From Nitrosarchaeum sp. (GTDB lineage: Archaea; Thermoproteota; Nitrososphaeria; Nitrososphaerales; Nitrosopumilaceae): DNA of 64,000 bases. The position numbers and the translations under genes were made by a program. The stretch is from the NCBI GenBank assembly GCA_021414365.1, contig JAIOOR010000005.1:62001-126000 (forward strand), read 5' to 3'. The notes beneath the pieces were generated by a model. The model ran no database searches and had not been told where the DNA came from. It saw only the letters and a list, made by a program, of their open reading frames with translations. Positions 1 through 64,000 of the stretch are shown here, in pieces (the stretch's first letter is position 1; each line of letters opens with the position of its first letter).

Positions 1-266
1 TCTTTTAGGAGCTGCTTGTACTGCATTATTTTGTCATATGCAAGTTTGTCTGATTCGTTTTTGAATTGCGGCTCAAATACAAGATACTGGAAATCATCTG
101 TGATGGTAACTATTGCATCGCCCACTGCATACCTGTCTCGGTATAGGTCTGGCATGGCGTGAAAAGTTTGCACACAAAACATTGGCGTATCTGAGAATTT
201 CGCAGCAGGTGTTGCATCTTGTTTTGCGACAAACTTTGCTTTTTTTACAATATCAAAGATGTTCAC
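1..266 (-). CDS. Probable type II/IV secretion (pilus) ATPase, N-terminal part only
   Basis: The gene starts with GTG at 266 and runs off the left edge, leaving 88 readable codons. The start overlaps the TGA of the prepilin peptidase gene (GTGA), so the two are translationally coupled. The visible protein has the soluble N-terminal character expected upstream of a GspE/PilB/TadA-type ATPase domain (a YRDRY segment followed by short beta-like stretches and an acidic helix). No Walker motif lies in the window, so the assignment rests on position after pilin-like and prepilin peptidase genes and on resemblance to thaumarchaeal secretion ATPase N-termini. If correct, it powers assembly of the pilus encoded by this operon. 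Confidence 0.55.
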   Translation of the reverse strand, partial: MNIFDIVKKAKFVAKQDATPAAKFSDTPMFCVQTFHAMPDLYRDRYAVGDAIVTITDDFQYLVFEPQFKNESDKLAYDKIMQYKQLLK

Positions 267-904
267 TTTAAGGCAAGTCCTACAAACCATAAAAACGCAA
301 ACGCCATAGTAGAGTATACAAACTGCGGATGTGCAGAAAACACGTATTTTGTATCAGGTGTCAGTTTGTTCTCACGCTTTATGGATAACCGCATCACACC
401 CATTTCATCAAATCTTTCTGCAGACAAGATGAATCGGTCACGGGGTCTTTTGCATCGTGCCAAAAAGAACCACCACATTTTTCTGAGTCGGTGATTTTTC
501 AGGTAAGGCATGTCAGAAAATAGTGTGTCTCCCTGTGCCAAATCCGAAAAATTGTAAGCAAGATTGGAAATGATGATGGCCCAGTTTTGGACAAACAATG
601 TAGTTAACAGCAGTGGAATTCCGGCAGGTATTGGGCCTATGTGGGGTATCGCAAAAGACAAGATAAGAATGCCGAGCAGATCTGCCTTGCCAAATAATTT
701 GCACAAAAACGCCACACCTACAAAGACTGCAGATGTTGCAAACAATAGCAGATCAGATAAAATATTATCTGAATCAAATGCAATTTTATGAATAATTACA
801 AAAATAGCAAGTGCGACAAACCAGTATGCTTTGATTTGTCTTTTCTTTACATCAAGTATTGCAAAAAATACAAATGCTGCAAAAAGTGCAAATTCAATAT
901 ACAT
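263..904 (-). CDS. Archaeal type IV prepilin peptidase (A24 / PibD-like)
   Basis: This is a 213-residue integral membrane protein with about five or six hydrophobic segments. Two aspartates sit where A24 aspartyl proteases need them: D18 in ILDVKKRQI just after the first membrane segment, and D75 in FGKAD, a variant of the GxGD motif. Such enzymes cut the basic leader of class III signal peptides from archaellins and type IV pilins at the cytoplasmic face. It lies between genes for large secreted proteins and a probable secretion ATPase, so it probably serves the pilus of this element. The C-terminal third (about residues 125-190) is a longer soluble stretch than in minimal PibD. Confidence 0.8.
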   Translation of the reverse strand: MYIEFALFAAFVFFAILDVKKRQIKAYWFVALAIFVIIHKIAFDSDNILSDLLLFATSAVFVGVAFLCKLFGKADLLGILILSFAIPHIGPIPAGIPLLLTTLFVQNWAIIISNLAYNFSDLAQGDTLFSDMPYLKNHRLRKMWWFFLARCKRPRDRFILSAERFDEMGVMRLSIKRENKLTPDTKYVFSAHPQFVYSTMAFAFLWFVGLALK

Positions 905-926
905 GGTTAGATGAAAAAATTAAAAC

Positions 927-3425
927 TCACATGCTTGTTTGAACATGTGCGTCTTTGATATTTGCAGTAGCACTTGAGGTGCCAGATGAGGATGCAATGA
1001 CATACCCAGATGGTGCAGAGTAGGAGTCAATCTCACCGGAGATCTTGGCATATACAAAAAACTCTACAAAATCACCAGGATTCACTGGAACTGATACTGT
1101 TCCAGAGAGCACATAGTCCGGATAAGTATAGGTCACAGTTTTTGTAACTATCTTAGAGGACATAGTGGCTGTCGGTACAAAGTCAGGAAACGGGTTTATG
1201 CCAAGTGTCTTTTGCTGCACCAGTGCCCCATTGACATACACATCCACCCATCCTGAGAGCGGATCTCTTCTTACTGGTGGTGACGGTGGTGGTGGTAATT
1301 GCTGCAACGTGTATGCATTTGAGATATTGACATTGCCAGATGCGGTCTGAGTAATTATTGCATTGAGATTACCATTTGTTGTTGCAATTGCAAATGTCAC
1401 GGTGCCAGCTACTGCCTCAGCTGAGGAAATTGGAGATGATACAGAAGATACAGATACAGTCGATGTCGCAGGGTTTGCTATTTTGATTCCGGTTCCTCCA
1501 AGTATGTCTTCATACTGCAGCGATGTGTCAATTCCGTTTATCGTTATGTTTATTGTGTGGAATCCTGGAATCACTGGAACCATTATGTCTTGTCCGTTTG
1601 AGTATCTTTTGTCAAGATATGACAAAGGCAGTGTTCCGTCAAGGTTTGTGTCAGTTACATTTACATTTCCAATTACAGGAATTTTCGCGTATGCGTGAAC
1701 CACATACACTTTGTCATCTACAGTATCGATGTGTATTGTTTGGGAATTCACTTCATCAAATATTACTGTGCTAAACGGGCCCCTATATTTTAAAGAGTCA
1801 GGATACAGATTAATCACGCCACCCATTGCCAGAATGCTGGTACTGGTTGCACTCTGAATCATTCCAGACGGGGATGTCATTCCTACGATTACTGGAATTC
1901 CATCTTTGAGTATCTTGTATGGAATGTTTGCTGGCAAGTCAGAAATTGTGATAAATGGAATTGCATTTTGCGCTTCTCCCTTGATGTCTACTGTCTTTCC
2001 GTTTGGTTTTACAATGAGATACTGATCACCTGGCGGCATGACATAATCTTGTTCGCTATTTCCAGTGGAAATCATCTCTGATGTGTATGGTGCAGGATCT
2101 TTTATGGTGAGTGTCCCGACTGCATTTGGATGATATGTAATTGGATAATAATACGCGCACCATATCCAATATTTGTCGCAATTACTGCCTCCTGAAGGTT
2201 GTACAACAGTATATTTTTCAGTGACAGAAGATATCAGTGTGTATCCGTTCACGACAGAACTTGAAATGTATTGAGCAGCCGATGAAAATGTAATGGATGG
2301 TGTCTTTACATATACTGCAGGATAAAATATAGTAGGACTGAAATTTTGAACATATCCATATGAAGGCGGATAGCAAGGGCACTGACGGGCCCCGTGCCAA
2401 TACGTAGACGATGATAGAATTGCGTTAATGTATGTTCCCTGCCCGTATTGTGAAAACAGGACAAAGTTTGCGCCGTCATGTGGCAGCAATGTCAAATCAT
2501 TTGGGGACTCTACCAATTCGACTGATGCACCGCTTGGGATTGTCTGCCTTAGGATCAAGTCTGTGCCGCTCATCTGGTTTAGTTTGAGTACGGTGGTTCC
2601 AGTACCTACGACGTGTATTCCGTTTGTGTCAGTGGTTACGGTGTTTGCACCAATGATGTTCTTGCTTGCAGAGTATCCCAGAATATTTGGCGACGCTGTT
2701 GTATCTACAAGTGAGTTTCCATTGTATGTGTATGATTTCCAAAAAGAAGGAATGAGGTATGCAAGTTTTGTATCCGTATTTTGAACTAGAGATGCAAAGT
2801 CATCCGTGTCAGAAACTCGGGTGTACGGCTTTAATGATTTTTCAACTCCAATCATTCCGGCGCCATGTGTGACATATCCAGAGTATTCTTTTTGAATTAT
2901 TCTTGATTGCAGTCCCATTCCGTTAATCATCGCCTTGCCGTCACCAGTTGCATTACCTCCGATACCAGAAGCAAGATTGTCCATCTTTATCTCAAAGACA
3001 TTGCCATATTTTGTCACTATCTTGCCAGTCAACCCGTCAAATGATGATACACCCAACTCAGAAGGCAAAAAAGAGTTGGCAGTGTGTTTTTGTAGTATGT
3101 CTTTTGACGAATCAAATCTTGAAACTGACAATGCATTATTGGCAAACCCGTCAAATGCTCTTTGTTGTGATGTGACACGCTTTACCTCTTTGCCTGATGA
3201 ATCAAAAAACTGAAACATGACAATTTCCGAATCTTTTGAATTTGTGTTTTTTACAATAATTTCAGACCCGTCATAAACAGCATTGATGTTTTCAGATTTT
3301 TTATTTTGATCTATATCTGATGAAGCAGTAGAAGCCAAAGACATGTCAGATACAAGCGATACGGCATATGCGCCAGATGCCATAATAGATAGAACAATAA
3401 TTGTTGCAGCAAGTATCTGGTTCAT
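927..3425 (-). CDS. Very large extracytoplasmic protein, possible pilus tip or adhesin
   Basis: The 832-residue product begins with one hydrophobic helix ending AYAVS, which may be a signal peptide or a pilin-like stem. The rest is rich in Ser, Thr, Val, Asn and Tyr with no further membrane segment, as in beta-rich surface proteins. Residues 45-85 (INAVYDGSEIIVKN and following) resemble the beta domain of FlaF/FlaG-type archaellum components. A proline-rich stretch (QLPPPPSPPV, about residue 700) suggests a hinge, and two short Cys-containing patches (ARQCPCYPP, and CDKYWIWC) could form disulfides. It lies in the pilus operon, directly before the prepilin peptidase. A role as adhesin or tip subunit is inferred; no family was recognised. 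Confidence 0.7.
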   Translation of the reverse strand: MNQILAATIIVLSIMASGAYAVSLVSDMSLASTASSDIDQNKKSENINAVYDGSEIIVKNTNSKDSEIVMFQFFDSSGKEVKRVTSQQRAFDGFANNALSVSRFDSSKDILQKHTANSFLPSELGVSSFDGLTGKIVTKYGNVFEIKMDNLASGIGGNATGDGKAMINGMGLQSRIIQKEYSGYVTHGAGMIGVEKSLKPYTRVSDTDDFASLVQNTDTKLAYLIPSFWKSYTYNGNSLVDTTASPNILGYSASKNIIGANTVTTDTNGIHVVGTGTTVLKLNQMSGTDLILRQTIPSGASVELVESPNDLTLLPHDGANFVLFSQYGQGTYINAILSSSTYWHGARQCPCYPPSYGYVQNFSPTIFYPAVYVKTPSITFSSAAQYISSSVVNGYTLISSVTEKYTVVQPSGGSNCDKYWIWCAYYYPITYHPNAVGTLTIKDPAPYTSEMISTGNSEQDYVMPPGDQYLIVKPNGKTVDIKGEAQNAIPFITISDLPANIPYKILKDGIPVIVGMTSPSGMIQSATSTSILAMGGVINLYPDSLKYRGPFSTVIFDEVNSQTIHIDTVDDKVYVVHAYAKIPVIGNVNVTDTNLDGTLPLSYLDKRYSNGQDIMVPVIPGFHTINITINGIDTSLQYEDILGGTGIKIANPATSTVSVSSVSSPISSAEAVAGTVTFAIATTNGNLNAIITQTASGNVNISNAYTLQQLPPPPSPPVRRDPLSGWVDVYVNGALVQQKTLGINPFPDFVPTATMSSKIVTKTVTYTYPDYVLSGTVSVPVNPGDFVEFFVYAKISGEIDSYSAPSGYVIASSSGTSSATANIKDAHVQTSM

Positions 3426-3476
3426 AATATTAATTAAAGAAAAATTGTATTAGGGATTGATTCTATCAAGTTGAAC

Positions 3477-4430
3477 CTATGGATTGATTTTGAAAAATCG
3501 CAGCATCCCATTGTAGAAATTATTGAAAAAAACAAACAAATCAAACTTGTCCTCAAAAGTCGGATTTTCTAAATCAGGTATCTCAAAAGTTTCTAAATCA
3601 GGTATCTCAAAAGTTTCTAAATCAGGTATCTCAAAAGTTTCTAAATCAGGTATCTCAAAAGTTTCTAAATTAGGTATCTCAAAAGTTTCTAAATTAGGTA
3701 TCTCAAAAGTTTCTAAATTAGGTATCACAGAAGTTTCTAAAACAGGGACAGACAAGGATGGAATCGACGAAGTTATGATTGGCAAAGACAATGGTGTAGA
3801 GTAGGATTTTAATTCAAATGAAAACAGTGGAATCTTCCCAGTTCTCTTTTCTGCAAAAACAGATGCTTTTGATGGAAGATATGTATCGTCACGAATCACA
3901 ACTACTCCTGAAATATTATTGCCTGAGAAAACAAGATCGTATGTGGTGTAATCATCAAATGATTCAAAATCACCAACCATAATGTCTGTTTTTCCAAATG
4001 CAGGCAAAGTCGAAGACATTGTATTTCCTATAACAGTGTCAATTGATTGTATGTGCGCGTCATGAGTTAACCAAAATACAGTATTTGACAGACTAGAAGA
4101 CACATACTTGTTTTCAAAAGAATAAATGTTAAACCCGTCATCAATTAAAATGACATCATTCCATGACGTCTCATCATTAATAATTGACACCTGGGCAATC
4201 CATGCGGTTCCAAATGAGACATTGACTTGCTCAATGATATTAATCGTAAGATCGTAGCATTTGGTTTGTGTTTTTGTTGTACGGTCAACTGTGATATAAT
4301 CGCAGACATTATACACAAACACATCGCCTTTTTGAAACTCTCCAAATTCCCATCCAAAAGCAGCTGCATGCATAGACATGATTGCAGATATGCTTACAAA
4401 TGCAATTAAAAATACAAGCAAAATATTCAT
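3477..4430 (-). CDS. Secreted protein with ETFEIP(N/D)L octapeptide repeats
   Basis: The 317-residue protein has an N-terminal signal peptide (hydrophobic residues 2-24, cleavage likely near MHAAAFG). A globular region of about 190 residues follows, then a Pro-rich linker and seven copies of an eight-residue repeat, LETFEIP(N/D), the first diverged to LETSVIPN. The tail is short and aromatic (FDLFVFFNNF). Its ATG overlaps the TGA of the upstream FlaF/FlaG-like gene by four bases, so both are made from one message. The repeats are acidic and evenly spaced, as in stalk or wall-spanning segments. Function is unknown; exposure on the cell surface is inferred from the signal peptide. Confidence 0.75.
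   Translation of the reverse strand: MNILLVFLIAFVSISAIMSMHAAAFGWEFGEFQKGDVFVYNVCDYITVDRTTKTQTKCYDLTINIIEQVNVSFGTAWIAQVSIINDETSWNDVILIDDGFNIYSFENKYVSSSLSNTVFWLTHDAHIQSIDTVIGNTMSSTLPAFGKTDIMVGDFESFDDYTTYDLVFSGNNISGVVVIRDDTYLPSKASVFAEKRTGKIPLFSFELKSYSTPLSLPIITSSIPSLSVPVLETSVIPNLETFEIPNLETFEIPNLETFEIPDLETFEIPDLETFEIPDLETFEIPDLENPTFEDKFDLFVFFNNFYNGMLRFFKINP
3568..3738. repeat. In-frame tandem repeat, 24-bp unit, about seven copies
   Basis: The plus-strand unit is GGTATCTCAAAAGTTTCTAA plus AT(C/T)A. It recurs every 24 bases. Four copies carry AAATCA and the next three AAATTA, and the last is diverged (GGTATCACAGAAG). Because 24 is a multiple of three, copy-number change would lengthen or shorten the protein repeat without a frameshift. 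The near identity at DNA level points to recent expansion by slippage or recombination. Confidence 0.95.
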
Positions 4431-4828
4431 GCTGCGTTGACTTGCAATATGTTCTGGTTTTCTGTAAGAAGATAGAGTTTATCTGTAATAGAATCACATG
4501 TCAGCGAAATCAGCTTTCCAGGCTGCACACTCATATCGGCAGGATCGGCATTATCTGATGTACATGATATGGTGATATTTTCAAAAAACGCCTTTGATAT
4601 GGAGGAATTATATTTTCCATAATTTGAGATAACAATGACTGTTTTTGAATCTACAATGTCTGCAGATATCACAGATATCTTCTCAGAGAGCATTGCAGAT
4701 TTTTGCTGATTTAACTTACCCACCATCTCAGACATTGAAGATATGCTGTCTCCAAAAGAAGCAAGCAGCAAGACAAGAAACACTCCGACCATAGACGATA
4801 TAATCAGGACCTCATGTGTGTATGCCAT
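4427..4828 (-). CDS. FlaF/FlaG-like archaellum or pilus component
   Basis: From the ATG at 4828 the product is 133 residues: MAYTHEVLIISSMVGVFLVL forms a single N-terminal membrane helix, followed by a polar coiled stretch and a beta-rich domain (VIVISNYGKYNSSI, then paired Cys in ISCTSD and SLTCDS). This layout matches FlaF/FlaG-type proteins, which anchor an archaellum or pilus through an outer beta-sandwich. An in-frame ATG at 4885 would add 19 residues, but those codons coincide with a perfect 14-bp hairpin that ends one base before the ATG at 4828, so the shorter start is preferred. The gene overlaps the next secreted protein gene by four bases. Confidence 0.65.
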   Translation of the reverse strand: MAYTHEVLIISSMVGVFLVLLLASFGDSISSMSEMVGKLNQQKSAMLSEKISVISADIVDSKTVIVISNYGKYNSSISKAFFENITISCTSDNADPADMSVQPGKLISLTCDSITDKLYLLTENQNILQVNAA

Positions 4829-4829
4829 C

Positions 4830-4863
4830 GCATCCAAAGGAGTGCAGAGACTCCTCTGGATGC
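4830..4863 (-). promoter_or_regulatory. 14-bp RNA hairpin immediately before the pilus gene start codon
   Basis: On the minus-strand transcript GCATCCAGAGGAGT pairs with ACTCCTTTGGATGC around a six-base loop CTCTGC. All 14 positions pair, one as G-U. The stem ends one base before the ATG at 4828, and an AGGAG sequence lies in its 5' arm. It fills most of the gap between the ParB-like gene (stop at 4891) and the pilus gene. It probably controls translation or RNA processing; the function is inferred. Confidence 0.75.
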
Positions 4864-4890
4864 AAAGTGATCGTTTTGCGGGCATATTAT

Positions 4891-5853
4891 CTAAATGACA
4901 TTTGTATTAGAGGTTGATTTTCCGACAAAAACTATGAAATTCTTGCCAGATAATTTTTTTGCAAGTGTGTCAAAATCATTGTTCTGGGAGGATAAAATAA
5001 TTGGGGGAGACTCTTTTGATACGCCCAGATATTTGCAATATTTTTGTGGAATTGTAAATACATGCTCTGCAAGATTTGGTCCAGTGACAAGTGTGATGCC
5101 GTCAATGTCTTTTCTAGGCCCTACATAGTCCGGTGTCGCAATAAGTTTTGCATGGCAGTTTTGGCATTCAAACTCCCTTATCTCAGAGACTGCCTTTTCA
5201 TGGTGTTGTTTTTCTTTGCGAGGATGGGCAATTGATGCAGACCGAATTTGATCATTGTGAGGAAATCTAAACCTGCTCGGATTCGCCGTTGCCAATGTGC
5301 GTATGAATTTCAGGATCTTTTTTTGATCTTCTACTGTGTCAGTTCTTCCAAGCTCCTCAAAGAGATGCAGTGGGACAACGGTATTTGCGCCAAGCGAGTA
5401 AACATAATGTATCAGCAATTCAAACTCGTACAATATATCATCGCTTAGACTAATCTCATAGTATCGCTTGAACTGCGAATCCAAAAAGAACATGCTCAGT
5501 GTTTCAGATATGCCAAACTTTTGCACAAACGGACGGATGACACGTATCAGTGTAACTGGATTTTGAAATGATTTTACAGACAATGTGATGTGGGCACCAA
5601 GATCATTTGAATTTGGAATGACAAAGGCGCGTATTTTTTTTATGTTTTGTTTTTTTGCTGCAGCATACACATCACATCTGTCAGCAAGAAAATACTTGCT
5701 GTCTTTTTGTGTCACAATTACAAAAAACAACATCTCACTTTCTGTTCCAAAAACATCCGATATCAATGCCAGTCGCTTGTCTGAAAAATCAGTAATGATG
5801 TTTTCAGGTACGATTATATCCTTTAGATCAATGATTGAGAATTTGCCAGTCAT
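4891..5853 (-). CDS. ParB/sulfiredoxin-fold-like protein with C-terminal zinc-like pair
   Basis: From the ATG at 5853, which overlaps the stop of the TFIIB-like gene (ATGA), the product is 320 residues. Residues 1-95 resemble the N-terminal ParB fold: KFSIIDLKDIIVPE matches the usual first strand, and LADRCDVYAAAKKQNIKKIR resembles the helix found in ParB as DGHxRxxAAxxxGxxxI. The usual GxxR is replaced by DRCD, so nuclease or CTPase activity is doubtful. A helical middle (about 95-205) follows, then a CxxC pair (FECQNCHAKL) and a terminal domain with no partner CxxC. A role in partition, copy control or DNA binding of the mobile element is inferred. An upstream in-frame ATG at 5916 lies inside the previous gene and is less likely. 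Confidence 0.5.
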   Translation of the reverse strand: MTGKFSIIDLKDIIVPENIITDFSDKRLALISDVFGTESEMLFFVIVTQKDSKYFLADRCDVYAAAKKQNIKKIRAFVIPNSNDLGAHITLSVKSFQNPVTLIRVIRPFVQKFGISETLSMFFLDSQFKRYYEISLSDDILYEFELLIHYVYSLGANTVVPLHLFEELGRTDTVEDQKKILKFIRTLATANPSRFRFPHNDQIRSASIAHPRKEKQHHEKAVSEIREFECQNCHAKLIATPDYVGPRKDIDGITLVTGPNLAEHVFTIPQKYCKYLGVSKESPPIILSSQNNDFDTLAKKLSGKNFIVFVGKSTSNTNVI

Positions 5854-6518
5854 GTGTACCTGCTCAGATATTGATGTACAAGTTTTGCCCTCTGCAAAGA
5901 TGTACCAGGAAAACAAGACATTAGTTTTGATGCAATGATGTGTTGTTGTGGGTCAATATTATTTCTGATTGCACAAACATCAGACAAATCACCGTTTGGC
6001 AAGACAAGCCCGATATCCAAAGCAGTCGGTTTTATGGAATACAGCATGGAACGCAAAGTGATCATTCTTTTCAGGCCAAACACGTGACGCACTAGATCTA
6101 TCATGTCATCTATGTTACATGGGACACCAGAAAACTCACATGCCGAATAAATTGAAAATGCCGCAGTTTTTCCAATTCCGAGTTTGAATGGGCGTAATTT
6201 TGAAAACATGTAAAATGCATTGTTTGTTACAATTTTTTGCAAATTCAAGACATCGCAGCAGCGATAAAAATCAAGTGCGTGTGTGTCTACTCTCTCAATA
6301 ATATTGCGTGTTTTTTTCTTGTTAAGATGTGTCAGGATTAGTTTGTCATCCAAAATATTTTTGGACCCGAGTTTGTTGTGACCATCGGTGCAAATAGTAA
6401 ATGATTCAGATTCTGCTATACCATACACAAAGCCACATCTGGGACAGACAGTTTCACCGTCTGTCTCGATTTGTCGCGATTCATTACAAATAGGACATTT
6501 AGCACTCAAAACAATCAC
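5850..6518 (-). CDS. Divergent TFIIB-like transcription factor of the mobile element
   Basis: The GTG at 6518 gives 222 residues. A zinc ribbon is clear (C8, C11, C25, C28; CPIC and CPRCG). Downstream, KTAAFSIYSACEFSGVPCN resembles the first cyclin-fold signature of TFB (AAAIYxACRxxGxPRT), and a second helical half follows. At 222 residues it is shorter than the chromosomal TFB in this window (302), and the B-reader/linker is poorly conserved. An AT-rich box (TTTAAATAC on the transcript strand, 6536-6544) lies about 22 bases upstream, so a leaderless message is likely. It could direct RNA polymerase to promoters of the element. Confidence 0.65.
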   Translation of the reverse strand: MIVLSAKCPICNESRQIETDGETVCPRCGFVYGIAESESFTICTDGHNKLGSKNILDDKLILTHLNKKKTRNIIERVDTHALDFYRCCDVLNLQKIVTNNAFYMFSKLRPFKLGIGKTAAFSIYSACEFSGVPCNIDDMIDLVRHVFGLKRMITLRSMLYSIKPTALDIGLVLPNGDLSDVCAIRNNIDPQQHIIASKLMSCFPGTSLQRAKLVHQYLSRYT

Positions 6519-6535
6519 ACAGATAAGATAATTTA

Positions 6536-6544
6536 GTATTTAAA
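6536..6544 (-). promoter_or_regulatory. TATA-like box for the TFIIB-like gene
   Basis: TTTAAATAC reads on the minus strand 18-26 bases before the GTG at 6518. This spacing fits archaeal promoters producing leaderless mRNA. Confidence 0.5.
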
Positions 6545-6621
6545 GCTCAAAAATGGAGATTTTGATTAGAGTTATAATTAAGGTTTGTGATTTTTTTGTG
6601 CGTAATTTTGTTGGTTATTGG

Positions 6622-6635
6622 GTAAGCCGGCTTAC
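6622..6635. promoter_or_regulatory. 14-bp perfect palindrome GTAAGCCGGCTTAC
   Basis: The palindrome lies in the 134-base gap between the nuclease gene (stop at 6653) and the TFIIB-like gene (start at 6518). GGTTA and TAACC flank it as a further imperfect inverted pair. It may be a terminator stem or an operator for a dimeric regulator. The CCGG core stands out in this AT-rich gap. Confidence 0.6.
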
Positions 6636-6652
6636 TCTTTAACCCACAAATT

Positions 6653-7960
6653 TTATTCCAAAAATTCAAAAATTTGAGAATCTTGATGTGTACTTGATTT
6701 CCTCAAATAAATGACAAGCCATACTACAGGCAATATGACAAGTGGAGATAAAAAGATTACTGGAAAATCATCTGATTTTATCCTAGTTTGAGAAACAATG
6801 GATATCGTATCATTTTTCTGTTTTGCAGGTTCAGGTGTTGGTGCAATAATGGAATGGTTTGGCAGAACTGGTTTTTTGCATTTATCTGCGACCCAATCAT
6901 CATATGCAAATTCGCTTTTTGTGCAAAACGATGCAAGAATGTGTGCATTAGATGATTTTATCAATGCGGAATTTAAAACCACATCACCACATGTCACTTT
7001 TGCCACTTGTCGCCCGAAACGATCAGATGGTTGCAAGTCATCTATATCGACAAGTACTGCCAGACCAACAGGACATACAGATGCTGTAAAATCTGTCGCC
7101 CTCTGAAAACCTTCATCGCCTTTTTCAGGGGTATCAACAAGGGACAGTCTCACAATTTTTTTATCAACATGTATTGTGTCACCGTCAACTATTTTGCTTA
7201 CCAACCCTACATAACACAAGCTGCAATCAGAATCGTATTTGCTTGTTGTGTTTTCTGTCAACTCAGATGCAGGCAAATTTACAGTCTGCAAATTAGAAAA
7301 ACGCAAAGGTACATCAGTCACATTAATAGTTCCACCCAACCACGGATGAAACACACATGAAAAAGTAAATTTTCCAGTGTCATTTAAAAACACCACACTG
7401 TTACTATTTGGAGCAATTACATCAGATAGTACGGCGCCTATCTTGAATTGATGCTCTTTGTAATCATAGTTGACAAAGTTAACACCGAATGTTTTTGGCA
7501 CATGTGATGTAGTGGGGGATATGCAGTCATCATTTGACAATATCTTGTTTTGAGATACGGCACAGGACACTGAGGCATTTTTTTTTATTTCTATTTTTAC
7601 AGAGCCGTCATAGTGCAGGAAAAAATAATCCGTAAAGGATTCGGATTTTTTCTTATCATATGATATAATGTTGATGGTGTACAGTCCAAGCTGTGATGAC
7701 TTGTCAAGGTATACAAATCCGTCAATTATGCCGTCATCAGTTGCAACAAGTGATGATTTCTCAGATGTATCATCTGGGTAAATAACAGTCATGTTGACCA
7801 AATGATACGGAACATGACCTGAGATGGAGATGGTGTTTCCAATGCTGGATTTTTCTTCCATGTTTTTTTTTATAATAATATGATATCCATCAGCATATGC
7901 AAAACTCACAGGTATCACCAAGACTGTGATCAAGACTGCAATGAGCATAAAGAGACTCAT
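6653..7960 (-). CDS. Membrane-anchored secreted protein: cupredoxin-like plus thermonuclease domain
   Basis: The 435-residue protein has an N-terminal signal peptide (cleavage near AYADG) and a C-terminal membrane helix (about residues 405-425) followed by basic residues, so most of it faces outward. A cupredoxin-like segment ends with FSCVFHPWLGGTI (C202, H205 as copper ligands). Residues 250-360 are a staphylococcal-nuclease (TNase) domain: VSKIVDGDTI, VRLSLVDTPEK (R271, D276, E279) and DRFGRQ (R317) supply the usual calcium and phosphate ligands. It is coupled to the upstream gene by an ATGA overlap. Outward-facing nuclease activity in a pilus or conjugation operon suggests DNA processing at the cell surface, an inference. 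Confidence 0.75.
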   Translation of the reverse strand: MSLFMLIAVLITVLVIPVSFAYADGYHIIIKKNMEEKSSIGNTISISGHVPYHLVNMTVIYPDDTSEKSSLVATDDGIIDGFVYLDKSSQLGLYTINIISYDKKKSESFTDYFFLHYDGSVKIEIKKNASVSCAVSQNKILSNDDCISPTTSHVPKTFGVNFVNYDYKEHQFKIGAVLSDVIAPNSNSVVFLNDTGKFTFSCVFHPWLGGTINVTDVPLRFSNLQTVNLPASELTENTTSKYDSDCSLCYVGLVSKIVDGDTIHVDKKIVRLSLVDTPEKGDEGFQRATDFTASVCPVGLAVLVDIDDLQPSDRFGRQVAKVTCGDVVLNSALIKSSNAHILASFCTKSEFAYDDWVADKCKKPVLPNHSIIAPTPEPAKQKNDTISIVSQTRIKSDDFPVIFLSPLVILPVVWLVIYLRKSSTHQDSQIFEFLE

Positions 7961-8802
7961 AACTCGGACGGATTGCTCAGATCAAAGAATCTTTCATCAA
8001 ATGAATCGCTTGCCATTGTGGGAAATGTCGCAGGCTCAAGCCCGAGGTGCTCTGGGTTTTGTGGAAATCTCACAAACGTCAGTATGTCCTGATTTGAGAG
8101 GATCATGTTTTTGTGATTGCTCTGAGTTGTCACTATTTTTTTCAAATGATCAGTCGCTGCATCAAGGTTCTTTGCCTTTGAGAGAATTATTTTTGCAGGT
8201 ACAAGACGGTTCGGTTCGATGTGTTCAGAAGCGTATGGAATTATGCTTTGAAATGCTTTGATGTCGGAAATATTTTGCACGCCAAAAAACATGTTGCAGC
8301 GGAAAAACAACGTGCATTCAGATTTTTGCTTTGCCTTTGAGATATGCGGATCAAGATGAACCGTGTCAGATGTTTTCGATTTTTGTGCGAGTTTTTCATA
8401 TTTTGAGATAATGGGTTTTGAATCTGTGTGATAGAGTTTTATCACAAATACGCCATACGGTGCATTTGTTATTACTGAGAAAATATTTGATATTGCCAGT
8501 TTGTCACCTAGCGGATAGACTGAATTCTTTGCGAGTTTTAACTGCACAAGTGCGTTGATTTTTGTAACTACTGGCAAGTCACAGGATTCTACACCAAACG
8601 AACGGATTGATCTTACCATCATACCCGCATTTGATGGAACGCGAAGACACAAAGTGAATCTGGATTTTGGCAGATTAAAGACTGCAAATAAAACATCGGG
8701 AATTTTTTCACAGAGCATCATCAAATCAACGTCTTTTTGGGCATCGTATTTTTCGCCAACCGTTGTAGAAAACGGCTTGATTTTAAACCAGGAATATGTC
8801 AT
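7957..8802 (-). CDS. Hypothetical protein, possibly related to conjugation ATPase N-domains
   Basis: The ATG at 8802 gives 281 residues starting MTYSWFKIKPF; an earlier in-frame ATG at 8829 lies inside the preceding gene. The protein is soluble with alternating strands and helices. Its C-terminal motif ILSNQDILTFVRFPQNPE recalls the segment before the ATPase core in VirB4/TraC/TraG-like proteins (xLSxxELAxLxHFP), but no Walker motif is present. It may be a stand-alone homologue of such an N-terminal domain. It is joined to the nuclease gene by ATGA. The family link is weak. Confidence 0.4.
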   Translation of the reverse strand: MTYSWFKIKPFSTTVGEKYDAQKDVDLMMLCEKIPDVLFAVFNLPKSRFTLCLRVPSNAGMMVRSIRSFGVESCDLPVVTKINALVQLKLAKNSVYPLGDKLAISNIFSVITNAPYGVFVIKLYHTDSKPIISKYEKLAQKSKTSDTVHLDPHISKAKQKSECTLFFRCNMFFGVQNISDIKAFQSIIPYASEHIEPNRLVPAKIILSKAKNLDAATDHLKKIVTTQSNHKNMILSNQDILTFVRFPQNPEHLGLEPATFPTMASDSFDERFFDLSNPSEL

Positions 8803-8803
8803 A

Positions 8804-9505
8804 TCATCCAACTCCGCAATACAGATCACCGTACATCACTTTGTCAATATAGTCAAAAAGCAGATTAAAATCATCACCTAGCAAGTCCAAAACATACTGC
8901 GCTGTCTGGTCGGTGCATGAGACTGACCTTAAAGGAGCAGTGAAGATGAGTTTTCTTTTTTTGAGTCTTGTCAGTGCGTTTCGTATTGTGGAAAAATCAT
9001 GATCAATGCAGAACTGGCCGTAAAGCCACTCGCGCAGTATGTTTCGGGGCATGTTATGATCTCTAAAGATAACGTACATGTGTACAATTTTCACAAGCAG
9101 ACACAAATCAACAAATCTTAAATCCATATCTGCGGCATACATGAGCCACCTTGCAAACTCGGTCCTGTTTCCATCCCTAATCAGATATCTAAAGTCGCAT
9201 TTGGGAATCGGGCCGTATTTTAAAATGTGATACACCTGTGAGTTTTTTTCGATTCGTGGATTGCGTTTAAAATCAAATTCGCATGGAGGCTCACGATAGA
9301 TCCTCATGTTGCGTGTCATTTCAAAACATGTCTCAGATGCGGCGTCAACGTACTTGCCGAAACCGCTGACATTTGTCTTTGGAAATATTTCATCTGGGAG
9401 ATACTGCTCAGTCAAATATCGTGTGATTTTTGCAAGATGTTTTGAGATGGTATGAGCATCCTTGCAGATGACACTTGTTATTATTGATTTTATTATCAGT
9501 GGCAT
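8804..9505 (-). CDS. Hypothetical winged-helix-like protein
   Basis: This 233-residue protein is mostly helical. A central stretch (about 150-200) with FSTIRNALTRLKKRKLIFTA has the pattern of a recognition helix and wing in a winged-helix fold: a helix rich in Arg and Lys followed by a beta turn. Its C-terminus overlaps the region upstream of the next gene's ATG at 8802, so the two are closely coupled. It could regulate the element's operon or bind its DNA. No named family was recognised. Confidence 0.5.
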   Translation of the reverse strand: MPLIIKSIITSVICKDAHTISKHLAKITRYLTEQYLPDEIFPKTNVSGFGKYVDAASETCFEMTRNMRIYREPPCEFDFKRNPRIEKNSQVYHILKYGPIPKCDFRYLIRDGNRTEFARWLMYAADMDLRFVDLCLLVKIVHMYVIFRDHNMPRNILREWLYGQFCIDHDFSTIRNALTRLKKRKLIFTAPLRSVSCTDQTAQYVLDLLGDDFNLLFDYIDKVMYGDLYCGVG

Positions 9506-9703
9506 TCAGGCATACTCCACTCGTTAAAGATCCACGGATTCTACGGTTATCATCATTTCTGACACAAGATGTCATACCAATTACAATTCTATTTATTGAT
9601 CTTTGAGTGTCAATCATTCCTCTTCACAATCCTCTTTTTGATTCCCAAAGATGTTTTATACAAAATTGACAGAATGGCATATTGTGTTTTTTGTTTTCAG
9701 AAC

Positions 9704-9835
9704 CTAGCACTCATGTTCATCATCTATGTTTTCATCTTTTTGCATGAGGTCACAGACAGGGCAATCACAGCGTTTCAATGATACATCGGTCTTTTGTTGA
9801 TGTCGTATTTTTTGTCTGTCAGTGCGATTTTTCAT
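9704..9835 (-). CDS. 43-residue zinc-motif small protein
   Basis: The ATG at 9835 opens a 43-codon frame ending in TAG. The basic N-terminus (MKNRTDRQKIRHQQK) is followed by CDCPVC and an acidic tail ending HEC, giving a CxC-x2-C...HxxC-like cluster (…CDCPVC…DDEHEC) that could hold one zinc ion. An AT-rich box (about 9848-9862) lies upstream, so it may have its own promoter and a near-leaderless message. It is surrounded by minus-strand genes of the element. Function unknown. Confidence 0.55.
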   Translation of the reverse strand: MKNRTDRQKIRHQQKTDVSLKRCDCPVCDLMQKDENIDDEHEC

Positions 9836-9847
9836 AAGAGCCAATTA

Positions 9848-9862
9848 TAATTATTTAAGTTA
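9848..9862 (-). promoter_or_regulatory. AT-rich promoter box before the small zinc protein
   Basis: The transcript strand reads AACTTAAATAATTA about 13-27 bases before the ATG at 9835. It overlaps the end of the preceding gene (stop at 9855) and would restart transcription inside the element. Confidence 0.35.
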
Positions 9863-10289
9863 AAAAATGTCGGCATGAATGAAAGGACAGTGTTGTAATT
9901 CCAGCCATTAATGATAGTCTGTCCTCCCACATTCTAGTATTTTCTGAAAAGTCATTTACGTCATTGAAGTTATAGTACATGTCAGATTCCGTGATGGAAT
10001 GCTGGCTAGAAATAAAGACGCTCCTCTCTAATCTGACACGTATCAGACTTTGAGAATCATGCGCGCTCTCAGTCTTCCCAGCACTCATACTTTCTCTGCA
10101 TGTGTTACTTGTCCGCAGGTCTTCTAAAAATCCTGCCAGTCTAAAAAAGATACGATGCTGGATGATCGGTTTACCCGTGTCAACAGTACTTTGACTGCAC
10201 CGTATGGAACAATTAGTGAAAATTCTGCAAACTATTTTAAAAACAATACACAACTTGCTGCTTTGTGTAATCTGTGACGCATTCATCAT
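9855..10289 (-). CDS. Hypothetical protein of the mobile element
   Basis: The start chosen is the ATG at 10289, which overlaps the TGA of the preceding gene as ATGA, the coupling used through this operon. The 144-residue product is unusually rich in Ser, Arg, Cys and Ile and has no recognisable domain. Coupling is the main reason to believe it; composition alone would not be convincing. A longer frame back to 10337 would overlap the previous gene more deeply. Confidence 0.4.
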   Translation of the reverse strand: MMNASQITQSSKLCIVFKIVCRIFTNCSIRCSQSTVDTGKPIIQHRIFFRLAGFLEDLRTSNTCRESMSAGKTESAHDSQSLIRVRLERSVFISSQHSITESDMYYNFNDVNDFSENTRMWEDRLSLMAGITTLSFHSCRHFLT

Positions 10290-10666
10290 GATGTCGCCTC
10301 TGGTATGATTGGATGCAGCACACCGTCTGCAAAACATATTTTTCCATCCATGATTGCTCTGGCAAGCACACAGTCTGGCGAAATTCCATCAAAATCACTT
10401 GATGATAAAGAGTCCAGATTGCTTTGATTTTCAAAAGTGATATAGTTGACAAGCGCATCAATGGGACTGATTCTGTATTTTTTGAGAAATTTCCTGCTTT
10501 GTATTTCGAATCTTGCGTTTTCTATCTTCATTTTTTTGTAATTATTAGAATGGGAAATTCCGGTACATACTTTACAATGTATGTAGTCTCTTGCAGGACA
10601 CAGCATAGAGGCTTGCTTGCACATACTGGCGGTGCCGACATGAATGTGTCCTTTGTATGTGTTCAT
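10286..10666 (-). CDS. Hypothetical protein with Cys/His-rich N-terminus
   Basis: This 126-residue protein has Cys and His clustered in its first 45 residues (CKQASMLC, then YIHCKVCTGISH), consistent with a zinc site. A helical stretch and a C-terminal domain follow (DALVNYITFE, then DCVLARAIMDGKI). It overlaps both neighbours by four bases (ATGA at 10663-10666 and at 10286-10289). No family was recognised. It is likely a soluble accessory protein of the element. Confidence 0.55.
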   Translation of the reverse strand: MNTYKGHIHVGTASMCKQASMLCPARDYIHCKVCTGISHSNNYKKMKIENARFEIQSRKFLKKYRISPIDALVNYITFENQSNLDSLSSSDFDGISPDCVLARAIMDGKICFADGVLHPIIPEATS

Positions 10667-11082
10667 CTTTGTACCTCCGTTTTTAAAAACTGTAATTCAT
10701 GCCACACAGGACGTATGATGTCACCATTTACGTGTGTGATTTCATTTGCCTGCAGTATTACAATTCCGTTGATTATTTCCTCAGCAGGTATCTTTTGCAG
10801 TGTTGATAGAAACAATATCTCTTCTAGTGACTGTTTTTGCAAAACAATCTCATCGCATACCGCACTTGACACTGTCTGTTTTCCTTTTATTTCCCACTTT
10901 GCATTATGACATTGAACAATGTTTTCTTTTAGTTTTTCCAGTCTTGCAGAGATTCCACTGTGTGTGATTTCCGCATCTAAGATGCACTTGCTGACATGCT
11001 CTACAAGATCATCTGATGTTGTACTGTAAAGTTTCAAAAAATATATTACGACCCTGTCGATTTTTGATGAAATTGACATCAT
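10663..11082 (-). CDS. Hypothetical helical protein of the mobile element
   Basis: The ATG at 11082 overlaps the stop of the previous gene (ATGA) and gives 139 residues starting MMSISSKIDRVVIYF. The sequence is mostly alpha-helical with short hydrophobic patches and no membrane segment. The first 60 residues could form a helix-turn-helix-like bundle (ISARLEKLKENIVQC). A start eight codons further upstream is possible but lacks the coupling. Function unknown. Confidence 0.5.
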   Translation of the reverse strand: MMSISSKIDRVVIYFLKLYSTTSDDLVEHVSKCILDAEITHSGISARLEKLKENIVQCHNAKWEIKGKQTVSSAVCDEIVLQKQSLEEILFLSTLQKIPAEEIINGIVILQANEITHVNGDIIRPVWHELQFLKTEVQR

Positions 11083-11375
11083 TGTTTTCTCTCCACAAGG
11101 TGCCATCCATGCTTGGATAGTTGTACAATGTTTTTTGTTTTCAAAAATAAAAACGAGTCAAACACAACAGGATATGATATGTTTAGATTGCAAGATATCT
11201 CCGATGGTACAAAGAATGTCTTTTTGTCATTGCGCATGTATATGCGTACTTTGTTTGCAGTTACCTTGATGTTTGTAGAGTTTATCTCACTTGTAATTTT
11301 TGCCAGTTCTCTTCTTTGTTTTCTTGCTTGTGCCAGAATCTTTTCAAATGTAGGCGAGTCGGTGTATCTTTTCAA
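11079..11375 (-). CDS. Small winged-helix-like DNA-binding protein
   Basis: The product is 98 residues. The N-terminal half is a basic helix (FEKILAQARKQRRELAKIT). The C-terminal half, with FVPSEISCNLNISYPVVFDS then LFLKTKNIVQL and GWHLVER, has the helix-turn-helix plus beta-wing pattern common in small archaeal regulators. It overlaps the upstream gene by four bases and the downstream gene likewise. As the third gene from the operon start it is a good candidate for autoregulation of the element. Confidence 0.5.
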   Translation of the reverse strand: MKRYTDSPTFEKILAQARKQRRELAKITSEINSTNIKVTANKVRIYMRNDKKTFFVPSEISCNLNISYPVVFDSFLFLKTKNIVQLSKHGWHLVERKQ

Positions 11376-11593
11376 TTAAATCTCTCCTTGCCAAATAATT
11401 TTGATTTTAAAATTACATCATCTGGAATTTCGTTTAATTCTGGATTGTGATCTTTACATGGATGAATGTCTGATTCAAAATGTTTTTCTGCGTTCATAAA
11501 TGGCTGGGTAATCTCGATTACTACGGTTTTTGAATCGTCATTGAAAATAAAAGACTGTCCTTCAAGCTTTAAAGTTCGAGGGGTAGAAAACAT
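11372..11593 (-). CDS. Hypothetical small protein of the mobile element
   Basis: The ATG at 11593 shares its A with the stop of the first operon gene (TGATG), giving 73 residues. The protein is beta-rich at the start (LKLEGQSFIFNDDSKTVVIE) and polar at the end, with one CxxH-like spot (HPCKDH). No family was recognised. An upstream in-frame start at 11662 lies within the previous gene and would lack coupling. Confidence 0.5.
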   Translation of the reverse strand: MFSTPRTLKLEGQSFIFNDDSKTVVIEITQPFMNAEKHFESDIHPCKDHNPELNEIPDDVILKSKLFGKERFN

Positions 11594-11769
11594 CAGTTTT
11601 CCTCCACTTCCTCTATTTGCTTGATTCGGTTTTTGTTGCTGTAGTGTGGTTTTTTGAAGCACATATCACACACGTTGATTGTCTCGTCTGGATTTGGAGA
11701 ACAGTCATACACGATTTTGAATTTTGGTTTTTCACTACAGCAATTTAGAACAATGTCTAAAAGTTCCAT
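11593..11769 (-). CDS. First gene of the element operon: 58-residue Cys-rich protein
   Basis: The ATG at 11769 is chosen because AGGAGG lies six bases upstream (11776-11781), the strongest ribosome binding site in this region; another in-frame ATG at 11787 has none. The 58-residue product has CC at 10-11, a single Cys near 23, then VCDMCFKKPHY, a plausible zinc knuckle, and an acidic tail. It may be an anti-repressor or small regulator, but nothing identifies it. Its ribosome binding site can be hidden by the leader hairpin. Confidence 0.6.
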   Translation of the reverse strand: MELLDIVLNCCSEKPKFKIVYDCSPNPDETINVCDMCFKKPHYSNKNRIKQIEEVEEN

Positions 11770-11771
11770 GT

Positions 11772-11818
11772 CGTTCCTCCTAGACATTGCTCTGTTGGAG
11801 TAGTGCCTAGAAAGAACG
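11772..11818 (-). promoter_or_regulatory. Leader hairpin that sequesters the AGGAGG ribosome binding site
   Basis: On the minus-strand RNA CGTTCTTTCTAG (11818-11807) pairs with CTAGGAGGAACG (11783-11772). This makes 12 continuous pairs, two of them G-U, across a 23-base loop. The 3' arm contains the whole AGGAGG and ends two bases before the ATG at 11769. Folding would block initiation of the first gene of the operon. Confidence 0.7.
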
Positions 11819-12421
11819 CATCTATAGTTTTCAGCTTGTGATTATCAGTTACGAAAGAATCCAAAAAGGATATTATAGTTTGATATCTATAGCAGTCTTT
11901 CAAGTTCCTTCAACCTCATTTTTTCGCGATTCATACTTGGCAGTTATCCTAGAAAAGTTGTGTTAAATAAAATTACCGCTGTTGTAACTTTTATACTATG
12001 GTGAGCTGTAAATTGACTTGGGACGACAGGAGCAACCTCTTCGATTCATATCTTGGCGGATTGTTTTGAAAAGAACTCTTGTCGTTCCATCAGACAAGAA
12101 ATTTTTTTTCAAAGTATTTAGTAGTTTTCCCGCTAGAAAAATCAATTCCCCGTCGTGATTTGTTATTTTTTGCAAAAATATTTCAAATGTGAAAATTTTC
12201 CCGTCGTAATTTGATAAAAAAGATTTGTCAGGTTCTGATCGCTGTCCTCCCCGGCTTCGTAAACTCTGTCAACTTTTTCTTATGATCAAGAAAGTAATAA
12301 CATTATGCCAAGCTGAATGTAGAAAGCGTTTTATCTCATGAGAGATCTTTTAGAAATTCCCCGTCGTGATCTTGTTTTTTTACAGATAACAGACAAAATG
12401 TTTTATGGTAATTGTCAGCGA
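11819..12421. other. Intergenic control region between integrase and element operon
   Basis: No convincing gene lies in this stretch of about 600 bases. On the minus strand an AACTATAATA box (11871-11880) could be the operon promoter, giving a leader of about 80 bases. A 15-codon frame (MNREKMRLKELERLL) starts near 11933 and could be a leader peptide, but is too short to support. Three copies of a CCCCGTCGTGAT-like motif lie in the half nearer the integrase. The region is rich in A/T runs and is a candidate for the element's origin, partition site or att site. Confidence 0.5.
12145..12370. repeat. Three dispersed copies of ATTCCCCGTCGTGAT
   Basis: Copies are at 12145-12159 (ATTCCCCGTCGTGAT), 12196-12210 (TTTTCCCGTCGTAAT) and 12356-12370 (ATTCCCCGTCGTGAT), all in the same direction and each followed by a T- or A-rich run. 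Two are identical over 15 bases. Direct spaced repeats next to an integrase gene suggest iterons, partition sites for the ParB-like protein, or recombinase arm sites. Confidence 0.8.
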
Positions 12422-13696
12422 TCAGGATTTTTGTTTTTTCTTCATCTCATCTATTTCTTCTCTCAACGATGTAATTGCATTAACTGCAATGTCATTTGTT
12501 CTTTGGAGTTGATCCTGGAGATTTTCAATCTGTCTTTTCAGATTTGATGATTGTCCCTCCTGGTCTAGCTTTAGCTTTAGAATCTCGTCTTCGTTGATTT
12601 TCTCTGAAAATACAGTCACAAAGGGCTCCAGCATGGAATAGTAGATTTCAAGCTCCTCTCTGGATTTTCCCAGATAGACTTTGTTTGAACGATCAGCTTT
12701 TCCCATGAAGATATTTGCCATATCATCACCGATTCTTCCAGCTTGACAGGCATCTTTAAAGACCTTTCTTAGTCTCTTTGGCCTTAATGGGGATTGCTTG
12801 TCTTTTTGAAGAGTAGTTCCAATTCTCTCTGCTGCATGTCTAAAATTAGTTGCAAGTGTCTCAGGCCTTAGAAAAGTTGCAGGAGGAAGCAGATCATAAT
12901 CCATGTTAGTATAATCCCTACGATATTTTCTCTGAAACTGCTTTTTTCTTTCAGTGTTTGATGTTACAAAAATAAGATCATCGTCTTTTCCATCCACTCT
13001 CTCTTTTCGGACATATTCCCTCAGTCTTTTTGTTGCCTCTTTGCTGAAAAATACCTTGACTGCTTCCATAGTTTTTGCCCTAAAATTGCTTAGGAAAATT
13101 CTGTCATGAGATGGGTTTTGTGCTCGTACAAATCCCAAGGTCAGATTTAGCAAATCCCCATCATCCAGACCTGTAGAAATCAGGCATAATGCTATGACCT
13201 CATCCCTTGTAGAGAGTTCCTTTAAGAATATTCTAAGCAATGGTCTGTTAAGATCAAGCTTTTTTGTTTTTGAATCCATTGCAAAGAGAGGTAAATCAGA
13301 GTCAGTCTGCTCTATTGCCTTTGGAATCATTTTTGGGGTATGCCATCCCTGAGTCGTTATCTTGTTGTGTTTGTAGAATCCTCGGATGATTCCATATGAT
13401 CTAATGATTGCTGAGTTGTGATCTATTCCTTGCTTTTTCAGAGATGCAAAAAATTCAGAAAGTTTGATTTCTCCATTTTCATTATCAGTTAATGCTTCCT
13501 CGATTAGCTCATCAGGAGTCAATTGAGTCAGAGACAAGAATCTTGGCATGTTAGATTCAACTGATTTCCAAGTCTTTTCAGGAAATCCTCCGCTTCTAGA
13601 TTTTAGTGTAAGCTGACTCTTCCAACGCTTGATAGTTGCAAAATATCTCCAATCTTGACCATTAAGATAGTCCAAATTAGAATAAATCTGATTCAT
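12422..13696 (-). CDS. Tyrosine recombinase / integrase of thaumarchaeal type
   Basis: The 424-residue protein has an N-terminal helical DNA-binding domain (about 1-140), a catalytic domain (150-360) and a C-terminal coiled coil (365-420). RPKRLRKVF (R310), FMGK and SNKVYLGKSREELEIYY align with box II and the nucleophile region; Y341 is the likely nucleophile. Box I is STGLDDGDLLNL, with Asp where the first catalytic Arg is expected. The HxLR His is K307 and the third-box His is K333. These changes recur, as far as I recall, in thaumarchaeal integrases, so they may be family traits. It probably integrates the element to its left. Confidence 0.8.
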   Translation of the reverse strand: MNQIYSNLDYLNGQDWRYFATIKRWKSQLTLKSRSGGFPEKTWKSVESNMPRFLSLTQLTPDELIEEALTDNENGEIKLSEFFASLKKQGIDHNSAIIRSYGIIRGFYKHNKITTQGWHTPKMIPKAIEQTDSDLPLFAMDSKTKKLDLNRPLLRIFLKELSTRDEVIALCLISTGLDDGDLLNLTLGFVRAQNPSHDRIFLSNFRAKTMEAVKVFFSKEATKRLREYVRKERVDGKDDDLIFVTSNTERKKQFQRKYRRDYTNMDYDLLPPATFLRPETLATNFRHAAERIGTTLQKDKQSPLRPKRLRKVFKDACQAGRIGDDMANIFMGKADRSNKVYLGKSREELEIYYSMLEPFVTVFSEKINEDEILKLKLDQEGQSSNLKRQIENLQDQLQRTNDIAVNAITSLREEIDEMKKKQKS

Positions 13697-13753
13697 GAAG
13701 AAATAATCTAAAAATGATTATTAAACTTCGCCTACACGCTAATCTAAGAATAT

Positions 13754-14131
13754 TTATCTCTGCCTAGATTCTGAGTCGTTAATTTTTTCAGAAATCTTTT
13801 CAAGTGATTGTTTTAATTCCTTAATTGACCATTCTATGTCATCTGTGTCTTTTTTTGAGAGTTCAGTTTTCCATTTCTCCAAAACAACGTTTGCTATCTC
13901 AGAGCAGTAGTAGAGTAAATTCCAGTATGGGTGGTGTTCTGCTGTAGCGTATGCAAGTTCAGTCATATCATTTAATCCGTTTTTAGCTCTAGCCAAAGCT
14001 GTGATGTTCTCTCCAAAAATCTTCACTATGTCAAATTCTGAATCCTTTTCAACTTTTAATCCAGTGTTATTTTTTCCATGTCTATTTACTAATTCAATTA
14101 AATCATTGTAGAAAGCATCAAAGGTAGTCAT
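13754..14131 (-). CDS. Hypothetical helical protein
   Basis: The ATG at 14131 lies just after the stop of the CoA-binding protein gene (14134) and gives 125 residues starting MTTFDAFYNDLIEL. The protein is soluble, acidic and helical, with a C-terminal coiled coil (WSIKELKQSLEKISEKI). An in-frame start at 14167 would overlap the CoA-binding gene by 34 bases. The pair is probably chromosomal and marks the outer side of the integrase. Function unknown. Confidence 0.6.
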   Translation of the reverse strand: MTTFDAFYNDLIELVNRHGKNNTGLKVEKDSEFDIVKIFGENITALARAKNGLNDMTELAYATAEHHPYWNLLYYCSEIANVVLEKWKTELSKKDTDDIEWSIKELKQSLEKISEKINDSESRQR

Positions 14132-14133
14132 AT

Positions 14134-14544
14134 TCAAAAAAGTCTCTGATGTTCTGCCAGCATACATCTATTGAATACAACTTTGATTCCTTTTTTTCGT
14201 GCCATTTCTTCTGCTTGCGGATTATGAATTCCCTCTTGTAGCCAGATTACCTTAGGATTTTTCTTTATTGCATCATCTATTACTGAAAGTACGAGTTCGG
14301 AGGGTCTAAACACATCAATAACATCAACATCACCATCAACATCAGAAACGGAGTCATAACATTTTTTGCCTAAAATCTCATCTGCACTGGGATTGATTGG
14401 GATTATATCATATCCATTTTCAGAGAGGTATTTTGGTACATAATGTGCAGCCTTGTAATCATTTTTAGACATCCCAACTACTGCAACTCGCTTTAAAGAA
14501 AGAATTTCTCTGATTTCATCATCGGTAAAAGAATCATGTTCCAT
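14134..14544 (-). CDS. CoA-binding domain protein (YccU-like)
   Basis: This 136-residue Rossmann-fold protein matches the CoA_binding_2 family along its whole length: RVAVVGMSKNDYKAAHYVPK at the nucleotide loop, YDIIPINPSADEILGKKCY, VDVIDVFRPSELV and VIWLQEGIHN. Family members bind CoA or an acyl-CoA and occur alone or as part of succinyl-CoA synthetase-like enzymes; the role of stand-alone forms is not settled. Its downstream neighbour is a coupled helical protein. Confidence 0.85.
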   Translation of the reverse strand: MEHDSFTDDEIREILSLKRVAVVGMSKNDYKAAHYVPKYLSENGYDIIPINPSADEILGKKCYDSVSDVDGDVDVIDVFRPSELVLSVIDDAIKKNPKVIWLQEGIHNPQAEEMARKKGIKVVFNRCMLAEHQRLF

Positions 14545-14698
14545 GAAAAATATAAAACGTTGTTGAATATAATTTTTGAAATTAATACAAATCAGATCAT
14601 GCCTAAGACTAGATAATAGTCACAGACATCAGAAAAGCAGGAGTAATTCAAAATAACATAAACGCAGAGTATTTTAATAATAACAAAAACTTAACTAC

Positions 14699-15247
14699 GT
14701 GGAATCATATCCAGAAGAGCCAAAGGATGTAATGGTACTTGGAGCAATCAAAAAAGGTGCCAAGAAATTTGACAAGATACAAAAAATGACTCAAATAGAC
14801 GGTGAGGAATTAAATTCAACACTAGAAAAATTAGAAAAAAGAGGACTGATTACTGTAGAAGAAAAAAAGAGTTGGTTTGGTAAAAAAACAGAGTTAAAGA
14901 TTACAGAAAAAGGTTCAAAAGAAGTAGAAGAGAGAATGCACGAGTTACAAGGCAAGTGGGATCAGATGTCATTGCTGTACAAAGGCGGAGACAAAGAAAA
15001 ACTAAAGCAGTACATGGATGATAATAAATCAATTATTCCTTCAATGATGTTTTTTGGCATTATGGATATGATGATGTTTTCAATGATGTTTAGTATGATG
15101 GGTATGATGATGACAGATTATGTACCAGCCGATAGCATTCCAAGTGACATGGGAGGAGATGTTTCATCAGATGTGGGCTCAGATGGTGGTGGATTTGATG
15201 GTGGGGGCTCAGATGGTGGTGGATTTGACTTTGATGTTGGATTCTAA
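14699..15247 (+). CDS. Winged-helix protein with Met-rich membrane segment and Gly/Asp tail
   Basis: The GTG at 14699 gives 182 residues. Residues 8-80 are a winged helix (IKKGAKKFDKIQKMTQI, ELNSTLEKLEKRGLITVEEK, then LKITEKGSKEVEE). Residues 110-140 form a Met-rich hydrophobic stretch (SMMFFGIMDMMMFSMMFSMM). The tail repeats acidic Gly-rich units (SDGGGFDGGGSDGGGFDFD). The combination suggests a membrane-bound regulator or a metal-responsive protein; Met clusters can bind copper, important in these copper-heavy ammonia oxidisers, but this is inference. Confidence 0.65.
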   Translation: MESYPEEPKDVMVLGAIKKGAKKFDKIQKMTQIDGEELNSTLEKLEKRGLITVEEKKSWFGKKTELKITEKGSKEVEERMHELQGKWDQMSLLYKGGDKEKLKQYMDDNKSIIPSMMFFGIMDMMMFSMMFSMMGMMMTDYVPADSIPSDMGGDVSSDVGSDGGGFDGGGSDGGGFDFDVGF

Positions 15248-15293
15248 GTCAAATAAAGAGGATATTTTATACCGATGAAAAAAACACATAGAA

Positions 15294-16298
15294 TTGATGT
15301 ATAGTTCACATGACAGTCAGGGCTTAGTCAAAGTTTTAACATTTCTAAAAGCTCACAATACAGAATATCTATCAGGTCAAGATTTGAGTGATGTTTTGAG
15401 GATTAGTAGAGTCGCAGTGTGGAAACATATTAAAAAAATTAGAGAGTTGGGATACAAAATAGAATCAAAACAAAAGATAGGGTACAGACTAGAGTCAAAC
15501 ACGGATATGTTGTTACCATGGGAAATTACATCTGGATTAAAAACAAAGACTTTTGGAAAAAATGCATATTATTTTGATTCAATTGATTCCACTCAAAATC
15601 AAGCGATGAGTATGACTATGAATGTTGAAGATGGGACTGTAATAATTGCAGAAAAACAAACCAACGGTAAAGGAAGAGAGGGCAGAAAATGGATTTCACC
15701 CAAGGGCGGGATATGGATTTCAATAATTTTACATCCAAAATTTGACATATCAGTAATCACATTGTTTCCATTGGCTTCTGCATTAGCATTGTCAAATGCA
15801 ATAGAAAAATCAATGGATGTAAAATCGGAATTAAAATGGCCAAATGATATAACAATCAAAGGCAAAAAAGTTGCAGGAATGTTAGTTGATGCATTAATAG
15901 AATCAAACAAGATTGAAAAACTAATCTTAGGAGTTGGAATAAATTTTGATGTAGATGTCAAGCAAATTGAAAAAATTTTAAAAGATACGCCAAATTTCTA
16001 CGGAATTGCTTCATTGAGAGAACAAAATAAAACAACCAAACCAATTTCATTGTTACAATCATTTTTGATAGAATTAGAACAAGTGTGCAATCTGTTGAAT
16101 GTCGGAGACACTAACAAAATAATCAAAGATTGGACAAAAAAATCATCAACAATTGGTCAAAATGTAGAACTAAATACAGAGAATGGAAAAATAAAAGGGA
16201 ATGCAGTAAGAATAGATGATGACGGTGCCCTAGTTATATCAAAAAATAAGAAAAACATGCGAATCACTTCAGGGGACATAACACATGTTTCAAAATAG
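15294..16298 (+). CDS. birA: Biotin--[acetyl-CoA carboxylase] ligase with HTH domain
   Basis: The 334-residue protein is a full-length bifunctional BirA. An N-terminal helix-turn-helix (YLSGQDLSDVLRISRVAVWK) is followed by the biotinoyl-AMP synthase core with the GKGREGRKWISPKGG biotin-AMP loop and ELKWPNDITIKGKKVAGML. The C-terminal SH3-like domain ends ITSGDITHVSK. It attaches biotin to the carrier protein of acetyl/propionyl-CoA carboxylase, the CO2-fixing enzyme of the 3-hydroxypropionate/4-hydroxybutyrate cycle. The HTH suggests it may also repress biotin-related genes. It follows the winged-helix gene in the same direction. Confidence 0.92.
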   Translation: MMYSSHDSQGLVKVLTFLKAHNTEYLSGQDLSDVLRISRVAVWKHIKKIRELGYKIESKQKIGYRLESNTDMLLPWEITSGLKTKTFGKNAYYFDSIDSTQNQAMSMTMNVEDGTVIIAEKQTNGKGREGRKWISPKGGIWISIILHPKFDISVITLFPLASALALSNAIEKSMDVKSELKWPNDITIKGKKVAGMLVDALIESNKIEKLILGVGINFDVDVKQIEKILKDTPNFYGIASLREQNKTTKPISLLQSFLIELEQVCNLLNVGDTNKIIKDWTKKSSTIGQNVELNTENGKIKGNAVRIDDDGALVISKNKKNMRITSGDITHVSK

Positions 16299-16315
16299 CA
16301 GAAAAAGAATTCAGA

Positions 16316-16684
16316 CTATTTTTTTGAAGGTTTATTTTTAGTTGTAGGTTTTCTCTTTTTTGGCACAGATTGTATTTTAATAGATTTTTCATCTGAAATT
16401 AGCTTTGATTGCTCTTTTAAGAGATTTTTAAGGTCATTTTGAATATCAAAAATGGCATTTACCATGTTTTCTAGAGCAGTAGAGTATTGATCATATGCAG
16501 AAAGTAATTCAGATTGCTTTTCTGATACTTTGATAAGATATTCATTTGAACGCAAAAGGTTTGCAGACGTAATTAATTCAGGCATGTCTTGAATAGGACC
16601 ACCCAATTGATTTAATTCGGATTTGATTTCGAATATTTTCCTTCGAAGATCATCAATTATTTCGCCTAGACCCAAGTTATTCAA
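16316..16684 (-). CDS. Hypothetical coiled-coil protein with basic tail
   Basis: The 122-residue protein is almost entirely helical with heptad-like spacing (IIDDLRRKIFEIKSELNQL, then AIFDIQNDLKNLLKEQSKLI) and ends in a Lys/Pro-rich tail (KKRKPTTKNKPSKK), typical of nucleic-acid or membrane contact. It converges with birA, leaving 17 bases between stops. No family was recognised. Confidence 0.65.
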   Translation of the reverse strand: MNNLGLGEIIDDLRRKIFEIKSELNQLGGPIQDMPELITSANLLRSNEYLIKVSEKQSELLSAYDQYSTALENMVNAIFDIQNDLKNLLKEQSKLISDEKSIKIQSVPKKRKPTTKNKPSKK

Positions 16685-16817
16685 TCTAAGGAACCGTAAT
16701 TTTTAGTAGATTAAAGATTTACTAAAAATATTAGATTTAAAAATAAAATTTGACATTACTGAGAAGAAATGTTTTATAAAATAGAAACAAGATATATTTC
16801 AAATCCAACATCGAACA

Positions 16818-18242
16818 TTGATGAGATATGTTTTTCTGATTGCAGCGATGCTGATTTTTGGCATCATTTTAATTCCTGCCTTTGCTCAGACATTGGATGA
16901 AGCACAGACTTTATTCAAACAAGCTAATGGTGAACTTTTAAACGGTAAATACAAAGATGCCATCTCAATCTATGACAACATTTTAGATAAATTTCCAAAC
17001 AACATATCCACATTAAAGATGAAATCAATAGCCCTAAGTAATTTAGGGGAACATGAAAAATCACTTGAGGGGTTCTTTAGAATACTTCAATATCAACCAA
17101 ATGACATTACAGCACTTATCGGAATGGGTCTTGGATTTGGAAATTTAGGCGAATATCAAGAAGCCAGTAATTACTTTGAAAAAGCAATCATGATAAAACC
17201 AGACAGTGTTGTGATAAATAACTATAAAGAATTTATAGACAAAGTAATTAAAAAATATCCTTACACACCAACAGAAAAACCAGAGACATTAGAAAAAGCA
17301 AAGAACATAAAGATTCCAGAATGGATCAAACCAACTGCTAAATGGTGGGCAGAAAGACAAATAGGAGATTCAGAATTTTCATCAGCGTTAAGGTTTCTCA
17401 TAGAAAGTAAAATCATAGAAATTCCAACAGTTGAAACGAAATCTACAAATGCAGAGAATATACCAGAATGGATTCGAAACAATGCATTATGGTGGGCCGA
17501 TAGTGCAATAAATGATCAAGATTTTGTTTCAGGCATACAGTATATGATGGAAAAAGGAATCATAATTGTAGACATTAAAAAATCAAAAGAAGAGATTCAA
17601 AGTGAAAAAGATCAGGAATTTAATTTATTTGAAAAATATCTACACAGGATTTCAAATAACATAATAAATGAAAAAAGATACATAGAATATCCAAATCCAA
17701 GCCAAGATGTAATAAAGAAATTCCTCAGAGATTATGTAAAATGGAATTTTGAAGACGAGGTAAAAACAGCATCAAGCAGTTTCCCTAGTCCCACATACAA
17801 AATAGTGAATGGCACATATGTCATTCACTACAAAGTTTTTGTAAATGATCAGCCATCAGGATTACCGTTGGATCATGTCAGTACTTTACAAAATTCATTT
17901 TCGTTTTGGGAAAATCAGGAATTAAATGCCAATGGAGAAAAAGCCAAAATAGAATTTGAGATTACTAAACAAAAAAGTGAAGCAAATGTTTGGATCACGT
18001 GGGTAGTTCGAAACATAGGGGAAGGAGTACTAGGTCATGCGCATATTGGAAAAGGAGTTGTGGAGGTCACACTTGGTGATTATAATTGTGATGGAAAGTT
18101 TGAACTGTACGATGTAAAAACAGTTGAAAAAATTATGACACATGAGTTAGGCCATTCAATTGGACTTGAACATGTATCTGATCCAAATAACATAATGTAT
18201 GCATCATTGACACCAAATTATGCATACTGTTTGTTAGGTTAA
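16818..18242 (+). CDS. Secreted TPR protein with matrixin-type zinc metalloprotease domain
   Basis: The 474-residue protein has a signal peptide (cleavage near PAFAQ) and three TPR units (about 25-140). Two copies follow of a short module common in thaumarchaeal secreted proteins, IPEWIKPTAKWWAERQIGDS and IPEWIRNNALWWADSAINDQ. The C-terminal metalloprotease has MTHELGHSIGLEH (H442, H446, H452 as zinc ligands, E443 as base) and the Met-turn NIMY. It probably cleaves proteins outside the cell. The WW modules may hold it to the envelope. Confidence 0.85.
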   Translation: MMRYVFLIAAMLIFGIILIPAFAQTLDEAQTLFKQANGELLNGKYKDAISIYDNILDKFPNNISTLKMKSIALSNLGEHEKSLEGFFRILQYQPNDITALIGMGLGFGNLGEYQEASNYFEKAIMIKPDSVVINNYKEFIDKVIKKYPYTPTEKPETLEKAKNIKIPEWIKPTAKWWAERQIGDSEFSSALRFLIESKIIEIPTVETKSTNAENIPEWIRNNALWWADSAINDQDFVSGIQYMMEKGIIIVDIKKSKEEIQSEKDQEFNLFEKYLHRISNNIINEKRYIEYPNPSQDVIKKFLRDYVKWNFEDEVKTASSSFPSPTYKIVNGTYVIHYKVFVNDQPSGLPLDHVSTLQNSFSFWENQELNANGEKAKIEFEITKQKSEANVWITWVVRNIGEGVLGHAHIGKGVVEVTLGDYNCDGKFELYDVKTVEKIMTHELGHSIGLEHVSDPNNIMYASLTPNYAYCLLG

Positions 18243-18293
18243 TTTATTGAATTAAAAATAAAAAAATTAGTTCATCCTAATTATCACGATTCC

Positions 18294-18317
18294 ATTCTAA
18301 TTCTATGAAATTAGAAT
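18294..18317. promoter_or_regulatory. Inverted repeat upstream of tfb
   Basis: ATTCTAATT and AATTAGAAT face each other across six bases, about 85 bases before the tfb start and 50 bases after the metalloprotease stop. It may be the metalloprotease terminator or an operator for tfb. Confidence 0.45.
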
Positions 18318-18400
18318 AAGTGTTAGCTTAACCTACATACAATTAACCTGCAGAAGTTATGTAAAAGGGATAATAAGTTAAGTGTCTAATTCATACCGTT

Positions 18401-19309
18401 ATGCTAAAAAGTACAATTATCTCAGGACCAAAATGTCCTTCGTGTGGGGACAGAAAAATGGTCACAGATGAAACCACAGGCGAATTATTTTGTGGTAAAT
18501 GTGGTTTTGTAATTACAGATAAAATTTCAGAGACAGGTGCAGAATGGCGCTCCTTTACAAATGACGATACAAATAGAGCCAGAGTTGGCGCAGGAACGTC
18601 ATTGACAATGCACGACATGGGATTATCAACTATAATTGGTGCTGCCAATAAAGATTCCACTGGAAAACCATTGACATCATCAATGAAGAGCTCAATTGAG
18701 AGATTAAGAGCGTGGGATAGTAGAACACAAGCACATTCTTCTGCAGATAGAAATCTAAGACAAGCATTAAACGAGATGGACAAATTAAAAGATAAACTTG
18801 CACTAACAGATGCAGTAGTTGAAAAAGCTGCATACATTTACAGAAAGGCCATGGAGAAAAAACTCGTCAGAGGTCGTTCTATTCAAGGTCTAGTTGCAGC
18901 ATGTCTTTATGCATCATGTAGGAATACAGAAACTCCAAGAACTCTTGACGATGTTGCTAAAGGTATCAACATTAGAAGAAAAGATGTTGCAAGATGTTAT
19001 AGACTAATTTTTAGAGAACTTGAATTAAAAATGCCAGTAGTGGATCCTGTGAAGGGAGTATCTAGAATTGCAAGCATTGCAGATCTAAGTGAAAAGAGCA
19101 AAAGAAAAGCAGTGGCAATACTAGAGCAGGCAAAAAAAATAGGGATGGTTGCAGGAAAAGATCCTATGGGGATAGCAGCAGCTGCATTGTATTTAGCATG
19201 CATCAGCACAGGAGAATCAAAATCACAGAAAGACATCTCAATTGCATCTGGAGTTACAGAAGTGACAATTAGAAACAGATGTGCAGGTTTGAGAAAAATG
19301 CTTCAATAA
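18401..19309 (+). CDS. tfb: Transcription initiation factor IIB
   Basis: This is a full-length TFB of 302 residues. It has an N-terminal zinc ribbon (C12, C15, C31, C34; CPSCG and CGKCG), a B-reader/linker region with the RAWDSR element, and two cyclin folds (YIYRKAMEKKLVRGRS; AAALYLACISTGESKSQKDI). It bridges TBP-bound promoters and RNA polymerase in general transcription. A long AT-rich leader precedes it. It contrasts with the shorter TFIIB-like protein at 5,850-6,518. Confidence 0.96.
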   Translation: MLKSTIISGPKCPSCGDRKMVTDETTGELFCGKCGFVITDKISETGAEWRSFTNDDTNRARVGAGTSLTMHDMGLSTIIGAANKDSTGKPLTSSMKSSIERLRAWDSRTQAHSSADRNLRQALNEMDKLKDKLALTDAVVEKAAYIYRKAMEKKLVRGRSIQGLVAACLYASCRNTETPRTLDDVAKGINIRRKDVARCYRLIFRELELKMPVVDPVKGVSRIASIADLSEKSKRKAVAILEQAKKIGMVAGKDPMGIAAAALYLACISTGESKSQKDISIASGVTEVTIRNRCAGLRKMLQ

Positions 19310-19322
19310 TTACTGAGAGAAA

Positions 19323-19622
19323 ATGCTTAACAACGAAAATGCGTGGTCAGACTGGTTGGACTTTAACGGGGAAACTATTTCAAAAATACCTCAATCTGCG
19401 GGAGTATTCATGATGCATGCATCAATGAAAATTTTATTCATAGGTGGTTCTGAAAATATCAGAAATAGTATTGAAGATAAAGAAAATGAAAAATGCATTT
19501 CAAGAGCTACTAGAGTCAGATATATGCAAACTACATCATATGAACAAAAAGCCGATGATTTAATCAAAGATTATCAAGATAGACATGATGGGAAACTTCC
19601 TCAGTGTATGCAAAACGCATAG
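19323..19622 (+). CDS. GIY-YIG-like small protein
   Basis: The 99-residue protein has SAGVFMMHASMKILFIGGSE, which matches the GIY-x10-YIG pattern in shifted form (GVF and FIG), then a charged helix and RVRYMQTTSYEQ. Thaumarchaeota carry several such short relatives. The catalytic Arg and Glu are not clearly present, so nuclease activity is uncertain. It starts 14 bases after tfb and may share its message. Confidence 0.5.
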   Translation: MLNNENAWSDWLDFNGETISKIPQSAGVFMMHASMKILFIGGSENIRNSIEDKENEKCISRATRVRYMQTTSYEQKADDLIKDYQDRHDGKLPQCMQNA

Positions 19623-19643
19623 AAAAATAAATAATTTTAGAAA

Positions 19644-20066
19644 CTATAATGAAATGTCTTTTAGTCGTTTATACTCTAGCTTATCCCAAGGATAAACAAT
19701 GTATTCGTTGCCTTTTGTTTTTTGAGAATAAACTAGTTGTTTTGGATATGTTTTACCACGTCTTGCAAATAATGTAGCATAAACAAAATTTGAAGGATCA
19801 GTTATTTTTGGAAGAATTTTTTTGAATGTATTTCCAGAATCGTAAATATCATCAACAAAAAGAGAGTCAGCAGGAATTTTATTTTTATCAACTAAAATAG
19901 TATCAATGCCCATATGATCAGCTAACAGTCTTGCAGGCACCAATCCTCCACGACTAATTGTAGAAATACTAGAAAAATCTTTAGACATTGCAAGAACTTT
20001 TTTGGAAAGTGTCTCTACAAGTTTTTCAATTTCAGTCCATGAAACATTTTGATAGTTAGATTTCAT
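19644..20066 (-). CDS. Phosphoribosyltransferase
   Basis: The 140-residue protein has the type I PRTase PRPP loop (DSLFVDDIYDSGNTFKKIL) and a pyrophosphate loop (ISTISRGGLVPARLL). The short length and layout fit the hypoxanthine/xanthine-guanine phosphoribosyltransferase-like group, which salvages purine bases to nucleotides. Substrate cannot be settled from sequence. It converges with the GIY-YIG-like gene. Confidence 0.85.
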   Translation of the reverse strand: MKSNYQNVSWTEIEKLVETLSKKVLAMSKDFSSISTISRGGLVPARLLADHMGIDTILVDKNKIPADSLFVDDIYDSGNTFKKILPKITDPSNFVYATLFARRGKTYPKQLVYSQKTKGNEYIVYPWDKLEYKRLKDISL

Positions 20067-20099
20067 ATTACTTTTTTACTTGAATACTACCATTATAAG

Positions 20100-20492
20100 T
20101 CAAAAAGTTCCTAGAACAGATTTTTTAAGCGGTGCGATTAATTTAAGAATTTTAAATGCGATTTTGCCAAAATCGGCTTCTTTTTCAGTGGATACTAGTA
20201 AAACACCATCTTCTGCCAAAGGAAAACTCATTACAATTACCTTATCTCGGTAAGACATGGAAAAATGAACTTCACCAAATTCCTTGTCAAATTCATGTCT
20301 CATCCTAACTCGAAGTGCCAGTTCCATGAACATCATCTCATCTTGTTTTTGCGATTCTAATGACTGAAGTCCCTGCTTCATTCCTCCTGCAACAAGATGT
20401 CCTCTACTATTGATAATTCGTGCAGACCTGATCTTAAGATCCATTTTTATGATTTTTTGACATATTTTTTCTAGCTCTTCTTCGTTAGTCAT
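20100..20492 (-). CDS. DUF6659-type protein, roadblock-like fold
   Basis: This 130-residue protein begins with a helix, then IRSARIINSRGHLVAGGMKQ and a series of strands (VHFSMSYRDKVIVMSFPLA, GVLLVSTEKE). The pattern of a helix plus a five-strand sheet with the RxxGxLxxGG turn is shared with the gene at 25,051-25,437 and is abundant in Thaumarchaeota as an uncharacterised family. It may be a sensory or dimerisation module. It is divergent from phaE, sharing a 53-base promoter region. Confidence 0.7.
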   Translation of the reverse strand: MTNEEELEKICQKIIKMDLKIRSARIINSRGHLVAGGMKQGLQSLESQKQDEMMFMELALRVRMRHEFDKEFGEVHFSMSYRDKVIVMSFPLAEDGVLLVSTEKEADFGKIAFKILKLIAPLKKSVLGTF

Positions 20493-20545
20493 TTGTCTAA
20501 TTAAACAAGCGATCTATTTATTGAGATCTGTGCTAAAAGTAATCC

Positions 20546-21142
20546 GTGGAATCACAACCTCCAAAAAATATGACTGATTACTATAAGCATTTGTCCTTGT
20601 TCTGGACAGATATCATACATTTGATGTCAAGTAAACCCCAGGCACTGACTTCAATTGGACCTATGCGTGCATTTGCTTCAAACGCTAAAAAAGTCTCAAC
20701 AGAGCTAATCGAAATTAATGAGAATTTGATGGAGTTTAATAAGTTTGTGACAGAATACTACAAACAACTATCAGAAACTTGGACAGAGGCGCAAAAAAAA
20801 GTCAATCAGAAATCACCAGATGTACCACATGATGTGGAACAGATTGAATCATTTAAGAGAATATGGATAGATATTTTTGATAATGACTTTACAGAGTTAT
20901 TTGATTCAGAAAAATTTGGAGAAAATTATGGCAAATTAGTTTCAAAAGAGCTAGAACTTACAAAACATTGGAATAATATTTCAAATGTGATTTTACAATC
21001 AGCAAACTTACCGAGTAAAGAAGAAATTGATGAAGTGTACAGAGAAATGCATGCTCTGAAAAAAAGAGTTACAAAGTTAGAAATTGAATTAAAAAAGAAA
21101 AAAGAAATAAAAAATGATGGTGGTATAAAAAATGAAAAATGA
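20546..21142 (+). CDS. phaE: PHA synthase subunit PhaE
   Basis: The GTG at 20546 gives 198 residues, mostly alpha-helical, ending in a basic coiled coil (EMHALKKRVTKLEIELKKKK). This matches the PhaE subunit of class III polyhydroxyalkanoate synthases, including EEIDEVYREMHALKK before the coil. PhaE activates PhaC by complex formation. Its 3' end overlaps the start of phaC by 11 bases, so the two are coupled. Together they polymerise 3-hydroxyacyl-CoA into storage granules. Confidence 0.85.
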   Translation: MESQPPKNMTDYYKHLSLFWTDIIHLMSSKPQALTSIGPMRAFASNAKKVSTELIEINENLMEFNKFVTEYYKQLSETWTEAQKKVNQKSPDVPHDVEQIESFKRIWIDIFDNDFTELFDSEKFGENYGKLVSKELELTKHWNNISNVILQSANLPSKEEIDEVYREMHALKKRVTKLEIELKKKKEIKNDGGIKNEK

Positions 21143-22196
21143 AACAAAGTTTGATCCTAAAATTTTAGAGGAGATGATTAAATTTGGTAAACATGTAATG
21201 AATGCACCAAAATTTGTTTCTGCCCCAGATGAAATTAGTTTAGAGGTAACTCCACATGACATAGTACAGGAAATAGACAAAACAAGATTATTGCACTACA
21301 GACCGCTTACAGATAAACAACACAAAACACCACTACTAATTTCATATGCGTTGATTAACAGATATCATATTTTGGATATACAACCAGAAAAAAGTTGGGT
21401 AAGAAATCTAGTATTACAGGGATTTGATGTATATATGTTAGATTGGGGATCACCGACTAGCATGGACAAGTATTTGGATTTTGATGATTATGTTAATGGC
21501 TATTTAGATAGCAGTGTTGAATATATCAAAAATGAATCATCTGCTGAAAAAATTTCATTGCAAGGATATTGCACCGGAGCTACAATTGCAACTGCATATA
21601 CAACATTACATCCTGAAAGCGTGAAAAATTATATCGCAACTGCACCAGTAATTGATGGATGGCGAGATACCACAGTGATTAGCAATCTTGCAAAGCATAT
21701 GGATGTTGATAAAATGGTGGAAATCATAGGAAACATGCCTCCTGAATTCATGTATTATTGCTTTTCAGTACTAAAACCATTTGAACAAGGAATTGAGAAA
21801 TATGTAAATTTTTTCAAAAATATTGAAAATAAAAAATTTGTAGATAATTTCTTGAGAGTGGAAAAATGGCTTGGAGACACACCACCAATACCTGGAGAGC
21901 TTTTCAGACAATGGATCAAAGATATCTATCAAGACAACTTGCTAATTCAAAACAAGATGTATGTGGGTGGAAGTCACATAGATTTGAAGAAAATAGACAT
22001 GCCATTATTTACACAGGTGGCAGTTGGAGACCATCTAGTATCACCAGAATGCAGCATGCCCCTTCATTATGCGGTTGGAAGTGAAGACAAAATATTGAAG
22101 ATATATCCAACTGGACATGTTGGAATGATTGCTAGTTCTCTATCTCAAAACAAGGTACTTCCTGAATTAGGAAAATGGCTTGCAGAAAGATCATAA
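21132..22196 (+). CDS. phaC: Class III polyhydroxyalkanoate synthase PhaC
   Basis: The 354-residue protein is the usual class III length. The lipase-like box is GYCTGA with the catalytic Cys147; the partner Asp is D300 in VGDHLVSPE, and the His is H329 in TGHVGM. It joins 3-hydroxybutyryl-CoA units to the growing polyester chain on the granule surface. Monomer supply could come from 3-hydroxybutyryl-CoA, an intermediate of this organism's carbon-fixation cycle, also used by the dehydrogenase at 46,843. A T/A-rich stretch follows the stop before the convergent phasin gene. Confidence 0.93.
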   Translation: MKNETKFDPKILEEMIKFGKHVMNAPKFVSAPDEISLEVTPHDIVQEIDKTRLLHYRPLTDKQHKTPLLISYALINRYHILDIQPEKSWVRNLVLQGFDVYMLDWGSPTSMDKYLDFDDYVNGYLDSSVEYIKNESSAEKISLQGYCTGATIATAYTTLHPESVKNYIATAPVIDGWRDTTVISNLAKHMDVDKMVEIIGNMPPEFMYYCFSVLKPFEQGIEKYVNFFKNIENKKFVDNFLRVEKWLGDTPPIPGELFRQWIKDIYQDNLLIQNKMYVGGSHIDLKKIDMPLFTQVAVGDHLVSPECSMPLHYAVGSEDKILKIYPTGHVGMIASSLSQNKVLPELGKWLAERS

Positions 22197-22225
22197 AATA
22201 AAAAATAAAAAATAAAATTTTACCA

Positions 22226-22651
22226 CTAGTTGTTCTTTGTGGCAAATGCTGATATCCAGGATTGTAGAATATTTCTGTTAAGGTCAGCGAATGATTTTGC
22301 ATTGTCATTGAATGTTTTGATATTTTGTTGTGTTGCATCAATTGTTGCAAGGGTTATTTGGTTTTGTATTGAAGCTGCTTTGACAAATTCTTCTGTAGTA
22401 TCATGAATCACTTTAAGTGCTGCTTGTGGAACGTTTGCTGCAATACCGGCTTTTTTTGCATATTCTTTTTGTATTGTGATTGTATTATCAACAATATTTT
22501 CATATGCTTGCAAATATTCTTGCTGAACGTTAGTAATTGACTGGTGATACTGTGGTACTGAGTGTCTAATACCTGAAAATAGTTTGTCTACGTTTTCCTG
22601 ATAAACAGAAAATAGATCTTTAGTTCCTGGGGTTTGTTCGTTTTTACTCAT
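22226..22651 (-). CDS. Phasin-like PHA granule protein
   Basis: The 141-residue helical protein has amphipathic helices without cysteine (VYQENVDKLFSGIRHSV, VQQEYLQAYENIVDNTITIQ), typical of phasins that coat PHA granules. A strong ribosome binding site, AAGGAGGTGA, precedes the ATG by six bases, and the start overlaps the upstream stop (ATGA). This predicts high expression, fitting a structural coat protein. It faces phaC. Confidence 0.7.
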   Translation of the reverse strand: MSKNEQTPGTKDLFSVYQENVDKLFSGIRHSVPQYHQSITNVQQEYLQAYENIVDNTITIQKEYAKKAGIAANVPQAALKVIHDTTEEFVKAASIQNQITLATIDATQQNIKTFNDNAKSFADLNRNILQSWISAFATKNN

Positions 22652-23073
22652 TGTTTCACCTCCTTATTTTTTGATTTTTTTGCTATTGGAAGGACTATAA
22701 CTTGAACCAAGTCTCCTTCTCCTAATCCAAGTGCATTACGTTCTGCCTCTGGAATTGAAATTCTGCCATTACTGCTGACAGTTGTTTTGTAAGCTCCCCA
22801 ATTCATAAAAGATGGAAGCATTTGTCCAATCTGAAACATTGTTTCCATGCTTTTATTTTGCATAGAAGACATGTTCTTTATTAAATCAGATTGGGTATTT
22901 CTTGTAGTATCAGATACTTCTCTGAGGGTTTCTAAAGGATTGAATGTTTGAGGGTTTTGATTTGTCATTAACATGCCAAAGTTTTTCATAAATTCTGCTT
23001 GGGCACGACCATTTTTCTGAATCCAGTCTTTAAACATCTCTGAAGGATTAAATTGGTTATAGTTACCACTCAT
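22648..23073 (-). CDS. AbrB/SpoVT-domain protein with helical N-terminal, PHA-linked
   Basis: The 141-residue protein joins a phasin-like helical N-terminus (residues 1-95, NPSEMFKDWIQKNGRAQAEF) to a C-terminal swapped-hairpin AbrB domain (TTVSSNGRISIPEAERNALG, then LGEGDLVQVIVLP). AbrB domains bind DNA as dimers, so this protein may sense granule status through its helical part and regulate the locus, in the manner of PhaR-like proteins. It is coupled to the phasin gene. Confidence 0.75.
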   Translation of the reverse strand: MSGNYNQFNPSEMFKDWIQKNGRAQAEFMKNFGMLMTNQNPQTFNPLETLREVSDTTRNTQSDLIKNMSSMQNKSMETMFQIGQMLPSFMNWGAYKTTVSSNGRISIPEAERNALGLGEGDLVQVIVLPIAKKSKNKEVKQ

Positions 23074-23108
23074 TGGTAATTAAAGGATGTAATGATATAT
23101 AAATTGTT

Positions 23109-23897
23109 CTATGAGAGAAAATCTAAGACTATAGACAAAAATTGTTTTGGATCCTGCACATATGGGGTATGACCACAATCATCCATTTTATGAAATTTGC
23201 AATTTGGAATATAAGATACAAAGCTGTCGGCATGTTCAATTGGGATTACCGGATCTTTAGAACCCCAAATTACAAGAGTGGGACATTGAATTGAATGTAA
23301 TTTCGGTGTGATTATATCAGAATTTTTCATTCCTAAAATAGTAGACATGAATGCTAATTTTGCATTAGGTAATTGCATTCTTTCAATAAACCCATGAACT
23401 ATTTCATCAGATACTTCTCTACCAGAGGACTCCATTTGAACAAATGCATTTTTAGCACTTTGTTCATTTGGATATAATGCTGCCATGATGTATGCATCAA
23501 GAGCAGGAGTGGATTGCTTCATTACACCTGCAGGCGATACTAGCACTAGCTTTTCCACATTGGTAGGATTTGTAGATGTATACTCTGCAGATATTTGACC
23601 ACCCAGGGATGAACCAATAAGAATAGGGCGTTTAATTTTCAGAGAATCAAAAAAATTTCCAAGAAAATCCAAAAACAGATTTGGAGTATAATCCAAAATG
23701 GGTTTATCGCTATGGCCATAACCAATCAAATCAGGCACTATGACATGGTAATGTTTTGCAAATGTTGGAATTACTGGATTCCATCTTTCAGCCGAAGCCC
23801 CCAATCCATGGATCAGTACTAGTGTATTTTTAGAACCACCTGATTCCAGATAGCGAATCTTATTACCATCTATTTGAATAAATTTTTCTTCCACCAT
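23109..23897 (-). CDS. Alpha/beta hydrolase
   Basis: This 262-residue hydrolase has the oxyanion loop LIHGLGASAERW, nucleophile elbow GSSLGG (S97), acid in IWGSKDPVIP and catalytic His in DDCGHTPYVQDP. It is close in layout to esterases and C-C hydrolases. Next to the PHA genes it may act on polymer oligomers or acyl esters, though no substrate motif shows that. The gene starts 36 bases after the AbrB-type gene in the same direction. Confidence 0.85.
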   Translation of the reverse strand: MVEEKFIQIDGNKIRYLESGGSKNTLVLIHGLGASAERWNPVIPTFAKHYHVIVPDLIGYGHSDKPILDYTPNLFLDFLGNFFDSLKIKRPILIGSSLGGQISAEYTSTNPTNVEKLVLVSPAGVMKQSTPALDAYIMAALYPNEQSAKNAFVQMESSGREVSDEIVHGFIERMQLPNAKLAFMSTILGMKNSDIITPKLHSIQCPTLVIWGSKDPVIPIEHADSFVSYIPNCKFHKMDDCGHTPYVQDPKQFLSIVLDFLS

Positions 23898-24026
23898 TTT
23901 AGCTTCGATTATTTAGATAGTTAAGGATAATGAATATTGGCGATCAGTAATTTTTAATGTTTTTTAAATTTTTACGCATATGGTAATTGAGACTATGTTT
24001 TTTAAGATCTAAATGAGAAATAAATC

Positions 24027-24461
24027 ATGGCAGATAAGAAAATAAGCAAAATTCTAGTTCCTATCGATGGTTCAAAGAATTCATTTCGTGCACTTGAAAT
24101 GGCAATAACCATAGCAAAACAGTTTGAAGCCACGATTATGTGCGCTTATTCAATTAACATGCAGCCACATTCAGAATTTCAAGGAATTATCTCAATTGAT
24201 AAAGAATTGAGTAGGGAAGTTAAAAAAATAATGACAATAGCCAAGGAGATAGCAACACAAAATGGAGTGTCATTTAAAGAAAAGACGATGCGTGGAGATA
24301 TTGGATATAACATAATAAAATTAGCCCAAGATAAAAAAGAAAAATTTGATCTAATTGTAATGGGCTCAAGAGGTAGAGGGGTAGTCAAAGAGTTGTTTTT
24401 AGGAAGCGTTTCAAATTATGTTATTCATTCATCAAAGATTCCAGTGCTTATAGTAAAATGA
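24027..24461 (+). CDS. Universal stress protein, UspA family
   Basis: The 144-residue protein is a single USP domain. It opens with ILVPIDGSKNSFRALEMAI and closes with the ATP-binding signature VMGSRGRGVVKELFLGSVSN and ending IPVLIVK. Proteins with this loop bind ATP and accumulate under stress or starvation. A TATA-like stretch (TTTTTAAATTTTT near 23,960) precedes it. It converges with msrA, leaving two bases between them. Confidence 0.92.
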   Translation: MADKKISKILVPIDGSKNSFRALEMAITIAKQFEATIMCAYSINMQPHSEFQGIISIDKELSREVKKIMTIAKEIATQNGVSFKEKTMRGDIGYNIIKLAQDKKEKFDLIVMGSRGRGVVKELFLGSVSNYVIHSSKIPVLIVK

Positions 24462-24463
24462 TT

Positions 24464-24919
24464 TTAGGATAATCCGTGTTTTTGAAAATATTTTTGATGG
24501 TATTCTTCAGCTTTATAGAATTCAGGTGCAGGTACAATCTCAGTTACGATAGGTTTTTGAAATTTACCTGATTTTTCTAATTCTTCTTTAGATTTTTGCG
24601 CAATTTTTTTTTGCTCCTCATCATGAAAAAATATTGCAGAGCGATATTGATTTCCAATGTCTGGCCCTTGTCGATTTAAGGATGTAGGGTCATGATTGCT
24701 CCAAAATACTTTGAGTAAGTTATCATAAGAAATCTCATTTGGATCATATTCCACTTGAACAGCTTCAGCATGACCTGTCATATCAGTGCAAACTTCTTCA
24801 TATGTGGGATTTGCCAATTTACCACCAATGTAACCTACTTGAGTTGATTTTACACCTTTAGTTTTACGAAGCAAGTCTTCAACGTGCCAAAAACATCCAG
24901 CACCAAATGTAGCTTTCAT
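24464..24919 (-). CDS. msrA: Peptide methionine sulfoxide reductase MsrA
   Basis: The 151-residue enzyme has [18 protein letters not shown] with the catalytic Cys9 and [14 protein letters not shown] and [18 protein letters not shown]-type residues of MsrA. It reduces the S form of methionine sulfoxide in oxidised proteins. No C-terminal resolving Cys is seen, so recycling probably uses a thioredoxin-like partner directly. Confidence 0.93.
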
Positions 24920-25050
24920 ATTTAATTAATGAGTTTATCAAATTAATACTATTTGATCAGTAAAAACAAAATTTAGAGTGTTTTGGAGGATCATAATTTG
25001 CCATTAAATTTTGAAGTGTAGATAAAAATTATTCAAAATAAAACAAATTT

Positions 25051-25437
25051 CTAATTAACGTGTGTAAAAATTTCAACTACTTTTTTGGCTAAATTTTCAA
25101 TGTTTGCAGTAGGTTCTGCAGAGATTAAAAGAAGAATTTGTGTAATTGGAAATGGAAAGCTAACTAAAACTGCCTTGTCACGTCTTGCTGCAATATAATT
25201 AATAGGTCCCAAACTTTCATCAAATTCTTTTCGAATGGAAGCTTGAGATACAAATTTTAAAAATGAATGAAGTCTAGTTTCATCACCCTCATAAGGAACA
25301 AGTCCTTCTTTGAAACCTCCAGCAATTAGGTTTCCATCTTTATCGACTATACCAGCAAATCTGATTTCAGGCTCTTGGAGTATTTGTGAGCATTTTTCAC
25401 TATAAAGTTTAAGGGCGGCATTATTTTGAGAAGACAT
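25051..25437 (-). CDS. DUF6659-type protein, paralogue of 20,100-20,492
   Basis: The 128-residue protein shares the plan of its paralogue: an N-terminal helix, IRFAGIVDKDGNLIAGGFKE, then NYIAARRDKAVLVSFPFPI and ILLLISAEPT. The conserved DGxLxxGGxKEGL turn suggests a ligand or partner site. Two copies within five kilobases show the family is used more than once per genome. Function is unsettled; sensory roles are possible. Confidence 0.7.
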   Translation of the reverse strand: MSSQNNAALKLYSEKCSQILQEPEIRFAGIVDKDGNLIAGGFKEGLVPYEGDETRLHSFLKFVSQASIRKEFDESLGPINYIAARRDKAVLVSFPFPITQILLLISAEPTANIENLAKKVVEIFTHVN

Positions 25438-25593
25438 CTGCGATACTCAACATATCAAAAATAAAAACCTAGTCAATAATACAAATAATTATCAGATTCG
25501 GTGGAATTAACTATAGAATTAAAATTCCTTATTGGTCATCAAGTTAAGCAAATTTTTACTACCAATTAATAAGTAAAAAATCCCAAACAGATC

Positions 25594-26676
25594 TTGATGA
25601 AATTATCAATTCTGATAATGGTAGTAATAATTATCGTAGTTATTGGAGGACATTATGCATTTGCACATGAACCTAATTTTGAGGTAAAAACTACTAAAGA
25701 TATTCTAAAATTTTGTACGTTTTTTTATGATGAGTATCGTTTGCTTGGGCCAGACGATCTTGCCATGCAACACCCTCAGTATCCGAACCTTAGAGCATGT
25801 GGGATATTGTATAACAACATAGCTTGGAATAGCACACATCCACAAAGAGACACTGTGTTAATTGCTGAAATTGAAAAATATTTGGGGGATGCAGCATACA
25901 TCAAAGAGAGACATATCAAAAATTCTGAAAAAATTCCAATTTGGTTAAAAGATGATGCAAAAATGTGGGCAAATGAAGAGGCTACAGATACTCTATTTGT
26001 AAACGGGATCAGAAAGATGTTAGAAGATCATGTTTTAAATCCTTCATTGAAAAACACGAATAGAAATTGTATTGAGGATAAATTGTGCCTTATGAAATCA
26101 GATTTTATGAAATACTCATATTCTAACAAATATGGTCAGTACATTACACAAGAGTTTATAGTAGATACAATTAACAAAGAGGGCGTTTTATTAAACACAC
26201 AAAAAAATTCAAAAGAAGACAAAGAAGTTTCAAGCATTAGTATTGATAATCAAGGAACAGTTCAAACTGAGAAATGTTGTATAATTGAGAAATTCATGTT
26301 TTTAACTCCAATTAATTTAGGATATATGATCATGGATAATTTGAAGATAGTAAGTGACGCAACGTATGAATTTGATGGAAAAACACATCAAGTATGGATT
26401 GCACAAAATTCAGAAAAGCAAGATATGTTAATTATTGACAAACAGACAGGACTGGTGTTGTCCGATAGTCACAAAGAAACAGGTTTAACAATAAAATGGG
26501 AAAAGGTAGAATTAATGGAGACAAATATTTTTGAGAAAAAATATGCAAATGATGAATTTGTAATACCAAAATGGTTCAAGACTACTACAAAGTGGTTTCT
26601 AAATAATTTGATTTCTGAATCAGAATACATAAAGGCAACAGAAAATTTATTGGAACGTCAAATCATTCGTATTTGA
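25594..26676 (+). CDS. Secreted protein with IPxWxK...W modules
   Basis: The 360-residue protein has a signal peptide (residues 1-24, ending GHYAFA). It carries IPIWLKDDAKMWANEEATDT near 110 and IPKWFKTTTKWFLNNLISES near its C-terminus, the module found in the metalloprotease at 16,818. The middle holds a beta-rich domain with paired Cys residues. It is likely exported and bound to the envelope. Enzymatic motifs are not apparent. Confidence 0.65.
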   Translation: MMKLSILIMVVIIIVVIGGHYAFAHEPNFEVKTTKDILKFCTFFYDEYRLLGPDDLAMQHPQYPNLRACGILYNNIAWNSTHPQRDTVLIAEIEKYLGDAAYIKERHIKNSEKIPIWLKDDAKMWANEEATDTLFVNGIRKMLEDHVLNPSLKNTNRNCIEDKLCLMKSDFMKYSYSNKYGQYITQEFIVDTINKEGVLLNTQKNSKEDKEVSSISIDNQGTVQTEKCCIIEKFMFLTPINLGYMIMDNLKIVSDATYEFDGKTHQVWIAQNSEKQDMLIIDKQTGLVLSDSHKETGLTIKWEKVELMETNIFEKKYANDEFVIPKWFKTTTKWFLNNLISESEYIKATENLLERQIIRI

Positions 26677-26677
26677 T

Positions 26678-27523
26678 TTAAATTTTACATTTTAGAACAA
26701 CGTAATCAATAGTTTTTTGTTCTGATGCCTTTTTCATTTTAAGAATGGATTTGTACAATATTTGTTCAACATAATTTGGATATTTTTGAAGTATTGATTT
26801 TTTTAATTCGGTTCTATTTTTAATATAGTAATTTGCAAGTGGGGCATACACGTTTTTTCCAATCAATTCCTCATCGGAAATTGTAAATCCATGAGAATTC
26901 ACTAGTTTTCTCACATGTTGTAATCCATAATGCTCCGATGACCAAGTGAATTTGAGAATTCCCAATTTCATAATTGATGCGTTTTGCATAGTCACAGGCA
27001 AGGCCAAAACCAGCAGTCCATCTTTTTTTAGAATTCGTTTTGATTCTAAAATAAAATCTATCAAAGGTTTGAAATGTTGTGAGGATTCTAAGGCCAATAC
27101 TCGATCTATAGATTTATCAGCAAATGGTAATTTGGTAGAAGTTGAGTTGAGAAATTCGATATTTTTTTGAGGACCTGAAAAGGACAGTTGATTATAATTA
27201 ATATTTATACAAAATAGATTAATTTTTTCATAGTTATCTCTCCAGAAAATTGCTGGTGCAGACAGTCCACTTCCCACATCAATGACATTTTTTGCATTTT
27301 CCAATTCTGCCAGTTTACCAAAGTAAGAACAAAGATGCTCCTGGGCAGAAATAGGATCTGATATATTTTCCTTCCAGTATCCAAAATTTAGCATTGACCC
27401 ACCTGTTGCGAGTTGCATTATAGGAGAAAGGGAATTGTAGAGATTTACGACATCTTTTTCATTTTTTCTTATAGTCCAAAAAAAAACATCAATGGGGTGT
27501 ATCAAGTTCAAAAAGATTTTCAA
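26678..27523 (-). CDS. SAM-dependent methyltransferase
   Basis: The 281-residue protein has the class I methyltransferase motif I (NVIDVGSGLSAPAIFW), motif II region (FLNSTSTKLPFADKSIDRVL) and post-motif (ALESSQHFKPLIDFI). The N-terminal segment (MLNFGYWKENISDP) resembles the substrate cap of small-molecule or lipid methyltransferases. The methyl acceptor is not evident. It is convergent with the upstream secreted protein gene, with one base between stops. Confidence 0.85.
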   Translation of the reverse strand: MKIFLNLIHPIDVFFWTIRKNEKDVVNLYNSLSPIMQLATGGSMLNFGYWKENISDPISAQEHLCSYFGKLAELENAKNVIDVGSGLSAPAIFWRDNYEKINLFCININYNQLSFSGPQKNIEFLNSTSTKLPFADKSIDRVLALESSQHFKPLIDFILESKRILKKDGLLVLALPVTMQNASIMKLGILKFTWSSEHYGLQHVRKLVNSHGFTISDEELIGKNVYAPLANYYIKNRTELKKSILQKYPNYVEQILYKSILKMKKASEQKTIDYVVLKCKI

Positions 27524-27618
27524 AGAGAGTTGAAATTAGTTCTTATTAATTCGTTGAAAATCATTAAAGCACATTAACAACAAAGATGTTTTATTAGATT
27601 GATTACAGTGTTAAGAAT

Positions 27619-28107
27619 ATGAGTGAATCAAGTTCCAACCAGTCTTCGGAGATAGTTATTGCGAAATGGAGTGAGAGATTTTTTGCGTGGTTGATTGATT
27701 TTTGCATTATTTCAATAATTTCAGCTGCAATAACCGCTTCAATTTTTGGAACGATTGATTACGAATTCAGTGAAAAAATGATTTGGGCAGAAATGACACA
27801 GTTTATCCCAACTAGCATCGTCTTTTTTGTGTATTGGATAATTTTAGAATATAAGAAAGGTCAGACGATTGGGAAAAAAATCCTAAATTTGAAAGTCACT
27901 GACATGTATGGAAAATCACCAGGTTTGAAAGGAGTTATAATTAGCAGTTTTGGGAAGGCATTTCTGTTACCATTAGATGTTGGTCTAGGATGGATTTTTA
28001 CAAATGAAAAACGTCAAAGAATTTTCAATAAAATTGGTGATACTATTGTTATAAAAATTAAAAATCCTAAAGAAAATTTTGAGAATATCAAATACAAAAA
28101 AGACTGA
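27619..28107 (+). CDS. RDD family membrane protein
   Basis: This 162-residue membrane protein has the RDD signature in altered form at its start (WSERFFAWLIDFCIISIISA) and GQTIGKKILNLKVTD after the second helix. Four hydrophobic segments are visible. Some RDD proteins act as sodium/proton antiporters; the function here is unknown. It stands alone, divergent from the methyltransferase. Confidence 0.85.
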   Translation: MSESSSNQSSEIVIAKWSERFFAWLIDFCIISIISAAITASIFGTIDYEFSEKMIWAEMTQFIPTSIVFFVYWIILEYKKGQTIGKKILNLKVTDMYGKSPGLKGVIISSFGKAFLLPLDVGLGWIFTNEKRQRIFNKIGDTIVIKIKNPKENFENIKYKKD

Positions 28108-28190
28108 ATTTTGTCATATTTTGTTATACAATTGTTTTACAGATTTAACCAGTAGATCTATTACTTACTGGAAGAAGTTTATTTTAAGAA

Positions 28191-28262
28191 ATGTCTGAGA
28201 ATACAAAATGGTGGATCGGACTTCCAAAAGAACTTCAAAAAGACATAGAGTTTGAGAAGTAG
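28191..28262 (+). CDS. Possible 23-residue small protein or decayed gene start
   Basis: An ATG frame of 23 codons (MSENTKWWIGLPKELQKDIE…) starts after an AT-rich stretch and ends in TAG. The WWIGLPKELQKDI segment has the look of real coding sequence and may be the start of a longer family truncated by a stop. No other gene fills the 255 bases between 28,108 and 28,363. Confidence 0.3.
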   Translation: MSENTKWWIGLPKELQKDIEFEK

Positions 28263-28363
28263 ACAGGATGAATTCATCAGCATACTAATTATCCACTTAA
28301 ATAGAGATTTTTGATATTATTAGTTGCAAATTAGAAATTGAGAGATTATTCAAAAGATGTTAA

Positions 28364-28801
28364 TTACTGAGTCCAACCTCGAGTAACTAATTTTTCAACA
28401 CTTGTTGCTTTAACACATGCAGCTTGCCCGTTAAGTTTGAAAGCAAGTTCTAATCCATCTTTACAAACTATATCTTTTGACATTACACCATCTTTGATTT
28501 GTTTTAGGGGGGATGGAATAACAATAGGGACAGGTTCTTCATGTTTCACAAGATCTTCACCTGTTTTCATTGATTCATCAAGAGTAGTGGTTGCATTACC
28601 AGTTTGCATCACATCTCCAGTTTTTGCCGGATTATCGCCAGCACTCATAGATTCATCAAGAGTTACAGTTGTTGAATTACCCTGAGGTTCTTCTGCAAAC
28701 ACAAAATTAGATTGGTTAATCATCAATCCAGTAACAAGCATTGAAAATAATAAAAAGAAAGCAAAAGTTGAATTCACATCAATACTGAAAACAAGACGCA
28801 A
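28364..28801 (-). CDS. Secreted protein with C-terminal conserved domain
   Basis: The 145-residue protein has an N-terminal membrane or signal helix (about 13-35, ending FVFAEE), a Thr/Ser-rich linker with two TLDESM repeats, and the short conserved domain SPLKQIKDGVMSKDIVCKDG, then ACVKATSVEKLVTRGW. That C-terminal domain recurs on many thaumarchaeal exported proteins; its two Cys likely form a disulfide. It is downstream of the 23S gene, after the triple repeat. Confidence 0.75.
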   Translation of the reverse strand: MRLVFSIDVNSTFAFFLLFSMLVTGLMINQSNFVFAEEPQGNSTTVTLDESMSAGDNPAKTGDVMQTGNATTTLDESMKTGEDLVKHEEPVPIVIPSPLKQIKDGVMSKDIVCKDGLELAFKLNGQAACVKATSVEKLVTRGWTQ

Positions 28802-28840
28802 TTTAAGATTTATGTAAAATCATTTTCACTTATTCTGCAT

Positions 28841-28969
28841 TTAAAATCATCAAAACAAAACGTATAGCATTCGCTAAGAATGATTAAAATCATCAAAACA
28901 AAACGTATAGCATTCGCTAAGAATGATTAAAATCATCAAAACAAAACGTATAGCATTCGCTAAGAATGA
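28841..28969 (-). terminator. Three tandem 43-bp repeats behind 23S rRNA, terminator-like
   Basis: Three consecutive 43-bp copies (starting at 28841, 28884 and 28927) are identical. Read in the direction of rRNA transcription, each has a short CATTC/GAATG stem around TTAGC, followed by the T-rich run CGTTTTGTTTTGATGATTTT. Their place, about 80 bases after the 23S processing site, suggests a triple terminator for the rRNA operon. Confidence 0.7.
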
Positions 28970-28979
28970 TTAAAAATAA

Positions 28980-29046
28980 ATCATCGTACATGTCGTGTAT
29001 TTAATTCCACTTGGTGAATTCAAAAATGAATTCATCGTGCATAGTC
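28980..29046 (-). other. 3' processing arms of 23S precursor
   Basis: TCATCGTGCATAGTC (29032-29046) is perfectly complementary to GACTATGCACGATGA (31985-31999) on the other side of 23S. A second, imperfect partner ATCATCGT...GTCGTGTA (28980-28999) pairs with the same 5' flank through a bulged helix, giving two alternative stems. Such stems carry the bulge-helix-bulge site cut by the splicing endonuclease. Confidence 0.75.
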
Positions 29047-31984
<2,938 letters not shown>

Positions 31985-32077
31985 GACTATGCACGATGAT
32001 CATTGCAAGTCCTCCGGTAAGAGGAACCTGCTACATCCTTCATACATCACTTTCGTGATGCATTGCATCGATGATTT

Positions 32078-33657
<1,580 letters not shown>

Positions 33658-33966
33658 TTTCAGATTTGATCAGTTGATCAGATCCTCATTTTGTATGCGT
33701 AAATGGAGGCCCATGAATCACAAAATGGTATAATACCATGCTTTCATCACAAGCGCCGCCTATTGCTTTACGTATGCAGAAACTGAATAAATCCAAATCC
33801 ATATAAACCATGCCTAAAATATGCCTGATCTGTGTTATTTTTTTATAAAAATTACATATTTTTATTTTATACCAACCCATTAGATACAATGCAGGAACAA
33901 AAAAATGGTTAGTTGAGAGCAAATATTGATACTTAAAATTGCTGAAAAGATATCATAGTTTAACTT

Positions 33967-35262
33967 TTGACAGATTACATTTCAGAATACAAGAAAAAAA
34001 CTAAGGGATCAGCAAAACTGTTTGTCAAGTCATTAAAACTTCATGTTAACGGTGTTTCTCATAATATAAGATTTTATGAACCATATCCATTTGTCGTAAA
34101 AAAATCTTCTGGAAAAAATTTATTTGATGTAGATGACAACAAGTATACGGATTATTGGATGGGTCATTGGAGTCTGATTTTAGGACATGGTCCAAAAAAG
34201 ATCAAAGAGTCATTGAAAAAACAAATTGAGAAAAGCTGGATGTATGGGACAGTAAATGAGCAGACCATTTTATTATCAGAATTAATTGCCAAAGCAGTTC
34301 CAGTAGCTGAGAAGATTCGTTATGTCACATCAGGTACTGAAGCTACAATGTATGCAGTTAGATTGGCACGTTCCGTTACTAGGAAAAAAATCATTGCAAA
34401 AATAGATGGTGGATGGCATGGATATACATCTGATTTACTAAAATCAGTTAATTGGCCGTTTACAGAATCTGAAAGTTCAGGCGTTGTAAATGAAGAACAG
34501 ATAGTATCAATACCATACAACGATTTGGAAAAATCTTTATTGATTTTAGAGAAACATTCTAAAGATTTAGCTGGTGTGATTATTGAACCTGTGTTAGGTG
34601 GTGGGGGATGTATTCCAGCTGATGTGGATTATCTAAAGGGAATTCAAGAGTTTTGTCACAAAAATAATTCACTATTTATTTTAGATGAGATTGTCACAGG
34701 ATTTAGATTTCGTTATGGTTGTATTTACCCCACAATGAAACTAGATCCAGATATTGTGACTCTGGGGAAAATTGTTGGTGGTGGAATGGCAATTGGGGTA
34801 ATGTGCGGCAAAAAAGAAATAATGGAGCACTCCAATACCAAAGGCAAGAAAAAATCAGAGCGTTCGTATGTTGGAGGTGGGACATTTTCTGCAAATCCAA
34901 CATCAATGACTTCAGGGTTTGCAACATTGTCTGTTTTGAAAAATAACAAGTCAGTTTATTCTAAAATTGATGATTTGGGGCAATATGCCAGAAAAGAATT
35001 GAATAAAATATTTGATGGGCAGGTGATAGTTACTGGCAAGGGTTCTTTGTTTATGACTCATTTTGTAAAAGATGGGATTTCACAGATTAGAAATTCTGCT
35101 GATGCTGCAAAGTGTGACATTGACAGATTACAAAAATATCATTTCAAGTTGATTAGTCATGATGGTATTTTCTTTTTGCCTGGAAAACTTGGCGCCATAT
35201 CTGATGCACACAGTAAAGAAGATGTAAAAAAAATGATCACAGCATCTGAGAATTTTTCATAA
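33967..35262 (+). CDS. Class III aminotransferase, glutamate-1-semialdehyde aminomutase-like
   Basis: The TTG at 33967 gives 431 residues. Motifs of PLP fold type I class III enzymes are clear: [34 protein letters not shown] and the Schiff-base Lys in [13 protein letters not shown]. The overall layout is like HemL, which makes 5-aminolevulinate, but PLP enzymes of this group also transaminate other substrates. Absence of haem genes nearby leaves the substrate open. It is divergent from the rRNA operon. Confidence 0.85.
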
Positions 35263-35336
35263 AATAATTAAAACCAAATATAAAATATTAAATCATAAAC
35301 TAAACTTTCATTACCTATAGGATATTGTAACTACTC

Positions 35337-36158
35337 ATGGGATTATTTGGTTCAAAAGAAAATTCTGAAGATACAATGTATAGCGCAATGTCATTAATAG
35401 AGAAAAACCAGCCAAAAGCAGCAATTACGCTATTTAATGACATATTAAAAAAAGATCCTAAAAACACATCTGCATTATACAATAAAGGATTGGCATTAAA
35501 TCAAATCAAAAAATACAGCGATGCCATTACTTGCTTTGATTTAATCTTGCAAAGAAATCCAAATGATGCAGCAGCGATTAACAACATGGGAATCGCAATG
35601 GCAGAAATGAAAAACGTTCAAGGAGCATTTGAATGCTATGACAGAGCAATTAATGCAGATCCAAAATATGGACCATCGTATTTTAACAAAGGTGTTTTAC
35701 TAGATAAATTGCAAGAACATGATGAAGCTCTAAAGTGTCTTGATAAAGCAATAATAATTGAGCCCAGAAAACCTAATGCACAGTTTTACAAGGGAATAAT
35801 TTTGGGCAAATTAAAAAGACATGAAGAATCTCTGAATTGTTTTGAAAATGTTCATAAAATGCACCCAAATCACATGGATGCATTATTTCATATTGGAATA
35901 GAATTGGCAGAAATTGGAGATCATAAAAAAGCAATTCAGATTTTTGATAAAATACTTGCAAATCATAAAGATAATGTAAATATCATATATGCGAAATCAA
36001 GAAGTAAATCAGCATTAGGAGAATTCCCTGAATCGCTAGAATTATTAAAAAAAGCAATCAGTCTGAATTCAAAAACAATTAGAGCATGGGCCAAAGAAGA
36101 AAAAATATTTGAAAAACTGCATGGTAACGAACAGTTCAGAAAACTAGTCAAACTCTAA
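35337..36158 (+). CDS. TPR protein
   Basis: The 273-residue soluble protein has seven or so TPR units, each of about 34 residues, from about residue 13 (AMSLIEKNQPKAAITLFNDI) on, with typical ALYNKGLAL and INNMGIAMAEM helices. TPR arrays bind partner proteins. No signal peptide is present. It follows the aminotransferase gene with its own AT-rich promoter region. Confidence 0.9.
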   Translation: MGLFGSKENSEDTMYSAMSLIEKNQPKAAITLFNDILKKDPKNTSALYNKGLALNQIKKYSDAITCFDLILQRNPNDAAAINNMGIAMAEMKNVQGAFECYDRAINADPKYGPSYFNKGVLLDKLQEHDEALKCLDKAIIIEPRKPNAQFYKGIILGKLKRHEESLNCFENVHKMHPNHMDALFHIGIELAEIGDHKKAIQIFDKILANHKDNVNIIYAKSRSKSALGEFPESLELLKKAISLNSKTIRAWAKEEKIFEKLHGNEQFRKLVKL

Positions 36159-36209
36159 GATGTTTTGGAAAAACATAATACAACATAAAAAAAGAGATAC
36201 ATAACAACA

Positions 36210-36662
36210 ATGAAAAAATCAAATATATACGCACCAGGTGACAAAAGAAAGATCAATCCAGAATGGTTTACCAACAGAGTTCACATGAAAGATATTTCAT
36301 CTAAAATTAAATCAAAAGAACAAGACATCTATCATGTTTACTTTGAAAACGGTGCAAAGACAAAAGTGCATTTGCATAATGGCAATCAAATCCTAATAGT
36401 TAGCAAAGGGGTAGGGAGTCTAGAAATATTTAGAAGATTTGGAGCAAACAAGACAAATTTTAAAATTAAAAAAACTGAGAAAATCAGCCTCAAACAAGGG
36501 GACATTGTATACATCCCATCCAACACTCTTCACACACACGGCTCTACAAAGAAAAGCATGTTTTCACACATTGCAATCAATATTTTACCTTCAAAAAACA
36601 TACAATACAAAACAACATGGTATGAATCAGATTTCAAGTCAATAGTTACAAAAAAAATATGA
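36210..36662 (+). CDS. Cupin-domain protein
   Basis: This 150-residue protein has a cupin barrel: KTKVHLHNGNQILIVSKGVG is motif 1 (two His, one Gln in place of the usual His) and GDIVYIPSNTLHTHG is motif 2. Metal binding by H and E residues is plausible but incomplete. It lies just before a second cupin gene. Confidence 0.8.
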   Translation: MKKSNIYAPGDKRKINPEWFTNRVHMKDISSKIKSKEQDIYHVYFENGAKTKVHLHNGNQILIVSKGVGSLEIFRRFGANKTNFKIKKTEKISLKQGDIVYIPSNTLHTHGSTKKSMFSHIAINILPSKNIQYKTTWYESDFKSIVTKKI

Positions 36663-36671
36663 TTTCACATC

Positions 36672-37034
36672 ATGTCAGTTAAAAAAAATTCAGAGATTGA
36701 AGCAATTCCTGGAAATGAAGGAACCAAGATAAAACAATATTTTCATCCGCATAATACGCTAAATGGAATCAATTACAGCCTAGCACAGTTCACATTGGGG
36801 CCTGGAAAAAAGACATTACTGCACCGGATAAAATCATCTGAGATTTACTATATTTTAGAAGGATATGCAATTTTGAAGATAAATGATGAAGCATATCAAT
36901 TAAAAAAAGATGATTCATGCTACGTTTCACCAATGTCAGTTCAGTATATAGAAAACATAGGTTCAACAAATCTTCGATTTTTATGCATAGTAGAACCGGC
37001 GTGGAAACCAGAAGATGAGAACATTTTAGAGTAA
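36672..37034 (+). CDS. Cupin-domain protein
   Basis: The 120-residue single-domain cupin has LLHRIKSSEIYYILEGYAIL (motif 1 with one His and one Glu) and SCYVSPMSVQYIENIG (motif 2 lacking the His). It ends with WKPEDE, a pattern common in small cupin regulators or isomerases. It is nine bases after the previous cupin gene, so the two are likely co-transcribed. Confidence 0.85.
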   Translation: MSVKKNSEIEAIPGNEGTKIKQYFHPHNTLNGINYSLAQFTLGPGKKTLLHRIKSSEIYYILEGYAILKINDEAYQLKKDDSCYVSPMSVQYIENIGSTNLRFLCIVEPAWKPEDENILE

Positions 37035-37056
37035 ACTGATAACAACGCCAAGTAGT

Positions 37057-37767
37057 ATGCAATTGTTTTTAACATATGAGGAATCTATATCACCTGTGAA
37101 TACATATCAAGCCCTCAAAGCATTGAATGTAGAACCAGACTCATCATGGGACGAGATAAAAACAGCATACAGAAAATTAGCACTTGAATTTCATCCAGAT
37201 AAGAACATCGGTGAGAAAGAAGGTAATGAATTCAAAAAAGTCACCGAAGCATACAATCATTTAAAGAAAAACTTTGATTCAAACAATCAAGAATCAAGAC
37301 AAAACATAGAAACAAATAACAAAACTAATTTTGAAAAAAAATCTCAGTGGGGTGCACCTAAGGGAGAAAAAATACCAGAGCAGGATTGGAGTAAATACAC
37401 GCGTGAATTTGAAGAGGGGGATCCTACTTTTTGGAAAGAATATGAAAAAAAATTTTGGGAAGAATACAATGCACGCATACGTTCAGACGGAAGACATGGA
37501 GAGTATGAAAAAGCAAAAGAGCCTGAAGTGCAACCTAATCTTTTTGTAGATGTGGATAAGAGTCGGTGCATCGCATGCTGTAGTTGTGAAATGATTGCAC
37601 CCGATGTCTTTGTGATTAACAAAAATTCAAAATCAAATCCAAAATCATCTGTGATAAATCCTAAAGGTGCAGGAGTAAACAAAATTATGAATGCAGCTGA
37701 GACATGCCCCACAAAGGCAATAATTGTAGAAAACATAGACACTAAAGAGAGATTATATCCTTATTGA
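37057..37767 (+). CDS. DnaJ-ferredoxin fusion protein
   Basis: The 236-residue protein joins an N-terminal J-domain (about 15-75; AYRKLALEFHPDKN with the HPD motif at 46-48) to a C-terminal ferredoxin (RCIACCSCEMIAPD and AETCPTKAI supply four Cys for a 4Fe-4S cluster). A Trp-rich linker (about 100-155) connects them. DnaJ-Fer fusions are known in Thaumarchaeota and in green-plant chloroplasts, and transfer between the groups has been proposed. It may link Hsp70 chaperone action to redox state or Fe-S assembly. Confidence 0.9.
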   Translation: MQLFLTYEESISPVNTYQALKALNVEPDSSWDEIKTAYRKLALEFHPDKNIGEKEGNEFKKVTEAYNHLKKNFDSNNQESRQNIETNNKTNFEKKSQWGAPKGEKIPEQDWSKYTREFEEGDPTFWKEYEKKFWEEYNARIRSDGRHGEYEKAKEPEVQPNLFVDVDKSRCIACCSCEMIAPDVFVINKNSKSNPKSSVINPKGAGVNKIMNAAETCPTKAIIVENIDTKERLYPY

Positions 37768-37770
37768 AAA

Positions 37771-38172
37771 TTATTTTAATTTATTGTAAATCTCTTCAAT
37801 TTCAGAATCTGAGAATTTTACAGAATTAAACATGTTATGTATTGGACCTGCAGAGTCTTTAGTACTACGAGGAACTAGATGAACATGAACATGTGGAATC
37901 TCTTGACCTGCTTCTTTTCCATTATGAATTGCAATAAGAGTAGAACCAGTCAGTGCATCTATTTTTGGAAGAATAGTGTGAATTAGTGAAAACAAGTCAA
38001 CGTTTTCTTCATTGCTCATGTCTTGAATTTTTACATGATGATTCTTTGGGATTATAAGAGTGTGACCAAGGGTAAGTGGAAACGCATCTAAAAACGCTAT
38101 GGAGTGGGATGTTTCTTTGATAGTTTTAGTTGGGATTTGACCAGAGATAATTTTGCAAAAGATACAATCCAT
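37771..38172 (-). CDS. HIT family nucleotide-binding protein
   Basis: The 133-residue protein has the histidine triad HVHVHLVPR and the N-terminal CIFCKIISGQIPTKTI, with the two Cys of zinc-binding HINT-type members. It hydrolyses nucleotide phosphoramidates or dinucleoside polyphosphates. It converges with the DnaJ-ferredoxin gene. Confidence 0.93.
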   Translation of the reverse strand: MDCIFCKIISGQIPTKTIKETSHSIAFLDAFPLTLGHTLIIPKNHHVKIQDMSNEENVDLFSLIHTILPKIDALTGSTLIAIHNGKEAGQEIPHVHVHLVPRSTKDSAGPIHNMFNSVKFSDSEIEEIYNKLK

Positions 38173-38201
38173 ATTATTTTAACTCACAATCAAAATATTA
38201 A

Positions 38202-38480
38202 CTACTCTTCAACAATTGTAGCCCAAGCAAGTCCCTTACCAAACTTTATCGTTGCCTTGTCACCAGATTGTAAATTACAGTTTTCAATTATTTTTGGGAT
38301 AGAGTCTTTAGTTTCAACATAGCATGTCCCTTTATCATTATTTAAAATAACTACATCTTCAATAATATCTTCACGAATTAAATTCCAAAACGGAAAAACC
38401 ATCGTAGACATTACTATAGCTGCAACTACAAATGCACCGCCAAAAACAAGACATAATTTTTGACTAGAAGATAATTCCAA
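38202..38480 (-). CDS. Small single-pass membrane protein
   Basis: The TTG at 38480 lies two bases after the zinc-finger gene stop and gives 92 residues starting with SSSQKLCLVFGGAFVVAAIV, one membrane helix, followed by a soluble C-terminal domain with two Cys (GTCYVE, ENCNL) probably in a disulfide outside the cell. A longer frame back to 38684 overlaps the zinc-finger gene and is unlikely. Confidence 0.6.
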   Translation of the reverse strand: MELSSSQKLCLVFGGAFVVAAIVMSTMVFPFWNLIREDIIEDVVILNNDKGTCYVETKDSIPKIIENCNLQSGDKATIKFGKGLAWATIVEE

Positions 38481-38481
38481 T

Positions 38482-38649
38482 TTACCACGTGCCGCCTGCA
38501 CCAGAATTTGGATCAAGTTTCTTTTCAGGGATATTTCCATGTGCTTTTTTTGTGTGTCTTTTGAGACGTTCTGGATCATGTAATTCCAAACCACATACAT
38601 CACATTTGGTTTGATTATCTTTGTCTTTATTTCGCTTGAATAGACCCAT
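38482..38649 (-). CDS. C2H2 zinc-finger small protein
   Basis: The ATG at 38649 gives 55 residues with TKCDVCGLELHDPERLKRHT and KKAH, one C2H2 finger, then a Gly/Pro-rich tail. Single-finger proteins of this sort are common in Thaumarchaeota. The gene precedes a membrane protein gene by a few bases and is probably co-transcribed. Confidence 0.8.
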   Translation of the reverse strand: MGLFKRNKDKDNQTKCDVCGLELHDPERLKRHTKKAHGNIPEKKLDPNSGAGGTW

Positions 38650-38767
38650 GATATCATAAATTTCTGGAATACGATAAAAAGCATACGGAATACATTTATT
38701 ATTTAAATTTAAAAAAAGACGAAAAATCATTTTTGGGAATTAATGATGATATGATTAGATTTTTTGT

Positions 38768-40000
38768 TTATTCTCGTCGTAATGCTACGATTGGCGGTAA
38801 TTTTGATGCTTTTAATGCAGGAAGGATTCCTGCGACAACACTTAGTCCAGTAGAAATCAACCAGACATTTAGCAAATCAGCGGGCAAATAAATTGGAGGG
38901 ATTGATGAAGCACCTGGCAATCCTGTACCCAGTGAAGAGCCAAAACTATATCCGGCAACAACTCCAACTACTAATCCTAGCGTAGAACCTAAAACACCAA
39001 TCAATAATGCCTCGACCAAAAAAAGTGACAAGATAGTACTACTCTGAGCTCCAATTGCTTTCATGGTTCCAATTTCACGGATTCTTTCAGTAACTGAAGT
39101 GTACAGAGTTGTGATAATTCCTACAGCCCCAACTACAAGGGCAATCATTCCAACACTGAGAATGAAAGAATTGATTCCACTTGTAAAAGATGCTCTTAAT
39201 GCTAAAGAAGATTGAGCAGTAGAAACTCCAATAGTTGTTCCATATGTATCAGTAATTTCTTGTTGAACGGTAGCCACAAGATCTGTGGATTGGGCTTGTA
39301 CCATCAAGCTGCTAAACTTACTTGATTTTCGTAATAGTGAATTTCCAGCATCTGAATTAATTACAATTGCTCGATCTACTTGATTACTTCCAGATTGTTG
39401 TATAACACCACTTACAATAAAACTTCTTGTCTCTTTTTGTTGTTTTCCATCATCTCCTACATAAGAAAAACTTGCTTTGACTGTCTGTCCAACATTTATC
39501 AATGCAGATGTTGACCCTGGAGGGCTTGCCACATTGTATCCTACTAACATTGCAGATTGATCATATGGTTTGATCACTGAACCATCAACGAGGGCTAGTT
39601 GCGGTAACATTATGTATAATTTTTCAGGATTCATTGAAAGCACAGATGCACTAACTGTATTTCCTACGGATGAAATTTGGATAGAACCTGAATAAATTGG
39701 CACGACTTCTTTTACATAAGGTAAGGAGTTTATCTTACTTGCAACTACACTGTTTAGTATTATAGATGAAGATGCGTCTCCTTCGCCCCTAAAAGAACGC
39801 TGTCCGGAAGAAACAATAATCACATCAGCACCAAGCTTGTTTAATTGATCTGAAACAAACTGAGTTTGTCCTGCACTTAATCCATTTAATACAACAATTA
39901 AACTGCTGCCAACAATAACCATCAGTATTGTTAGAATTGTTCTTGTTTTTCTTTCCGTAAGTGCATTAAAGGCCAATACAAATAATTGACTTTTATCCAT
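38768..40000 (-). CDS. ABC transporter permease, MacB/FtsX type
   Basis: The 410-residue protein has one N-terminal membrane helix (TILTILMVIVGSSLIVVLNG), a large extracytoplasmic MacB_PCD-like domain (about 45-265) and three C-terminal helices with the FtsX signature (RIREIGTMKAIGAQSSTI). Such permeases work with a LolD-like ATPase and do mechanotransmission rather than channel transport. The ATPase (42,042) and a big extracytoplasmic partner (40,006) are in the same cluster. Confidence 0.92.
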   Translation of the reverse strand: MDKSQLFVLAFNALTERKTRTILTILMVIVGSSLIVVLNGLSAGQTQFVSDQLNKLGADVIIVSSGQRSFRGEGDASSSIILNSVVASKINSLPYVKEVVPIYSGSIQISSVGNTVSASVLSMNPEKLYIMLPQLALVDGSVIKPYDQSAMLVGYNVASPPGSTSALINVGQTVKASFSYVGDDGKQQKETRSFIVSGVIQQSGSNQVDRAIVINSDAGNSLLRKSSKFSSLMVQAQSTDLVATVQQEITDTYGTTIGVSTAQSSLALRASFTSGINSFILSVGMIALVVGAVGIITTLYTSVTERIREIGTMKAIGAQSSTILSLFLVEALLIGVLGSTLGLVVGVVAGYSFGSSLGTGLPGASSIPPIYLPADLLNVWLISTGLSVVAGILPALKASKLPPIVALRRE

Positions 40001-40005
40001 TGCAG

Positions 40006-42045
40006 TTAATCAGATTTTGATATAGATGTGTCATCTAATATGGAAACAATATCGTCTTTATTGTAATTATTCTTGGATTTAGATTTTGACTTTTTAATTT
40101 TAATTATCACTACTGCAATTCCCACAGCTGCTGCAGCAATTATAGGATAGACGTAAATTGGAATATCAGTATTGGAGCGCTGATTTCGTACAGAATTTAG
40201 ATTATTTTGTGGGGGTTCAAACGTTACGTGGCTATCAATCAAAACTTCGTGAGATTTTTTCAAATCATCAGTATACACAATCTTAAATGTTGCAGGATAA
40301 GTTCCTGGGATTATTTGAGATGGGGGCAAAGTAATGCTAAATGGAATCGTAGAATCGTCTGGCAAGTCTCCCAAGTATTGAGGAGCGCTAGTTAATTTTT
40401 TAGATGTACTTGTTTGTTGAGAACCTTGTGGATTTGTGTGATCAGGATTTACACCAGAAGCAGAATTGATGTTAGCAAATGGTTTAGATTCACTTGTTTG
40501 TGGTGAACCTGGAGAAGTAAAACCGTTAGGTTGAACAGGATTTGTCCTAGCAGATACATTTGGACTAAATAATACCAATTCTATACTAGAGAATTTTCCA
40601 GTTGTACTTCCTTGATTTAGTATATTTCCAACAACACTGAACTGATTTGCTTGCTGAGATACTTGGGTGTCATATAATTTCAGCATAATAGTTCCTGCAA
40701 CATAACCACCAATGTTTATTGTTTCAGTTTTTTTTTCTCCCTCAACAATATAGTCTTCTGTAACTAAAAACGATACAGGGGTGTTAATTATACTTGTTGC
40801 AGCAAATACCTGAGATGTAATTTGTTGACTTTCCCCGGGCGCAATCTCTGGTATGATCCATTTTGGTTTTCCAACTATCTTTAATGAAGTAGTATCTGTA
40901 GATAATGTCACAATTACATCAGTTAATGGTGTCTTCCCAGAATTCAAAACATCAAGAACCACATCTTGGGATGTACCAGCGGTAATCAAAAGAGGAGTCG
41001 TATTATCGGCAGTTGTAACGATTAATGATGTGTCTGTAGGAGTGGGTGAAATAACAAGTCCAGTAGAAAGGGTTTGACTTTGTCTGTACCCGTATGCATT
41101 TCCATAAGATAACTGAATGTCCACATTTTGAACTGTACCGCCAGCATCACTGCTTGGAAATATGACAGTACTTAGTGTGGTGTTGCCATATGCAGGAATT
41201 GTTCCAACATTAAATGAGCTCGAACCCAAATTTACAAGTTCAGTAGAGCTGGACTGTAGAACTAGAGAACCGCTATTACCAGACGATTTTGAGTTAGCGT
41301 CACCCAAACCTACAATTGTTGCCACAACTCCAGTAGCTGGTGAACTTCCTTTATTTACAATAGAAAAATTTACAGCATTTTCAGATTTTGGAGATAATTT
41401 TTGATTAGTAGATACGATATCTAAAATCACTTTACCAGGCAATACGAATGGTACGTCAATTAATGCAGAATTACAACCTGCTTGACTGTATATAGTATAG
41501 AATTTTACAATTAATTGCGCATTATGTTTTCCAACTGTAGCAGTATCTAACACATTTAGATCAAAATACAAAGTAATTGTTTCAGCTGGACCAACGGTTC
41601 CGCCATAGCTTGCTATTGCAGGATTAGCAAAATCTGCAAATATGCCTCCTCGCCTATCTAGTTGATCTCTATTCGCACTAATGCCTCCTGGTGAAAATCC
41701 ATTAGGCAGTTTTAGAAACCCTGTTACAGCATAAACCTCTAGTTGACTTCTATTTGTAATGACTACTGCAAGGGTGGTAGGTCCATCTCCAGGTCCAATC
41801 TCAAGTTTAGATGGTTTCTCAATAGTACCAGTAGAAGAACTGGAATCGGTAAAATAAGAATCTACAATAACGGGGCCATTGTATGATGAATTGATACTAG
41901 TAACAAGAGAATCAGTACAAGAAGCACTAGTTGTTTGAGCATACACATTATTAGGCAAAATTGCAATTTCGAATATCAAAATAGTTGTAATTACAATTAT
42001 GCTTAAATAAATTCCGAATTTGAAATTTTGAAATATGGAAATCAT
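40006..42045 (-). CDS. Large extracytoplasmic protein, partner of the ABC permease
   Basis: The 679-residue protein has a signal or membrane helix near the N-terminus, many Ser/Thr/Asn-rich beta repeats of COG1361/CARDB-like type (IVNKGSSPATGVVATIVGLG, VLNSGKTPLTDVIVTLS, GNILNQGSTTGKFSSIELVL) and a C-terminal membrane helix plus basic tail (about 640-679). It is likely anchored and faces the outside, where it could bind the substrate of the MacB-like system. It overlaps the ATPase gene by four bases (ATGA). Confidence 0.8.
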   Translation of the reverse strand: MISIFQNFKFGIYLSIIVITTILIFEIAILPNNVYAQTTSASCTDSLVTSINSSYNGPVIVDSYFTDSSSSTGTIEKPSKLEIGPGDGPTTLAVVITNRSQLEVYAVTGFLKLPNGFSPGGISANRDQLDRRGGIFADFANPAIASYGGTVGPAETITLYFDLNVLDTATVGKHNAQLIVKFYTIYSQAGCNSALIDVPFVLPGKVILDIVSTNQKLSPKSENAVNFSIVNKGSSPATGVVATIVGLGDANSKSSGNSGSLVLQSSSTELVNLGSSSFNVGTIPAYGNTTLSTVIFPSSDAGGTVQNVDIQLSYGNAYGYRQSQTLSTGLVISPTPTDTSLIVTTADNTTPLLITAGTSQDVVLDVLNSGKTPLTDVIVTLSTDTTSLKIVGKPKWIIPEIAPGESQQITSQVFAATSIINTPVSFLVTEDYIVEGEKKTETINIGGYVAGTIMLKLYDTQVSQQANQFSVVGNILNQGSTTGKFSSIELVLFSPNVSARTNPVQPNGFTSPGSPQTSESKPFANINSASGVNPDHTNPQGSQQTSTSKKLTSAPQYLGDLPDDSTIPFSITLPPSQIIPGTYPATFKIVYTDDLKKSHEVLIDSHVTFEPPQNNLNSVRNQRSNTDIPIYVYPIIAAAAVGIAVVIIKIKKSKSKSKNNYNKDDIVSILDDTSISKSD

Positions 42046-42812
42046 TTTAAAAATGTTTCATCTTTTTCAATCATTCCGTCTTTTAGTAAAATTGATCTAT
42101 CTGTTTGTGTTGCGAGTTCAGGATTATGTGTTACCATGATTACTGTTCGGCCAAATTTATGAGAGAGTGTTTTTAACAAATTAAATATTTCATCACCAGT
42201 TTTTGAATCCAGATTTCCAGTTGGTTCATCAGCTAAAATTATTGTTGGGTTATTTACTAAAGATCTTGCAACTGCAACTCTTTGTTGTTGTCCTCCACTC
42301 AAATTTGATGCCTTTTGATTTATTTTATCTCCAATCCCAAGAAAATCCAATAATTTTTCTACTCTTCTATTTCTTTCAGTTTTACTTACACCTAACAATG
42401 TTGCAGGTAGTTCAACATTTTTTTTAACAGTGGTTCGATTAATCAAATTATATGATTGAAAAATAAATCCAATTTTTGTACTTCTAATTTTTGTAATTTC
42501 TGAATCATTTAATGAAGAAATATCAATTCCATCAATGAACACTTTTCCATAACTTGGCTTATCTAATGCACCTATCAAATTAAGAAGAGTTGATTTTCCG
42601 CTTCCTGAAGGTCCTATAATGGATACAAATTCCCCTTTTTTGATTGAGAAATTTATTTTTTTCAATGCAATGAAATTTCCTCCAGAACCAGATCTATATA
42701 CTTTGGAAAGATTTTCTACTGCCAGTGCAGATGGGGATTCTTTTTGATGTATATTTTTCAATGGGCTTTCGGTAGCAAATACCCGTGTAGTATCAGACTG
42801 TTTCGTAAACAT
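42042..42812 (-). CDS. ABC transporter ATPase, LolD/MacB type
   Basis: The ATG at 42812 (MFTKQSD) gives 256 residues. Walker A (GPSGSGKST), Q loop (IFQSYNLI), signature (LSGGQQQR), Walker B (ILADEPTGNLD) and H switch (TVIMVTHNPE) are all present. It energises the permease encoded two genes downstream. A longer start at 42860 would add an unlikely leader. The cluster order suggests an exporter or envelope-maintenance system. Confidence 0.93.
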   Translation of the reverse strand: MFTKQSDTTRVFATESPLKNIHQKESPSALAVENLSKVYRSGSGGNFIALKKINFSIKKGEFVSIIGPSGSGKSTLLNLIGALDKPSYGKVFIDGIDISSLNDSEITKIRSTKIGFIFQSYNLINRTTVKKNVELPATLLGVSKTERNRRVEKLLDFLGIGDKINQKASNLSGGQQQRVAVARSLVNNPTIILADEPTGNLDSKTGDEIFNLLKTLSHKFGRTVIMVTHNPELATQTDRSILLKDGMIEKDETFLK

Positions 42813-42911
42813 TAGAATGCAAAATATTGGAAAATCTGCCTTATTACCCATAGGTAACAAAGTTACTCCACATAGATGTACGGTTAAAAGAGACTTAAAT
42901 TATGATAATAT

Positions 42912-43400
42912 CTATTTGTCATCCAAATTATTTGAATTATCTTCATCATCAAAATCATCTTCAAATTTTTTATCGATCACTTTTTGATTTTCTTTGAATT
43001 GTTTGTATTTTTTATCCCATTTTGAGAGTACGAACCATTGCCTTACCCCTATAGCCAGCCATACAAGAGATATTGCAAATACAATTAGCTGATAAGGATG
43101 AAACAGGGGATTTGGCCTATCTCTTTTGGATAGTTTTTCATTTATCAGACCATATTCATCTTCAGTAATCTCACCACTGGCGAGTTTAGATTTTAAGCGT
43201 GTGTCAAGATCATTTTTGAATCTGTCTTGATATGGAGGATCATACACGCTAGTAATTGTTAGAATAGCAACTGGTGGAAGAATCAAAGTAGTAAGAATCA
43301 TAATCAAAAACATTTTTTTTGTTTTACTTAGTTGAAACATAATTCCATCCAGTATTTCAAAAATATTTTCACGTTCTTTTTTGTTAGTATCTTTAGACAA
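42912..43400 (-). CDS. Membrane protein with SHOCT-like segment
   Basis: The TTG at 43400 is supported by AAGGAGG eight bases upstream, inside the end of the preceding gene. The 162-residue product has two membrane helices (IMILTTLILPPVAILTITSV; LIVFAISLVWLAIGV) and a short helix-hairpin (LKSKLASGEITEDEYGLINE) like SHOCT domains. It ends in an acidic tail (DDFDDEDNSNNLDD). It probably belongs to the ABC cluster regulator unit. Confidence 0.75.
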   Translation of the reverse strand: MSKDTNKKERENIFEILDGIMFQLSKTKKMFLIMILTTLILPPVAILTITSVYDPPYQDRFKNDLDTRLKSKLASGEITEDEYGLINEKLSKRDRPNPLFHPYQLIVFAISLVWLAIGVRQWFVLSKWDKKYKQFKENQKVIDKKFEDDFDDEDNSNNLDDK

Positions 43401-43403
43401 CGT

Positions 43404-43661
43404 TCATTCCTCCTTATTGTTCCCATCTTCTCTTGGAAATAAATCCTCATATCGTTGCAAAACTTCTTCGAGAAGAATTTTTCCCTTATCAGCAATTTTG
43501 TATTTGTAAACAGTTTTGTGTCCCCAAGGTTCTTCTTTTCTTTCAATCATTTGTTTATTGACCATGCTATCCAAAATTCCTTTGTGTTTAACATTATTTA
43601 ATCCACAGATACTCATCAATCTACTTTGATTCATTTCGCCAAATTCATAAAGTTTCAACAA
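43404..43661 (-). CDS. Winged-helix regulator
   Basis: The TTG at 43661 gives 85 residues: LKLYEFGEMNQSRLMSICGL, then HKGILDSMVNKQMIERKEEP and KYKIADKGKILLEEVLQ, a complete winged helix of the thaumarchaeal DNA-binding type. Conserved coding sequence (DRIYIRKDIL) continues upstream in frame without a usual start before an in-frame TAA, so the true start may be non-canonical. It likely controls the downstream membrane and ABC genes. Confidence 0.7.
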   Translation of the reverse strand: MLKLYEFGEMNQSRLMSICGLNNVKHKGILDSMVNKQMIERKEEPWGHKTVYKYKIADKGKILLEEVLQRYEDLFPREDGNNKEE

Positions 43662-43741
43662 AATATCTTTCCTGATGTAAATTCTATCGCGGTATTCACG
43701 TGCCAGTTAAAGTCGCATTTAAAATCACATTCCATAGTATA

Positions 43742-43936
43742 TCATTGTTGCCCCCATATTCGTTTATTTCGTGGTTTTGTCCTAAGTCTTGTAGTGCAAC
43801 AAGGACAAATAATTTCATCAGTAAGAAAATAACAATCACATAAACCACATCTTTTTTGTCCTGATTTGTAACGTAAACTATTTGGCATTGAAAAAACTTT
43901 TTTCTGTTCACAAATACCCTTGCAAATTTGGGTCAA
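43742..43936 (-). CDS. Thaumarchaeal zinc-ribbon protein
   Basis: The TTG at 43936 gives 64 residues: ICKGICEQ, YKSGQKRCGLCDCYFL, ICPCCTTRLRTKPRNKR. The two CxxC pairs, together with RLRTKPRN, match a family present in several copies in Thaumarchaeota. It is probably a small nucleic-acid-binding protein. It is divergent from the secreted protein at 44,037. Confidence 0.75.
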   Translation of the reverse strand: MTQICKGICEQKKVFSMPNSLRYKSGQKRCGLCDCYFLTDEIICPCCTTRLRTKPRNKRIWGQQ

Positions 43937-44036
43937 TATCCAATACCTTGTTATTTTTCATTGATAAATGTCAAGTAACATTGTTACGTACAACTTGATA
44001 ACAACGCCTTTTATTCAAAATGCAGTGAAACAAACA

Positions 44037-44792
44037 ATGAATACAAAAGTAAAGTACATGATTCCTGCATTTGCAGCAGTCTTTGCTCTAGTGTTTGCCT
44101 TATCACCATACGTGATGGCAGATAATGGAGCCCCTGCAATGTGGGGAAACGGTGCAAAACACATGGGACATGAGGGACCTATGGGAGGTCATGTAGTAAC
44201 AGTGGATGGATTTGTAGGAAAAATTGCAATTCCAGAGACTGTAGATAAAAATACACATGATTCACTCAAAAGTCAAGTTAGCGTAACCCTAGGCCAAGCA
44301 GTATCTGCTGCTGAAGCAAAAGGAGTTACCAATGCAGAAAGAGCAAGTATCGGAGTTGTACAAAATCAAGAAGGCAGCAAGTATCTAGCATGGATTATCA
44401 CCAGTACAGAAAGAGATGTAACAACGGGCATAATTACTACAAACATCATTGTAGTGGATGCAGGAGATGCAACACATTCTGATAGCACTACTAAAACATT
44501 TGATCTTTCTACAATGAAAGATAAAATGCAAAACGGGACATTTGATCACTCAAAGTGGAGCGATAAAATGACTGGAGATAACGCTGCAAGATTTGAGCAG
44601 TTCAAGCAAAAATTCTCCCAACCAACAGGAGATCAAACAGTTGATGCAGCAAGAGCACATTTTCTTGACTTGAAGCAAAAACTACACGATGCAATCCAAA
44701 ATGGAGATACAACAACTGCACAAGATATCAAAAAACAACTCAATGATCTAAGACCATCATTGCACTTTGGTATGAAAAGTCCTGGGGATTAA
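44037..44792 (+). CDS. Secreted protein with PepSY-like domain
   Basis: The ATG at 44037 gives 251 residues; an ATG at 43968 would add 23 residues before the signal peptide. The signal helix ends VMADNGAP. A Met/His/Gly-rich stretch (MWGNGAKHMGHEGPMGGH) may bind copper. Residues 75-135 (QVSVTLGQAVSAAEAKGVTN; YLAWIITSTERD) resemble PepSY/propeptide-type domains, and a helical C-terminus follows. Extracytoplasmic metal or protease control is possible. Confidence 0.7.
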   Translation: MNTKVKYMIPAFAAVFALVFALSPYVMADNGAPAMWGNGAKHMGHEGPMGGHVVTVDGFVGKIAIPETVDKNTHDSLKSQVSVTLGQAVSAAEAKGVTNAERASIGVVQNQEGSKYLAWIITSTERDVTTGIITTNIIVVDAGDATHSDSTTKTFDLSTMKDKMQNGTFDHSKWSDKMTGDNAARFEQFKQKFSQPTGDQTVDAARAHFLDLKQKLHDAIQNGDTTTAQDIKKQLNDLRPSLHFGMKSPGD

Positions 44793-44969
44793 AACCCTTT
44801 TTCTTATTTTTTAAGATATAGTCAAGAGATTCAATTCAGAGACAATTAAAATGCGACATATGAATTTTACAAACTAATTTAATTACACGTTAAAACAAAA
44901 TCAAAAGAAAGGTAACAAAGTTACTCATTGTATAAATGCAGATAATCATAGGAAACAATTATCAAGAAC

Positions 44970-45374
44970 ATGAATTTAGATCCTAAAAACAAATTAAAGT
45001 TTACATTGATTATTGCTGCAATTGCATCCACTGCAATTGCAGGAATTCTCCACATTTTCATGGTACCACGTTCAATAGATCGTGATGTGTATGAAGGAAT
45101 ATTTTTCCTAATATCTGGAATTTTACAAGTCTTTTGGATATTGCCAATAATCAAAGATTGGAACAAAATATGGTATTACATAGGCATCGGAGGAACTGCG
45201 GTATTGTTTGTATTGTGGTTTGCAGAAAGAATTCCAGGACTAGAGTCAGGAAAGGGAATTAGACTTTCAGGCAATACAGTGGCAATAGAAGCATTCCAAA
45301 TTGCATTTATCGGTTTGTGCATAGTATTGTTAAGAAGAAAATTAAAGAAAGAGACGATTTATGTATCCAAGTAA
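44970..45374 (+). CDS. Four-helix membrane protein
   Basis: The 134-residue protein has four hydrophobic segments with short loops, including FTLIIAAIASTAIAGILHIF and VLWFAERIPGLE. It contains no known catalytic motif. Families like this occur widely in Thaumarchaeota next to copper and regulatory genes. Its function is unknown. Confidence 0.75.
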   Translation: MNLDPKNKLKFTLIIAAIASTAIAGILHIFMVPRSIDRDVYEGIFFLISGILQVFWILPIIKDWNKIWYYIGIGGTAVLFVLWFAERIPGLESGKGIRLSGNTVAIEAFQIAFIGLCIVLLRRKLKKETIYVSK

Positions 45375-45479
45375 ATTATCAATTTTAGGCATAGTTTATG
45401 AAAAAAATGTGAATTGTGATTGAGAAAATTGTGTGTGATCTAAACACATACTGTTCTATAATAACTCCAAATATCATAA

Positions 45480-46760
45480 TTAGATACGACTGCACAAGTA
45501 ATTGAGACTAAACCATTAACAAAGTCTGTTGTATCTGAGAGATTAGAGGCAATAGGAGAATTATCAGCAAGAATTGCCCACGATTTACGAAATCCATTAG
45601 CCGTGATACAATGTGGTGTTGAAGCAATGAAAGAGGATTTGTATTTAGATAAAAAAACAACATTACGCTTAGAACGAATGCAAAGAGCCGTTGGAAGAAT
45701 GACACATCAAATTAATGAAGTGCTAGATTTTGCCAAACCAAGATCATTAGTGTTAACCCAGTGTAACATTTTAGATATTCTAAAGGAAGTAGTTTCAAGC
45801 AATCCTAATGTAAAAATAAAATCATCATCAACAAATACAAAAATCATATGCGATAAAGAAAAACTTCAAATTGTATTTAGCAACTTGATGGCAAACGCAA
45901 ATCATGCCATAATAAATAGTGGAATGATCAACATACAAACTATTGAAAAAGATGACAACATCATAATTGAAATTAAAGATTCAGGTCATGGAATTTCTCC
46001 CGACATATTACCAAAAATATTTGAACCACTCTTTACTACAAAAAGTGCAGGCACTGGACTGGGTCTTACATGTTGCAAAAATATTGTGCAAGAACATGGC
46101 GGTACACTAAACGTGGATTCTGAAATTGACAAAGGCACCATATTTACAATAATCTTACCAAAGGATATAATCCGTAATGTTTCACAACTAAACGAACCGG
46201 AAACAATTTTAGAAAAAATCTCAAAAATGCAAAAACATGATCATTTGGCATTTGAATTTTCTGATCATGATGAGCTAAGTGAATACATATCAGAGTTCAT
46301 GATGCTTGGAATGCGAAAAAATTGTATAAATGTGCTAGTCATATCCAAAGAAGAGTTAAGTGATTATCTTAACAGATTAATTGCAAATGGAATCAATGTA
46401 AATGATCTAATGAATTCAGAAGATCTTGTCGTGTGCACTCATGATGAAATTTATCAAGATGTAAAAATTGGCTCTTCATTTGAACCAGTTTTAGGTTATC
46501 TAAATAAATTACATGATTTGGTAAAGAAAAAGAAAAAATCCGGACTATGTATTGTTGGAACCATTGCCGGAAATCTAGAAAATAATGGAAATCATGAAGA
46601 AGGCATTAAAATAGAAAATTCATGGCATGAGATAATTCCAAAATTTGAAATCCCAATAAGGTTGATCTGTCCATACCAATCTTTGACAGATTCTGAAACA
46701 ATTCAATCATTGGTATTATGTCACAATGAGGGACTAATTCGACATCCACATGGTCTTTAG
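45480..46760 (+). pseudogene. Histidine kinase lacking its N-terminus, with MEDS domain
   Basis: The open frame begins after a TAA at 45477-45479. The His-box ARIAHDLRNPLAVI lies at 45,564-45,605, before the first usual start (GTG at 45603), so that start would lose the phospho-acceptor His. ATP-binding parts are intact: NLMANANHAI (N box), DSGHGISPDILPKIFEP and GTGLGLTCCKNIV. Residues after about 210 form a MEDS (DcmR sensory) domain (HDHLAFEFSDHDELSEY…). Either a non-canonical start (for example ATT at 45501) is used, or the N-terminal sensor has been lost. Confidence 0.6.
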
Positions 46761-46842
46761 ATTTTATAAAATCACTGAAAGAGATTTCTAAAAATATAAA
46801 TCACAAATACATTATAAAGGATGCAGGGTTTTTCAAAATCAG

Positions 46843-47982
46843 ATGAATCTAAAAAACATTACAGTATTAGGTTCAGGGATAATGGGACATGGTATTGCAC
46901 AAGTTTCAGCAACTGCTGGATACAATGTAGTTCTCAGAGATATTGAGCAGGGATTTTTAGATAAAGCAATGGAGAAAATAAAATGGAGCCTAGATAAACT
47001 AGTTAGTAAAGAAAAAATATCACAACAAGAAGCAAATTCAATTTATTCAAGAATTACACCGATAGTCAATCTTGGGGACGCAGTAAAAAATGCACAACTA
47101 GTAATTGAAGTGGTTCCAGAGATCATGGAATTAAAGAAAAAAGTCTATGTAGAACTTGATACAGTCGCAGGAAAAGATGTTATTTTTGCATCAAATACAA
47201 GCACATTACCAATTACAGAGATTGCAAACACAACAACACGTCCAGAAAAATTCATAGGAATTCATTTTTTCAATCCACCGCAATTAATGAAGCTGGTCGA
47301 AGTCATTCCAGGAGAAAAGACATCACATGAAATTGTTGACATGACTTTAGAATATGTAAAATCCGTAAAAAAAGAGCCAGTCATATGTAGAAAAGATGTT
47401 CCAGGATTCATCATTAATAGATTATTCATCCCAATGGTTCATGAAGCATGTTTCATGATGGATAGAACTGGTGCAACAATGACTGAAATTGATTCTGCAG
47501 TGAAATTCAAACTTGGGTTTCCAATGGGGATTTTTGAATTGGCAGATTTTACTGGAATGGATGTAATACATAAAGCAACCGTAGAGATGCATTTGCGTGA
47601 TAAAAAAGTAATTTTCCCACATCCAACAATTGAGAAAATGTTTGATGCAAAAAAACTTGGTCAAAAATCAGGCGAAGGATTTTACAAATACTCTGATGAA
47701 AAATATGAACGAGTTCCACTCTCAGAAGAGTTGGCAAAAAAATGTAACCCAATACAACTCGTTGCAAATATTTTAAACAATGCAGCGTGGCTTGTTACAA
47801 ACAAAGCAAGTGATATTGCTGAGATTGAGAAAGCTGTGCAGTTAGGATTGGGGTTAAAAAAGTCATTATTCCAAACAGCAAAAGAAATAGGAATTAAAAA
47901 TATTGTAAATGAGTTAAAGCAATTATCAACAAAGTATGGCAAATTTTACGAGCCAGACCCACTACTAGTTTCTATGCAGTAA
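46843..47982 (+). CDS. 3-hydroxybutyryl-CoA dehydrogenase
   Basis: The 379-residue protein has the NAD-binding loop LGSGIMGHGIAQV, the catalytic His region GIHFFNPPQLMKLVEV and the C-terminal domain signature DVPGFIINRLFIPMVHEACF. It oxidises (S)-3-hydroxybutyryl-CoA to acetoacetyl-CoA, a late step in the thaumarchaeal 3-hydroxypropionate/4-hydroxybutyrate carbon-fixation cycle. It may share pools with the PHA locus. The C-terminal part is longer than in the shortest bacterial enzymes (about 280 residues). Confidence 0.9.
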   Translation: MNLKNITVLGSGIMGHGIAQVSATAGYNVVLRDIEQGFLDKAMEKIKWSLDKLVSKEKISQQEANSIYSRITPIVNLGDAVKNAQLVIEVVPEIMELKKKVYVELDTVAGKDVIFASNTSTLPITEIANTTTRPEKFIGIHFFNPPQLMKLVEVIPGEKTSHEIVDMTLEYVKSVKKEPVICRKDVPGFIINRLFIPMVHEACFMMDRTGATMTEIDSAVKFKLGFPMGIFELADFTGMDVIHKATVEMHLRDKKVIFPHPTIEKMFDAKKLGQKSGEGFYKYSDEKYERVPLSEELAKKCNPIQLVANILNNAAWLVTNKASDIAEIEKAVQLGLGLKKSLFQTAKEIGIKNIVNELKQLSTKYGKFYEPDPLLVSMQ

Positions 47983-48487
47983 TTAGTTCAAGAATTTTCT
48001 TTACAGCATCTTTTGCAGTATCCACACCAATAATCTTGACATTTTTTCGATGATCTACATACCCGTCAATAAATTTGTCAGCCGCTCCTCCAGTATTTCT
48101 AATTGCAACCATTGGTTTTTTGTACATGTATGCTGCACATATCTCAGATAACGTTCCAGAGCCACCACCTACTATTATGACACCATCAGCAGATAATGCA
48201 TTTAGAAAGTCACGGGTCAGCCCCATACCGCTTGGAATTACAATATCACAAAATTCATTTGCAAATGATGCGTCATCCTGAGGAATAATTCCAACGGACA
48301 AACCATTTTCATCGTGTGCACCTTGGGATGCGGCTTTCATCACACCGCCCAGTCCACCTGTAAGAAGAACACATGAGGATTTTGCTACCTCACAGCCGAT
48401 CTCATATGCAATTTTTTCATGGGCAGGGGTGCAGCCATTATCGTTATGCCCAATTACTAAAATCTGGACTTTTTTTGTCAATATCAT
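47972..48487 (-). CDS. LOG/TIGR00725-type Rossmann protein
   Basis: The ATG at 48487 gives 171 residues. GGLGGVMKAASQGAHD and IVGGGSGTLSEI are the signatures of the LOG family (cytokinin-activating phosphoribohydrolase-like), here closer to the TIGR00725 branch of nucleotide-binding proteins. An upstream start at 48547 adds a poorly supported hydrophobic stretch. Activity on nucleotides is likely but the substrate is unknown. It overlaps the end of the dehydrogenase gene by 11 bases. Confidence 0.8.
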   Translation of the reverse strand: MILTKKVQILVIGHNDNGCTPAHEKIAYEIGCEVAKSSCVLLTGGLGGVMKAASQGAHDENGLSVGIIPQDDASFANEFCDIVIPSGMGLTRDFLNALSADGVIIVGGGSGTLSEICAAYMYKKPMVAIRNTGGAADKFIDGYVDHRKNVKIIGVDTAKDAVKKILELITA

Positions 48488-48556
48488 AGATAATAATTTG
48501 CCATCTAATATGTTTCCTAACACAAAGGATATTAAATAATAAAACACAGCATATTC

Positions 48557-48679
48557 ATGACAAATCGTTCAATGCCTGTATGTTTTACAGAAAAACAATA
48601 CAAAATGATCGAGGATTTTGCCAAGAGAAATGGAATGCTAAATGCAAGTCAAGCTCTTGAAAAGATCTTAAGTAGATAG
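48557..48679 (+). CDS. 40-residue ribbon-helix-helix-like protein
   Basis: The ATG at 48557 opens a 40-codon frame: MTNRSMPVCFTEKQYKMIED, then FAKRNGMLNASQALEKIL. A beta strand followed by two helices fits the ribbon-helix-helix (CopG/MetJ-like) fold, and the MPVxFTEKQ start is a recurrent thaumarchaeal pattern. It probably binds DNA as a dimer. Confidence 0.65.
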   Translation: MTNRSMPVCFTEKQYKMIEDFAKRNGMLNASQALEKILSR

Positions 48680-48768
48680 ATGTTTTTTGAGATTTTTTAT
48701 TTATTATTTTTAGAATTAGATTGTTTTTACTGGTATTAACTTAAATTATTTCATTTACAACATGGTGT

Positions 48769-49179
48769 GTGAGATTATTTAATAGAAAACCAACCTATTG
48801 TGCTATTTGTAACAAAGAACTTTCACACAAAAACAAACCAAAAAAAGAGTGGAATGTCAAAGGACCACTATGTGGAGATTGTCATTTTGAAAAATCAAAA
48901 GAGTACTACGAAGGTAAAGTAAGACAAGCGTGTGTTTTGTGTGGTACTACAAGAATTATCTCAGAGTTATGGGAACCAAGATGGCAGTGGGATATGGATG
49001 GTTTGTTATGTAAGGAGTGTTTTGATAAAAAAGAAGAATCATTTGAAGTAAAGAAAAAGTTTTGTGCATTATGTGGAACAACTATGGGGTTTATCAGACA
49101 CAATCCAAAAAGTAAGTGGGGCATAGAAGGTCAACTATGCAGAAAGTGTTGGGATGAAAAGAAAGCAGAACTAGGATAA
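48769..49179 (+). CDS. Multi-zinc-ribbon protein
   Basis: The GTG at 48769 gives 136 residues with six CxxC pairs: CAIC, CGDC, CVLC, CKEC, CALC and CRKC. They group into three tandem zinc ribbons with similar spacing (about 45 residues). Repetition suggests internal duplication. It may bind RNA or DNA. It is three bases from the C2H2 gene that follows, so co-translated. Confidence 0.85.
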   Translation: MRLFNRKPTYCAICNKELSHKNKPKKEWNVKGPLCGDCHFEKSKEYYEGKVRQACVLCGTTRIISELWEPRWQWDMDGLLCKECFDKKEESFEVKKKFCALCGTTMGFIRHNPKSKWGIEGQLCRKCWDEKKAELG

Positions 49180-49181
49180 AA

Positions 49182-49379
49182 ATGGGGTTTTTTAAGAAAT
49201 TTGCTTGTGATGTTTGTAATAACAAATTTTCACATCAGGAAGAATTGATGAATCACAAACAAATTGTTCACGGAAAAGATTTACAGTATGATTGCAAAGA
49301 ATGTAAAAGATATTTTTCAAACATGGAAGATATGAGAACACACTTGCAAAGAGAGCACAGTTACAAAAAAGACAGATGA
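49182..49379 (+). CDS. Two-finger C2H2 zinc protein
   Basis: The 65-residue protein has two C2H2 fingers: FACDVCNNKFSHQEELMNHK with IVH, and YDCKECKRYFSNMEDMRTHL with REH. It follows the multi-ribbon gene in the same operon. DNA or RNA binding is likely. Confidence 0.9.
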   Translation: MGFFKKFACDVCNNKFSHQEELMNHKQIVHGKDLQYDCKECKRYFSNMEDMRTHLQREHSYKKDR

Positions 49380-49589
49380 TTAAATTGCTTTTATTGTTTT
49401 AACTACAGGCGGTCTTACCTTGGTAAATACTCGGAATCCACAAATGCATTTGATTTCAGGCAGTCTAAATAATTCAGTGTTTGAAACATTAGTACCGCAT
49501 CTCAAACAAGAGTAAAGCACCTCAAATGTTTCAGTTGGTTCTGAAATAATTTCAGTTTCCATGTTTTCTTCAGCCATATTTATCATCAA
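49380..49589 (-). CDS. rpoP: DNA-directed RNA polymerase subunit Rpo12 (RpoP)
   Basis: The 69-residue protein ends with the Rpo12 zinc ribbon YSCLRCGTNVSNTELFRLPE, then KCICGFRVFTKVRPPVVK, which matches archaeal RpoP along the domain. The N-terminal 25 residues are extra. It helps assemble RNA polymerase. It lies immediately after (convergent to) the zinc-finger gene and near rpsJ and EF-1alpha. Confidence 0.85.
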   Translation of the reverse strand: MMINMAEENMETEIISEPTETFEVLYSCLRCGTNVSNTELFRLPEIKCICGFRVFTKVRPPVVKTIKAI

Positions 49590-49615
49590 AATTTCTATAA
49601 TTTAAGGATACCAGA

Positions 49616-49924
49616 TTACGTTAAAGATAATTCAATGTATACATCATCTGGAATTTTTAATCTCATTAATTGTCTAATTGCTTTGTCGTCTGCACTGATG
49701 TTGATTATTCTTCTATGCATCTTCATTTCCCATTTTTCATATGTTTCAGTTCCGTTGCCACATGGTGATTTTCTTGTTGCAACATGTAATTTTTTAACAG
49801 GAAGTGGAGTTGGCCCTTTAACTTTAACTCCAGTTTTTTTACCAATGCCCATAATTTCACTACAGACACCGTCGAGTTTAGGAAGACTGATGCTGGTTAA
49901 TTTAACACGAGCAGTCTGAGTCAT
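49616..49924 (-). CDS. rpsJ: 30S ribosomal protein S10
   Basis: The 102-residue protein matches archaeal S10 (uS10): ARVKLTSISLPKLDGVCSEI, PTPLPVKKLHVATRKSPCGN and YEKWEMKMHRRIINISADDK. It is 10 bases downstream of the EF-1alpha gene, the common archaeal tuf-rpsJ order, so the two share a message. Confidence 0.97.
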   Translation of the reverse strand: MTQTARVKLTSISLPKLDGVCSEIMGIGKKTGVKVKGPTPLPVKKLHVATRKSPCGNGTETYEKWEMKMHRRIINISADDKAIRQLMRLKIPDDVYIELSLT

Positions 49925-49934
49925 TCAACTCAAC

Positions 49935-51233
49935 CTATGGTTTGTACTCTTCAGTAATTTCCTTAACAATTCCTGCTGCAATAGTTGCACCCATATCTCT
50001 GAGTGCGAATCTACCCATTTCAGGGAACTCTTGGAAAGTTTCTATACAAGTTGGTCTTACAGGTCTAATTTTTACAATTGCTGCATCACCGACTTTAAGA
50101 AACTTTGGATTCTCTTCTTCTACTGCTCCTGTAGCGGGATTAATTCTTTGTAAGAATTCAGTTACAGTTGCTGCAACTTGTGAAGTATGGCAGTGCATTA
50201 CTGGAGTGTAACCAGGTGCAATTGCTGTTGGGTGATGAATTACTATAATTTGTGCTTTGAATTCTTTAGCAACCTTTGGTGGTGCATCTGGAGTTCCAAG
50301 TACATCTCCTCTTTTGATATCTTTCTTTTCAATACCTCTGAGATTGAATCCAATGTTGTCACCTGCTTCTGCAGTTGGCATTTCTGTGTGATGAGTTTCA
50401 ATTGATTTGATTTCACCTAGAGCACCAGAAGGCATTACAATTATTTTTTGTCCTGCTTTCATGATACCAGTTTCAACTCTACCTACAGGTACAGTACCTA
50501 CACCAGTGATGGTATAGACATCTTGAATTGGAACACGTAATGGTTTACCAATTGGTTTTTCAGCTATTGTGAAGTCATCAAATGCTTGAATGAGTGTCTT
50601 TCCAGTATACCATGGCATGTTCTCGGATTTTTTAACCAAGTTATCACCTTTCCATCCAGAAACTGGAATGAATGGCACGTTTTCTAATTTATAACCAACA
50701 GATCTTACTAGTTTTTCGCCTTTTTCTTTAGCCGCTTTGAACGCTGCTTCTTTGTATTCAACGGCATCCATTTTGTTAATGGCTACAATTAGTTGGCCAA
50801 CACCTAGTGTTTTTAGCAAAAATGCGTGTTCCCTTGCTTGACCACCTGCAGCAATTGCAGTATCAGTTTCGCCTTCTTTTGCAGAAAGTACTAAAATGGC
50901 TGCATCGGCTTCAGAAGCACCAGTAATCATGTTTTTAATGAAATCCCTGTGACCAGGAGCGTCAATTAATGTAAAGAAGAATTTTGGTGTCTCAAATTTT
51001 TGGAATGCAAGATCAATTGTAATTCCTCTTTCTCTTTCATCTTTAATATTATCCATAACCCATGCATACTTGAAAGTATCACCTTTTCCAGTCTTCTCGG
51101 ATTCGGCTGCGTGTGCTGCAATAGTTCTATCATCTACAACACCAAGATCCATTAAGAAATGACCCATTGTTGTTGATTTACCATTATCAATATGACCTGT
51201 AACGATCAGGTTTAAGTGCGGTTTATCTGCCAT
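49935..51233 (-). CDS. tuf: Translation elongation factor 1-alpha
   Basis: This is full-length EF-1alpha (432 residues): P loop GHIDNGKSTTMG, switch region DERERGITIDLAF, DAPGHRDFI, NKMD and the C-terminal beta barrels. It delivers aminoacyl-tRNA to the ribosome. A small hairpin in the leader ends four bases before the ATG. It is the first gene of the tuf-rpsJ operon and is divergent from the FBP aldolase/phosphatase gene. Confidence 0.98.
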   Translation of the reverse strand: MADKPHLNLIVTGHIDNGKSTTMGHFLMDLGVVDDRTIAAHAAESEKTGKGDTFKYAWVMDNIKDERERGITIDLAFQKFETPKFFFTLIDAPGHRDFIKNMITGASEADAAILVLSAKEGETDTAIAAGGQAREHAFLLKTLGVGQLIVAINKMDAVEYKEAAFKAAKEKGEKLVRSVGYKLENVPFIPVSGWKGDNLVKKSENMPWYTGKTLIQAFDDFTIAEKPIGKPLRVPIQDVYTITGVGTVPVGRVETGIMKAGQKIIVMPSGALGEIKSIETHHTEMPTAEAGDNIGFNLRGIEKKDIKRGDVLGTPDAPPKVAKEFKAQIIVIHHPTAIAPGYTPVMHCHTSQVAATVTEFLQRINPATGAVEEENPKFLKVGDAAIVKIRPVRPTCIETFQEFPEMGRFALRDMGATIAAGIVKEITEEYKP

Positions 51234-51236
51234 ATC

Positions 51237-51256
51237 AATCCCTATTCGAGGGGATT
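51237..51256 (-). promoter_or_regulatory. Hairpin in the EF-1alpha leader
   Basis: On the transcript AATCCC and GGGATT form a six-pair stem with an eight-base loop, ending three bases before the ATG at 51233. It could tune translation of EF-1alpha. Confidence 0.45.
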
Positions 51257-51344
51257 TATTACTGTTATGAATTTTTGAAAAAAAATCAAAAAAAATCTAG
51301 AATTTTTAAATCAAGAAATTTTGAAAAACTACACATAAATCAAA

Positions 51345-52499
51345 GTGAAAATGAGTGAAGTCATGAAAATTACAGTTTCAGTTATCAAAGCAGATGTTGG
51401 AGGAATAGGAGGACATACAAGACCTAGCGATGCATTAATAGAAGCAGTAAGAAAAACTGTCAAAAATTCTGGTAATTTATTGATCGATCATTACATTGGA
51501 TATTGTGGAGATGATGTACATATTGTAATGTCACATACTCATGGAGTTGACAATGATAAAATTCACAAATTAGCATGGGATGCATTTATGGCAGGAACAC
51601 AAGTTGCAAAACAAGAGGGACTTTATGGAGCAGGTCAAGATCTTCTAAAAGATTCTTTTTCAGGAAATGTAAAAGGAATGGGTCCAGGTGTTGCTGAGAT
51701 GGAATTTGAAGAAAGACCAAACGAAGCATTCACAGTTTTTGCTGCAGACAAAACAGAGCCTGGTGCATTTAATTATCCAATTTACAGAATGTTTGTCGAT
51801 ACTCTAAGCAACACTGGATTGATTGTCAACAAATCTCTTGCAAGTGGTGTGATAATTAACGTAATGGATGTAGAAGAAGGCAAGATTGCAAAACTTTCTT
51901 TGTGGGAAGACAAGCCAACAATTGAAGCTGCTCTAATGTATCCAGGAAGATACGTAGTCTCTACAGTTACAACAAAACAAGGAGAACCAATTCTTGCAGC
52001 ATCAACTGATAGATTACATAACATTGCAGGAACATATGTAGGAAAAGATGATCCAATTTGTTTGATCAGAACACAAAAGAATTTTCCAGCAACAGAAGAA
52101 GTGGGCAGCGTGTTTAACAATCCACACTATGTAGCAGGAAACACAAGAGGAAGTCACAATATGCCATTAATGCCAGTAAAACTAAATTCTCCGGCATCGA
52201 TCAATTTCTGCATTCCAATTGTAGAAGCACTTGTTTTTAGCATGCACGACGGAAAATTCACAGGTCCATTTGACGGATTTTCAACTCCAGACTGGGATTA
52301 CATTAGAGAAATTGCAACAAAAAAAGCACTTGCGATGAGAAGTCAAGGATTCTTCCATCCAGCAACACTTGTTCCATCAGAATTAGAATATGCTGAAGGA
52401 TATAGAGCGAGAATGGAAATTGTGGAATCTAAAATGGTTTCAATTGACGAAACCACGACAAAGTCTGAAAAGAAAGAAAACTATGAAGATCCAGATTAG
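51345..52499 (+). CDS. Fructose-1,6-bisphosphate aldolase/phosphatase
   Basis: The 384-residue protein is the bifunctional archaeal FBPA/P (class V FBPase): KADVGGIGGHTRPSD, YCGDDVHIVMSHTHG, the active-site YGAGQDLL and FCIPIVEALVFSMHDGKF. It condenses triose phosphates and removes a phosphate in one unit, making gluconeogenesis irreversible. Start ATG at 51351 or 51366 is also possible. It serves biosynthesis of sugars from fixed carbon. Confidence 0.96.
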   Translation: MKMSEVMKITVSVIKADVGGIGGHTRPSDALIEAVRKTVKNSGNLLIDHYIGYCGDDVHIVMSHTHGVDNDKIHKLAWDAFMAGTQVAKQEGLYGAGQDLLKDSFSGNVKGMGPGVAEMEFEERPNEAFTVFAADKTEPGAFNYPIYRMFVDTLSNTGLIVNKSLASGVIINVMDVEEGKIAKLSLWEDKPTIEAALMYPGRYVVSTVTTKQGEPILAASTDRLHNIAGTYVGKDDPICLIRTQKNFPATEEVGSVFNNPHYVAGNTRGSHNMPLMPVKLNSPASINFCIPIVEALVFSMHDGKFTGPFDGFSTPDWDYIREIATKKALAMRSQGFFHPATLVPSELEYAEGYRARMEIVESKMVSIDETTTKSEKKENYEDPD

Positions 52500-52562
52500 A
52501 AAAAATATAGATCATTTTTGAGAAAAGGTTAAAAGAAAATAAAAGAATACAAAAATACCTGC

Positions 52563-52973
52563 ATGCAGCGAATCTTGAAGGTTTTTGATTGGAAGACGTA
52601 TATTTTCACAGCAATCGCTGTATTATCATTTTCAAATTTTATGGTGGTATTATTTGGCCATACAATACCAGGCGGATTTCTTTCATTTTTTAAAATTGCT
52701 GGAGGAGTAATAATCATAGGAGCAGTATTTTTGTTTGCCCTTGCATGGTTGCTAAAGGCAAGACCACATAATCGTCCAAAGAAATACTCAATTGTGATAT
52801 TTGATGTGTATGGTAAAAAAAGCGAGATAGTAGACATCCGCACTGAGTTTAAAACTCATGATGTAGCTTGGAGTTTTATGAAGCAGTATAAGGAGGCTTA
52901 TCCGCTATACAATTTTGCAATGGTGGCAACACTTTCAAAATCAGATAAACCAACTATTTTCAGATATATTTGA
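52563..52973 (+). CDS. Two-helix membrane protein
   Basis: The 136-residue protein has two membrane helices (TAIAVLSFSNFMVVLFG; IAGGVIIIGAVFLFALAWLL) and a C-terminal soluble domain (KKYSIVIFDVYGKKSEIVDI and following) that may be cytoplasmic. No family was recognised. It follows FBPA/P in the same direction after 63 bases. Confidence 0.75.
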   Translation: MQRILKVFDWKTYIFTAIAVLSFSNFMVVLFGHTIPGGFLSFFKIAGGVIIIGAVFLFALAWLLKARPHNRPKKYSIVIFDVYGKKSEIVDIRTEFKTHDVAWSFMKQYKEAYPLYNFAMVATLSKSDKPTIFRYI

Positions 52974-53058
52974 TTTTAAAATGGCACTGATAATTAACTA
53001 AAATTTTAGAAATAGGTCTAAACAGAACATATTTCCCACAGACGTTAGAAGAAATAAT

Positions 53059-53397
53059 ATGCGATTATCATCTTCAGTTATCATAATATCAGCAGGAATT
53101 GTTTTTTCAATATTTTTGATAGTGTCATTTGTCGTGTATCCAGATGTAGGTGAAAAGATACTATATGGAAAGCATCCTCCAAAAAAGGATTTAGAGCAAG
53201 GAGATGTTGAGAATAATAGTGTTGAAGATAGTACAACCAAAATAGAAAATAAGGAGCAAGGCGAACCAAAAAAACAGTTAGGGTACAGTGAGATAATGAT
53301 TTCAGGAAACGACAAATGTATCCAATACGCAAATAGTATAGCAAACAATGATTTGAATAATTTTGTAGAAGAGTTCAACAAGTGTAATTCACAGTAA
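53059..53397 (+). CDS. Small membrane-anchored protein
   Basis: The 112-residue protein has one N-terminal membrane helix (SSVIIISAGIVFSIFLIVSF) and an acidic soluble tail (ENNSVEDSTTKIENKE…). It has no recognised motif. A short conserved C-terminus (CIQYANSIANNDLNNFVEEF) with a Cys at each end may form a helical hairpin. Confidence 0.65.
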   Translation: MRLSSSVIIISAGIVFSIFLIVSFVVYPDVGEKILYGKHPPKKDLEQGDVENNSVEDSTTKIENKEQGEPKKQLGYSEIMISGNDKCIQYANSIANNDLNNFVEEFNKCNSQ

Positions 53398-53435
53398 GAA
53401 CATGTTTGAAATTAGAACTTGAGCATACAACGAAA

Positions 53436-53513
53436 ATGCCAAGCAATATTCCAGTAAAAATCAATGACCAACGAGATTCAGATTTTTATGCAGGACAGTG
53501 GAATAGAACTTGA
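53436..53513 (+). CDS. Possible 25-residue leader peptide before DNA ligase
   Basis: The ATG frame MPSNIPVKINDQRDSDFYAG ends WNRT, and its TGA overlaps the ligase ATG (TGATG). The overlap would couple ligase translation to the leader. No known homologue; may be chance. Confidence 0.3.
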   Translation: MPSNIPVKINDQRDSDFYAGQWNRT

Positions 53514-55285
53514 TGGAGTTTTCTATTTTAGCTGATGCATTTAGTAAAATGGAATCAACTACAAAGAGATTAGAGCTAACACAGCATTTAGTAGAATTGT
53601 TTGAAAAAACACCACAAGACGTCATTGCTAGAATTGTTTATCTTTTACAAGGAAAACTAAGACCAGATTTTGAAGGAGTAGAATTAGGAGTGGCAGAAAA
53701 ATTAGCAATAAGGGCAATTGCAAAATCTGCAGGATCAGATAATGCAGAAAAAAAAATTGAGGATGAGTATAGAAAGAGTGGGGATTTAGGACATGCTGCA
53801 TCAAAGATTCTAGAACAAAAAGAACAAACAACATTCATGGTTGAAGATATCACAGTAGAACGAGTCTATGAAAACTTGTTTACAATTGCAAAACTAGAAG
53901 GCTCAAAGACTCAGGATAGAAAAATGAAATACATTTCAGGATTACTCAACGATGCAAATCCAGAAGAATCAAAATTCATTTTAAAAATTTTACTTGGTAC
54001 ATTGCGATTAGGTATTGCAGAAAATACAGTAATGGATGCACTTGCTATAGCATTTACAGGAAACAAAGAAAATAGAAAAGCCCTAGAGCACGCATACAAC
54101 GTATCAAGTGATCTAGGAAAGGTTGCAGAGACCATTGCAATCAAAGGACTAAAAGGAATAGAAGAATTCGAAATTAATTTATTTAATCCAATTCGACCAA
54201 TGCTTGCAGATAGAGTAAAAAGTGAAGAAGAGGCAATAGAAAAACTTGGAAATCAATTTGCTGCAGAATACAAATTGGATGGAGAACGAGTTCAATTACA
54301 CATAGAAGGGGAGAAAGTAGTGTTATTTTCAAGAAGTTTGGAAAACATTACAAGTTATTATCCAGATATTGTTGAAAAAATTCCAAAGGCAATTCAAGCA
54401 CATAAAGTAATTTTAGAAGCAGAAGCAGTTGCAATCAATGAGAACACAGGAGAATTTTTACCATTTCAAGAATTGATGCACAGAAGAAGAAAATACCGAA
54501 TAGAAAAAGCAGTATCACAGTATCCAATCACAGTAAACTTTTTTGATGTACTATACTTTGATGGCAAAAGTTGTTTGAGATTAGAATACAAAGAAAGAAG
54601 AAAGATGTTAGAAAATATTGTAAAAGAAGATGAATATGCAAAACACGTACCAATGGTCATTATCAATAATCAGGGAGACATAGAAGAATTTTTGGAAAAC
54701 AGCATCAACTCAGGATGTGAGGGTGTGATGCTAAAGATGTTAGACAAGCCGTATCAAGCTGGTTCCAGAGGAAATTATTGGTTAAAACTAAAACGAGAAT
54801 ATAGAAATGAACTTGGAGACAGCCTTGATCTTGTAGTAATAGGTGCATTTTTTGGAAAAGGGAGAAGAACTGGAAAATATGGGACACTACTTTTAGCTTC
54901 ATATGATTATGATAGAGACATGTTTACTAGCATATGCAAAGTCGGGACAGGGTTTACAGATGATGACTTGGATCAGATCTATCAAATTCTATCAGACAAA
55001 GTGACAATAAAGAAAAACCCAAGAATTGACAGCGATATGGAAGCAGACGTATGGTTTGAACCAGAATTAGTAATTGAAGTGGTTGCCTCTGAGATAACAC
55101 TTAGTCCAATTCATAAAGCAGCAAGAAATGAAATCAGAAAGGACACGGGATTAGCATTACGATTTCCAAAATTTACTGGAAAAATAAGACTAGAAAAGGA
55201 TGCCGAAGACGCATCAACCAATGAGGAAGTAATGACACTATTCAAAGGGCAAAAAAAAGTAGCTCATGATAAAAATTTAATGTGA
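53513..55285 (+). CDS. lig: ATP-dependent DNA ligase
   Basis: From the ATG at 53513 the protein has 590 residues. An N-terminal helical DNA-binding domain precedes the nucleotidyl-transferase core, with the adenylated Lys in AAEYKLDGERVQ (about K254), FSRSLEN, VILEAEAVAI, EGVMLKM and WLKLKREY, then an OB domain. It seals nicks in replication and repair. The preceding TTG at 53510 would add one residue only. Confidence 0.96.
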   Translation: MEFSILADAFSKMESTTKRLELTQHLVELFEKTPQDVIARIVYLLQGKLRPDFEGVELGVAEKLAIRAIAKSAGSDNAEKKIEDEYRKSGDLGHAASKILEQKEQTTFMVEDITVERVYENLFTIAKLEGSKTQDRKMKYISGLLNDANPEESKFILKILLGTLRLGIAENTVMDALAIAFTGNKENRKALEHAYNVSSDLGKVAETIAIKGLKGIEEFEINLFNPIRPMLADRVKSEEEAIEKLGNQFAAEYKLDGERVQLHIEGEKVVLFSRSLENITSYYPDIVEKIPKAIQAHKVILEAEAVAINENTGEFLPFQELMHRRRKYRIEKAVSQYPITVNFFDVLYFDGKSCLRLEYKERRKMLENIVKEDEYAKHVPMVIINNQGDIEEFLENSINSGCEGVMLKMLDKPYQAGSRGNYWLKLKREYRNELGDSLDLVVIGAFFGKGRRTGKYGTLLLASYDYDRDMFTSICKVGTGFTDDDLDQIYQILSDKVTIKKNPRIDSDMEADVWFEPELVIEVVASEITLSPIHKAARNEIRKDTGLALRFPKFTGKIRLEKDAEDASTNEEVMTLFKGQKKVAHDKNLM

Positions 55286-55353
55286 TTTATGCGCAATATG
55301 TCCAAAAAATCATAGAGGATTTAAATTACCTGATAATGTTTTAAAATCTAGAA

Positions 55354-56007
55354 ATGTATAGCGGAGAGCTTGAAGTTCAAGCAAAAAGAAAGGCTATAGC
55401 AGTTTTACAGGACGAAATCAACAGAATCTTAAACGCAGCCAGAGAACTTGCAACACTGCCAGACCTGATGATGAAAAAAGACAAAACAGGGATCAAAAAT
55501 GCTCTAGAACAAATCTCAACTATTGAGGAAGAAGTAGAAAACCTTAGAAGAAAAATCACTAGAGAAGTAGCTGATGTCGGAGGCTTAATCATGAATAGAG
55601 AAAATCTTCTCAATACAGCATACACAATGGATGAGATTGCAGGTTACATTACCGGAATAGCATTCAAACTTTCTAACATCAAGATAACTACATTGAAAAG
55701 TGCAAAACTGGACGGGGATATTACAAAGTTGATAGAGTTGGTAGTAGACGAAGTTTACAAATTAAATGAAATCATTAGAAGTCTAAACACCAATACTGCT
55801 AATGCAATTGAACTAGCACAAGAAACACAAAAAATAGAACGCGAAATAGACGTCAAATATAGACAAGCAACAATCAAACTATTATCAGAAGTCACAAACA
55901 TCAAAGAATTATTGTTGATAAAAGACGTGATTGAAGGAATAGAGGAAATGTCAGACAAGTGTCAACGAGTTTCAGATTCTTTCATACTATTAGCATTGAG
56001 TCTATAA
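55354..56007 (+). CDS. PhoU-like DUF47 protein
   Basis: The 217-residue all-helical protein has DUF47/PhoU-like three-helix repeats (ISTIEEEVENLRRKITREVA; IKELLLIKDVIEGIEEMSDKCQRVSD). The C-terminal ExxSDxC pattern matches this family, whose members may bind metal clusters and regulate phosphate or metal transport. No transporter gene adjoins it. It follows DNA ligase in the same direction. Confidence 0.8.
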   Translation: MYSGELEVQAKRKAIAVLQDEINRILNAARELATLPDLMMKKDKTGIKNALEQISTIEEEVENLRRKITREVADVGGLIMNRENLLNTAYTMDEIAGYITGIAFKLSNIKITTLKSAKLDGDITKLIELVVDEVYKLNEIIRSLNTNTANAIELAQETQKIEREIDVKYRQATIKLLSEVTNIKELLLIKDVIEGIEEMSDKCQRVSDSFILLALSL

Positions 56008-56117
56008 AACCACACACATCTTTTTACTTAATTTTTATTTTATAAAATAAAAGAACAATCAGGGCTTGAAAAGACAATTAAAACACACCCACTAATAGTA
56101 GAGAATTCATATACGCA

Positions 56118-56672
56118 GTGTATTTAAAAAATATGATGCGAGGAGAACTAATTGAAAACAGAATCATGATATGGAATATCGATGATTCACGTAAATTATT
56201 TACTCATGGATATTATGGCAAACCAATTGGAATTCCAAAACCAAAGCCTGAAGAAATTAACGTTCCATTAATTTTAGATTTGATAGAGGGATTATACTTG
56301 CTTGAGAATAAAAAAATCAGCATTTACAAATTAAATCAAAAGATAACAAATGAAGAAATGACTGAATTGTGCAAAAAAGAATATCATGATTTTGATAAAA
56401 AATATCTAGTGTACAAAAATTTTCGAGATAAAGGATATGTGATTAATCCAGGAATAAAATTTGGGTGTGATTTTGCAGTCTATGAGAAAGGACCTGGAAT
56501 TGACCATGCACCATTTTTGATTCAAGTGTACAACAGAAGCGACCCAATTACATCAACAGGAATTGTTCTAGCAGGAAGACTTGCAACTACAGTAAGAAAA
56601 CAATTCATCTTGGCAATTCCAAAAGGAAAAGACAAAGTTGATTTTCTTGCGTTAGATTGGTGGAAAGCCTAA
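56118..56672 (+). CDS. endA: tRNA-splicing endonuclease
   Basis: From the GTG at 56118 the protein is 184 residues (ATG at 56133 is possible). Catalytic Tyr lies in FRDKGYVINPGIKFG, His in IDHAPFLIQVY and Lys in VRKQFILAI, matching EndA. It cleaves bulge-helix-bulge sites in intron-containing tRNA and in rRNA precursors such as the 16S and 23S stems here. Length fits the homotetramer/homodimer type. It overlaps the convergent gene by four bases. Confidence 0.93.
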   Translation: MYLKNMMRGELIENRIMIWNIDDSRKLFTHGYYGKPIGIPKPKPEEINVPLILDLIEGLYLLENKKISIYKLNQKITNEEMTELCKKEYHDFDKKYLVYKNFRDKGYVINPGIKFGCDFAVYEKGPGIDHAPFLIQVYNRSDPITSTGIVLAGRLATTVRKQFILAIPKGKDKVDFLALDWWKA

Positions 56673-57046
56673 ACTTGCTTTATATGACCAGCTATTCGAT
56701 CATAAATTTCAAAAAGTTCTTTAGTAATTCCAAAGTCTAAATGATTCTTCCATTTGTTTCGAATTCTAATTGCACCATCTGTTGGCTCTACGTAAATTGT
56801 AGCGTCACGGATTGATTGTTTTGCAATCATATCATTAAGTGTGCTATCCTCATTTAATCTTCTTGCAAGACTGCCACTACCAACCCATGATACTTTGAGG
56901 ATTATTTTTGATGAAAAATGTCCCTTTGTTGTAAGGATGGTTTTAGCTACATAGTTTGTGACACTTTGATCAGTATTTTTTCTAACAATAAAGTGTGCTT
57001 GATATCTATCAAGTGCGCCCCAAGGCAGTGGATTAGGATCTTGCAT
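56669..57046 (-). CDS. Conserved hypothetical protein
   Basis: The 125-residue protein has no membrane segment and mixes strands and helices (YVAKTILTTKGHFSSKIILK; ATIYVEPTDGAIRIRNKWKN). Its last four bases overlap the end of endA. It is co-directed with the small gene upstream. No family was recognised; binding of nucleic acid or lipid is possible. Confidence 0.6.
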   Translation of the reverse strand: MQDPNPLPWGALDRYQAHFIVRKNTDQSVTNYVAKTILTTKGHFSSKIILKVSWVGSGSLARRLNEDSTLNDMIAKQSIRDATIYVEPTDGAIRIRNKWKNHLDFGITKELFEIYDRIAGHIKQV

Positions 57047-57048
57047 AA

Positions 57049-57294
57049 CTATCCCTTTTGAATAATTTGAATTACGTCGATGTTAGAATTTGTAATATCA
57101 ATACATCCCTTATTAGTAATCATTCTAGGGGTTTGAGAGAAATATCTACTATAATAATCACCTTTTTCAATATTATCGGTTCCAATTGGTTTTGATTTAG
57201 AATCTACTCCGATCTTTTTTAACATATCAGAAAATTTCTCAGGCCATGTTTGCAGAACAAATGTGTCTGACTCTGAATCATGCATAAAATACAA
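57049..57294 (-). CDS. Conserved hypothetical protein
   Basis: The 81-residue soluble protein (start ATG at 57294 or 57285) is acidic with FVLQTWPEKFSDMLKKIGVD and ends with a short beta segment. It is two bases from the following gene, so co-translated. No family was recognised. Confidence 0.55.
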   Translation of the reverse strand: MYFMHDSESDTFVLQTWPEKFSDMLKKIGVDSKSKPIGTDNIEKGDYYSRYFSQTPRMITNKGCIDITNSNIDVIQIIQKG

Positions 57295-57381
57295 AAAATC
57301 ATACCCACAAATAAAGATATCAAGAAATTATTCTCACAGAGCAATCGAATTAAATAATACAAGAGTTTTGAATTAATAATT

Positions 57382-59166
57382 ATGTTAAAATTTCAGGGTA
57401 AAATTGCGCTAGTGACAGGTAGTGGAACTGGAATAGGACAAGCCATTGCCAAAAAATTTATCGAAAATGGAGCTAGTGTAATAATCCTTGGAAGAAGAAA
57501 AGAGCCATTAGAAGAAACATCAGTAATTCTAAAAGAAATAATTTCCAAAGTAAGCAGCGGGGCATTTGTAAGAATTTTCTCAGGTGTTGATGTTAGTGAT
57601 GAAACTGGAATAAACGATATGTTTGACACTTTAAAAAAAGAAAATATCACAGTGGATTACATAATTAATAATGCAGGAGTTTCAGGTCCTGTCACTTGTT
57701 TTGCAAATGCATCACTAGAGGAATTCAAAAGTACGGTAGATATTCACTTGACTGGAACATTTTGGGGTTCTGTTCAAGCACTAAAAGTAATGAAAGAAAA
57801 TGGAAAGATTGTAACAATATCGACATTTTTCACAGAAGAGAGACCTCTTGAGCAAAGACCATACAGATTCAGAAGTCCATACACTGCATCACAAGGTGCA
57901 AAAAATAGACTAGTTGAAGCAATGTCTTGGGAATTAACAGATAAAAAAATCATATCAATTGGAACAAATCCAGGGCCAGTACACTCAGATAGAATTTACA
58001 AAACAGTGTATCCAAAAGCAGCAGCCGAGTTTTTGAGAGTTAGTGGTTTTGAAGACTTGACACCAGTTCAAGTAGAGGCTGCAAATAAAGAACTATTTCC
58101 CCTATTAGGTGAAGATGAAAAAATTGTAAAAGATGGAATTGTAAAAGCATCACAAAATCTAGCACAAGAAATGGGCAAAGATGCAGGAAAACTAACTACA
58201 ACAATAACTAATTTACTAAATAAGATTCAAAGTATTGCAGAGAAAGTTCAAAAAAATACATCACATATGATTGCAGACCAGCAATTCTTATCTCAAGGAC
58301 AAGTTGCAGAAGCAGTTTTGAATCTGTGTGATGATGAGATTGGAAAAATGCTAAATGGTAAAATAATTCCTGGAGATAGAGTGTTTTATCCAGTTAAACC
58401 ACATATTGGCACCACTACACCAGGAGTCCACCAACCAGATTTTACTGGAAGATCAGTAGTATTTACAATTGATGCCACTGAAAAATCAGATGCATTGAGA
58501 GTTGAATATTTAGCACAACACGTGACAAAAAATGGCGGTAAAGTTGCATGCTTTATCTCAGAATCAACTCCAAAAGAATTACAAGAATACATTAGCGGAA
58601 AATTCCATTCTCACATAGTAAATCTAAAAAATCCAGAAGAGATACAAAAATGGTTAAACACTGCAAATACCAATCTTGGAAGCATCATAGTAGTAGTTCA
58701 TATCACTGGAAAACTTCCAAATATTTCAAAACTAATAGAACTATCAAGGGCCAAATGGCAAGAACTAATTGAAAAATTCATCACCACTCCTGCCACGGTT
58801 GGACAGAAAGTACTAGGACAGTTTGTTCCAGGTGGGGATAAGGATCCACGACTATACAAAGATGCAAAAGGTGCAATGATGATAATTGGACCGGACCTAC
58901 CAGTAGGGGCCAAAGTCACAGGATTGCAAAGAGCACAAGTTGAAGTATTTAGAGGAGCACTAAGGCCATTTACAACTACAGTAAACCAAGAGCTAAGTGA
59001 TGTACTTAATTCAAAGATTAGAATATTCTCCATATTTCCAGGCTCGGTTACAGGTTCAGAACCAAACAATGAGAGAATTGCTCAAGCATTAAACTTCCTA
59101 GTATCAGACAATGCTGTAGATTCATCGGAAGTAACATTTTGTGTTGATGAATCAAGACTAGGATGA
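57382..59166 (+). CDS. Double short-chain-dehydrogenase-like protein
   Basis: The 594-residue protein joins two Rossmann SDR-like halves. The first half has the cofactor motif VTGSGTGIGQAIAKKF and NNAGVSGPV. At the active site, PYTASQGAKNRL has Tyr but Gln where the YxxxK Lys is expected. The second half (from about 350) keeps SDR shape (VFTIDATEKSDALR…) but lacks an obvious TGxxxGIG. A linker with many Lys/Gln residues joins them. NAD(P)H reduction of a CoA- or acyl-linked substrate is possible, as in carbon-fixation enzymes. The missing Lys casts doubt on standard catalysis. It is coupled to the following gene (ATGA overlap). Confidence 0.8.
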   Translation: MLKFQGKIALVTGSGTGIGQAIAKKFIENGASVIILGRRKEPLEETSVILKEIISKVSSGAFVRIFSGVDVSDETGINDMFDTLKKENITVDYIINNAGVSGPVTCFANASLEEFKSTVDIHLTGTFWGSVQALKVMKENGKIVTISTFFTEERPLEQRPYRFRSPYTASQGAKNRLVEAMSWELTDKKIISIGTNPGPVHSDRIYKTVYPKAAAEFLRVSGFEDLTPVQVEAANKELFPLLGEDEKIVKDGIVKASQNLAQEMGKDAGKLTTTITNLLNKIQSIAEKVQKNTSHMIADQQFLSQGQVAEAVLNLCDDEIGKMLNGKIIPGDRVFYPVKPHIGTTTPGVHQPDFTGRSVVFTIDATEKSDALRVEYLAQHVTKNGGKVACFISESTPKELQEYISGKFHSHIVNLKNPEEIQKWLNTANTNLGSIIVVVHITGKLPNISKLIELSRAKWQELIEKFITTPATVGQKVLGQFVPGGDKDPRLYKDAKGAMMIIGPDLPVGAKVTGLQRAQVEVFRGALRPFTTTVNQELSDVLNSKIRIFSIFPGSVTGSEPNNERIAQALNFLVSDNAVDSSEVTFCVDESRLG

Positions 59167-59615
59167 AAAAATTCTCTGAGATTAAAGTTGGAGATGAATT
59201 TTTTTCCACATGTAGTATTTCAGAAAAAGAACTAGAAGAATATTTCAAATTCTCTAGAGTGAAAAATGCATTTTTAGAAGATATGAAAAGCGCCAAACAA
59301 AAAATTGTTTCAGGCAGAGCAATTTTATCAAGAATGGAGGGAGAATTTACTAGACTCAGTCAGATTTATGGAAATCACATAATATTTGTTGGAACTGATG
59401 GAGATTCAGAATGGGAAAACAGGAGTAGTAGATTTCTAAAGCCATTATACACAGACGAGGTATTAAAAATTAAATTCACAGTTTCTGCAAAAGAAGAAAA
59501 TGATGAAGAATTTGGAAAAATTGCAGTAAACTATGAGGGAACAAAGCAAGATGGAGAAATTGTTGTAATATCAAAGAAAAATTGGTATAGAATGAAAAAA
59601 ATAGTTTCAAAATAA
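59163..59615 (+). CDS. MaoC/hotdog-like protein coupled to the SDR gene
   Basis: The 150-residue protein starts EIKVGDEFFSTCSISEKELE, typical of MaoC-like hydratases, and continues FKFSRVKNAFLED and VSGRAILSRMEGEFTRL, then SSRFLKPLYTDEVLKIKFTV, a good hotdog layout. The usual D-x-N-P-x-H dyad is not found (SRVKNAFLED instead), so hydratase activity may be lost or changed. The start overlaps the end of the SDR gene by four bases, suggesting a joint enzyme complex. Confidence 0.7.
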   Translation: MKKFSEIKVGDEFFSTCSISEKELEEYFKFSRVKNAFLEDMKSAKQKIVSGRAILSRMEGEFTRLSQIYGNHIIFVGTDGDSEWENRSSRFLKPLYTDEVLKIKFTVSAKEENDEEFGKIAVNYEGTKQDGEIVVISKKNWYRMKKIVSK

Positions 59616-59678
59616 AGCTAAAGAACACAAGTACGCTTTGGAAAATATAGTTAAAATAGTGATTTGAGAAATACCATT

Positions 59679-59933
59679 ATGAAAATAACTGAAATAAAAG
59701 TAGATGATAGTCAAACAGGTTATTATTGGATACAGATTTTTGTCAAAAACCAAAGAGAGGCATTTTCGTTAAGAGAGCAAATATTACAAGATCAAGAAAT
59801 CAAAGAGAGACTTCACAGTGCAATAAAAGAAAGTCAACAGATTGTATCCAACTCCCAAATTGAGATCGAAGTAGTAATTCACAATATGCTCATAGAAAAA
59901 CTTCGATCTATCTTAGATGTCAAAGTATCATAA
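59679..59933 (+). CDS. Hypothetical protein
   Basis: The ATG at 59679 gives 84 residues starting MKITEIKVDDSQTGYYWIQI; an earlier start at 59664 adds five. It has one beta hairpin, then a long charged helix (FSLREQILQDQEIKERLHSA) and a final beta segment. No family recognised. Confidence 0.6.
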   Translation: MKITEIKVDDSQTGYYWIQIFVKNQREAFSLREQILQDQEIKERLHSAIKESQQIVSNSQIEIEVVIHNMLIEKLRSILDVKVS

Positions 59934-60055
59934 TTGGACATCATAAAATATTTCAAATAACCAAGAAATAATCAAAGTCAAATCTTAAACTATTTTATCA
60001 AAGCGACTGACAATTTTGTAGTAATGGTTTAATGGCATTATTATGAATTCATTTC

Positions 60056-60145
60056 ATGAGTTTTGATTGCAGCTGCACCATCGATGACTATGGAGAATTG
60101 GTCTTAGAATGTGATGAACACAGAGAAGCTAATTTTATGAAGTAG
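60056..60145 (+). CDS. 29-residue Cys-containing small protein
   Basis: The ATG frame MSFDCSCTIDDYGELVLECD, then EHREANFMK, has a CxC and a CxxH, enough for one zinc or a disulfide. It may be a micro-protein. No homologue recognised. Confidence 0.4.
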   Translation: MSFDCSCTIDDYGELVLECDEHREANFMK

Positions 60146-60418
60146 ATTTTATGATGCCTCCTCAAAAGTGGAGGCAAATGAAATGCGTTAACTAGTTTAT
60201 GTGAGCTATTTGCCTTCCAGCTAACACCGCGAGATATCCCTGACTCAATGAGTGCACAGATACAAAACAGTGTATTAAAAAACAAAGACAAAATAAAGTT
60301 ACTTTTTAGTAAATTCTTATAATACACCTAATTATAGTATAAAAATACATTAAATTTATCATAATATTAAAAATTTTATAAATTTTAAGATATTTTTATA
60401 GAATTTATGATTTTAAAA
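60146..60418. other. Non-coding stretch with hairpins
   Basis: GCCTCC (60156-60161) and GGAGGC (60170-60175) form a six-pair stem; GGAGGCAAAT can instead pair with ATTTGCCTTCC-like bases near 60,206-60,216. ACTCAATGAGT (about 60,242) is another small hairpin. The stretch then becomes AT-rich. It could encode a small RNA on the plus strand. No gene was supported. Confidence 0.35.
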
Positions 60419-60556
60419 CTATTCGTCTGATTCTTCGTAGGCTTCATCTTGTTCATAATTTTCTTTTAGTTCTAATTGATGATCTTCTTCTTTCATTTCC
60501 TCTTGTTCTACTTTTTTCCATTCTTTTTCAATTTCTTTAGGTTTTTTTGCAGCCAT
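60419..60556 (-). CDS. 45-residue highly charged small protein
   Basis: The ATG at 60556 gives MAAKKPKEIEKEWKKVEQEE followed by an acidic tail ending EAYEESDE. It forms one long charged helix. Such small acidic helical proteins occur in Thaumarchaeota; function unknown. The T-rich terminal region fits a gene end. Confidence 0.55.
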   Translation of the reverse strand: MAAKKPKEIEKEWKKVEQEEMKEEDHQLELKENYEQDEAYEESDE

Positions 60557-60627
60557 TACCCATCATACTAAAACTGAACATATTAGAGAATCCATAATTT
60601 TCAACTTTGATATTATCCTAAAAAGGC

Positions 60628-61404
60628 TCAGATTCCAATTAAAAATAAATTTTCAGACGCAGAATCAAAAAACAATTTGATTGCAGCTATGATAATTATT
60701 GTAGATACAAGAATTTGTAGATATCGTTCTTTGATATCTAAAGACAAACGTGCGCCAACAATTCCTCCACCAAAGGCTCCCACAGATAGCAAACCAGCTT
60801 GGATAAAATCAGGATGACCTAAAACACTATGAACTATAATTCCAGATAGAGATGCAAATAGTAAAATGAATTGTGATGTAGGTGCAGCTTTTTTCATAGT
60901 CATTCCTATTCCTACTACCATTAATGGTACGAATATTATTCCTCCACCTACTCCGAAAAATGAGGAAATAATTCCTGCAAAAAAGCTTGCAGCAACTACA
61001 AAAACAAACATTTGTTTTGTTAGATTTTTTTCTTTTGTTTCAATTTTTTTTCTCAAATAAATATAGATTGCCGAAGATATTAGGACTAGTCCAAATAATA
61101 TTTTAAAAATTGCAGGAGTTACATCACTTGAAAGATATGCTCCCACAACAGTTCCAGGAATTGATAAGAGTCCAAGTTTCAATCCTAATGAATATTCAAT
61201 TCGTTTTTGACGTGAATATGAGACTGTAGAACCAATCGCATTGCTAAAAGCTGCAAAAAGACTGTTACTGGCAGCTAGAGTTGGAGAAAATCCAAAAAAA
61301 GTCAAAACTGGAACTACAATGATTCCACCTCCAAGACCAATCATAGAGCCAAGTATTCCAGCTACAAATCCTAGTGGAATCATCCAAAGTTGATCAATCA
61401 TCAA
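60628..61404 (-). CDS. TauE/SafE-type membrane transporter
   Basis: The 258-residue membrane protein has about eight helices and the duplicated motifs of the sulfite exporter TauE/SafE family: GSMIGLGGGIIVVPVLTFFG, then ASNSLFAAFSNAIGS and SSFFGVGGGIIFVPLMVV. Members export organic sulfur or carboxylic acids. The substrate here is unknown. It stands alone on the minus strand. Confidence 0.93.
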   Translation of the reverse strand: MMIDQLWMIPLGFVAGILGSMIGLGGGIIVVPVLTFFGFSPTLAASNSLFAAFSNAIGSTVSYSRQKRIEYSLGLKLGLLSIPGTVVGAYLSSDVTPAIFKILFGLVLISSAIYIYLRKKIETKEKNLTKQMFVFVVAASFFAGIISSFFGVGGGIIFVPLMVVGIGMTMKKAAPTSQFILLFASLSGIIVHSVLGHPDFIQAGLLSVGAFGGGIVGARLSLDIKERYLQILVSTIIIIAAIKLFFDSASENLFLIGI

Positions 61405-61440
61405 AATCCCCTATCATACATGTTCACGTATACCTTGAAT

Positions 61441-62106
61441 TCAGTTTGTTATAATAAATTTCCAAAGATATCCTTTGGTGTTTGTAGTGATTTCCAAGAA
61501 TAGTTGTTTTTTAGCCAATCCATCTATTTGAGAAGTACTAGTAGTATGTTTGCCCTCAAGATGGTGCGACTTGGCTGCATCAACCCAAGCAGAGACAGTG
61601 GTCAAACCGCCTGGTTTTTGGGCTTGCCAGCAATCACATACGAGTGATTCAACCATTGTTTGATAAACGGTTTTAACAGAATCTAATTGTGTCATAAAGG
61701 GATCTGTTTGAATTACTCCCAATACAGTATTTGGAGAATCCTTACTACCAGTCATGTGAATATTTCCTAGAAATTTACCTTCAGAGTCTTTTAGTTCAGT
61801 TGAAGTGCAATACTCTACAGAGTTTTGTTTGACATCATCTCCATAGAAAATACAATATTTTGAAATAGAATCACCTGAGAATTTCAGTGGGCTTGACATC
61901 GATATTCCTTTTGAAGATAATACAGATTTCATAATAGAATTAGAATTCACATAAGAGAAAGTAGTTTTATTAGAAGGAATTTCATTAACTGGTGTGGGGT
62001 TTTCATTTAGCGGGATTGGTTTTTGAGTAAGTGTAAATGCGATTGCCAAGATAATAATTGCAGCAGCAATTCCAACAACAACAGGTAATAGAATCGTCTT
62101 TTTCAT
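61441..62106 (-). CDS. Membrane-anchored secreted protein
   Basis: The 221-residue protein has an N-terminal membrane helix (VVVGIAAAIIILAIAFTL), a Pro/Asn linker (KPIPLNENPTPVNEIPSN) and an outer beta-rich domain. Four Cys (YCIFYG, EYCTSTE, VCDCWQ) suggest disulfides. No family recognised. Confidence 0.65.
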   Translation of the reverse strand: MKKTILLPVVVGIAAAIIILAIAFTLTQKPIPLNENPTPVNEIPSNKTTFSYVNSNSIMKSVLSSKGISMSSPLKFSGDSISKYCIFYGDDVKQNSVEYCTSTELKDSEGKFLGNIHMTGSKDSPNTVLGVIQTDPFMTQLDSVKTVYQTMVESLVCDCWQAQKPGGLTTVSAWVDAAKSHHLEGKHTTSTSQIDGLAKKQLFLEITTNTKGYLWKFIITN

Positions 62107-62149
62107 TTTATTGATTCATTCTATCATTATAAAATAAGGTTTTGCAATT

Positions 62150-62641
62150 CTAAATGGAAATTACAGTTAGCTTGGAATCTTTTGTAATGTTATATTTATC
62201 TACAAATCCAGAAGTCACTTCAATGATATACAGTGCTTTAGCGTCAGGAACGATACTTTGACAAGTCATGGTTTCAAGTGCAGTCTTGCAGGGTTGAATG
62301 TCTTTTTCGATATGCACTACATAGCCATCTTGATCAAACCAAATCATATCCAGTGGAAATTTCATATTTAGCATCCAAAGAGAATAGAGATCTGACTTTT
62401 CAAAAACAAAAATCATTCCTTGATTATATGGAAGTTGGTCTTGAAACATCAATCCACGTACACGTCTAGGTTCAGTATCAGCAATTTGGACTTGTAATGG
62501 AACATTATCTATTTTGACAGTGCCAGTTGGAAATTTGACTGACTCTAATTTACTATCACTTGGAATTGACAGTACTCCAGCAATTCCAATAATAACTGCC
62601 GCAAGTATAATAGGTATTAGAATTTGCGTTCTAGTTGCCAT
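62150..62641 (-). CDS. DUF192 family protein
   Basis: The 163-residue protein has a signal anchor (IPIILAAVIIGIAGVLS) and the DUF192 domain: RVRGLMFQDQLPYNQGMIFV, LWMLNMKFPLDMIWFDQDGY and ALYIIEVTSGFVDKYNIT. DUF192 proteins are small secreted beta proteins of unknown activity. It starts 43 bases after the previous gene. Confidence 0.9.
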   Translation of the reverse strand: MATRTQILIPIILAAVIIGIAGVLSIPSDSKLESVKFPTGTVKIDNVPLQVQIADTEPRRVRGLMFQDQLPYNQGMIFVFEKSDLYSLWMLNMKFPLDMIWFDQDGYVVHIEKDIQPCKTALETMTCQSIVPDAKALYIIEVTSGFVDKYNITKDSKLTVISI

Positions 62642-63039
62642 GATTGATAGTATTTTTTCCTTTTAAAATAGTAATAGGAAATTAAACAAAACAGTACATA
62701 GTTTTGTAGACATATTTAGAAAAATCAATCAACGAGGAAATTTGGATTCCAAAAACAAACTTTGAGTGCTTCCACCCTTTTTTGTTTTCATTCCTTACTG
62801 TCCTAAAATGACAGTTCCTCGTCATATAACATATTACTAAATAATATTAAAGTGATTTGACTGAGATACATTACATTTGTACAGAAATTTAACATAATAT
62901 CGATTAAATAATAAAAAATAATGATTGATAAAATGTATAATTATTCAAATAATATAACCAAATATTTATGCTAAATTAATAACAATAATATAAATTTCAA
63001 TGTTAAATCTTAAATAGTTGAATTAATTATACTGTGTGT
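62642..63039. other. AT-rich intergenic region
   Basis: No gene was supported here. ACTGTC and GACAGT (62797-62802 and 62810-62815) form a six-pair hairpin; the rest is AT-rich. TTAAATA (63010-63016) could be the TATA box for the RNA candidate that starts near 63,040. Confidence 0.5.
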
Positions 63040-63168
63040 TGTCGAAACCAACTTCGACTGAATAAATTGCGTGACCCTGTAGAACAAAACAAGGCAATCA
63101 GGCGTTTAACGTCCTGACCACGAGAGGAAATCTCTCTATGTCCTACAATTGAGGGTTACGCCTTTTTT
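63040..63168 (+). ncRNA. Structured RNA candidate with TATA box and poly-T end
   Basis: A GUCGAA/UUCGAC hairpin (63041-63058) is followed by a 10-pair stem GCGTGACCCT (63069-63078) / AGGGTTACGC (63152-63161). Inside it are TGTAG/CTACA, a CAGGCG...CGTCCTG hairpin and a GAGAG...CTCTC hairpin, forming a multibranch structure. CTTTTTT follows directly (63161-63167), an archaeal-type terminator, and TTAAATA lies 24-30 bases upstream. I do not recognise 5S, SRP or RNase P motifs in it. Confidence 0.6.
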
Positions 63169-63184
63169 GTTAATTAAAGTAAAA

Positions 63185-63372
63185 TTCCGATCAAAGAAAG
63201 GAGGATCCTATTTTTATTGTTGAAACGCGTATTAGTATCGGAAAGCTGACACACTATTCTATTGTCAAATAGTGGCATCAGTTTGCCGGTCTTTGCTTAC
63301 TTGCATGACTGCGCAAAGGATGGTCCGCAAAAAGTCAGCTTCCAAATTTTACGATAGATGAGAAATTTTTTA
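63185..63372 (+). ncRNA. Second structured RNA candidate
   Basis: TTCCGAT (63185-63191) pairs with ATCGGAA (63237-63243). A longer stem AAGCTGAC (63243-63250) / GTCAGCTT (63334-63341) encloses two hairpins: CACTATT (63252-63258) with AATAGTG (63268-63274), and TTTGC/GCAAA plus CTTTGC/GCAAAG (63282-63331). It ends near a T run (63363-63372). The three-way junction looks like a stable functional RNA; identity unknown. Confidence 0.5.
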
Positions 63373-63404
63373 ATAGTAATTGCAATCACAGAACAAACCA
63401 AGGT

Positions 63405-64000
63405 GTGATAAAATTTACAGATTCATTTTTAGAGACAGTAAATATTTTGTTAGATTTGCAAGTAGGCGACACATCAAGATTAGAGCACATTAAAAAAATG
63501 ATTTTAGAAGATAAAGCACTTTACACAAGTGATCAACAATATGTTCAAAGTCTTGCAAAATCATACAATATAGAACATCAAAAACCAGTGAATGAACCAC
63601 AATCAAAATTAGTCAATTGTCGTACATGTAGTAGTAGCATCCCAGAATCAGCAAAATATTGTCCCTTATGTGGAACTGGACAAAAAAGCGATGGACATTC
63701 TAGAGTAAAAAAATTCAATCCATTGCATTTAATTCCCAAACCAAGATCATATCAGATTCTAGCTATTATTGGAGCACTGACTGCAATGATACCAGTGTTA
63801 TTCATAGTTGCAAGAATGGATCCATTATTATTTGCAATAGAATACGATACAGGAAGAGATCTCTCAGACATTGCAGGAGTTTTTGTATCTTTAGGAATAA
63901 TATCAAGTGTGTTGAGTGTAATTGCAGTAGCAATTACTTTTGTAGTTAAAAACCCAAAGAAGGTTGGAAGAATATTATTTTTTATTGCGTTTGCAATTTT
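63405..64000 (+). CDS. Zinc-ribbon membrane protein, partial
   Basis: The GTG at 63405 opens a frame that runs off the right edge (198 residues visible). An N-terminal helical part (FTDSFLETVNILLDLQVGDT) is followed by a zinc ribbon (NCRTCSSSIPESAKYCPLCG) and at least three membrane helices (ILAIIGALTAMIPVLFIVAR…). Such zinc-ribbon membrane proteins are common but uncharacterised in Archaea. Confidence 0.8.
   Translation, partial: MIKFTDSFLETVNILLDLQVGDTSRLEHIKKMILEDKALYTSDQQYVQSLAKSYNIEHQKPVNEPQSKLVNCRTCSSSIPESAKYCPLCGTGQKSDGHSRVKKFNPLHLIPKPRSYQILAIIGALTAMIPVLFIVARMDPLLFAIEYDTGRDLSDIAGVFVSLGIISSVLSVIAVAITFVVKNPKKVGRILFFIAFAI

What the first reader, a model, noticed from the sequence alone, without database searches (positions are those of the whole stretch)
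11767..11818. Leader hairpin hides the first ribosome binding site of the element operon
A 12-pair stem (two G-U) locks AGGAGG two bases before the start codon. Thaumarchaeal mRNAs are often leaderless, so an SD-sequestering leader is unusual and could be the on/off switch for the whole operon.
Basis: seen in the sequence. Interest (0 to 1): 0.72.

Follow-up and report, generated by a model that had tools for sequence, protein, structure and literature searches.

The report
Two-way hairpin hiding an archaeal start
In a mobile DNA element of an archaeon, the ribosome-landing site of the first gene of an operon sits on a strand that can pair about equally well with the sequence before it or after it, so it is predicted to be hidden either way; this looks like an RNA gate on the operon, although only sequence evidence supports it so far.

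Summary
The hairpin is real and stronger than described: 15 contiguous pairs (12 Watson-Crick, 3 G-U) at 11818-11772 (-), MFE -25.6 kcal/mol, z -3.8. AGGAGG (11781-11776) lies six bases, not two, before ATG 11769. The stems exclude each other and are nearly equal in energy; two such stems sharing an arm occurred in 0 of 378 shuffled windows. Freeing the SD costs about 14.7 kcal/mol in A:B, 8.5 in B:C and 1.1 with both arms blocked, and this start region is more occluded than all 219 gene starts called in the genome sample. Relatives of the first gene in other genomes look leaderless (27 of 28 without an SD, none with a comparable hairpin). The best promoter match predicts a start near 11845, upstream of arm A. 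Following genes overlap and have SDs, so coupling could pass control down the operon. No orthologous element was found, so covariation is untested, and a DNA operator made of the same three repeats is not excluded. Verdict: probable RNA gate on translation, trigger unknown.

The parts
11804..11818 (-). Arm A, CGTTCTTTCTAGGCA: 5' partner of the SD arm; with weaker inner pairs it continues to 11798
11772..11793 (-). Arm B, AGAGCAATGTCTAGGAGGAACG: carries the SD. 11786-11772 pairs with A; 11793-11777 pairs with C
11747..11763 (-). Arm C, CTTTTAGACATTGTTCT: 17-bp alternative partner of B, codons 3-8 of the first gene
11776..11781 (-). Shine-Dalgarno AGGAGG, six bases before ATG 11769; anti-SD CCTCCT in the 16S gene at 32116-32127 (-)
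11593..11769 (-). First gene of the operon, 58 aa, cysteine-rich; relatives in about 30 genomes of the same order, nearly all in the same family
11867..11880 (-). Best promoter match in the 640-bp gap, AACTATAATATCCT; predicted transcription start about 11845
   Evidence: 99.84th percentile of the minus strand
11372..11593 (-). Second gene, 73 aa; stop and start overlap (TGATG), own SD GGAGG; its start lies in a local hairpin (opening 11.4 kcal/mol), as expected for coupling
11079..11375 (-). Third gene, 98 aa, TTGA overlap, SD GGAGAG
10663..11082 (-). Fourth gene, likely start ATG 11082 (ATGA overlap, SD GGAGAG)
10286..10666 (-). Fifth gene, 126 aa, ATGA overlap, SD GGAGG
12422..13696 (-). 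Tyrosine integrase of the element, upstream of the operon on the same strand; possible source of read-through RNA

Best explanation
It is a translational gate in the leader of an integrated-element operon, built from three arms A-B-C of which B carries the Shine-Dalgarno sequence. Transcription is predicted to start near 11845. Arm A meets B first and closes the leader tightly (OFF). Once codons 3-8 are made, arm C can displace A through unpaired bases in the A:B loop, giving B:C, in which the AUG is in the loop and the SD is held more weakly (leaky). Only when both A and C are kept off B, for example by a bound protein, an antisense RNA or a ribosome, is the SD free. Because the following genes overlap and the second gene's start is also sealed, translation of the first gene would open the next. 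Shown by computation: the sequences, the two exclusive stems, their near-equal energies, the opening costs and the gene overlaps. Inferred: that the RNA is made from upstream of A, that the stems form in the cell, that translation is limited by them, and that something opens them. The opener is unknown; I consider a protein of the element or host more likely than a metabolite.
For: The second stem shares the SD arm. Shared-arm stems of this length occur in 0 of 378 shuffles. B:C alone: -22.4 kcal/mol, z -5.32. A:B is -22.1 (-25.1 with the outer pairs) and B:C -21.6. SD opening cost is 14.7 (A:B), 8.5 (B:C) and 1.1 kcal/mol (both arms blocked). The SD-to-AUG region costs 19.1 kcal/mol to open in a 120-nt context, against a median of 5.2 and a maximum of 18.1 for 219 gene starts of the same genome, and it ranks first of 183 SD-led ORF starts. 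Codon choice in codons 2-13 favours B:C over synonymous alternatives (58 of 2000 as stable). Of 28 relatives of the gene 27 lack an SD, most have a TATA-like box 28-30 bases before the start, and none has a comparable hairpin; the C arm falls in the N-terminal part outside most alignments to them. The promoter match at 11880 puts the start upstream of A. Overlapping SD-led genes follow.
Against: No orthologue of the element was found in the collections searched, so pairing is not tested by covariation. No RNA data. The mismatches between the repeats are all transitions, and beyond the core stem there are A-C as well as G-U mismatches, so the pattern does not exclude a DNA palindrome. The promoter call rests on a matrix from one gene family. 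Amino-acid sequence alone gives much of the B:C pairing (synonymous mean -15.8 kcal/mol). Both states hide the SD, so what turns it on is unexplained.
Confidence: 0.55

Rival explanations
1. DNA operator: A, B and C are three copies (alternating orientation) of a binding site for a repressor of this operon; the RNA hairpins are a by-product.
For: A and the reverse complement of B agree in 16 of 21 bases and B and C in 14 of 17, all differences transitions; two A-C mismatches inside the A/B loop break RNA pairing but continue the DNA palindrome (read). The cluster lies between the predicted promoter and the first codons.
Against: No further place in 364 kb of the genome matches the 17-base consensus fully; the best others have 15 of 17, so a regulon is not seen. 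Arms of 15-17 bases spaced 26-30 bases apart are long for half-sites. The extreme occlusion of the start would still act on any transcript that carries it.
Confidence: 0.22
2. Read-through guard of the phage T4 gene e type: long transcripts from the integrase or host form A:B and are not translated; a promoter just before A (AAACTATAG, 11830) gives a short RNA without arm A that is translated.
For: The integrase lies upstream on the same strand. Read-through RNA is predicted to hide the SD (opening 9.0 kcal/mol). T4 gene e is the documented precedent (PMC3014915).
Against: An RNA starting near 11797 still forms B:C with probability about 0.99. The AAACTATAG box is not among the top promoter matches.
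Confidence: 0.12
3. Structure without a regulatory role: a stable leader that sets constant low expression or protects the 5' end, or a chance product of a local inverted duplication.
For: No trigger identified; no conservation can be shown.
Against: The shared-arm arrangement over an SD and start codon is improbable by chance, and the region is an outlier among gene starts of the genome.
Confidence: 0.11

Closest known systems
SD-sequestering hairpins of phage T4 genes e, soc, 49 and I-TevI (PMC3014915)
   Same: SD and/or AUG in a helix whose 5' arm lies upstream; mobile or viral genes kept silent at translation
   Different: Here the SD arm has a second partner inside the gene, so loss of the 5' arm alone would not free the SD; archaeal host; not tested experimentally
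Archaeal L7Ae mRNA leader (PMC6298567)
   Same: Archaeal leader in which RNA folding hides the ribosome binding site
   Different: The L7Ae leader folds only when the protein binds a k-turn; this leader is predicted to fold by itself, and no Rfam family matches
Translational riboswitches and multi-arm attenuators of the ermC type (own knowledge)
   Same: Mutually exclusive helices deciding SD access
   Different: No conserved aptamer, no Rfam match, no leader peptide in a fitting place shown
Thaumarchaeal integrative-conjugative elements (PMC6563490)
   Same: Integrase, type II/IV secretion ATPase, TFIIB-like zinc-ribbon protein, pilin-like genes
   Different: The terms promoter and leaderless do not occur in that paper; this operon has no relatives in the genomes searched apart from its first gene

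Membership tests
SD-sequestering translational leader (T4 gene e type) | SD and/or start codon inside a stable helix of the mRNA | tested here: met
   (prediction, not probing)
SD-sequestering translational leader (T4 gene e type) | A shorter transcript lacking the 5' arm has a free SD | tested here: not met
   With 5' end 11797, P(B:C) is 0.99 and the SD-start region still costs about 14 kcal/mol to open
SD-sequestering translational leader (T4 gene e type) | Helix lowers translation in the cell | not testable with these tools
   needs a reporter or ribosome profiling
Riboswitch | Conserved ligand-binding domain shared among leaders | tested here: not met
   No Rfam family at a meaningful score in 11300-12450; no homologous leaders found
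Riboswitch | Mutually exclusive structures controlling SD access | tested here: inconclusive
   Two exclusive stems predicted, but both hide the SD, to different degrees
Archaeal L7Ae-type autoregulated leader | k-turn bound by L7Ae | not tested
   No k-turn search was made beyond Rfam
Thaumarchaeal integrative-conjugative element | Tyrosine integrase, secretion ATPase and TFIIB homologue in one insertion | tested here: met
   Integrase, T2SSE ATPase E 4e-27, TFIIB zinc ribbon E 1.6e-5, below Pfam's cut-off
Thaumarchaeal integrative-conjugative element | Both ends and a duplicated attachment site | tested here: inconclusive
   Genus synteny starts at 13741; the left end and a second att copy were not found
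Thaumarchaeal integrative-conjugative element | VirB4/TrbE and VirD4/TraG ATPase pair | not tested
   the left part of the element was not annotated in full

The most novel reading that the evidence does not exclude
A bistable three-arm RNA switch, in which the Shine-Dalgarno strand chooses between an upstream and an in-gene partner, controls a translationally coupled operon of an archaeal conjugative-type element, while related genes in host genomes are leaderless; I know of no such switch described in these archaea.
Probability: 0.4. Interest if true: 0.72.

Novelty: new variant of a known kind. Interest (0 to 1): 0.52.

Why it matters
In these archaea many genes are thought to be leaderless, so an element that adds an SD leader and hides it behind two alternative helices would have a way to control its genes that leaderless genes cannot have. 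It is a small, precise and testable case of translation control in a group where, to my knowledge, few RNA switches are known, and it makes predictions arm by arm.

Tried and rejected
Covariation test: impossible, no orthologous leader. Homologues of the 58-aa gene as substitutes: their starts look leaderless, so they say nothing on pairing (one search used loci that were not reoriented and was redone). Rfam: nothing meaningful. General promoter matrix from all gene starts: degenerate, not used; replaced by one from the leaderless relatives. Attachment site as the role of the palindrome: arms too far apart for a core site, and the 8-base match TGCCTAGA between the conserved sequence at 13741-13769 and arm A is probably chance. 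Intrinsic terminator: no T-run after either stem. Strand asymmetry of mismatches as proof of RNA: not used, because the scan itself admits G-U only. One opening value (C blocked) was computed with inconsistent constraints and is replaced. ICE-like contigs of relatives found through a distant 341-aa match showed no start as occluded. An RNA model and protein structure predictions were not run: one sequence only, and not central.

Full report
What is there. On the minus strand the sequence 11818-11804 (arm A, CGTTCTTTCTAGGCA) pairs with 11786-11772 (TGTCTAGGAGGAACG) in 15 contiguous pairs, three of them G-U; with one bulge the stem grows to 18 pairs and reaches the ATG. The fold of 11850-11760 has an MFE of -25.6 kcal/mol, z -3.84, and none of 200 shuffles reaches it. 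The Shine-Dalgarno AGGAGG is at 11781-11776, six bases before ATG 11769.

The second stem. A scan of all long stems showed that the same SD strand (arm B, 11793-11777) also pairs over 17 bp with 11763-11747 (arm C), which is codons 3-8 of the first gene. Alone this hairpin has -22.4 kcal/mol and z -5.32. A:B and B:C cannot coexist. Their energies are close: -22.1 (or -25.1 with the outer pairs) against -21.6. The balance depends on the ends of the RNA; for a start near 11845, P(A:B) is about one third and P(B:C) two thirds under one set of limits, and for a start of 11848 P(A:B) ranges between 0.32 and 0.59 with the 3' end taken. Shuffled windows contain 0.05 such stems per strand, and in 378 shuffles none had two sharing an arm.

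How hidden the start is. In a 120-nt context the region from -16 to +3 costs 19.1 kcal/mol to open. For 219 genes called in 364 kb of the same genome the median is 5.2 and the largest value 18.1. Among 183 SD-led ORF starts it ranks first. Freeing the SD alone costs 14.7 kcal/mol when only A:B can form, 8.5 when only B:C can form, and 1.1 when both arms are blocked. So A:B is the tighter lock, B:C a weaker one, and removal of one arm does not free the SD. Gene starts for the comparison were called crudely by codon usage, so the numbers are approximate.

Is an SD leader unusual here? Relatives of the 58-aa protein occur in about 30 of 151 related genomes. Read in the right orientation, 27 of 28 have no SD, most have a TATA-like box 28-30 bases before the start codon, their opening costs are 9.8 kcal/mol or less, and their longest stems are at most 11 pairs. 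They look leaderless. The first eight residues of the element's protein, where arm C lies, are outside most of the alignments to them. A matrix made from these promoters gives its best match in the whole gap upstream of the operon at 11880 (AACTATAATATCCT, 99.84th percentile), which predicts a start near 11845, upstream of arm A. This matrix comes from one gene family and is a weak guide.

The operon. The genes overlap by one to four bases: TGATG at 11595-11591, TTGA at 11375-11372, ATGA at 11082-11079 and ATGA at 10666-10663, each with GGAGG or GGAGAG before it. The start of the second gene is itself in a hairpin (opening 11.4 kcal/mol, z -3.43 for the local fold). This is the usual layout of translational coupling, so control of the first start could be passed on. 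That is inference, not shown.

The element. It has a tyrosine integrase, a type II/IV secretion ATPase and a TFIIB-like zinc ribbon, genes of the kind listed for thaumarchaeal integrative-conjugative elements (PMC6563490). Synteny with the genus begins at 13741; the left end was not found.

Mechanism. I commit to an RNA gate on translation with two alternative locks (0.55). The opener is not known. The main rival is a DNA operator (0.22): the three arms are copies of one sequence in alternating orientation, differing only by transitions, and the A/B palindrome continues through its loop with mismatches that do not pair in RNA. No further full match to the repeat exists in 364 kb. The T4 gene e model, in which a shorter transcript lacking the 5' arm is translated (PMC3014915), is weakened because B:C would still hide the SD.

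Verdict. New variant of a known kind, interest 0.52, limited by a single instance and the lack of RNA data.

Noticed in passing
4865-4828 (-): Another long stem with an SD-like AGAGGAG (16 bp, loop 6) near the start of the pilin-like ORF 4427-4885; the possible inner start behind it has an opening cost of 20.9 kcal/mol.
   Followed up: partly
12146-12165, 12197-12216, 12357-12376: Three direct copies of TTYCCCGTCGTRAT between integrase and operon, found nowhere else in 144 kb; possible binding sites.
   Followed up: partly
12019-12089: A 14-bp inverted repeat with GTCGT-type arms; the 662-bp gap 11760-12421 holds six GTCGT/ACGAC, the densest such stretch in the window.
   Followed up: no
11934-11887 (-) and 11821-11807 (-): Small open frames in the leader region: a 15-codon ORF (MNREKMRLKELERLL) and a four-codon ORF (ATG CGT TCT TTC TAG) that lies on arm A; a ribosome on the latter could disturb A:B (sequence).
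   Followed up: no
13741-13769: 29 bases identical in five genus relatives, where synteny begins at the element's right end; it contains TGCCTAGA, also found in arm A on the other strand.
   Followed up: partly
3542-3770: 24-base tandem repeats inside the 317-aa ORF, giving repeated EIPNLETF-type units.
   Followed up: no
6653-7960 (-): Protein with weak cupredoxin-like and staphylococcal-nuclease-like matches.
   Followed up: no
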